This document shows, in pieces, positions 1 through 33,470 of a stretch of DNA of 33,470 nt. Every line of letters starts with the position of its first letter. Position 1 is the stretch's first letter. This DNA is from Atopobium sp. oral taxon 810 str. F0209 (GTDB lineage: Bacteria; Actinomycetota; Coriobacteriia; Coriobacteriales; Atopobiaceae): assembly GCF_000466405.1 (NCBI RefSeq), contig NZ_KE952970.1, positions 1 through 33,470 of the forward strand. The letters run 5' to 3'. The position numbers and the translations under genes are program-made. The notes under the pieces are model-generated. The model ran no database searches. It was not told where the DNA came from and saw only the letters and a program-made list of their open reading frames with translations.

Positions 1-2
1 TG

Positions 3-629
3 CCCAGCTCGCGCATGAGCTTGCGCACCCATGACAGGAGGCGCTACGCGCTCAGGCTCTGGGGAGTCGGCCTCTTCGTGGCAGCGGGCAACCTTGTCGT
101 GGGGCGGCTGACCAACCACCCGGTGTCCTTGATGAGCCACACCATCATCCTCACGCTCGCCCTTGGCTACAGCGTGATCTGGGCCATCGACGAGGGCCGC
201 AGGCAAGGTGGTGCGAAGGGTGGACGGCTGCTCGCCCTTGCCGCTGCACTCGGCATAGCGGGCGCCCTCTTCGCCCCCGTCGAGGGCTTCGTCCAGGTGC
301 TGTTCGTGATGCTGGCCTCCTACCTGCTTCACGACGCAAAAGGGGGCCGTGCCAAGCTCTGCCTCTGCCTGGTCCTCGGGAGCGCCGCCCTAGCCTGCCT
401 CTACACACCGATCCTCCACCCGAGCACGGCAAGTGCCGTAGACTGGGAGATGTCCCTGGGCCTCAACGCGGACTGGGCGCAGTTCATGGCCGTCCCCTTC
501 ATCCTTTTGTATAACGGCGAGCGCGGCCCGAAGGACACGCTCAGCAAGTGGCTGTTCTACCTGGGCTATCCCGCACACCTCTGGGCGTTCGCCGTCATAG
601 GCATGCTGCTTGGCATCCCCTCGTTCTAG
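3..629 (+). CDS. TraX-family membrane protein, 5' end cut by window edge
   Basis: The frame is open to the left edge, so the start lies outside; the first in-frame ATG is at 15. The visible 204+ residues form several hydrophobic segments and end with the family-like stretch NGERG...KWLFYLGYPAHLW, which is typical of the C-terminus of TraX proteins (PF05857). TraX proteins are polytopic membrane proteins; F-plasmid TraX acetylates pilin, but chromosomal homologues have no settled role. The RRRYALRL segment near the visible start matches the part of TraX after its first two membrane helices, so perhaps 50 to 60 residues are missing. There is no conjugation gene nearby, so a pilus role is not implied. 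The family call is fairly sure, the function is not. Confidence 0.75.
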   Translation, partial: PSSRMSLRTHDRRRYALRLWGVGLFVAAGNLVVGRLTNHPVSLMSHTIILTLALGYSVIWAIDEGRRQGGAKGGRLLALAAALGIAGALFAPVEGFVQVLFVMLASYLLHDAKGGRAKLCLCLVLGSAALACLYTPILHPSTASAVDWEMSLGLNADWAQFMAVPFILLYNGERGPKDTLSKWLFYLGYPAHLWAFAVIGMLLGIPSF

Positions 630-740
630 CCTCCCGACAAGGCCGGACAAGCGAGGACCCTAGGCCCACGTTGCCCTAGAATGGTCGCAGGATCACTCGA
701 CTGGCATCAAAAAGCCAGATGGCGCACGGGAGGAACTCGC

Positions 741-1678
741 ATGAGCAGGACCAAGGTGTATATCGATGGCCAGAGCGGCACCACAGGACTCCAGATCCAC
801 GGCCGCATCGAGGCGCGCGAGGATCTCAGGCTGCTACGCATCAGCGATGAGAGGCGTCATGAAGTTAAGGAGCGCCGCAAATTCCTGAACGATGCTGACA
901 TCGTCTTTTTGTGCCTACCCGACGAGGGGGCACGCCAGGCGGGCTCGCTCGTCGAGAACCCCGACGTCTGCATCATCGACGCATCCACGGCACACCGCAC
1001 CACCAACGGGTGGGTCTACGGCTTTCCCGAACTCTCTCTGGGGCAGCGTCGCGCCATCGCCTCGAGCAGGCGCATCGCCAACCCGGGCTGCCATGCCACC
1101 GGCCTCGTCTCTGTCGCAGCGTCGCTCGTCCGCATGGGTATCCTGCCCACCGACTATCCCCTCTGCTGCTTCTCCCTCACAGGTTACTCGGGCGGGGCAA
1201 GCGTATGATCGCCCGCTACGAGGAGGACGGGCGCGACGACGCCCTCGACGCTCCCGGCCTCTACGGCCTCGACCTCGCACACAAACACCTGCCCGAGGTG
1301 CAGAGGGTCTGCGGCCTTGCCCAGCCCCCCGTGCTCGTGCCCGTCGTCGATGACTACCGTCAGGGCATGGCCACCACCATCATGCTGCACAGTCGTCTGC
1401 TTAAGGGCGCGCCAAGCGCGAGGGAGGTCTGCGAGGAGCTACGAAGATACTACGCGGACCAGTACTTCGTGAGCGTCATGCCGTTTGACCCCACGCCTCC
1501 CACGATCCACGCGAACGAGCTCGTCAGCACCAATCGGCTGCGCATCACCGTCTGCGGAAACGCGGAGCGCATCAGCGTGACGGCACTCTTCGACAACCTG
1601 GGCAAGGGGGCTGCGGGCGCAGCCGTACAGAACATGAACATCGCGCTCGGCCTCGACGAGACAACCGGCCTGGAGTAG
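741..1678 (+). pseudogene. argC: N-acetyl-gamma-glutamyl-phosphate reductase (type 2), frameshifted
   Basis: ArgC reduces N-acetylglutamyl phosphate to the semialdehyde in arginine synthesis. The start ATG at 741 follows GGGAGGA at 728-734. The first frame gives the NAD(P)-binding segment YIDGQSGTTGLQI and the catalytic-cysteine motif NPGCHATG, then stops at 1206-1208. The next frame continues the same protein with KRMIARYEEDGR and runs to 1678. The family motif at the break is TGYSGGGK; the sequence reads GGCGGGGCAAG, and one extra G in the run at 1194-1197 would restore a 312-residue protein of normal length for the short ArgC type. So there is a one-base deletion, either a real mutation, a slippage-prone site, or a sequencing error. 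No other arg gene is in the window. Confidence 0.85.
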
Positions 1679-1975
1679 CCCGCAGGCCCGGTGGTCGGCA
1701 CCGCATCTGGCTCCGCGCTCCCTGCCCCCGAAGGGCAACCCCCAATGCTTGAAGAACAGCAGGGGACGTCCCTCAGTCGAGCGGTCGGTGGGCAGCTAGG
1801 CGGTAGGCTAGCGAGCCGAGTAGCGTCCATGCGCACCTCCAGGAAATCCGGTCAAATCTTGGGCTAGCGTACCCATTTGGCCGGATTGATGGCCGGATTG
1901 GCGCGACCGCTCGACAGGTGGCGCAGCAAACCGCAGCAAGCTCAGCGACCCGCTGCGGTCCCCTGCCAGCCAGGC
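1679..1975. other. Intergenic stretch with small repeats, no gene seen
   Basis: Lies between the convergent argC and HAD genes. It holds a 12-bp-period direct repeat of TGGCCGGATT at 1878-1887 and 1890-1899, and a near-complementary copy AATCCGGTCA at 1845-1854 that could pair with the first one across a 23-base loop. No T-tract follows, so this is not a clear terminator. No RNA gene or credible reading frame was recognised. Confidence 0.4.
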
Positions 1976-2794
1976 TCACACGAGCTGCAGGTGCTCGAGG
2001 CCCGAGGCTACCCCGTCTTCCAACACCGAATCGGTGACGTAGTCCGCGAGGCGCTTGACCTCGGGGATGGCGTTGCCCATGGCCACGCTCACGTCCACCT
2101 CAGAGAAGAGCGTGAGGTCGTTCTCCGAGTCACCGAAGCCATAGGTCACTCCTACGTCATCACCAAGATGTGAGAGGACCGCCTTGATGCCGGCCTTCTT
2201 GGTATTGCACGCGAGGCCGACCTCGGAGTTCTGCATCTCGAGGCGACTGGCGACCAGCTGGGAACCCAGCTGGGGGTCAGCGACGAGCTCGTCTGCGGCG
2301 GAACTGCGGATGACCAGCTTGTAGGCACAGCCGTCCGGGAGCTGTCCGATTGCCTCGTCCATCGTGTCTGGCGTGCCGGAGCGCCTGCCCAAGGCTCCTC
2401 CGCGCAGCTCGACGGCACCGTGGGCGGACTCTATCAGCGCGCCGTAGCCACCTGCAGCCAGGACCCTGTCGATGTGGGCGAGGACGTCGGCCGACAGGGG
2501 GCGATCGCGCAACACCTTATCGCCCATCGTCACGTAGGCGCCCGCCAACGCAATGATGCCGCTGAACGGCAATGAGGCCAGGTCGGGGTGGATACCCACA
2601 GGCGAGCGCCCGGAGCACAGAAACGCGTGGTTGCCACGGGCGACCAGGCTGCGGATGGCTGCGGCGACGCGCGGACTGGGCGTGGGCGACAGGCCCCTCT
2701 CCCACTCGGGCAGCGCATCGCGCTTGTTGGGATCGGTCCACCCAAGGGTTCCGTCGATGTCGAAGAAGACCGTCGCTTTGCCTGATTGTGCCAT
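1976..2794 (-). CDS. Cof-type HAD-superfamily phosphatase
   Basis: A 272-residue cytosolic hydrolase of the Cof/YbiV-like HAD subfamily, which dephosphorylates sugar phosphates or related small molecules. Motif I is FFDIDGTLGWTD near residue 10, with both catalytic aspartates. A CSGR motif (motif II region) is near residue 60, and motif IV is GFGDSENDLTLF near residue 215; the middle is the C2 cap domain. I chose the ATG at 2794 because GGGGAG lies five bases upstream on that strand; the frame stays open to 2854 but without a ribosome site. It sits downstream of, and in the same orientation as, the PTS gene with a 124-base gap, so it may act on a sugar phosphate from that system, but this is only positional. 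Confidence 0.85.
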   Translation of the reverse strand: MAQSGKATVFFDIDGTLGWTDPNKRDALPEWERGLSPTPSPRVAAAIRSLVARGNHAFLCSGRSPVGIHPDLASLPFSGIIALAGAYVTMGDKVLRDRPLSADVLAHIDRVLAAGGYGALIESAHGAVELRGGALGRRSGTPDTMDEAIGQLPDGCAYKLVIRSSAADELVADPQLGSQLVASRLEMQNSEVGLACNTKKAGIKAVLSHLGDDVGVTYGFGDSENDLTLFSEVDVSVAMGNAIPEVKRLADYVTDSVLEDGVASGLEHLQLV

Positions 2795-2918
2795 GACACT
2801 CCCCATCTCAGTAGCCGCCCCAGCGCGAAGCGGACGTTGCAACCGATCAACCACCGGGGACCCACGACAGCCGCACGGGACCCCGGTGGAAGCTTACGCC
2901 CTCGGGACAAGCAAATCC

Positions 2919-4544
2919 CTAGTCATTGCCGACGAGCTTGTCGAAGCGCTCGCGGACCTTCGTCACACTGAGACCGATGATCACCTGCATGGCCTTGCCG
3001 TTCTTGGAGATGCCCATGGTGCCGATGGACTTGAAGTCCTTGTCCTCGGCTACCTTGGTCTCGTCCTTCACGTTCACGCGCAGGCGTGTGACGCAGTTGG
3101 TGACGTCCACGATATTGTCCACGCCACCCAAGAGGTCAAGGATGTTCGCGGCAAGAACCATCTTCTCGTCGCTCGTGTCGATGTCGGGTGCGGAAGAGCC
3201 GGCCTCGTCGGCGTCCTCGGAGCCGACAGACTGCGCCATCCCATGTGCCTTGCGGAACTCCTTCTTGGAGCCGAACTTTATCTCCTCGTTTTCCTCACGG
3301 CCAGGAGTCTTGAAGTCAAACTTCAGAATAAGGAAACGGAAGATAAAGAAGTAGATGGCCGTGAAGGCAAGGCCGACGGGAATGGCCATCAGGTACGTGA
3401 GGCCATGCGAGGCAGCAAGCGGTATGAAGTTGAACGACGCCATCTCGATGAGTCCGCCCGAGAACACGCCCACGATGCCGATTAGGTTCATGCAGGTCGA
3501 GAGCAAAGACGCGAGCAGGGCGTGGACAGCAAACAGCGGGGGCGCGACGAAGAGGAAGGTAAACTCAATGGGCTCGGTCACGCCGCACAGGACAGCAGTG
3601 ATGGTGATCGGGATCAAAAGGGCAAGGAGCTTCTTACGATTGGACTTCTTCGCCGTGACATAGAACGCTGCGGCGACGCCGGGCATACCGAAGATCTTGG
3701 ACCAACCCGTCGCAGTGATGGCGCCCCAAGGAGCGAGCTCCTTGAGGGAGGCGGTAGAGGCAGCGAGCTGGGGCAAGGCCTTGGCCCACTCCGCGTAGAT
3801 ACCCCCATTGACGGCCACGTTGTCGTAGTAGAACGGGGCATAGAGCAGGTGGTGGAGGCCGAAGGGGATGAGCAGCCGCTCGAAGAAGACGAAGATCGTG
3901 ACCCCCCAGGTGCCCGCACTCATGATGACACCCTGAAACACATGCATGCCAACCTGCACCTTGGGCCACAGCAGCACAGAGATGATGGCGCAGGGGAGCA
4001 TAGCAAAGAAGGCGACCATGTAGACAAAGGTGGAGCCCGAGAACACGCCCAGCCACTCAGGAAGCTCGGTGTCAAAGTACTTGTTGTGCAGGCTGATGAC
4101 CACCCCAGAGATGAGCAGGGCTCCAACCATGCCCATGTCCAGCGTCTTGATGCCGCCTATCGTCGCCAAACCAGAGGCGTTTCCGACCTCGGCGGTGAAG
4201 TCGACGCCCAAGGCCGGACCCCAAGCAGTTAGGATAGCATTTACGAAGTAGTTGAATGTGAGGTACGAGACGAGGACCTCCATGCAGCAGCGACCGCTCT
4301 GCTTGCGGGCAAGACCAATGGGCAGGGCGATGGCAAAGAGCAGCGGGAGCTGGTTGAAGACGGTCCAACCTCCGGCCAAAATCACGCTCCATACGTTGTA
4401 CCAGGTGGTACCCTTGGCCGCTATCGGCCCCACAATTATCTCTGTGGAAAATAGGGTTCCCAATCCCACGACAATGCCCGCGAAGGCAAACAGCAGAACT
4501 GGCGTGAACATCGCCCCGCCAAACTTCTGGATCTTCTGCATCAT
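2919..4544 (-). CDS. PTS alpha-glucoside/maltose-type EIICB permease
   Basis: A phosphotransferase sugar permease of the glucose superfamily (MalX/AglA-like), 541 residues, that imports and phosphorylates a sugar across the membrane. The N-terminal EIIC domain (about 1-430) has some ten hydrophobic segments and the signature GVTEPIEFTFLF. A charged linker follows, then an EIIB domain with the phosphorylated cysteine in TNCVTRLRV near residue 484. There is no EIIA domain, so a separate EIIA must donate phosphate. The frame is open to 4670, but I place the start at 4544: AGAAGGGA lies just upstream, and 4607-4654 holds a promoter and two operator-like palindromes that would otherwise be coding. 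The neighbours (GntR regulator, malQ, glgP) suggest maltose or another alpha-glucoside; the exact substrate cannot be read from sequence. Confidence 0.88.
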   Translation of the reverse strand: MMQKIQKFGGAMFTPVLLFAFAGIVVGLGTLFSTEIIVGPIAAKGTTWYNVWSVILAGGWTVFNQLPLLFAIALPIGLARKQSGRCCMEVLVSYLTFNYFVNAILTAWGPALGVDFTAEVGNASGLATIGGIKTLDMGMVGALLISGVVISLHNKYFDTELPEWLGVFSGSTFVYMVAFFAMLPCAIISVLLWPKVQVGMHVFQGVIMSAGTWGVTIFVFFERLLIPFGLHHLLYAPFYYDNVAVNGGIYAEWAKALPQLAASTASLKELAPWGAITATGWSKIFGMPGVAAAFYVTAKKSNRKKLLALLIPITITAVLCGVTEPIEFTFLFVAPPLFAVHALLASLLSTCMNLIGIVGVFSGGLIEMASFNFIPLAASHGLTYLMAIPVGLAFTAIYFFIFRFLILKFDFKTPGREENEEIKFGSKKEFRKAHGMAQSVGSEDADEAGSSAPDIDTSDEKMVLAANILDLLGGVDNIVDVTNCVTRLRVNVKDETKVAEDKDFKSIGTMGISKNGKAMQVIIGLSVTKVRERFDKLVGND

Positions 4545-4606
4545 GGCGCGTGTCCCTTCTCTGAGTGCGAGCTCGATGCTGCCCCGTGACCGACCTCTTC
4601 GGTCAT

Positions 4607-4654
4607 CTTGTTTGAACAAGTATAGCAGCTTCTTGGACATGTTGTTCAAACAAG
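4607..4654 (-). promoter_or_regulatory. PTS promoter with two palindromic operators
   Basis: Reading the minus strand, a -35-like TTGAAC (4649-4644) is followed after 19 bases by a -10 TATACT (4624-4619). The sequence CTTGTTTGAACAAG at 4607-4620 is a perfect 6+6 palindrome around TG and covers the end of the -10 and the start site. A second copy, inverted and differing at one base, covers the -35 at 4641-4654. This is the layout of a repressed promoter. A third copy lies at the malQ promoter (9697-9710). The divergent GntR gene at 4897 is the obvious candidate regulator; its binding is inferred. Confidence 0.65.
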
Positions 4655-4896
4655 TCATATTTTTTGGCACCTATCCCAAGCGATTCGCGTCACTGCCCAG
4701 TCTTGCCGGGTGATTTGCTTTGAACTCGGCGGGCATCCCACTTCCTGGATTTTTCATCCATATGCGCGGGAGGGGGAGTTCCATCAGGACGGTTGTGGTA
4801 CAAGGTAACTATGTGCTCACAATCGATCTAGACAAGGTGCGCCCGAGACACTCGAGGCCTGCGCCAAGACGACGACCACGCAGTGAGGAACACGCG

Positions 4897-5622
4897 ATGC
4901 CCAAGGCGCTCTTCGAAGACATATATCTAAGTATTAGGGAGAAGATCAAGGACGGAACCTATCCCTACCAATCGTTTATACCCTCTGAGAGCGAGCTTAT
5001 CGGCGTGTACTCCTGCTCGAGGAACACCGTCCGCCGAGCGCTTGCCATCCTAGCCGACGAGGGCTTCGTGCAACCCATCCACGGCAAGGGCGTCCGAGTC
5101 ATCTGGTACTCTGACTACCGCGACGTCATCGGTTCCTTCGATGGGCTCTACTCCTTCGAGGAGTATGCGGCGCACAACGACATGAGGCCGGGCACCATCG
5201 TGAGGGAGTTCGAGCGGCTCGTCTGCGGGAAGGGACTTGCCGGATACACGGGCTTCGACGAGGGAACCGAGCTCTATCGCATGGTCCGCACCCGTAGTCT
5301 GGACGGTTTCACCTGCCAGATAGACACCAGCTACCTCCTCGCCGACATCATCCCCGACCTCTCCCCCACGATCGCCGAGAGTTCCGTGTACAAGTATCTA
5401 GAGGAGGAGCTGGGCATGAGGATACTCACCAGCCGCCGCCAGATAACAGTCGGCCTCGCCAACGAGGAGGACCGACGGTACCTCAACCTGGGTCCCTTCA
5501 ACTGCGTCGCCGTCGTCGAGAACCAGACATACAACTCGGACGGCCTCATGTTCGAGTTCACCCAGGTGCGCAGCCATCCCGACACGTTCAGGTACTGCGT
5601 GGTCTCGAGGCGCCAAGCCTGA
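4897..5622 (+). CDS. GntR-family (HutC/TreR-like) regulator with UTRA domain
   Basis: A 241-residue DNA-binding regulator. Residues 1-70 form the GntR winged helix (SESELIGVYSCSRNTVRRAL, then a GFVQPIHGKG wing), and about 90-235 look like a UTRA effector domain, which in this subfamily binds a sugar phosphate or similar ligand. The start at 4897 is supported by GTGAGGA seven bases upstream; the open frame back to 4720 has no such site. It is divergent from the PTS gene, convergent with glgP, and surrounded by maltodextrin genes. The likely operator is CTTGTTTGAACAAG (see 4607 and 9697), which resembles the inverted TTGT...ACAA sites used by TreR-type GntR proteins. No copy is seen in front of its own gene, so autoregulation is not indicated. 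Confidence 0.88.
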   Translation: MPKALFEDIYLSIREKIKDGTYPYQSFIPSESELIGVYSCSRNTVRRALAILADEGFVQPIHGKGVRVIWYSDYRDVIGSFDGLYSFEEYAAHNDMRPGTIVREFERLVCGKGLAGYTGFDEGTELYRMVRTRSLDGFTCQIDTSYLLADIIPDLSPTIAESSVYKYLEEELGMRILTSRRQITVGLANEEDRRYLNLGPFNCVAVVENQTYNSDGLMFEFTQVRSHPDTFRYCVVSRRQA

Positions 5623-5658
5623 GCCCCTCGCTCCGCCGCGTACTCCTAGAGCGGGTCT

Positions 5659-5691
5659 GGCCCGAGGCGGGGACGTACGCCGCCCCGGGCC
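5659..5691. terminator. GC-rich hairpin between convergent gntR and glgP
   Basis: GGCCCGAGGCGG (5659-5670) pairs with the complementary run ending in GGGCC at 5691, with one mismatch and a short loop. It lies just between the two stop codons, so it could end transcription from both sides. There is no clear T-tract, so it is a hairpin-type candidate only. Confidence 0.5.
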
Positions 5692-5700
5692 ACGCTAGGT

Positions 5701-7959
5701 CTATGACAGGCGCCAGATGTCCTCGTCGTACTGCGCGATGGTGCGATCGGAGGAGAACGTGCCCGCCATGGCCACGTTCACGAGCGCCTTCTGGATCCAA
5801 GCATGACGATCCTCGTAATCCCCATACACCCGCTCCTTCAGCTGGATGTACTCCTCAAGGTCCAAGAGGGCCATGAACCAGTCCTTGTTGACAATGTCAT
5901 CGTGTAGGCGGCGCAGACGCTCGGCGTCACCCGTCGCCATGAACCGGGGGTTCGTAATGAAGTCCACGAGCAGCTTGACACCAGGCCGGCTATAGTGCGC
6001 GGACGCGTCGTAGGCGCCCTCGGCGTAGAGGCGCTCCACCTCCTGGCTCGACGCACCAAAGGTGTAGATGTCATTCTTGCCCACCAGCTCGGCAATCTCG
6101 ACGTTGGCGCCGTCGAGCGTGCAGAGGGTCACGGCGCCGTTGAGCATGAACTTCATGTTGGAGGTACCGCTCGCCTCCTTGCTCGCCAGCGAGATCTGCT
6201 CGGAGATGTCAGCTGCGGGGATGAGGTGCTCCGCCGCCGTGACGTTGTAGTTCTGGACCATGAGGACCTGCAGGTACGGAGAAACATCGGGGTCCTGGGC
6301 CACCCAATCGGACAGCGTGAGGATGAGGTGGATGATGTCCTGGGCGATAACGTAGGCGGGTGCCGCCTTCCCGCCAAAGACGATCGTGATGGGGCGTGCG
6401 GGCAGATTGCCGTTCTTGATGTCCAGGTACTTCCAGATGATGTAGAGCGCGAGCATCTGCTGTCGCTTATATTCGTGGATACGCTTCACCTGCACGTCGA
6501 TGATCGCGTCCTCGGGAATGCGCGCGCCCTGGTTTTCGAGCATGAACTGCCGCATGCGCCCCTTGGCGCTATCCTTCGCCCTCTCGAACCCCTCTATCAC
6601 GGCCTTATCGTCCAAGTGCTCCTTAAGCGGCGTGAGGTCCGCGCTCTTGTGCCAGTCCGTACCGATGGTATCGTCCAAAAGTCCGGTGAGCTCAGGGTTG
6701 CAGCCCATGATCCAGCGGCGAAACGTAATGCCGTTCGTCTTGTTGCTGAACTTCTCGGGATAGATCTTATAGAAGGGTGCGAGCTCCGTGTCCTCCAAGA
6801 TCTTGGTGTGGAGCGCCGCTACCCCATTGACGCTGCAGCCAAAGTGGATCGCCAGGTTTGCCATGTGGACCACGTCATCCTGGATGATGGCAACTGCGGG
6901 ATCAGCGTAACGCTCCTTGGCGATAAGGTCGAGCTTCACGATAATGTCAGCTATCTTAGGAGCAACGGTCTTGAGGAACTTGATGGGCCACTTCTCGAGG
7001 GCCTCGGCCAAGATCGTGTGGTTGGTGTAGGCGACCATCTTCTCGACCATCGCGACGGCCTCGTCGAAGCCCATGCCATGCTCCTCGGTAAGCAGGCGAA
7101 TGAGCTCGGGGATGACCATCGTGGGATGCGTGTCATTGATCTGCACCATGACATAGTCGGGCAGGTCACTCAGGTCGCTGCCACGTTCCAGCGCCTCGCG
7201 CAGGATGAGCTGGGCCGCGTTGCTCACCATGAAATACTGCTGGTACACGCGAAGCAGACGTCCCTTTTCGTCCGAGTCGTCGGGGTAGAGGAAGAGCGTG
7301 AGGTTCTTCTTGACCTCGTCCTTGTCAAACTCTATCGAGTCGGCGGGGACCAGCGAGTCATCCACGCCCTCGAGGTCGAAGAGCCTCAGGCGATTCTTGG
7401 TTGGACGGCCGTAGCCCGTCACGTCGATGGAATAGAGTCGCGACCTCACGTTGAAGTCACCGAACACCACATTGAAGCTCACGCCCTCGTCGTTGAGGAC
7501 GGCCTGCCTGTCGAGCCACCCATCGGGAAGCGCCCGCTGCTGCTTGTCGCGAAACTCCTGACGAAACAGACCGTAGTGGTAGTTAAGGCCCACGCCGTCA
7601 CCGGGAAGACCCAGGGTTGCTATGGAGTCCAGGAAGCACGCGGCGAGCCTGCCCAGGCCACCGTTTCCCAATGACGGCTCCACCTCAAGCTCCTCGACCT
7701 TGTTAAGGTCATGCCCAGCCGCCTCGAGCTGGGCCTTGACCTCATCGTAAAGGCCAAGGTTGATGAGATCACTAATCAGCAACTTGCCGATAAGAAACTC
7801 CGCGGACAGGTAGTAGAGGCGCCGCTTGCCGGCATTGGGAGGCAGCTTGGCGCTGCGCTGCCTCACGATGCCCTGCAGCATGGCGCAGATCTGCTCGTCG
7901 CTCAGGGCCTCCAGGTCAAGGCCGTAGCTGTCGTGGGCGCAGGTGTTCAGACTCAACAT
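5701..7959 (-). CDS. glgP: Glycogen/maltodextrin phosphorylase
   Basis: Glycosyltransferase family 35 enzyme of 752 residues that releases glucose-1-phosphate from the non-reducing ends of alpha-1,4-glucans, using pyridoxal phosphate. The N-terminal glucan/effector part has EPSLGNGGLGRLAACFLDS; the cofactor lysine lies in EASGTSNMKFMLNG near residue 603, followed by TLDGANVEI. Length is normal for bacterial members (about 750-830). The start at 7959 has AGAGGAAG just upstream; the frame runs open to 8046 without a ribosome site and would overlap malQ. It is 83 bases downstream of malQ in the same direction, so the two form one operon. It may serve cytosolic maltodextrins, stored glycogen, or both; malP is an equally fair name. 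Confidence 0.95.
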   Translation of the reverse strand: MLSLNTCAHDSYGLDLEALSDEQICAMLQGIVRQRSAKLPPNAGKRRLYYLSAEFLIGKLLISDLINLGLYDEVKAQLEAAGHDLNKVEELEVEPSLGNGGLGRLAACFLDSIATLGLPGDGVGLNYHYGLFRQEFRDKQQRALPDGWLDRQAVLNDEGVSFNVVFGDFNVRSRLYSIDVTGYGRPTKNRLRLFDLEGVDDSLVPADSIEFDKDEVKKNLTLFLYPDDSDEKGRLLRVYQQYFMVSNAAQLILREALERGSDLSDLPDYVMVQINDTHPTMVIPELIRLLTEEHGMGFDEAVAMVEKMVAYTNHTILAEALEKWPIKFLKTVAPKIADIIVKLDLIAKERYADPAVAIIQDDVVHMANLAIHFGCSVNGVAALHTKILEDTELAPFYKIYPEKFSNKTNGITFRRWIMGCNPELTGLLDDTIGTDWHKSADLTPLKEHLDDKAVIEGFERAKDSAKGRMRQFMLENQGARIPEDAIIDVQVKRIHEYKRQQMLALYIIWKYLDIKNGNLPARPITIVFGGKAAPAYVIAQDIIHLILTLSDWVAQDPDVSPYLQVLMVQNYNVTAAEHLIPAADISEQISLASKEASGTSNMKFMLNGAVTLCTLDGANVEIAELVGKNDIYTFGASSQEVERLYAEGAYDASAHYSRPGVKLLVDFITNPRFMATGDAERLRRLHDDIVNKDWFMALLDLEEYIQLKERVYGDYEDRHAWIQKALVNVAMAGTFSSDRTIAQYDEDIWRLS

Positions 7960-8042
7960 GTGTCTTCCTCTTTTCAGTCTATTGCTGTGCGTAAGGACGC
8001 CGACCGGACGATCCGGGGCGCTTGGTTGTGCGAATGGCCTCA

Positions 8043-9548
8043 TCACGCCGGGAGCTCGGGCGGCCGTGCTCCGGGGACGCGAAAGTAGGTCTGGGTGAGG
8101 TCGAGGAGGGCTTCCTCGACGGCTCGGGTGATGGCACCCTCCCTCATGCGCCAGTCCCAGTTTCCACCTAAGACGGCTGGCACATTGATGCGCGCCTCGT
8201 CTCCTAGGTCAAGTAGGTCCTGCATGGTGTAGATGCAGGTGTCACTGACGGATGCGGCGATGGCGCGGTTGAACGCAGCCCCCACGGGCTCGCCCTTGGC
8301 CCGCCTGGTGTAGCGGTCCGCCTGTTCGCGCTGGCGCGGGGTCGCCGTGTTCTCGTACCAGCCACGAACGGTCTGGTTGTCGTGGGTACCCACGTACGCG
8401 ATGGTGTTAGGCGTGTAATGGTGGGGCAGATAATACGAGTCGCTGTTGCCATCGAAGGCAAACTGCAAGATCTTCATGCCGGGAAAGCCCGTGTCCTCGC
8501 GCATCTTGATGACCTCCGGAGTCATGAACCCCAAGTCCTCCGCAATGATGGGGAGCTTGCCCAGCTGCCGTGTCAGCTCGTCGAAGAGTGCCGTGCCAGG
8601 ACCCTTGCTCCAAGAGCCAGCCGCAGACGTCGCAGAGCCAAAGGGCACGTCCCAGTAGGACTCGAAGCCCCGGAAGTGGTCGATGCGCACAATGTCGTAC
8701 ATCTTAAGGCTCATGCGCATGCGCTCGACCCACCAGGAGTAGTGATCCTGGGCCATGGCGTCCCAGTCGTAGATTGGGTTACCCCAGTACTGTCCTGTTG
8801 CGGAGAACTGATCGGGCGGAGTGCCCGCAACGCTCGTGGGACTCCCGTCCTCACCGACCCTGAAGAGCTGCGGCATTGCCCACATCTCGACGGAATCGCG
8901 CGAGACGTAGATGGGCATGTCGCCCACGATAAGCACTCCGCGCTCGTTCGCGTAGCCCTTCAGGCTCTCCCACTGCTTGAAGAAGAAGTACTGCGTCATC
9001 AGGTGGTACTGGTAGTGGTGCTCACGCTTGGCGCTCAGGTCCCGCGACGCCTTCCCCGGGTTGCGATACTGCTGTGGCCACTCGTGGAAGGCCTTAAGGC
9101 CGAACTCCTCCTTGACGGTCATGAACTCGCAGTAGCTGTCAAGCCAACTGGCGTGCCTGCGTGAGAACTCGTCTAAGTCCGAGGGGGGGTCCTGCATGAA
9201 GCGTGCCGTCGCACGCTCGAGCACCTTCCTGCGCGCGACGAAGATCGTGGCGTAGTCGATGCGCGTCGGGTCATCCCCGAACTTTACGCCCTCAAGGTCG
9301 TCGCGCTTCAGGTAGCCCAGCTTTACCAGCTCGTCCAGATCGATGAAGTTGGGGTTGCCCGCGTAGGCGCTGAACGACTGGTACGGCGAATCACCGTAGC
9401 CCGTCGTGGTCAGCGGCAGGATCTGCCAGTAGCGTTGCGAGCAGCGGCTCAAGAAGTCGACGAACTCATAGGCCTTCGGCCCGAACGAGCCGATGCCATA
9501 CCTCCCAGGCAGCGCAAAGATTGGCATCAACACTCCACTTGCTCGCAT
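8043..9548 (-). CDS. malQ: 4-alpha-glucanotransferase (amylomaltase)
   Basis: Glycoside hydrolase family 77 enzyme, 501 residues, that transfers glucan chains between maltodextrins and frees glucose, making longer chains that the phosphorylase can use. The catalytic aspartate is in VRIDHFRGFESYWDVP, the acid/base glutamate in AEDLGFMTPEV, and the third carboxylate in YVGTHDNQTVRGWY. The length is typical of the short bacterial form. I set the start at 9548 (MRASGVLMPIF), with AGAGAAGAGG upstream. It is first in the operon with glgP, and its promoter carries the same palindrome as the PTS promoter. The leader is about 125 bases and contains a perfect GGTCGCGCGACC palindrome at 9602-9613. Confidence 0.95.
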   Translation of the reverse strand: MRASGVLMPIFALPGRYGIGSFGPKAYEFVDFLSRCSQRYWQILPLTTTGYGDSPYQSFSAYAGNPNFIDLDELVKLGYLKRDDLEGVKFGDDPTRIDYATIFVARRKVLERATARFMQDPPSDLDEFSRRHASWLDSYCEFMTVKEEFGLKAFHEWPQQYRNPGKASRDLSAKREHHYQYHLMTQYFFFKQWESLKGYANERGVLIVGDMPIYVSRDSVEMWAMPQLFRVGEDGSPTSVAGTPPDQFSATGQYWGNPIYDWDAMAQDHYSWWVERMRMSLKMYDIVRIDHFRGFESYWDVPFGSATSAAGSWSKGPGTALFDELTRQLGKLPIIAEDLGFMTPEVIKMREDTGFPGMKILQFAFDGNSDSYYLPHHYTPNTIAYVGTHDNQTVRGWYENTATPRQREQADRYTRRAKGEPVGAAFNRAIAASVSDTCIYTMQDLLDLGDEARINVPAVLGGNWDWRMREGAITRAVEEALLDLTQTYFRVPGARPPELPA

Positions 9549-9681
9549 GGCATCCTCTTCTCTCCTAGACCCACAGGTCAATTGTAACGGATACTCACCA
9601 CGGTCGCGCGACCACTGCACGATCGTTCGCTACCGCTACTCACAGACAGGCTCGTCACTCAGATTCGCAGACACGCTCCTT

Positions 9682-9710
9682 CGTATAGGTGCATTACTCG
9701 TTTGAACAAG
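9682..9710 (-). promoter_or_regulatory. malQ-glgP promoter with operator
   Basis: On the minus strand, a -35-like TTGTTC (9709-9704) and a -10-like TATACG (9687-9682) are 16 bases apart. CTCGTTTGAACAAG at 9697-9710 overlaps the -35 and differs from the perfect palindrome at 4607-4620 at one base. This puts the operon under the same likely control as the PTS gene. The rest of the space to the insertion sequence (9711-9896) shows no gene. Confidence 0.6.
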
Positions 9711-9927
9711 TTCTCATTCGTGATCCTTTCTGTTTTATTCTCGCAAACGGCTTTTAGGCATAAAACCCCATGCAAGTACATATACTTTACCCTCCTGAAA
9801 AACGCAAGCTAAATCTGCGTGCGAGACGCAAAGCCAATGTGCGGAATGCCAGAACATGGACGGAAAAGACCGCTACCTTTTGCTGCTTTTCCGGATGGGG
9901 CTGTATCAAAAGTCCCTTTCCTTGCAG

Positions 9928-9963
9928 GAGAAGCTCGGTCTATCCGAGCTTCTCTGTGTTTTC
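9928..9963 (+). terminator. Hairpin inside the left IS end
   Basis: GAGAAGCTCGG and CCGAGCTTCTC pair perfectly around a 5-base loop and are followed by TGTGTTTTC. In the plus direction this resembles a factor-independent terminator that would stop transcripts entering the element from the left. Confidence 0.6.
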
Positions 9964-10002
9964 TAACTGACTTCTCATCCGTATACGAAAAGTTGTGAGG
10001 CT

Positions 10003-11574
10003 TTATGCTCCAGCCCAGGCTATCTTCTTCATGATCTTTCTAATGTTGTGTCCCATAGCTATTAATCTAAATTCAAGTTCTACTTTCTCAATACTTCTTA
10101 GGCTGAATCTCGTGAAGAGCATATTGCGTTTTATATCCCCAAACACGGTTTCAACATCCACAGCGCGTTTCTTTCGCAATTTCGTTTTGGTTTCTGAGCA
10201 TAGCAGCTCGCTTGCTCTCTCCTTATATTTACGGAGCTTCGAATTGATTCGAATAACTTTTTGGTAGGAAGAATTGGGGTTCTTCATGCATTTGTGCTTG
10301 CCTGTGCAATTGCTGCAATCGATACAACGATACTCCCGGAAGCTGGTATGAAACCCTAAGTCGCTAACACTATCCCTCACACGCTCAAAGACAAGCCTGC
10401 GACCTTCGGGGCATGTGTATGAGTTGGATTTATCATCGAAGGGCCAATTTGCTATGCGGAAGGGATCATCTCTCCATTTCCTGTTCTTGATCTCTCTGAA
10501 GAACTCGCTGTGTTTCACATATGCGTTAACGCCCTTACCATTGAGGTAGGTGTAGTTCTCTTCGCTGCCATATCCTGCATCAGCTACTATGTTTTCCGGG
10601 AGCTTTCCAAACTCGTCTTCGAGGTGTTTAAGGTGAGGGATTGTACACGCCGTATCTCCTGGGCGCCGATGGACTGTTGAGCAGATGATGAACTGATCCG
10701 AAGTGCCGATTTGGATGTTATATCCTGCCTTGAGTTGGCCATTTCCCATGTAATCATCCTTCATTCGCATGAAGGTCGCATCATGGTCGGTCTTCGAATA
10801 GCTGTTACGATTAGCAAGAACTTTCTTTTGTCTCTCGTATTTCTCCATACGAGGAAGGAAGTCCTTCTCAATCATTTTCTGTGTATGCTTAAGTTCTTTG
10901 ATCTTTTCTTTGTCACTTTTCTTCTTCTGTGTTCTGAGCCGTTGATTGATCTTTTCTGCTACCTCGCGGATCTTATCGGTATCAATCTGTTGAGGTTCAT
11001 CGGGGGTAAGTTTTTCCTCTTCATCATTGAGTTCATCAATGGCTTTAAGATGTGCATGTATTTTAGCTTGTAGCTTTTCGGTATATCTATCGGTCGATTT
11101 AGCCCATACAAACGTAAACTTGTTCGCATTTGCCTCAAGCTTAGTGCCATCAAGGAAGTAGTTGTCGAGATTTACCATGCCACAATCGGAGAGCGTCAAG
11201 ATAACGCTGGTGAAAACTTGTTCGAATACAGGACGAATGCGCTCTGAGCGAAAACGATTGATAGTGTTGTGTCTGAGTGGATGCATACCAGTAAGCCACA
11301 TAAGATTGATATCCTCATTGGTTGCTTGGGCAATCTTGCGACTGGAATAGATTCCTTTCGCATACGAATAGAGGATTACTTTTAAGAGCATGCTGGGGTC
11401 ATAGGCACTTGTGCCACCACCTGAGTAGAGTTCTGTAAAAATCTTACGATCAAGAGAATCGACCAAGGTATCAACAATACGTACCATAGCTTTTTTTGGA
11501 ATAAGATCTGAGATATCGGGAGGAAGTAGCATCATCTGGTGTTGCATGACTGGCTTAAATACCTGGTTCGTCAT
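10003..11574 (-). CDS. IS1182-family DDE transposase, intact
   Basis: A 523-residue transposase. The N-terminal part (about 15-200) resembles the DUF772 region of IS1182/IS5-like enzymes. The catalytic DDE residues appear to be the aspartate in NYFLDGTKLEANANKF, the aspartate in VADAGYGSEENYTYL and the glutamate in VETVFGDIKRN; a cysteine cluster (CIDCSNCTGKHKC) lies before the last. The start at 11574 has AGAGGAG seven bases upstream; the frame is open to 11619 without a ribosome site. No internal stop or frameshift is seen, so it may be active. Confidence 0.93.
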   Translation of the reverse strand: MTNQVFKPVMQHQMMLLPPDISDLIPKKAMVRIVDTLVDSLDRKIFTELYSGGGTSAYDPSMLLKVILYSYAKGIYSSRKIAQATNEDINLMWLTGMHPLRHNTINRFRSERIRPVFEQVFTSVILTLSDCGMVNLDNYFLDGTKLEANANKFTFVWAKSTDRYTEKLQAKIHAHLKAIDELNDEEEKLTPDEPQQIDTDKIREVAEKINQRLRTQKKKSDKEKIKELKHTQKMIEKDFLPRMEKYERQKKVLANRNSYSKTDHDATFMRMKDDYMGNGQLKAGYNIQIGTSDQFIICSTVHRRPGDTACTIPHLKHLEDEFGKLPENIVADAGYGSEENYTYLNGKGVNAYVKHSEFFREIKNRKWRDDPFRIANWPFDDKSNSYTCPEGRRLVFERVRDSVSDLGFHTSFREYRCIDCSNCTGKHKCMKNPNSSYQKVIRINSKLRKYKERASELLCSETKTKLRKKRAVDVETVFGDIKRNMLFTRFSLRSIEKVELEFRLIAMGHNIRKIMKKIAWAGA

Positions 11575-11747
11575 GGGAGACTCCTCTTTCCCTGATAAGG
11601 ATATTATACCATGGACCATATATATCCGCAGGTCAGAGCAGGTATATGTAACGTCTGATAGACACGGTAAGAATAAAGGGAAGGTCTTTTTGAGAAGCAG
11701 GAAGGCAACGATATATAAAGGGATTTAAGCCATATACCCATCGAGAG

Positions 11748-11780
11748 AAAGAGAGCCGGGACTACAACCCAGCTCTCTTT
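11748..11780 (-). terminator. Hairpin inside the right IS end
   Basis: AAAGAGAGCCGGG (11748-11760) pairs with CCCAGCTCTCTTT (11768-11780) with a single mismatch and a 7-base loop. It mirrors the hairpin at the left end and would lie in transcripts reading into the element from the right. The T-tract is poor. Confidence 0.45.
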
Positions 11781-11804
11781 GTAAGGGGCTTTTGATACAG
11801 CCCC

Positions 11805-11997
11805 TTTTCATGAACGTCTGCGAACGTCGAGTGTCACGCCGCGCTCTATGCTGCACATGATGGCATTGCACGTCGTGCGTCGCCGCCAAGGGCATAGGCA
11901 GCTGCAAGGACTCTTTGGGCATTACGCACGCTCGCAACTCGGGGGCAGCGGTAGCCCTGCGGCTTCCTCGCAAAGTCCGCTTGGAAATCAGCTTTGC
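11805..11997. other. Gap between IS and B3/4 gene, nothing recognised
   Basis: GC-rich sequence with short open frames on both strands but no ribosome site or recognisable product. It could be the decayed 3' flank of an earlier neighbour cut by the insertion sequence; nothing in the sequence proves this. Confidence 0.35.
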
Positions 11998-12681
11998 CTA
12001 GCACTCCTCGGCATGTATGACCTGCGTCTCGAACTCCATGGCCGGCATGCACTCCGACAGGTCAGCCTGAATTCTCCCGAGCGCATCTAGGCGCATCTCG
12101 ACGGAGGTGTTTGCGTTCCCCTGTATGATAAAGACTGCATTTTGTGTCTCATCAGCAAACTTGTAGTTCTCTCCGTCACGAACGTCCAGCCATGCCATGA
12201 TTCCCTCTGTGTCACGGTAGACGTAATCCGTCTTGGCAACATGCTTTGCCTTGGACAGAATTGGAAGGAAGGTCCCCTCTTCCTTGTTGACGGTAAACTC
12301 TATCTGTCCGTGAACCTTATCGAGATCGTGCCCGCCGATCGCCAGCAGCGAATGCAGTGACTCAACGTTGTAGATGTCGATAACGCTGTTGATGCGCGGT
12401 AGGGAGCCGCGATGCTGGACGTTTCGAATAAGCGCCGGAACAGTGGGGGGATTTCTCTTCACACTGCGCCCCACGCGCTGCAGCAGGTTCTTGTAGCCCT
12501 GGATAACGGGATGGCTCGATACCTCGTCGACATCGCACCTCAGCGCCCAGTCCTCCATCTTCCTCTGTTTCTTCAAAAATGAGTCAGATAACGTTGCCTG
12601 TGGATCTACGTTGCGCGCAATCCCAACCACAACGTGCTGTATCCCAAGCGCCGCCATGCTCTTGTCGATATGGAATCTCAT
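11998..12681 (-). CDS. Solo B3/4 (tRNA-binding/editing-like) domain protein
   Basis: A 227-residue protein whose core (about 90-215) matches the B3/4 domain of the phenylalanyl-tRNA synthetase beta chain (PF03483, COG3382), including LPRINSVIDIYNVESLHSLL and GGHDLDKVHGQIEF. In the synthetase this domain removes tyrosine wrongly loaded on tRNA-Phe. Free-standing versions are common in bacteria; their role is thought to be clearance of misacylated tRNA or binding of free amino acids, but is not settled. The start at 12681 has GGAGGT about nine bases upstream. It stands alone between the insertion sequence and a patch of decayed genes. Confidence 0.82.
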   Translation of the reverse strand: MRFHIDKSMAALGIQHVVVGIARNVDPQATLSDSFLKKQRKMEDWALRCDVDEVSSHPVIQGYKNLLQRVGRSVKRNPPTVPALIRNVQHRGSLPRINSVIDIYNVESLHSLLAIGGHDLDKVHGQIEFTVNKEEGTFLPILSKAKHVAKTDYVYRDTEGIMAWLDVRDGENYKFADETQNAVFIIQGNANTSVEMRLDALGRIQADLSECMPAMEFETQVIHAEEC

Positions 12682-12974
12682 GGGAAACGTACCTCCATAA
12701 CTGTGGGCCGAGCCCTCACGTTACGTTTGGGGAACGGCCGTCTGACCGCACACCCACCTACCTTGGGCATCATAGCATCCTTGCTGGGCTCGGGGGGTGT
12801 TCGAGCGGACCGCATGTGCTGGAGGTGGATTGAGCTTAGGGTGGTAGAGCGCAGGGAACGGTACGGGTGACATCTGACGCCGCGATCGAGGGACGCCTCG
12901 AACAGGCGAGAAGAGACGCGTGCGAGCCTGAGGTAAGCTAACGGCTTTTTTAGCTCCCTGTTTCCGGATGACCC
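12682..12974. other. Gap upstream of the B3/4 gene, nothing recognised
   Basis: This stretch should hold the promoter of the B3/4 gene but no good -35/-10 pair stands out. Short open frames on both strands lack ribosome sites and family features. Confidence 0.35.
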
Positions 12975-13185
12975 TCACCCGCCCGTGCAGGGCTCGATAA
13001 TGCGCTCGATCGCCTCCTCCGTGGGGTGGCCACGGCAGCGCAGGAGCTCGGCGCCTCCGTCGTCCACCGTGACGGTTGGCAGGTAGTCTACGTGCCGGTC
13101 CCTGGCCGCGCACGGGCGCTATAAAGCCGTAGCCCGCGACCCTGGCGTACGAGGAGCAGGCGGCGCGACGGACGACCTTTCTCAT
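12975..13185 (-). pseudogene. Thioredoxin-like remnant, frameshifted and short
   Basis: A minus-strand ATG at 13185 (MRKVVRR) follows GGGGAGG closely, but that frame soon turns into low-complexity arginine-rich sequence. Another frame carries DYLPTVTVDDGGAELLRC and ends EEAIERIIEPCTGG before a stop at 12975-12977. The PTVTVDDGGAELLRCRG segment with its following helix resembles the C-terminal half of thioredoxins (cis-proline, beta hairpin, last helix). The whole is about 70 codons against about 100 for a thioredoxin, and no CxxC site is visible, so at least one frameshift and a loss are needed. The family call is tentative. Confidence 0.35.
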
Positions 13186-13268
13186 GCATCCTCCCCGCGC
13201 AATTGGGTATACTCAGTGCGAAGGGGTACACCCACCCAGCTAATTGGGAGGGCAAGGCCCCTTTCTCA

Positions 13269-13703
13269 TTAGCGTCTGAGGAAGAGCGAGCTGGCACCGT
13301 CCCTGAAGATGTAAATAACGTTCGCGGCGTACCTCCTCATCCTGCGCCTAATCTCATCGACAATCTCCGACTCACTCCGCATGCCACCGTACGAGGTCAT
13401 GACCACCCTCGTCTCATTGGGGGCGTCAAGCCCGAGCCTCACCCACTTGTGGTAGGCGTTCCTCATGTTGTCCTCGATGGCATGCTTGCCGTCGCCGACG
13501 TTTTTCATCTCCCAGAGCTGCCCGAACTCACCGAGCCTCAGGTCGATGTTAGCGGGCTTCTCAAGGTCCTCGTCCAGCACTTCGACTTGATAGCCGAGTG
13601 ATTCCAGATGGCTGACGCATGTTTGCTCGTTTCCCGTAAGCCTTTCCTTCGGCTTCCCATACCTGACGGAGCCCCTGCCCGGAACCGGGTGCAGCGGATT
13701 CAC
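13269..13703 (-). CDS. CdiA_C-like nuclease toxin domain protein (phage-derived)
   Basis: A 144-residue protein with a GTG start at 13703; GGAGG lies about ten bases upstream. The body (NEQTCVSHLESLGYQVEVL, ANIDLRLGEFGQLWEMKNV, then AIEDNMRNAYHKWVRLG and a TRVVMTSYGG strand) fits the tRNA-nuclease CdiA C-terminal fold (PF18451). The D...G..WEMK set is the probable PD-(D/E)xK-type active site. Such domains occur at or just after the C-terminus of phage minor head (MuF) proteins in Gram-positive phages. Here it lies 24 bases after the remains of just such a gene. No immunity gene is evident next to it. The fold is judged by eye, so the toxin activity is inference. Confidence 0.6.
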   Translation of the reverse strand: MNPLHPVPGRGSVRYGKPKERLTGNEQTCVSHLESLGYQVEVLDEDLEKPANIDLRLGEFGQLWEMKNVGDGKHAIEDNMRNAYHKWVRLGLDAPNETRVVMTSYGGMRSESEIVDEIRRRMRRYAANVIYIFRDGASSLFLRR

Positions 13704-13727
13704 TGCCTCATTGCCTCCGACCCTCCT

Positions 13728-14128
13728 TCAGTCCACCTGATCGCGCGCCCACGCTTCCCAGTCGTCCACGGCGGGCGCTATCTGGCAGCAGGACCTCGGG
13801 TGTAGCAGCAGCGTCGTCCCACCCTCGCGCCGTCGATCGGGAAGGCCTTGCCGACGAGCGCTGAGCAGACCTCGCAGGCCCTCTCGTCACCGGCAGGCTC
13901 GACCCTGCGCCCGCTGAGTCTCTCGCGATCCCGGAGCTTGCGTGCTCGCCGTTCAGCTACACCCCGGATGAGGCGTACTGAAGTTGGATGGCGCGTCCCC
14001 CGGCAAGAGGCCGAGGCCTGGACGTACCGCCATCTTTTCGCGGTGGTCGCCTCGACAACGTCAAGAGTATCGCTCTTGACGATATCCCCCTCTACAGCAG
14101 GGGCGCGATGCTCGTCTTCGAGGGTCAC
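13728..14128 (-). pseudogene. Phage minor head (MuF / SPP1 gp7-like) protein, 3' fragment
   Basis: One minus-strand frame has the family motif DERACEVCSALVGKAFPI then ARVG; about 13815-13820 the reading shifts and the next frame continues with TTLLLHPRSCCQIAP and DDWEAWARDQVD before the stop at 13728-13730. The paired motif C-x2-C...GK.F......HPRC is the zinc-like signature of MuF phage head-morphogenesis proteins, which sit inside the capsid. The N-terminal two thirds of a normal protein are missing, and upstream sequence in the ORF (to 14128) is not recognisable. It is followed at once by the CdiA_C-like gene. This is a decayed prophage or phage-like island remnant. Confidence 0.6.
14059..14081. 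repeat. Perfect 9-bp inverted repeat
   Basis: CGTCAAGAG and CTCTTGACG flank the 5-base loop TATCG. It is perfectly symmetric but without a T-tract. It lies within the unrecognised 5' part of the decayed head-gene region and could be an operator or an RNA hairpin. Confidence 0.5.
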
Positions 14129-14184
14129 CCCCGCTCGCGCGGGAGGGCGTACGTAATGCGACCATGGACCGGGCGGCTGTTGGG

Positions 14185-14634
14185 TCAGCGCAGGCCCGAG
14201 AAGTCCCAGACCTCGCGCGCGGAGTCGTCGCGCCCAAAGTAGACGAGGGGCTTGTAAACGCGCTCCAGCACGTCGACGTCATCCCCGTCCCAGATCACGT
14301 GTATGAACTCGTCGGGCACGTCGAAGATGTTGAGCCTCCCCTTGACGGGGAATGGCTCGACGTACCTCAGGCCGTCAAGGCGCCAGGCGTAGCACAGCTT
14401 GTCGGGCATCCCGTCCAAGCAGGCGTCGTCGAGGTCATCCTTGGTGAGTGGGGCTATCGACTCGAGGGAGACGACGCAGAGAGCGTGGCCCAGTATCCCT
14501 CCGGGCTCCTTTCGGGCGGACGAGCAGATCAGCGGGTCCCCGCGATAGGAGGTCCTCCAGGTCCGGCACTCGACGGTCTTGGCGCCGTGCAGGATCGCCG
14601 TGGCCCACCACGGCCTGACGCTCAGTGCTTTCAA
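14185..14634 (-). CDS. ASCH-domain protein
   Basis: A 149-residue protein that opens with the ASCH signature LKALSVRPWWATAIL followed by GAKTVECRTWRT and GDPLICSSA. ASCH domains have a PUA-like fold and bind RNA; phage and island versions are frequent, and their roles are mostly unknown. The frame is open to 14733, but I place the start at a TTG at 14634: GGGGAG lies five bases upstream, and family members begin at this point. Its place next to phage-head remnants suggests it came with the same element. Confidence 0.75.
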   Translation of the reverse strand: MKALSVRPWWATAILHGAKTVECRTWRTSYRGDPLICSSARKEPGGILGHALCVVSLESIAPLTKDDLDDACLDGMPDKLCYAWRLDGLRYVEPFPVKGRLNIFDVPDEFIHVIWDGDDVDVLERVYKPLVYFGRDDSAREVWDFSGLR

Positions 14635-15675
14635 TTTCTCTCCCCGGTCCCTATCGCATACGAGCAACCTTTCATATATCACATGGAAGGTAACCGTAGC
14701 AAGCATAGGTTCTTTGGCTCTGCCAGGATACATGGAGCTTTTGCAGGCAGACGATCACTTGGTTGAGGGCATGGCGGCGCGACCCGATCACCCGCTCCTG
14801 GAAGGTGCGGTGTCGGTTCCTCGTGAAGACAACACCCCATGAGAAATGGATCAGCTCAACCTGACGCATGAGCTGATGCTACGAGAGGGATGGGCGTTGG
14901 ATAGATGGACGTCGGGTGTCATCCCCGTGCGCGAGAATTCTGTTGAAATTTTACCATGATTCGGGAAACATTCACGCATTCAGGAAGCGATTTAGGAAGA
15001 GATTCGCGAATAGCTTCCCGAATGTTTGAAAATAATCCTGCCGCTCAAATAGTGGGTATAGATTTACGGCTCGTACATTTATGCTTTATATCCGTAGAAG
15101 TTCAGCATGAAAGTACAATGGTGCGAAGTGCAACGATTGCAGAGGAGTCGCCACTCTCGCATTACTATTGCCGGTTTTCGGGGGCCAAAATGGGCCCAGA
15201 ATCGTCTATTGCACACAGTGTTGAAAGTGACAAACGCTCTTTCGGAGGGCTTGAAAACGGCCCGAATTCATCGGAAATCGCCGAGTTTCGCGATTTGTCA
15301 CTCTTCACTCCTACCTGCGATTTTGCAAAACGGAGAGCAAAAAGCGGGATGACTACAAAGTGACTACATGGTTCGGGTCAAAACGCGCTTGCGGTTAAAT
15401 AACGCGAAGAAAATACTCTTCTCGCTTTGGCGTGTTTTGGCATCTAGACTCATCTCTTTGCAACGAGTCGCGACGCGTCACCCCTGCGTGGTGGAGTGAA
15501 GAGTATTTCTGTAGGTTAACACCCATAGATTAAGCCCCGAAATCCGAAGATTACGGGGCTTAATCGCGCTTGTCACTCACCAACAGTCCCGGTGGCTTTG
15601 TCCAATACGGGGCACTAGTTGTAAGCCACCGCGACTAGACGTGCAGCATGGGACTAGATGAAATAGGTTGTTTCC
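14635..15675. other. Gene-free boundary region with nested inverted repeats
   Basis: Left of about 14,940 the sequence is GC-rich like the genes before it; to the right it is more A+T-rich like the genes after it. No frame here has a ribosome site or family match. It holds many inverted repeats: 14977-14988 with 15013-15024 (one mismatch), GTGACAAA 15227-15234 with 15294-15301, AAATACTCTTC 15411-15421 with 15498-15508 (perfect 11 bp), 15528-15539 with 15554-15565 (perfect 12 bp), and 15590-15598 with 15623-15631 (perfect 9 bp). A weak plus-strand promoter-like TTTACG...TATATC lies near 15061-15090. It may be a repetitive element or a structured RNA region. Confidence 0.5.
15528..15565. terminator. 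Strong hairpin downstream of guaA
   Basis: GATTAAGCCCCG and CGGGGCTTAATC pair perfectly over 12 bp with a 14-base loop. It lies about 110 bases beyond the guaA stop codon in the direction of guaA transcription. It lacks a T-tract, so it may be a terminator, a processing site, or part of the repeat cluster here. Confidence 0.45.
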
Positions 15676-17268
15676 CTATTCCCACTCAATCGTCGCGGGT
15701 GGCTTGGGCGTGACATCATACGCAACGCGATTGACGCCAGCTACCTCGCCTACGATGCGTCCGCTAATGCGACCCAGCACGTCATACGGCAACTTTGCCC
15801 AGTCAGCTGTCATTGCATCGCTTGACTCTACGGCACGTACAATCACAGGACGCGCATAGGTGCGCTCATCTCCCATCACGCCAACGCTCTTAATATCAGG
15901 CAGCACCGCAAAATATTGCCAGCAACTATGCTCGCTATTCCTCTCGCCCGTCTCCTCAAAAAGACGCGCATTGTACGCATCTAACTCCTCACGCACAATA
16001 GCATCGGCATCGCGCAGGATAGCCAGCTTTTCGGGTGTTACTTCGCCAATAATACGAATCGCCAAGCCGGGACCTGGGAAAGGCTGACGATACACCATAT
16101 CCTCTGGCAGCCCCAAGCTCACACCCAACTCATGCACTTCATCCTTGAAGAAGTGATCGAGAGGCTCAATCAAATCAAAATGCACACCCTCAGGAAAGGG
16201 AATCAGATTGTGGTGGCTCTTGATAGTACTTGCCTTACCGCCCGTCTTGCGCGCGCCACTCTCGATAATGTCGGGATAAATCGTGCCCTGTACCAGCATC
16301 TCAACATCGCCGATTTTCTTAGCCTCGTCAAAAAAGACCTTCCAGAACTCTGTACCAATCAAACGACGCTTTTCTTCCGGCTCAGTGACACCAGCAAGCA
16401 GATCCGCATAGCGCTGCTCAGCATGTACATGTACCAGTGGCACATTAAACTGCTTGCGAAAGACCTGCTCGACCATTTCTGGCTCGCCTTTGCGCAACAT
16501 TCCATGGTTTACAAAAACGCAAGTCAACTGATCCCCAATAGCGCGATGCACCAGCGCTGCCACCACCGAGGAATCTACGCCACCGGAAAGCGCCAAGATA
16601 ACCTTACGCTCCCCCACCTCAGCGCGAATCTGAGCAACTTTTTGCTCAACAATATTATTCATTGTCCAATCGGCCGCCAAGCCACACACGTTAAAGAGGA
16701 AGTTCTCAAGCATCTGACGCCCATACTCGGTGTGGCGCACCTCGGGATGAAACTGCATGGCATACAGCTTGCGCTCAGGACACTCCATCATCGCCACGGA
16801 ACATACATCCGTGTGTGCCGTCACCTCAAAACCCTCAGGCGCACGAACCACACAATCACGGTGGCTCATCCACACGGTCTGACCATCAACTGGCGTATCC
16901 GCAAGAATCGCCGAGCGACCATCACGCAACAACATCGCTGGACCATACTCACCCGTAGCCGCATGTCCAACCTCGCCACCCAGTTTGACTGCCATAACCT
17001 GCTCACCATAACAAAAGCCCAGTACAGGCACCCCAAGCTCAAAAATTGATGCATCCATATCTGGTGCATCTTCGGCATAAACAGAAGCAGGGCCACCGGA
17101 CAAAATAATTGCCGAAGGCTTCATATCAGCAAGCTCAGAAGCGGAAATATCACAGGGAACAATTTCCGAATACACCTGCAAATCGCGCACGCGACGTGCA
17201 ATGAGCTGACCATACTGAGCGCCAAAGTCCAGCACTGCAACCCACTGCTGAGGCTTGTTGTTTGCCAT
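15676..17268 (-). CDS. guaA: GMP synthase (glutamine-hydrolysing)
   Basis: Converts XMP to GMP with ATP and ammonia drawn from glutamine, in the cytosol. At 530 residues it has the full family architecture: a class I glutamine amidotransferase (about 10-200) with nucleophile Cys86 in GFCYGEQ and His174/Glu176 in FHPEV; the ATP pyrophosphatase P-loop SGGVDSS near 228; and the C-terminal dimerisation domain with RPVIVRAVES and the end TIEWE. The start has GGAGGA four bases upstream. The usual GICYGMQ is GFCYGEQ here, a mild variant. It is alone on its transcript and is the first gene on the lower-GC side of the composition change. Confidence 0.98.
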   Translation of the reverse strand: MANNKPQQWVAVLDFGAQYGQLIARRVRDLQVYSEIVPCDISASELADMKPSAIILSGGPASVYAEDAPDMDASIFELGVPVLGFCYGEQVMAVKLGGEVGHAATGEYGPAMLLRDGRSAILADTPVDGQTVWMSHRDCVVRAPEGFEVTAHTDVCSVAMMECPERKLYAMQFHPEVRHTEYGRQMLENFLFNVCGLAADWTMNNIVEQKVAQIRAEVGERKVILALSGGVDSSVVAALVHRAIGDQLTCVFVNHGMLRKGEPEMVEQVFRKQFNVPLVHVHAEQRYADLLAGVTEPEEKRRLIGTEFWKVFFDEAKKIGDVEMLVQGTIYPDIIESGARKTGGKASTIKSHHNLIPFPEGVHFDLIEPLDHFFKDEVHELGVSLGLPEDMVYRQPFPGPGLAIRIIGEVTPEKLAILRDADAIVREELDAYNARLFEETGERNSEHSCWQYFAVLPDIKSVGVMGDERTYARPVIVRAVESSDAMTADWAKLPYDVLGRISGRIVGEVAGVNRVAYDVTPKPPATIEWE

Positions 17269-17490
17269 ACTTCCTCCATTCCGACACGCCGTCTACGGGC
17301 GCAATTATTTCCACCTGCACATAATAGGGCTATTGAGACCGCATACCATGGAGTAGGAACGTAATATATATGTTCATCGTGAGGGGATATGCGTCTGCTG
17401 ATACCATTACATGGTTAGGCTTTGCGCGGTTTATCTGCATCAACGGCTTTTTACGCGCAGACGCTCGGACAAGCGACATGGGAGGCTGTT

Positions 17491-18588
17491 TTGTCTCGCA
17501 AACACAAGCAGCTTGATGCTACAGACACGGCGCAGGAGTATTCACGATCTGATGCCACCGCCAAATATATGAAAAAGAGACACAAGAGGACTCGTCGCCA
17601 CGTTTTTGCAGTCGTTGCAGTGACGCTTGTAGTTTCGCTTTTTGCCTTTGTCGGCGTTGCTTGGGCTTATATCAATGGCATTAACTCCCGCCTTGCCCGC
17701 GGTGTTAGCCAGGATACCTTAAGCGCTCTAACCGAGGTACAAGATGGAGAGCCCTTCTACATCCTTCTGCTTGGTATCGACAAAGACCAGCATCGCGCCA
17801 ATGGTACTGAATACGGCCCTTCCGATAGTAGCTATCGCTCTGACTCCATCATGCTCGCACGCGTTGACCCCAAAGAAATTAAAGTGACCCTAGTTTCGAT
17901 TCACCGCGATATTCTTGTCGATTTAGATGAATATGGTCAGCAAAAGATTAATGCTGCCTTTACCTTTGGCGGTGCCCCTTACTCCATCAAGACTATCGAG
18001 AAGCTTGCAGGCGTCAAGATTTCCCACTATGCCGAAGTTGACATGGATGGTCTGACAAAGGTTGTAGACACCGTTGGGGGTATCGACGTTGACTTACCCG
18101 TCGATGTAAAAGATTCCGAATACACTGGCATTGACCTTAAGAAAGGTCATCAGCACATCAACGGTAAGGAAGCAACGCTATTGTGTCGCGCACGCCATGC
18201 CTATGACGAGTACGGCGATGGTGACCGTTATCGCGCTGCCAACCAGCGCATGGTCATTGCAGCTGTAGTTAAAAAAGTCTTGCGCAGCGACCCCGGCACG
18301 ATGACAGCTGCAATTTCAAGCATGGCTGATATGGTTAGCACCGATATGAATGTCAACTCTATCTTGTGTCTTGCTACCTCAATGTCCAGCCTTGATGTAG
18401 ATAAAAATGTGATGGGAGGTATGACCCCCACCACTTCCGATGATTCGACAGGTATCTGGTATGAGATTTTGGATGTCGATGCGTGGCAGCACATGATGGA
18501 ACGTGTTGACCAGGGCTTGAGTCCCTACGACGGCAATAGCTATGACGATACCGCTGGCATTGCCGCAAAGATAGACAAAAAAGACTAG
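17491..18588 (+). CDS. LytR-CpsA-Psr (LCP) family cell-wall transferase
   Basis: LCP proteins move polyprenyl-linked glycopolymers onto peptidoglycan or surface proteins outside the membrane. The 365-residue protein has a basic cytoplasmic N-terminus, one membrane helix (about 38-60) and an extracellular LCP domain with ILLLGIDKD, RSDSIMLARVDP, LVSIHRDILV and the arginine-rich end CRARHAYDEYGDGDRYRAANQR. I place the start at the TTG at 17491 because GGGAGG is five bases before it; an in-frame TTG at 17422 has no ribosome site. It is divergent from guaA and convergent with ychF, so it forms its own unit. Confidence 0.9.
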   Translation: MSRKHKQLDATDTAQEYSRSDATAKYMKKRHKRTRRHVFAVVAVTLVVSLFAFVGVAWAYINGINSRLARGVSQDTLSALTEVQDGEPFYILLLGIDKDQHRANGTEYGPSDSSYRSDSIMLARVDPKEIKVTLVSIHRDILVDLDEYGQQKINAAFTFGGAPYSIKTIEKLAGVKISHYAEVDMDGLTKVVDTVGGIDVDLPVDVKDSEYTGIDLKKGHQHINGKEATLLCRARHAYDEYGDGDRYRAANQRMVIAAVVKKVLRSDPGTMTAAISSMADMVSTDMNVNSILCLATSMSSLDVDKNVMGGMTPTTSDDSTGIWYEILDVDAWQHMMERVDQGLSPYDGNSYDDTAGIAAKIDKKD

Positions 18589-18611
18589 CCCCAATTAACC
18601 TCAGGACACAA

Positions 18612-18650
18612 ACAAAAAATGCGGTACCGCGAGGTGCCGCATTTTTGTGT
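18612..18650. terminator. Bidirectional terminator between LCP gene and ychF
   Basis: An A-run, the stem ATGCGGTACC / GGTGCCGCAT (one mismatch, 4-base loop) and a T-run give a factor-independent terminator that works on both strands, between two convergent genes. Confidence 0.85.
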
Positions 18651-18691
18651 ACAAAAAATGCCAGATAACGTCCGTGTTTAAAGCTAAGTAC

Positions 18692-19756
18692 CTAGACGTT
18701 AAACATGAATTCCATTACGTCACCATCTTGGACGACGTAATCTTTGCCTTCCATGCGCATGCGGCCCGCCTCGCGGGCACCAGCTTCACCGCCCAATGCA
18801 ACATAATCATCAAAGCTAATCGTACGCGCTTTAATAAAGCCACGCTCAAAGTCAGAATGGATAACGCCGGCAGCCTCGGGAGCCTTGGCGCCAATGCGTA
18901 CAGTCCACGCTTTGACTTCCTTCTCACCAGCAGTGAAATAGCTATGCAGTCCCAGCAGACGATATGCTGCCTGAGCCAATGTCTCCAATCCACTACGTTC
19001 CAAGCCCAGCGACTCAAGGTATTCAGCGGCCTCTGCCTCATCAAGCTCGGCAAGTTCTGCTTCTACCTCAGCACAGATGGGAATAGGTGTCTGTCCATTG
19101 ATGGGGGCAGGTGTCTCAGCAACCTTGTCCTCATCGACGTTTGCCACATAAAGCATGGGCTTCATTGAGAGCAAAAACAGGTCATGTGCTGCAGCACGCT
19201 CTTCATCGCTCATATCAAGATCAGCCGCACGCTTGCCCTCGCCAAGCCAGTCCTGCAGACGCTTTGCAATAGCAAGGTTGGGAGCCTTTTCTTTATCGCG
19301 CTTTGCTTCTTTCTCAAGCTTGGGAATAGCGCGCTCAAGAGTCCCCAGATCGGCCAAGATGAGCTCTGTCTGGATGGTTTCCGCATCAGAAGCGGGGTCA
19401 ACACGACCATCTACATGTACGACATCAGGATCAGAGAAATACCGCACAACCTCACAGATAGCATCTGTATTGCGGATGTTGGAAAGAAACTGATTGCCCA
19501 ATCCCTCGCCTGCGTTTGCACCTTTAACCAGCCCTGCGATATCAACAAATTCAACGGTTGCTGGCACAATACGCGCTGGATGCACGATATCTGCTAGCTT
19601 TTGTAAACGCTCATCGGGTACATCGACAATACCGACATTAGGGTCGATAGTTGCAAAGGGATAGTTTGCCGCAAGGCCGCCTTTCTTGGTCAAAGCGGTA
19701 AAAAGAGTTGACTTACCGACGTTGGGCAATCCCACGATGCCGATAGAAAGGGCCAT
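18692..19756 (-). CDS. ychF: Redox-linked ribosome-binding ATPase YchF (Obg family)
   Basis: A 354-residue P-loop protein of the Obg family that hydrolyses ATP rather than GTP and binds ribosomes. It has the P-loop GLPNVGKST near residue 8, the switch motif DIAGLVKGA near 68, a coiled-coil insertion in the middle and a C-terminal TGS domain with [10 protein letters not shown] and the end EFMFNV. Length is normal for the family (about 363). The start at 19756 has AAGGAG eight bases upstream; the open frame back to 19828 has none. It lies 82 bases after the ferredoxin-like gene, in the same direction, so the two could share a transcript. Confidence 0.96.
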
Positions 19757-19838
19757 GCTACTACTCCTTGTCTGTTCGCCCGCCTCTGCGGACACACTCC
19801 TTGTATGGTCTTTATCAGACCAGCGCAATTAATCCAAG

Positions 19839-21113
19839 CTATTCCGATTTGCTCAACTCGTCCGCAAAAGTCTCAAGCGCAGAAAGTCCCGTCTTTAACA
19901 TCTTTTTACTCTTCTTTTTGGCAGCCTGAATCTGCGCCCGCTGTTTTGCCACCTGTTCGGCAGCAGGATCAGGCACAATCATCTCGCTTGAGTTAATGCG
20001 TTTCATCTCTAAGGCATGTTCTGGACACACTTGCACGCATGCACCACAGTTAACGCAGTAGGTAGGCTCCACCGAGAAATGCCCTGCTGCATCCAAACTG
20101 CAGGCGCGAACAGGGCAAACCTTAACGCAGTCACCACAAACCGTGCAACGCGATGCATCACACGCGGGGACTTCCCAAACCATTCTGTCAGCAAGTTCGG
20201 GATGGAACTGTAGCGTTGACAACACCAACTTGCGCTTTTGGGTAAGCTGACGGCGACGTAGCTCTTCATTTTTCATGCCAGTAACCTGCTCAAGCGTGCG
20301 CTGCAGGGTATTAATCTGATTGCTATGCGCCTTGATACGATTGGCAACCGCCTGTACACCAGAAACTGCAGGATTACCAGCTGTAACTAGTGTTGTACCC
20401 GCCTGAGCCATGCTACTAATAAACTGACGACGCTTGAATGCACGGCTCTGCTCATGAGTCATGTCGGCCTCGTCAACCTCAAGCCCCACGCTAAAAATTG
20501 AATGCTCTTCACCTTCTGCAATCGCTTCGGAATAATACTCTTCGCCCGTAACAGTACGACAGCGATCGCAAATGCCCAACGGCAGATAGACACTGATATT
20601 GGAATACTCTGCAAGCAAAGAAAACCACAGTTCCGAGGGTATAACACCCACACAGGGAAGCAGAACCTCATTGTCTTTGGGCAGACGCCCCAAGGCACGT
20701 GTGCAGGTCACATAGCAATCGTCATAGGTGCTTGCCACACGAGCAATTTCATCGTACAAATTACGCGCCATCTGGCGACGAGCAATAAATGCTTCGGTGG
20801 GACACGCAGCAATACAGAGTCCACACTTACGACAGTTATCCTCAACGATGACCTTCTTGCCATCATAGGTAATGGCTGCAACAGGGCACACCCGAGCGCA
20901 GCGGTCACACACATCCTGACCATCAGAGGTCGAACGAAGGCAAGAGGGCAAGCTAATACGCGGTTTATCCTTGTAATCAGCGGGGTTGTAATGAGGAATC
21001 GCATCAGGATCGCCCATCAGCTGATCGGCAACATTGCCTAAAGGATTGCGAACAGCCTGAAAATTATCTTGCAGATCGATGATTTCATCAATCATGTCGC
21101 GCTCTTTAGCCAT
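19839..21113 (-). CDS. Four-cluster ferredoxin-like iron-sulfur protein, role unknown
   Basis: A soluble-looking 424-residue protein with two separated pairs of [4Fe-4S] motifs. The first pair (CDRCARVCPVAAI and CRKCGLCIAACP) lies near 69-110, the second (CTVCGDCVKVCP and CVNCGACVQVCP) near 325-365. Between them is a domain with more cysteines (CYVTC, LLPC, GICDRC) and a twin-arginine-like KRRQFISSMAQAGTTLVTA that is internal, not a signal. The C-terminus is lysine-rich and coiled. Start: GGGGGAG just before 21113. I recognise no named family. The motif spacing says it carries electrons among four clusters; it has no visible enzyme partner here. It is next to ychF and a sugar transporter. Confidence 0.8.
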   Translation of the reverse strand: MAKERDMIDEIIDLQDNFQAVRNPLGNVADQLMGDPDAIPHYNPADYKDKPRISLPSCLRSTSDGQDVCDRCARVCPVAAITYDGKKVIVEDNCRKCGLCIAACPTEAFIARRQMARNLYDEIARVASTYDDCYVTCTRALGRLPKDNEVLLPCVGVIPSELWFSLLAEYSNISVYLPLGICDRCRTVTGEEYYSEAIAEGEEHSIFSVGLEVDEADMTHEQSRAFKRRQFISSMAQAGTTLVTAGNPAVSGVQAVANRIKAHSNQINTLQRTLEQVTGMKNEELRRRQLTQKRKLVLSTLQFHPELADRMVWEVPACDASRCTVCGDCVKVCPVRACSLDAAGHFSVEPTYCVNCGACVQVCPEHALEMKRINSSEMIVPDPAAEQVAKQRAQIQAAKKKSKKMLKTGLSALETFADELSKSE

Positions 21114-21191
21114 ACCACTCCCCCTCTCACATAACGTACGACAAAGATTAATTGTAGCAGCGTAGAAGAAGTAAAAATGGCTGGGAACAAC

Positions 21192-22079
21192 CTAGCCTTT
21201 GGTAAATCCAATAAGGATACCGCCCAGCGCAACCAAGGTCATCCCCGCAATTACCAGCTTGAGGCCTCGCGCAGAGCGACGTTCGTGCAGCAAAATCAAG
21301 CCTCCCAGCGTGGAAACAATGACATTTAGCTGAGAGAGTGTCCAGCCAACCGCTAGACCATTGAGTTGATTGGATATCAATACGCAGGCATTACCCGCAG
21401 CAAAAAAGGCTCCAGAACCAAGATTTTGCCAGGTCTTGCGTCCAAAAAGTGCTTCATCTGAGCCAAATAATTTCCACTTACACATAGGCAGACCAATTAA
21501 TGCTGTTGTCACCACCATAAAGAGTGCCTGTGGAAAAAGCAGATCAAGCCCGTCAACAGCAAAAAGATTTCCTGATGCAGCATAACTCACGTAAAACGCC
21601 GAAGATGCAATAACAAGAAGAAGCCCATGGGCGCCTGAGTTGCTCTGCTTGTCATTTTCAGCTTTGTCAGGACGTGATGAGAGAAAAACACCCAGAATAA
21701 CCAGTACCAATGCAATGCAGCCCACCAACAACTGACCTTCGCGGCGCCACTCGCCCAAAAATAAGACACCCACCGCAGAGGCGCCAAGTAGTTGCAGACC
21801 AGTAGAAATTGGTGCTGCACGAGAGACGCCCAACGCGTCAAAGCTCTTGATAAGCAAAATCTCTGCAAAGCTCCAAGAAATGCCATTGACTGCTGCTGCC
21901 AACAACAAAGTTACAGACCACAGAGGAGGTCGCACTATCAACATCACAACTGAGACCGCGAGCGCAGCTAGCACCATACCCATCTGCTTGTTGGTAGCGT
22001 TGCCCCCGATAAGTTGCATTACTGGACCAATCATGCCAAAACCAAAAGCCGGTATCAGTCCCACAAGAAGTGCGAGCAT
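21192..22079 (-). CDS. GRP-family (RbsU/GlcU-like) sugar transporter
   Basis: A 295-residue protein with about ten hydrophobic helices in the 5+5 layout of the drug/metabolite superfamily, and the look of the glucose/ribose porter family (PF06800): LIPAFGFGMIGPV at the N-terminus and LSQLNVIVSTLGGLILLHERRS in helix 9. Members take up glucose or ribose by proton symport. I chose the ATG at 22079, with GGGGGA close upstream; a TTG at 22106 has no ribosome site. It starts 97 bases after pdp in the same direction, so it may be the last gene of the nucleoside block and carry ribose or deoxyribose; that is inference from position. Confidence 0.75.
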   Translation of the reverse strand: MLALLVGLIPAFGFGMIGPVMQLIGGNATNKQMGMVLAALAVSVVMLIVRPPLWSVTLLLAAAVNGISWSFAEILLIKSFDALGVSRAAPISTGLQLLGASAVGVLFLGEWRREGQLLVGCIALVLVILGVFLSSRPDKAENDKQSNSGAHGLLLVIASSAFYVSYAASGNLFAVDGLDLLFPQALFMVVTTALIGLPMCKWKLFGSDEALFGRKTWQNLGSGAFFAAGNACVLISNQLNGLAVGWTLSQLNVIVSTLGGLILLHERRSARGLKLVIAGMTLVALGGILIGFTKG

Positions 22080-22175
22080 CCATCCCCCATCTGCAACAGA
22101 CAACAAAAGAACCTATAAGGATACAAAAAGAGACGCACCAGTAAACAACCACCAGCGCGTCTCCATTCGAAAAGT

Positions 22176-23507
22176 TTAGGCGTCCAAACGCTCAACACCA
22201 TTACGCGTTACACGTGCATGGAATAGAGGAATTGCCTTCGGCTGCTCAGGACGAATATCCAAAGCAGAACGGAAGACACGCTCACCCTCATCACAAAGCT
22301 GTTCTGTCGCCGCATAAAGCGTTGCCAACACATCGCCTTCGGCGATAGCATCTCCGCTCTTCTTGGCCAGAACAATGCCCGCAGAATAATCAATGGAATC
22401 TTCCTTCTTGGCACGACCTGCACCAAGCGCAACAGAAGCGATGCCACAGCGCTCGGTATCCATTGCGTAGAGATAACCAGCTTCCTTGGCAAGAACCTCA
22501 CGCTTGATGCGGGGTTCAACTAACTGCTCAAAGGGGTTATCAAGCAGTGCTGCATTGCCACCTTGGGCAGCAACCATATCCTTGAGCTTTGCCAAGCCGC
22601 AACCATTAGCAATCTGCTGACGTGCAAGCGCGCGGCACTCTTCCATCTCGCCCTTGCCTGCAAGATAAAGCATGTTGCCTGCCAGCTCGATGCAGATATC
22701 GGTAAGGTCCTTGGGGCCCTTGCCCTGCAGCGTTGCAGCGGCTTCAGCCACTTCAAGAGCATTACCAATGCAATTGCCCAGAGGGCGACCCATATCGGTA
22801 ATCATGGCAACCGTAGTACGACCCACATGCTCACCAATCTCGACCATAGCCTGTGCCAGCGCAATGGCGTCATCGACGGTCTTCATAAAGGCACCGCTAC
22901 CGCATTTAACGTCGAGCAAAATCTTGTCAGAACCAGCGGCAATCTTTTTGCTCATAATGCTCGAAGCAATGAGCGGCAGACTATCCACCGTTGCCGTAAC
23001 GTCGCGCAGCGCATACAGCTTCTTATCGGCAGGAACAAGATTGCCCGTCTGACCAATGATGGCCACGCCAACCTTGCTGACAATCTCAACAAAACGGTCA
23101 CGCTCAACCGAGGTTGAAAGACCAGGGATAGACTCCAACTTGTCTAAGGTGCCACCCGTATGACCCAAGCCTCGACCACTCATCTTTGCAGTCTTCACGC
23201 CTAGGGAGGCAACAAGAGGAGCAATGACCAGCGAGGTTTTGTCACCAACACCACCAGTAGAATGCTTATCTACCTTAATGCCAGGGATGTCAGAGAGATC
23301 AACAACATCTCCCGAAGCTACCATATCCATGGTCAGTGTCGCGGTCTCATGAGGTGTCATGCCACGGAAGTAAATAGCCATACACAATGCTGATGCCTGA
23401 TAGTCAGGAATATCACCCGATACATAGCCATCAACAAAGAACTTGATCTGCTCGTCAGTTAGCTCTCCACCATTGCGTTTGGTCTCAATGATGTCGTACA
23501 TCCTCAT
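22176..23507 (-). CDS. pdp: Pyrimidine-nucleoside phosphorylase
   Basis: Splits uridine, thymidine and deoxyuridine with phosphate to the base and (deoxy)ribose-1-phosphate. It is 443 residues long with the family motifs KHSTGGVGDKTSLVIAPLVA and SGRGLGHTGGTLDKLESI in the phosphate/nucleoside site; the N-terminus MRMYDIIETKRNGGELT and the PADKKLYALRDVT segment match the Bacillus-type Pdp better than E. coli DeoA. The start codon overlaps the cdd stop (ATGA at 23507-23504), with AAAGGAGG ten bases upstream, so the two are translationally coupled. The product deoxyribose-1-phosphate feeds DeoB. Confidence 0.95.
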   Translation of the reverse strand: MRMYDIIETKRNGGELTDEQIKFFVDGYVSGDIPDYQASALCMAIYFRGMTPHETATLTMDMVASGDVVDLSDIPGIKVDKHSTGGVGDKTSLVIAPLVASLGVKTAKMSGRGLGHTGGTLDKLESIPGLSTSVERDRFVEIVSKVGVAIIGQTGNLVPADKKLYALRDVTATVDSLPLIASSIMSKKIAAGSDKILLDVKCGSGAFMKTVDDAIALAQAMVEIGEHVGRTTVAMITDMGRPLGNCIGNALEVAEAAATLQGKGPKDLTDICIELAGNMLYLAGKGEMEECRALARQQIANGCGLAKLKDMVAAQGGNAALLDNPFEQLVEPRIKREVLAKEAGYLYAMDTERCGIASVALGAGRAKKEDSIDYSAGIVLAKKSGDAIAEGDVLATLYAATEQLCDEGERVFRSALDIRPEQPKAIPLFHARVTRNGVERLDA

Positions 23508-23947
23508 TGGGCATTCGCCTCCTTTTGCGCTGCCACCTCAAGATCTTGAGGTCCAAAACCCAATGGCAGCAAATCTTTTAGTAGATACGTTTTGATTTCG
23601 CTCTCAGAGCATGCAAGCACAATCTCAAAGGTCTCGGGGTCACAAAACTCACGCATAACCTGGCGACACACGCCACAAGGAGCGCACCAATCGCTAATGG
23701 GCAAACCCGCTGCTCCGCCCACAATGGCGATAGCTGAAAATGTATTGCAACCCTCGCTCACCGCTTTGAAAAATGCTGTGCGCTCTGCACAATTGGTGGG
23801 GGTATAGGATGCATTTTCAATATTGCAGCCGTGCCACAAGCTGCCATCAGCACCCAGCAGCGCTGCCCCTACCGCAAAATGTGAATATGGCGTATATGCC
23901 TTTTCACGTGCAGCGATAGCTTCTTTAACTAAAGCCTGCTTGTCCAT
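23504..23947 (-). CDS. cdd: Cytidine deaminase
   Basis: Converts cytidine and deoxycytidine to uridine and deoxyuridine, which Pdp then cleaves. The 147-residue protein is of the small tetrameric type. The zinc site is Cys53 with catalytic Glu55 in TNCAERTA, and Cys88 and Cys91 in CAPCGVCRQ. GGGAGGT precedes the start. A gap of about 160 bases separates it from the ABC permease upstream; it holds an imperfect hairpin (CCCGTC / GACGGG near 23970-23997) but probably does not end the transcript. Confidence 0.97.
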   Translation of the reverse strand: MDKQALVKEAIAAREKAYTPYSHFAVGAALLGADGSLWHGCNIENASYTPTNCAERTAFFKAVSEGCNTFSAIAIVGGAAGLPISDWCAPCGVCRQVMREFCDPETFEIVLACSESEIKTYLLKDLLPLGFGPQDLEVAAQKEANAQ

Positions 23948-24110
23948 CTGCTACCTCCCAAACAAATACCCGTCCCGCCTAAGTGGCCGAGACGGGCAAG
24001 AATTCCTAAGCAAACTTCAACAGCTGATTCTAGGCAACGACCGCCCTTGCAGGAAGGGGGTGAGCAAGTGCGGCCGTGCCTTATAATCACACTCGGAAGC
24101 CCCTGTGGTC

Positions 24111-25031
24111 TTAGCGACTACCCTTCAAATAGGGCACGCCATCTGCCTTGGGAGCAGCGGAGCGACCAACAAAGAGAACCAACACGATGATGGTCAGTAC
24201 ATAGGGCAGCATTGCCATAAGCTGGCTGGGGATAGCAATGCTTCCACCACCAAGAACCACGGTCAGAGCCTGAGCCAAGCCAAAGAGCAGGCAGGCACCA
24301 TAAGCGCCGTGGGGCTTCCATTTACCAAAAATGACGGCGGCAAGTGCGATGAAGCCCTGGCCACTAATAGCTGTCTGGGTAAACTGAGAAACGATTGCGA
24401 GCGTGACGGAAGCGCCACCAAAACCAGCAAGCATGCCCGAAATCAACACGCAAATAAAACGCGTGCGTTCGACATTAATGCCCAGCGTATCAGCGGCTGC
24501 AGGGTGCTCGCCAACAGCACGAATACGCAGACCCCACTTGGTCTTGTATAGAACAAACCACATAATGAGAGCTGCAGCAAAACCCAAAGCAACTGTCACG
24601 TCAACATTGAGACTGGCATAAGGAGTGCCATTAAGTGCGCCTTCGCCAAAGAGCTTGGGTAAAGTAGTGCACACGGGCGTCATAGCTGCATTGTCAAAGA
24701 GACGACGGCAAAAGAACAGAGCAATACCAGGCGCCAGCAAGTTAATAGCAACACCGGATACGGTCTGATCAGCATGGAAGGTTACCGATGCACCCGCATG
24801 CAACAAGGCAATAGCAGCGCCAGCAATACCTGCCATCAAGAAGCCCAACCAAGGGTTGCCAGTAAAATACGAAACGGCAGAGGCGGTAAAAGCACCTACA
24901 ACCATCATGCCTTCGATACCGATATTGACAACACCAGATCGCTCGGAGATGACACCCGACAGAGAGCCAAAGACTAGCGGAGTGGAGTACATCAGAGTAA
25001 TTCCGATAAGAAGCAGCAAGCTATTAAGCAT
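24111..25031 (-). CDS. nupQ: Nucleoside ABC transporter permease (NupQ-like)
   Basis: The second membrane subunit (306 residues) of a BMP-type nucleoside importer, with eight or more hydrophobic helices and the permease-loop motif RAVGEHPAAADTLGINVERTRF (residues split across a turn), typical of the BPD_transp_2 family. The start at 25031 overlaps the end of the previous gene by eight bases and has AAGGGGG seven bases upstream; an in-frame ATG at 25070 lies inside the neighbour. It pairs with the 376-residue permease to form the channel. Confidence 0.88.
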   Translation of the reverse strand: MLNSLLLLIGITLMYSTPLVFGSLSGVISERSGVVNIGIEGMMVVGAFTASAVSYFTGNPWLGFLMAGIAGAAIALLHAGASVTFHADQTVSGVAINLLAPGIALFFCRRLFDNAAMTPVCTTLPKLFGEGALNGTPYASLNVDVTVALGFAAALIMWFVLYKTKWGLRIRAVGEHPAAADTLGINVERTRFICVLISGMLAGFGGASVTLAIVSQFTQTAISGQGFIALAAVIFGKWKPHGAYGACLLFGLAQALTVVLGGGSIAIPSQLMAMLPYVLTIIVLVLFVGRSAAPKADGVPYLKGSR

Positions 25032-26154
25032 TTTCGGCCCCCTTCGACTTGCGCTCGAGCCTATCAGCAATCATGGGGACAATCTGCGAGAGTGCCATAA
25101 GGAACACAATCGTGCCAATCATGATGTTAATGATGTCAGATGGTGCACCCATAACCTGCTGAACACTCTGACCACCATAGATGAGACCACTGAAAAGCAA
25201 ACCAGCAAAAATGCAGCCAATGGGCGAGGAACCAGCAATAAAGGCAACGGACAAGCCGTTAAAGCCGTTGTTCTCAAAGGCAGCAAGCGTCGAGATATTA
25301 TGAGGCTCAAGACCCGTCACAGACAGCGCACCAGCAAGGCCGCAGAGAGCACCCGAGATAAGCATGCAGGTCACAATATTGCGGTTGACGTTAATACCTG
25401 CAAACTGAGCAGCCTCACGATTGAGACCAACAGCGCGCATCTCATAGCCAATTTTGGTGCGCTTAAGCAGCACGGCAATCAGAATGGCAGCGGCAACTGC
25501 AATGAGAATGCCGATATTGACGTCTGTCTTGACCAGCACTTCATAAAGCCAAGGTGTACCACTCAAGGCATTAAGACCTTCTTCCGAAAGTTTCCACTGA
25601 GGAAGGATCATCGTGTAACTGGAGGGATTCACTGGGAAGGTACTTGTAGACTCAGGCTGGTGGAAAGTCTGGGTGTTGACAACAAAGTTGCAGAGATAAA
25701 GGCTAATCCAGTTAAACATAATGCTGGTAATAACCTCATTAATACCAAACCTAGCTTTGAGCCAACCAACCGCAGCTCCGCCTAGGGCGCCGCCAAGGGT
25801 GCCTGCCAAGATAACCAGAGGAATCTGTAGCAAGGGTGGAAGATTAAAGGTCACGCCAACAATAACAGCACAGATCGTACCAAGGATATACTGCCCCTCA
25901 GCACCAATATTGAAAAGGCCTGTTTTGAAAGCAAAGGCAACAGCCGTGCCAGTCAGGATGATTGGCGTCGCCTTGATGATGACGTTAGAAATGTACTTGG
26001 GACGACCAATCATGCCATTAAACATGGCAGCAAAAGAAGGACCAGGTGCATATCCGGCAGCAGCCAGAACAATCGCTGCAATAATAAAACCTACAACAAT
26101 TGCCAAAATCGAAGCGGCAATTGGCTTTCTCAGGAGCTTAACTATCGTTTTCAT
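25024..26154 (-). CDS. nupP: Nucleoside ABC transporter permease (NupP-like)
   Basis: A 376-residue integral-membrane subunit of the same importer. The N-terminal helix is followed by a periplasmic-side stretch, then IGAEGQYILGTI and, in the second half, the loop RAVGLNREAAQFAGINVNR that contacts the ATPase. Its start overlaps the stop of the ATPase gene (ATGA at 26154-26151). Larger first permeases of about 350 residues are usual in BmpA/NupOPQ systems. Confidence 0.9.
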   Translation of the reverse strand: MKTIVKLLRKPIAASILAIVVGFIIAAIVLAAAGYAPGPSFAAMFNGMIGRPKYISNVIIKATPIILTGTAVAFAFKTGLFNIGAEGQYILGTICAVIVGVTFNLPPLLQIPLVILAGTLGGALGGAAVGWLKARFGINEVITSIMFNWISLYLCNFVVNTQTFHQPESTSTFPVNPSSYTMILPQWKLSEEGLNALSGTPWLYEVLVKTDVNIGILIAVAAAILIAVLLKRTKIGYEMRAVGLNREAAQFAGINVNRNIVTCMLISGALCGLAGALSVTGLEPHNISTLAAFENNGFNGLSVAFIAGSSPIGCIFAGLLFSGLIYGGQSVQQVMGAPSDIINIMIGTIVFLMALSQIVPMIADRLERKSKGAENA

Positions 26155-27680
26155 TCGTTGCCTCCTCCTGCCATCAGGAGACCAACCTGCTCCTCGGTGA
26201 CCGTTCCCTGAGCAAAGCTGCCTACGATTTGGCCGTCATGAATAACAGCGATGGTGTCCGAAACGTCCATAACCTCATCGAGTTCGAGCGAGACAAGCAG
26301 AATTGCTGCACCACGATCACGCTCGCGAATCAGCGCCTTATGCACAAATTCGATAGCGCCAACATCGAGACCACGTGTAGGCTGTACCGCAACAAGCAAA
26401 TCAGGCTCGCTAGAAACTTCGCGAGCAATAATGACTTTTTGCTGGTTGCCGCCCGAAAGACCAGATGCGGTGTGCGTCTCGCAGCCCTCAGGACGAATGT
26501 CATATTCTTCGATTAGGCCACGGGTGAACTCCTCAACTTTGGCAAGGTCAAGCATGATGCCATGACCAAACTGCTCTTCGTTGTGGCGTTCAAGAACTGC
26601 GTTTTCAGCAACAGTAAAGGGCAAAACCAAACCCCAACGGTGACGATCAGAAGGTACCGTGGCAACACGGGTGTCAATGGTCGTTTTTGGAGTGGTGTTT
26701 TGGATTTGCTTGCCCTTAATCTCGATGGTGCCTGCTTCAGCATGGACGAGATTATCGATAGCATCGACAAATTCCTTCTGGCCATTACCATCAATACCAG
26801 CAATACCCACGATTTCGCCAGCGCGTACATCAAGATTGAGGCCTTTAACAACCTCAATACCACGATCGTCCTTGACGTGTAGATCACGGATGGACAAGAC
26901 AGTCTCACCAGGATTGGCAGGACCCTTATCAACAGACAGGTTGACATGGCGGCCAACCATCTTGGAAGCCAACTCAGTCTCGTTGGTCTTTGAGACATCA
27001 ACGGTACCCATGTAGCGACCACGACGAATGATGGTACATTCGTCAGCAGAAGACATAATCTCCTTGAGCTTGTGCGTGATGATAATGATGGTCTTACCCT
27101 TGCTTACCAAATCACGCATGATTTTGATGAGCTGCTCAATCTCCTGTGGAGTCAAAACTGCCGTCGGCTCATCCAAAATCAGAGTATCGGCACCACGATA
27201 AAGTGCTTTTAGAATCTCGACACGCTGCTGCATGCCGACAGTAATATCCTCAATTAATGCGTCAGGATCGACCTCGAGACCATACTCCTCGACAATCTTG
27301 ACAACTTCTTGGCGTGCCTTGGCCATATCGAGTACGCCTGCGCCAGAGCAGACCTCTTCACCAAGGACGATATTTTCGGTAACTGTAAAGTTTTCTACCA
27401 GCATAAAGTGCTGGTGAACCATGCCAATGCCATGTTTGATGGCTTCGGTAGGACTAGTAATGCTGACCCTCTCACCGTTGAGAAAAACATCTCCTCCATC
27501 AGCCTGGTAGAGTCCATATAGGACATTCATGAGCGTGGACTTGCCAGCACCATTTTCTCCCAGGATTGCATGGATTGACTGCTTTTTCACGTCGAGGTCA
27601 ACCCCGTCAAGAGCTCGGAATGACCCGAACACCTTGACTATGCCATGCATCTGCACAGCGTAATCTGGACCGACTTCCAT
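26151..27680 (-). CDS. nupO: Nucleoside ABC transporter ATP-binding protein (NupO-like)
   Basis: A 509-residue double-domain ATPase of the sugar/nucleoside (Carb/RbsA-like) type. Domain 1 has an intact Walker A GENGAGKST, Walker B LILDEPTAVLTP and a degenerate signature ITVGMQQRVEIL. Domain 2 has a proper signature ASGLSGGNQQKVIIARE but its Walker A is replaced by IAGIDGNGQKEF, the usual pattern for this family, so one composite site hydrolyses ATP. Start 27680 is preceded by GGGGGAG. It lies after bmpA, with a strong hairpin between them. Confidence 0.94.
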   Translation of the reverse strand: MEVGPDYAVQMHGIVKVFGSFRALDGVDLDVKKQSIHAILGENGAGKSTLMNVLYGLYQADGGDVFLNGERVSITSPTEAIKHGIGMVHQHFMLVENFTVTENIVLGEEVCSGAGVLDMAKARQEVVKIVEEYGLEVDPDALIEDITVGMQQRVEILKALYRGADTLILDEPTAVLTPQEIEQLIKIMRDLVSKGKTIIIITHKLKEIMSSADECTIIRRGRYMGTVDVSKTNETELASKMVGRHVNLSVDKGPANPGETVLSIRDLHVKDDRGIEVVKGLNLDVRAGEIVGIAGIDGNGQKEFVDAIDNLVHAEAGTIEIKGKQIQNTTPKTTIDTRVATVPSDRHRWGLVLPFTVAENAVLERHNEEQFGHGIMLDLAKVEEFTRGLIEEYDIRPEGCETHTASGLSGGNQQKVIIAREVSSEPDLLVAVQPTRGLDVGAIEFVHKALIRERDRGAAILLVSLELDEVMDVSDTIAVIHDGQIVGSFAQGTVTEEQVGLLMAGGGNE

Positions 27681-27707
27681 GTTCTCCCCCTGCGACACAT
27701 TCGACAA

Positions 27708-27742
27708 GCGGGGCACCTCGCACTATGTCCGAGGTGCCCCGC
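27708..27742 (-). promoter_or_regulatory. Intercistronic hairpin between bmpA and the ATPase gene
   Basis: GCGGGGCACCTC and GAGGTGCCCCGC form a perfect 12-bp stem with an 11-base loop, 21 bases past the bmpA stop codon. There is no T-tract. In binding-protein operons such hairpins usually protect the upstream part of the message, so the lipoprotein is made in excess over the transporter; partial termination is the alternative. Confidence 0.65.
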
Positions 27743-27763
27743 CCCAGCGTTACGAGCTATGAC

Positions 27764-28831
27764 TTAAAGAGTCTTGATGTACTCGTCATAGGTCTCCTTG
27801 TTGAAAGGAGGCTTGATGTCGCCAGCTTTGATCTTATCGCCGAGTTCGATGGCTGCCTTGTAAACCTCGTCATCAATGAGCTTGTGCTCTTCAGGGATGC
27901 CTACGCAATCCTCAGAGAAGCCCAGGTCAATATTGGTGCCACCCTCAATGTCGCCAGCCTGAATCTTAGTGGAAACCTCAACGATAGCCTTGTCAACACG
28001 CTTCAGGGCAGAGCTAATGACATTGTCGGGAGCAAGGTAAGCCTGATCGCGGTCAACACCGATAGCAAACTTATTGGCTTCCTTAGCAGCCTCGATAACG
28101 CCTGCGCCAACGCCGCCTGCTGCGTGGAAGACTACATCGCAGCCACTGGAATACATCTTAGAAGCAATAGCCTTGCCCTTTGCGGAGTCAGAGAAGCTGT
28201 CAGCATACTGACCCTGGACCTCAACATTGGTGCCCTGCTCCTTGTTGGCATAAGCAACGCCAGCCTGATAACCATAATCAAACTGATCGATAACAACACC
28301 GGAGATACCGCCGACAAAGCCAACCTTGTTGGTCTTGGTGGTACGAGCGGCAATATAGCCCATGAGGAAAGAAGGCTCCTGAGCACGGAAGGTAACACCG
28401 ATGAGGTTCTTGGGTGCATCCTCAAATGCATTGTCGATAACGGCAAACTGCACCTCAGGGTTGGTCTTTGCGGAGTGAGCAACAGCGTCAGCCATTGCAA
28501 AACCAATGCCCCAAACGAGGTTGGAACCATCGTCGACTGCCTTGTCGAGGTTGGTAGCGTAGTCGGATTCCTGCTTGGACTCAATATACTGAACGGTCCA
28601 GCCATTGTCCTTCTCCAGCTGCTGCAGGCCCTCCCAAGAGCTCTGGTTGAAGGATTGGTCAGAGACACCACCTGTGTCGGTAACCATCTCGATCTTGTAG
28701 TCCTTGCCGCTCTTGCCAGCGTCAGCGGAACCAGTACCACCAGCGTTGCCGCCGCCGCATGCCGTCAGACCAGCGGTTACTGCGAAAGCCGCTGCGGTGC
28801 CCAGAAAGTGCCTGCGCGAAATGTCCTGCAT
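27764..28831 (-). CDS. bmpA: BMP-family nucleoside-binding lipoprotein
   Basis: The extracellular substrate-binding subunit, 355 residues, anchored by lipid. The N-terminus has both a twin-arginine-like SRRHFLG and a lipobox LTAC with Cys25, followed by a glycine-rich linker. The mature domain has the BMP motifs TDTGGVSDQSFNQSSW near 51, VDDGSNLVWGIGF near 98, and GVDRDQAYLAPDNVISS near 258. BMP proteins of this kind bind purine and pyrimidine nucleosides, which fits the neighbours deoD, cdd and pdp. AGAAGGGA precedes the start. It is followed by the ATPase and two permeases in the same direction. Confidence 0.95.
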   Translation of the reverse strand: MQDISRRHFLGTAAAFAVTAGLTACGGGNAGGTGSADAGKSGKDYKIEMVTDTGGVSDQSFNQSSWEGLQQLEKDNGWTVQYIESKQESDYATNLDKAVDDGSNLVWGIGFAMADAVAHSAKTNPEVQFAVIDNAFEDAPKNLIGVTFRAQEPSFLMGYIAARTTKTNKVGFVGGISGVVIDQFDYGYQAGVAYANKEQGTNVEVQGQYADSFSDSAKGKAIASKMYSSGCDVVFHAAGGVGAGVIEAAKEANKFAIGVDRDQAYLAPDNVISSALKRVDKAIVEVSTKIQAGDIEGGTNIDLGFSEDCVGIPEEHKLIDDEVYKAAIELGDKIKAGDIKPPFNKETYDEYIKTL

Positions 28832-28990
28832 AGTAGTTCCCTTCTTTCTAAAACCTTACTTTGGGGCCCCAGCCCCCCAATATGATTTCCATGGGTTTTG
28901 CTTCCCATGTAAAGCCAAATATACGAACATCTGCGTCACAGGGCAGACGCTCGAATGCAGCCAACCGACCAGACCAGCTGTTGTAATCCC

Positions 28991-29713
28991 TTACTTCTCA
29001 GGAATAGCCAAAGACAAGGCAACCTCCATCATCTGTGTAAAGCTGGTCTGCCTCTCCTCAGCAGGAAGTGCCTCGCCAGACAACGGCAGGTCAGAGACGG
29101 TAAGCAAGCAGAGCGCGCGCTTCTTTGCATAGGCAGCGTTGAGATAGAGAGCCGCTGCTTCCATTTCGACAGCAAGAACGCCCATGGATGCCCAACGCTC
29201 GTTGACCGTGGGATCTGCATTGTAGAAAGCATCTGCAGACAGTACATTACCGACACGTGTAGGAACACCCAGTTCCTCGGCCTTGTTGACAGCACGACGG
29301 AGCAAATCGTAGTCGGCAATAGGAGCATACGTACCTGGCATGTTGAACTGTGCCGCGTAGTTGGAATCGGTGCAGGCTCCCATACCAATTACCAAGTCAC
29401 GAAGCTGCACACCCTCAGCAAGACCACCCGCGCTACCAATGCGAATAATCTGATCAACATCGTAGAAGTTAAAAAGCTCGTAGGTATAAATACCTACGGA
29501 AGGAATGCCCATACCGCCACCCATAACCGAGACAGGCTGTCCCTGGTAGGTGCCCGTGAACCCAAGCATATTACGAACGGTATTAAAGCAGGTCACATCC
29601 TCAAGATAGTGCTCTGCCACATACTGTGCGCGCAGGGGGTCACCCGGCATAAGGACGGTCTTTGCAATCTGACCCTCAAGGGCAGCATTGTGCGGAGTCG
29701 GTACATTAGGCAT
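28991..29713 (-). CDS. deoD: Purine-nucleoside phosphorylase DeoD
   Basis: Cleaves inosine, guanosine and adenosine (and deoxy forms) with phosphate. It is 240 residues long, the hexameric trimeric-lobe (DeoD) type, with [18 protein letters not shown] near the phosphate site, [16 protein letters not shown], the ribose-binding VEMEAAALY and the catalytic aspartate in TVSDLP. The start at 29713 overlaps the deoB stop by eight bases and has GGAGG nine bases upstream; the open frame to 29875 lies within deoB. The sequence between its stop and bmpA (28832-28990) is gene-free, with a GC-rich possible hairpin near 28860-28880. Confidence 0.96.
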
Positions 29714-30908
29714 TATCAGCAACCTCCAAGATATCGCCCAAACGAGACGTGCCATTTTCAAGAGCAGGAACACCCAGGTAGTCAAGAACAGTGGCAGAAA
29801 CATCAGCAAACGTAGTGCTGGTACCAAGGTTGGCACCAGAACGCACCTGAGGGCCTGCGATAACCCAAGGTACATACTCGCGGGAATGGTCAGTTGAAGG
29901 TGTCACAGGATCACAGCCGTGGTCAGCGGACACCATAAAGAGATCGCCTTCGCGAAGTTTGCCAAGAATGGTCGGCATGTGCTCATCAAAATAAGCCAGC
30001 GCCTTGGCATAACCATCAACATCGTTGCGGTGACCATAAATCATGTCGGTATCAACAAGGTTGACAAAGCAAAGGCCCTCAAAGTCGCGATCAAGCAGTT
30101 CGATAGTGCGGTCGATACCCTCGGGATTGCCCGTAGTAGGGATGGACTCTTTGATGCCACGGTGAGCAAAAATGTCATAAATCTTGCCAACAGAGATAAC
30201 GTCAACGCCAGCCTTGGTCAGAGCATCGAGCATAGTCTCGCCCGTAGGCTCCAGCGAGAAGTCATGACGACGCGGGGTTCTGGTGTAGGAGCCTTCCTCA
30301 CCAATAAAGGGACGAGCAATAACACGGGCAACTGCATGCTTGCCAGTCAAAATCTTGCGAGCAATGCGGCAATACTCGTAGAGCTGCTCGCAGGAAACAA
30401 CATCCTCGTGTGCGGCAATCTGGAAGACACTGTCAGCAGAGGTGTAGACAATCAGCGAGCCAGTCTCAACCATCTCGCGGCCATAGTCACGAATAACATC
30501 CGTGCCAGAATAGGGCTTGTTGCAGAGAACCTTACGGCCAGTCTGGCGCTCAAACTCCTCAATGATCTCTGCGGGGAAACCATCAGGATAGGTCGGGAAA
30601 CGCTCAGGTGAAATAACGCCTGCAAGTTCCCAGTGACCAACAGTGGTGTCCTTGCCCTTGGAAGCCTCACGCAGGCGACCAAATGCGCCGGTAGGTGCAT
30701 CAACAGGCTTAAGATCTACGTCATAGACGGAATCAAGCGCACCATCGATATTAAACAAGCCAAGCTTTTGAAGATTGGGCATGGAGAAGTGGGGGCTGGT
30801 TGCGCATGCACAAAGAGTATTGCTGCCCTCGTCACCGTACTCTGGAGCATCAGGCTCTTCGCCAATACCAAAGCTATCCAGCACAACAATAAAGACCCTC
30901 TTCTTCAT
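29706..30908 (-). CDS. deoB: Phosphopentomutase
   Basis: Interconverts (deoxy)ribose-1- and 5-phosphate, linking nucleoside cleavage to DeoC and the pentose phosphate pathway. The 400-residue alkaline-phosphatase-fold protein has metal ligands in [10 protein letters not shown] (Asp11) and SADHGCDP, and the phosphorylated threonine in [11 protein letters not shown] (Thr88). The N-terminal [11 protein letters not shown] and a usual length of about 395 support the start, with AAGGTG upstream. It is first in the leftward salvage operon. Confidence 0.97.
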
Positions 30909-31242
30909 CCAATCACCTTGCCCTCAGATTTTGTCGTGACATATGTCCGCTTACAGAAATTGATACGACCTATAAAGCATATGTTTACTTACTCGTTTCT
31001 TCTACATTTCTCAAGTAGAAGGTAGGTTTTTTCCAGTAAGTGGTTGTTTAGGCAAGATTTTTTGATACAGCACGCGGAAATATACGGCATTTAAGCAGGT
31101 GTAAGGCTTGTCTTAATACTTGTTGAGAGCTTTATTTACTTAGCAATTGTGAGCGCTACTTTTCCATTTCTTTTCTCATATTTTTTGCTTTATGATAATA
31201 CCCGTTTAGAGTACTAATCATTTGTTTATATCTGGAGGATAA
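30909..31242. promoter_or_regulatory. Divergent control region, deoB operon / HTH-PfkB gene
   Basis: No gene lies here. It holds a perfect palindrome GACATATGTC at 30938-30947 and a second CATATGT at 30978-30984, both on the deoB side. An inverted repeat CTTCTAC/GTAGAAG at 30999-31021 is followed by a T-run. On the other side, AATTGTGAGCGCT at 31145-31157 matches a half-site of a LacI-type operator, and TATGAT/GATAAT near 31189-31199 is a likely -10 for the rightward gene. The actual promoters cannot be fixed by eye. Confidence 0.5.
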
Positions 31243-32352
31243 ATGATCACCGAACGCGAGCGTCAAATTTTGGGTTGGATACGCGAGAATCCCTCAATTA
31301 CGCAAAAAGAATTAGCGGAGAAAGCTCAAATCTCCCGCTCGTCGGTGGCGGTCCATATCTCCAATCTGATGCGTAAAGGTGCCATTCGCGGGCGCCGTTA
31401 TATTCTTGAGGAAAGTCCCTATATCGTTTCTATTGGTGCATCTCGCGTGGACGTGATTGGCTGGCCAGAGATGCAACACACGCTAGGCTCGGGCGATAAT
31501 GGCTCAGACAGCCATCGAGGCATCGTGCGCACCGTTGTTAGTGGCACTGCTCATAACATTGCTCAAACTTTGGCACATCTTGACTGCCCTGTACGCTTGG
31601 TGTCTGTTTTTGGTGGTGACGACGAGGGTGAGCGCCTTATTGCCTCTTGCAAACGTGACGGTATCGACATAAGCGAATCCATGACGGCACGCGGCATGGA
31701 ATCCGCTTCCAACGTTTTTTTAACTCGCCCTGATGGTACACGACAGCTTGTTCTCAGCGATTCAAAGGCATTTGATTTGCTCTCCCCCGACTACTTGGCA
31801 GAGCATCTTGCCACCATTAATCGAGCAGCAATCTGTATTGTTGAATCATCAGTACCGCAGGCCTCACGAGATTTTTTGTGGAAAAGCGTGCAAGTACCCA
31901 TGGCGTATGTGTCATCTACCAGCAGAAATGGTATTCCCACAGAGACAGATTTGTCACGCCCAGACCTCATTAAGATTGACATTTCTACACTCGAAGCGCT
32001 TGTAGAGCGCATATTACCCAGCCTTATGGAGATAAAAATAGCAAGCTCTGAGGTATTGGCGCGTGGGCCTCGCGCAGTATTTGTATCGCTTGAGGACGGC
32101 GGATTGTTCTGCTTGGGCCAAGGCGAAGAAGCACATTTGCCCTGGGTAGGAGGTCCACTGCCACCCTCAGGAGAATTCCAAGATGCTTTGTCTGCCAGCA
32201 TTATCTGGGGCTGGATCCAAGGATTTACGGCAAAAAAATGCGCCCAAGCAGGACTCGTAGCTGCTGCTTATCACGCTAACGCACGGGGTGCGACACGCGT
32301 AACACTTGACAGCAAAAGCTTGCGAGCCCGCTTGGGCGCAGAATCAGACTAG
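31243..32352 (+). CDS. HTH-PfkB fusion: winged-helix plus ribokinase-fold protein
   Basis: A 369-residue protein with GGAGG four bases before the start. Residues 1-55 are a winged helix (ERERQILGWIRENPSITQKE...SRSSVAVHISNL). From 60 on it has a PfkB (ribokinase) fold: VVSGTAHNIAQTLAHL matches the first sugar-binding signature and FGGDDEGERLI follows. The second PfkB signature, normally a GAGD catalytic motif, is here PPSGEFQDALSASI; an aspartate is kept but the glycine turn is altered. HTH-PfkB proteins often act as sugar or nucleoside kinases or as regulators that use a kinase fold as sensor. Its place, divergent to deoB and convergent with deoC, suggests it controls nucleoside salvage or phosphorylates a nucleoside or pentose. 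Confidence 0.82.
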   Translation: MITERERQILGWIRENPSITQKELAEKAQISRSSVAVHISNLMRKGAIRGRRYILEESPYIVSIGASRVDVIGWPEMQHTLGSGDNGSDSHRGIVRTVVSGTAHNIAQTLAHLDCPVRLVSVFGGDDEGERLIASCKRDGIDISESMTARGMESASNVFLTRPDGTRQLVLSDSKAFDLLSPDYLAEHLATINRAAICIVESSVPQASRDFLWKSVQVPMAYVSSTSRNGIPTETDLSRPDLIKIDISTLEALVERILPSLMEIKIASSEVLARGPRAVFVSLEDGGLFCLGQGEEAHLPWVGGPLPPSGEFQDALSASIIWGWIQGFTAKKCAQAGLVAAAYHANARGATRVTLDSKSLRARLGAESD

Positions 32353-32359
32353 CTAGGGT

Positions 32360-32998
32360 TTAGCTTACGATTGCGATGCTTGCGCTTGTACCCAGACGAT
32401 CAGCACCAGCTTCGACCATAGCCAAAGCCTCCTGCTGATTGTGGATACCACCAGCAGCCTTGATCTTGCAAGCGTCGCCTACGGTCTCACGCATCAGGCG
32501 AACATCCTCAATGGTAGCGCCGCCTGTGCTAAAGCCGGTGCTTGTCTTGACAAAGGCAGCACCAGCCTTGACGCAGTCCTGGCAAGCACGCACGATTTGA
32601 TCGTGATCAAGCAGGCAGCACTCAAGAATGACCTTGACGGGGTGGCCCTCAGCAGCCTTGACGACTTCAGCAATGTCATTGATAACGTACTCGTCATCGC
32701 CATCAATAAGTTTGCCTACGTTGATAACCATGTCAATCTCGGTGGTGCCATCCAGCACCGCCTGGTGAGCCTCAGCGGCCTTGCCAGCGGTAGTCGCAGC
32801 ACCCAGAGGGAAGCCGATGCAGGTGGTAACGCCTACGCCAGAATCACCCAAACGCTCAACAGCAAACTTGGTCCAGCAACCGTTGATAGAAACGGTAGCA
32901 AACTTGTACTCCATAGCCTCATCGCAGAGCTTGGCAAGATCTGCCTGAGTTGCATTGGCCTTAAGATTGGTGTGATCGATGCGCTCGTGAAGTTCCAT
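32360..32998 (-). CDS. deoC: Deoxyribose-phosphate aldolase
   Basis: Class I aldolase that cleaves 2-deoxyribose-5-phosphate to glyceraldehyde-3-phosphate and acetaldehyde, the last step of deoxynucleoside breakdown. The 212-residue TIM barrel has the Schiff-base lysine in AAFVKTSTGFSTGG (Lys151), Asp89 in EIDMVINVG and Lys180 in CKIKAAGGI, as in the family. GGAGAG precedes the start. It ends eight bases from the convergent HTH-PfkB gene, so there is almost no room for a terminator. It lies apart from the deoB operon, with its own promoter. Confidence 0.97.
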   Translation of the reverse strand: MELHERIDHTNLKANATQADLAKLCDEAMEYKFATVSINGCWTKFAVERLGDSGVGVTTCIGFPLGAATTAGKAAEAHQAVLDGTTEIDMVINVGKLIDGDDEYVINDIAEVVKAAEGHPVKVILECCLLDHDQIVRACQDCVKAGAAFVKTSTGFSTGGATIEDVRLMRETVGDACKIKAAGGIHNQQEALAMVEAGADRLGTSASIAIVS

Positions 32999-33229
32999 AC
33001 TTCTCTCCTTTTTCTCTGGTGGTATCGTGACGCGAGATTGTAGCGCCGACTAACAATGTACCGCCCCAATCCCCGTCAAACCTTCATGCAAATCAAAAGC
33101 AATCCTGCGCGAGCGGTACTATTTCACTCGCGAACGGTAGACCGCCTCAGCTTACTTTGACGTTTTGCTTATCCGACAAAATATTATCTAAAAAGGTCAC
33201 CTATCCATCGTCTTAACTCGCACGGCTCT
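32999..33229. other. Upstream region of deoC, short repeats only
   Basis: No gene. It has an inverted repeat GTACCGC (33058-33064) with GCGGTAC (33113-33119), and a near-direct repeat GCGAGCGGTA/GCGAACGGTA at about 33110-33136. These may be control sites for deoC. A TACAAT on the minus strand (about 33037-33042) is a possible -10, with no good -35. Confidence 0.35.
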
Positions 33230-33470
33230 GCTTGCCAAACGCCACGTTCTGTTTCAGATTGCACGACCCCGCTTGCCAAACGCCACGTTCTATTTCAGAC
33301 TGCACGGCCCTACGTACCAAAAGCCACACATCATTCCAACCTGCACTGCCCTGCTTGTCAAACGCCACATTCTGTTTCATTCGGGGCTGCTCTGCTTGTC
33401 AAAAGCCACGTTCTATTTCAGTCGGAGCGGCTCCGTTTGTCAAAAGCCACGTTCTATTTCAGAAAAAATG
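33230..33470. repeat. 41-bp tandem repeat array, runs off the window
   Basis: Six units start at 33230, 33271, 33312, 33353, 33394 and 33435, each exactly 41 bases apart; the last is cut by the window end. The conserved part begins GCTTGYCAAAMGCCACGTTC and continues with a TTTCAG box; the third unit is the most diverged. The following 13 or so bases vary. The sequence just before 33230 looks like a worn part of one more unit. A 41-base period does not keep a reading frame and stops occur on the minus strand, so this is non-coding. Confidence 0.9.

Follow-up and report, generated by a model that had tools for sequence, protein, structure and literature searches.

In the window, by which we mean the whole 33,470-nucleotide stretch of Atopobium sp. 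oral taxon 810 str. F0209 that was analysed, a gene joining a helix-turn-helix (HTH) to a PfkB kinase domain lies beside the deo genes of nucleoside salvage. The locus raises the question of whether this HTH-PfkB protein is still a kinase or has become a regulator of its neighbours. A preliminary description had suggested that a kinase might have turned into a nucleoside- or pentose-sensing regulator.

The fused gene and its altered kinase motifs

The open reading frame at 31243..32352 (forward strand) is real at these coordinates; it encodes 369 aa from an ATG start and is preceded by a ribosome-binding-like GGAGGA at 31234-31239. An N-terminal winged helix-turn-helix occupies aa 1-52 (31243..31398, forward strand; Pfam HTH_24 at aa 4-49, E 1.3e-10, above the cut-off), and a degenerate PfkB domain of the PsuK type occupies aa 58-350 (31414..32292, forward strand; Pfam PfkB, PF00294, at aa 61-349, E 4.1e-13, 49.8 bits against a cut-off of 25.8). 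The top NCBIfam match was PRK09954 (NF007416, the YeiI family), with 133.8 bits, below the cut-off of 561. The coordinates, strand, fused winged helix and altered catalytic motif of the preliminary description were thereby confirmed. Its separation of the protein from DeoR and CytR, which regulate deo genes, also agreed with the Pfam scan, as neither DeoR-family nor LacI-family domains were among the 18 Pfam families listed at E ≤ 0.1; a ROK domain was likewise not among them.

The gene is divergent from a minus-strand operon, deoB-deoD-bmp-ABC-cdd-pdp, and convergent with deoC (32360..32998, minus strand), so that the salvage operon named earlier could be identified gene by gene. Its first gene is deoB, encoding phosphopentomutase (29706..30908), followed by deoD, encoding purine-nucleoside phosphorylase (28991..29875), whose listed start is probably too early because the family match begins at about aa 60. 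Next come the Bmp/PnrA-type substrate-binding protein of an ABC importer (27764..28831, assigned by Pfam), the importer ATPase (26151..27716), permease 1 (25024..26154) and permease 2 (24111..25070), the cytidine deaminase gene cdd (23504..23947) and the pyrimidine-nucleoside phosphorylase gene pdp (22176..23507). All are on the minus strand, and all except the Bmp protein, like deoC, were assigned by both Pfam and NCBIfam. After pdp, at the end of the operon, lies a RhaT/RbsU-like sugar symporter gene (21192-22106; under family cut-offs). Between the operon and ychF is a gene for an EFR1-like ferredoxin-domain protein (19839-21113; just below the cut-off), and an IS1182-family transposase gene, above its family cut-off, is located at 10003-11619.

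The kinase motifs were read from an alignment of the window protein with 15 intact HTH-bearing orthologues. The GG hinge had become SG (aa 100-101; 31540..31545), KPNxxE had become KIDISTLE (aa 244-251; 31972..31995), SLGxxG, corresponding to TxGxxG, had become SLEDGG, and the GAGD anion-hole motif had become EFQD (aa 311-314; 32173..32184), all on the forward strand. Thus TGAGD reads GEFQD, the GxGD motif is absent and both glycines of the turn are lost. The preliminary description had set SGEFQDAL against GAGD and was right that the motif is changed. However, because the catalytic segment aligns without gaps with the 15 intact orthologues, EFQD is the counterpart of GAGD, and the catalytic Asp is retained as D314. 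The first PfkB signature, described as recognisable, is itself worn (GG to SG, R to H). Parallel changes occur in the nearest relative found, Olsenella phocaeensis (locus L049, identical to L011), which reads NEFSD, SG, KLDVRLLG and PLDEGG at these places. A sequencing or frame error at the motif was ruled out, because O. phocaeensis shows the change too and it is accompanied by alterations in several further motifs.

The substrate site was compared at 12 positions, namely the E. coli PsuK residues that contact pseudouridine, are suggested to do so or are catalytic, as given in PMC9247573. Only 5 of the 12 were kept in the window protein and 3 in that of O. phocaeensis (7 and 9 changed, respectively), and the two proteins differ from each other at several pocket residues. 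The ribose-binding Asp (D70), G101 and D314 were retained in both. These sequence data fit the proposed change from kinase to regulator; with 7 of 12 site residues changed, the proposed sensing of a nucleoside or pentose is no more than a possibility.

An AlphaFold model built from three sequences was weak (mean pLDDT 63.9, pTM 0.64); it was best at about residues 181-340 and fell below 50 at 67-100 and 121-175, stretches that include some of the substrate site. In this weak model, D314 is close to the beginning of a helix at 310-325. The first 15 Foldseek matches were chains of E. coli PsuK (TM-score by query length 0.52-0.59), whose structures (PDB 7vkp, 7vsk and 7vva) are the closest solved ones by both sequence and fold. 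E. coli PsuK, in contrast to the window protein, lacks an HTH and has its motifs and pocket intact. Of the checks proposed earlier, the structure prediction gave a PsuK-like fold, albeit from a poor model, and the alignment with pseudouridine kinases indicated no normal GxGD at the site but a retained catalytic Asp.

Descent from HTH-bearing pseudouridine kinases

Of 395 genomes searched in the order, 36 contained a match at E ≤ 1e-20, among them the window genome itself (1.95 Mb, 38 contigs, 99.47% complete). Judged from the match range and a reading by eye of the upstream frame, 17 copies carry the helix, 18 lack it and one (G123) is cut by a contig end. In 16 of the 17 genomes with an HTH-bearing gene, its divergent neighbour belongs to the same operon; this neighbour is deoB in 14 genomes, counting the window, and deoD in 2. 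The importer permease is present in all 17. TGxGD is kept in 15 of the 17 orthologues, and psuG is directly beside the gene in 12 of these 15. A search for PsuG (PF04227) in 41 genomes, comprising the 36 with a match and G001-G005, gave hits above the cut-off in 31, all within the 36. Among the psuG-bearing orthologues, 30 of 31 keep 11-12 of the 12 pseudouridine-site residues; the copy cut by the contig end keeps 6 of its 7 readable residues, and its sole change, V to I, occurs in most helix-less copies. Judged by sequence, the intact orthologues (HTH-PsuK) are therefore pseudouridine kinases with a DNA-binding domain of their own, encoded in a psuK-psuG operon.

PsuG above the cut-off was absent from 5 of the 36 genomes. 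In the window genome the PF04227 search gave no match; O. phocaeensis, whose assembly has gaps, gave one of only 19 bits, below the cut-off. The other three (G051, G116 and G117) form one clade in the tree and keep TGxGD, with the counterparts of S30 and Y97 changed. The Y97 counterpart is changed in all five psuG-less genomes and is Y in all 31 psuG-bearing ones, although the five represent about two independent losses. The HTH-PsuK loci L059, L060 and L061, from psuG-less genomes and with TGxGD intact and two pocket residues changed, possibly represent an intermediate or a kinase with a new substrate.

In the tree, the window and O. phocaeensis proteins were grouped together (100/100) on a stem of 1.72 changes per column, and the pair sits inside the family's HTH-PsuK clade (100/98). 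Descent of the window protein from the PsuK clade was found by both tree and synteny. A clade of 11 tree rows (L066-L068, L072, L075-L077, L079, L080, L084 and L085) has the kinase without the helix, and its loci contain no copy of the palindrome described below at one mismatch or fewer. In O. phocaeensis, the nearest relative found, the ORF is conserved with 59% identity. Its HTH-PfkB gene lies away from the deo operon, with the salvage operon about 17 kb off; deoB was not found in this genome, and the promoter region of the salvage operon falls in an assembly gap. Its divergent neighbour is a homologue of the window's ferredoxin-domain gene, and 3' of it is an apparent second nucleoside operon (L049:10034-15245), recognised by eye and from weak tblastn matches, with a ribokinase-like kinase, an amidohydrolase, a nucleoside hydrolase, a phosphorylase and parts of a Bmp-type importer. 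No relatives were confirmed among viral contigs.

The two halves of the degenerate protein have evolved differently. Of the 24 helix columns invariant in the 15 intact orthologues, the window protein keeps 23 and that of O. phocaeensis all 24. In the kinase domain, 29 and 30 of 64 invariant columns are kept, respectively, 24 of them by both; 29 are lost in both, 13 to the same residue. Synonymous change between the two species has reached saturation, with pS at 0.82 for the kinase half and 0.95 for the helix; the corresponding dN values are 0.40 and 0.085, and the reading frame is whole in both. Against a rate clock based on importer permease 1 and the ATPase, fitted on 105 pairs of intact genomes, the identity of the pair was 54.0% in the kinase half, where 77.2% was expected (z −5.3), and 90.4% in the helix, where 91.3% was expected. 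All 30 degenerate-intact pairs gave kinase z values between −4.3 and −7.7, although these pairs share branches and are not independent. We interpret these rates and constraints as rapid change of the kinase half that later gave way to constraint, for a degenerate form that is represented by two whole genes only. That an open reading frame at 59% identity has been kept despite saturated synonymous change, and that 36 genomes of the order contain a match, also place the earlier observation beyond chance.

The strongest competing explanation is that the protein still acts as a kinase, on a new substrate and with an unusual anion hole, its helix making it both enzyme and regulator as in its ancestors. 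Consistent with such an enzyme, D314 (catalytic) and D70 (ribose-binding) are retained, and 57 of the 215 residues on which the window and O. phocaeensis proteins agree occur in no intact orthologue, suggesting a new function. However, the two species alike have changed both GxGD glycines as well as NxxE, TxGxxG and the hinge, and the psuG partner is gone, so that we consider an active kinase improbable.

Still less likely is a dying gene, made needless by the loss of psuG but not yet broken. The fast change of the kinase half would fit such decay, and decay has indeed occurred in a sister species (G001), which contains a broken gene remnant (L065:7585-9806) that still reads EFQD. This genome has lost the sequence between deoB and the gene together with its sites, the helix, two kinase stretches (much of the kinase part), deoD and the importer, whereas its remaining neighbours show 90-98% protein identity. 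The G001 copy is what a neutral wreck looks like, and the window and O. phocaeensis genes do not resemble it. A full reading frame in two species in the face of synonymous saturation, the contrast in dN between the halves, the near-complete set of invariant helix columns and a palindrome site upstream of the gene in both species (described below) all argue against decay.

An operator-like palindrome upstream of HTH-bearing genes

A dyad, TAARCANNTGYTTA, was recognised by eye in the divergent upstream regions. In the window, the 334-bp gap between deoB and the HTH-PfkB gene (30909-31242) contains an operator-like site with one mismatch to it (AAAGCATATGTTTA, 30974..30987), located 66 bp upstream of the deoB start, a weaker site with two mismatches (TAAGTGGTTGTTTA, 31037..31050) and a further site with one mismatch (TAATCATTTGTTTA, 31215..31228), ending 15 bp upstream of the HTH-PfkB start. 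In O. phocaeensis, a site with one mismatch lies 30 bp upstream of the HTH-PfkB start.

With at most one mismatch, 20 sites were found in 14 of the 17 HTH-bearing regions (200 shuffles: mean 0.12, maximum 2), and with at most two mismatches, 36 sites in 17 of 17 (shuffles: mean 1.3, maximum 6). Three of the 15 intact HTH-bearing loci (L050-L052) had sites only with two mismatches. The palindrome was absent from all three helix-less intergenic regions tested, even at three mismatches, and at one mismatch or fewer none occurred in 19 whole loci with a helix-less copy or no copy.

As the palindrome had been derived from the same family regions in which it was first counted, it was tested elsewhere. 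In Bacilli, the class of an Oceanobacillus genome, 89 of 398 sampled genomes had a match at E ≤ 1e-80, and the best 29 of 90 matching loci were read, leaving out the Oceanobacillus copy already seen. Within 220 bp upstream, the palindrome was present in 28 of these 29 with at most two mismatches (300 shuffles: mean 1.5, maximum 5) and in 6 of 29 with at most one (mean 0.11, maximum 2); in the 12 non-redundant loci, the corresponding counts were 12 and 4. All 29 of these best-matching loci keep GxGD and the pocket and have psuG directly downstream. Two Bacilli HTH-PsuK matches (G610:C12:252790-253881 and G582:C10:60057-61148) contain one in-frame TAA each.

Twelve other 200-bp upstream regions were taken from loci chosen for fetching (Oceanobacillus, Aeromonas, Acetoanaerobium, Ilyobacter, five alphaproteobacteria, Listeria, E. 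coli psuK and E. coli yeiI), and in some of them (Oceanobacillus, E. coli) sites had been seen previously, the others having been scanned once before. Six of the 12 had a site with at most one mismatch (1000 shuffles: mean 0.05, maximum 1). Such sites were missing upstream in Aeromonas, two Neorhizobium, R. johnstonii, Paroceanicella and yeiI; the R. johnstonii region had one site at two mismatches. The palindrome of the window thus recurs at most of the Bacilli HTH-PsuK loci read and at some other HTH-PsuK loci. The HTH-PsuK proteins of Bacilli, Fusobacteriota, Alphaproteobacteria and other genomes of the family share the fused architecture and a homologous helix with the window protein but, unlike it, keep TGxGD and the pocket, with V in place of N14 in the five alphaproteobacterial ones. 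In the five annotated plasmid loci other than E. coli, psuG is directly downstream of HTH-psuK.

Across the window genome, 15 sites with at most one mismatch were counted, compared with 6 for a reversed control, and two of the 15 are in the 334-bp gap. The window as a whole contains four sites at two mismatches or fewer, no more than expected by chance (28 of 100 shuffles reach four), three of which fall in this gap. Of the 13 stronger sites outside the gap, most were judged intragenic from open frames alone, and beside the three whose neighbours were viewed there was no nucleoside gene, the neighbours being a response regulator, a LacI-type regulator, a DUF1015 protein and two proteins without a match. 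A wider regulon is not claimed.

A promoter-like pair was found next to a palindrome site in 20 of 52 regions, and in Ilyobacter and Listeria the site starts where the −10-like hexamer ends. These positions hint at repression. No sigma-70-like promoter reaching 9 of 12 was found in the window's 334-bp gap, and because this gap has no consensus-like promoter, repression at the locus itself is a step that we infer.

A proposed change from kinase to regulator in the window and in E. coli

We assign a probability of roughly 0.7 to the reading of the window protein as a pseudokinase that regulates the transcription of nucleoside salvage genes and derives from a bifunctional HTH-PsuK. This reading of the sequence data builds on what comparison showed of its descent, the loss of the kinase motifs and of psuG, the conservation of the palindrome and the constraint on the helix. 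The claim of a kinase turned regulator is well supported by the intact HTH-PsuK at the same locus, the loss of psuG, the selective change of the kinase half beside a constrained helix and the palindrome in 30909-31242. We infer that the protein binds DNA as a dimer, represses transcription, responds to a ligand and lacks kinase activity. It is probably a repressor, and our choice of repression over activation is a guess.

The ancestor would have been an HTH-PsuK, a pseudouridine kinase with a winged helix encoded in an operon with psuG, and may have bound TAARCANNTGYTTA-type operators at its own promoter and at the divergent deo promoter. In the lineage that the window shares with O. phocaeensis, psuG was lost, the ATP and anion-hole motifs and most of the pseudouridine site disappeared from the kinase half, and the helix and the operators were retained. 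Most likely a dimer of the present regulator sits on the sites at 30974-30987, 31215-31228 and perhaps 31037-31050, where it would repress its own gene and deoB-deoD-bmp-ABC-cdd-pdp. It would be released by a ligand, perhaps a nucleoside or a pentose (phosphate), bound in the remodelled cleft of the PfkB domain. A DNA binder that senses nothing, with the PfkB domain as a mere dimerisation scaffold, would account for pocket residues that are changed in both species and differ between them, but seems very doubtful given that D70, G101 and D314 are kept in both and the PfkB domain is under constraint.

The ROK-family repressors NagC, Mlc and XylR combine a sugar-kinase fold with an N-terminal HTH and became repressors. 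We liken the window protein to them, although ROK proteins have the actin/hexokinase fold and the window protein has the ribokinase fold. Our reading would offer a testable case of an enzyme becoming a gene switch, because one bacterial family contains the end point, a form resembling the ancestor and what may be an intermediate, in which psuG is gone, TGxGD is intact and two residues of the pocket have changed.

E. coli YeiI (b2160), whose family gave the window's best match, has the same HTH-PfkB layout and is degenerate too, with FGADD for TGAGD and with NxxE and TxGxxG changed. It keeps 11 of the 12 pseudouridine-site residues, compared with 5 in the window protein, which scored far under the YeiI family cut-off. 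As the tree forces separate origins on YeiI and the window lineage, there were at least two origins of degenerate forms, and YeiI appears to have undergone this change independently. We predict that YeiI is a pseudouridine-responsive regulator of psuKGT, the window protein being a second, more changed case.

More broadly, at about even odds, HTH-PsuK constitute a widespread and so far undescribed class of pseudouridine kinases that regulate their own genes through a shared operator. At least twice, such kinases would have given rise to a pure regulator: once as YeiI, which would repress psuKGT and sense pseudouridine, and once as the window protein, with a new ligand and control of the deo/nucleoside-import operon after the loss of psuG. 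Such a history would be the ribokinase-fold counterpart of the ROK change from kinase to repressor. Our reading also predicts both a function and binding sites for YeiI, an uncharacterised protein that is open to direct testing in a laboratory strain. Titles and opening parts of abstracts of open-licence papers contained no HTH-PfkB regulator, PfkB pseudokinase or psu regulator, although such reports may exist. YeiI is termed an "uncharacterized sugar kinase" in PMC12506659, where a machine-learning model predicts pseudouridine kinase function for it even though a strain mutated in psuK is unable to use pseudouridine; it is termed a hypothetical transcription factor in PMC6055005, and yeiI is merely listed beside nfo in PMC3946193. 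An E. coli evolution study (PMC7858067) saw a mutation between psuK and fruA in three of its populations that might touch the sites; it was set aside, as its exact place was not clear and the region also differs between the parental strains.

In E. coli K-12, yeiI (L104:5701-6789) is 5.6 kb from psuK, and two tandem operator-like sites (L104:13367-13398) are located 70-101 bp upstream of psuK; when that 16-kb stretch was shuffled 200 times, at least two sites with at most one mismatch arose in 2 cases. A strain with an 86%-identical YeiI has the same sites, but its psuK is almost the same as well, so this is not independent evidence. For the kinase half of YeiI, dN/dS between the two alleles is about 0.1 (0.105/1.028). 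The 91-bp stretch with the psuK sites was matched over ≥ 80% in 4,164 of 5,426 E. coli genomes, and yeiI was found over ≥ 80% of its length in 5,370 of them.
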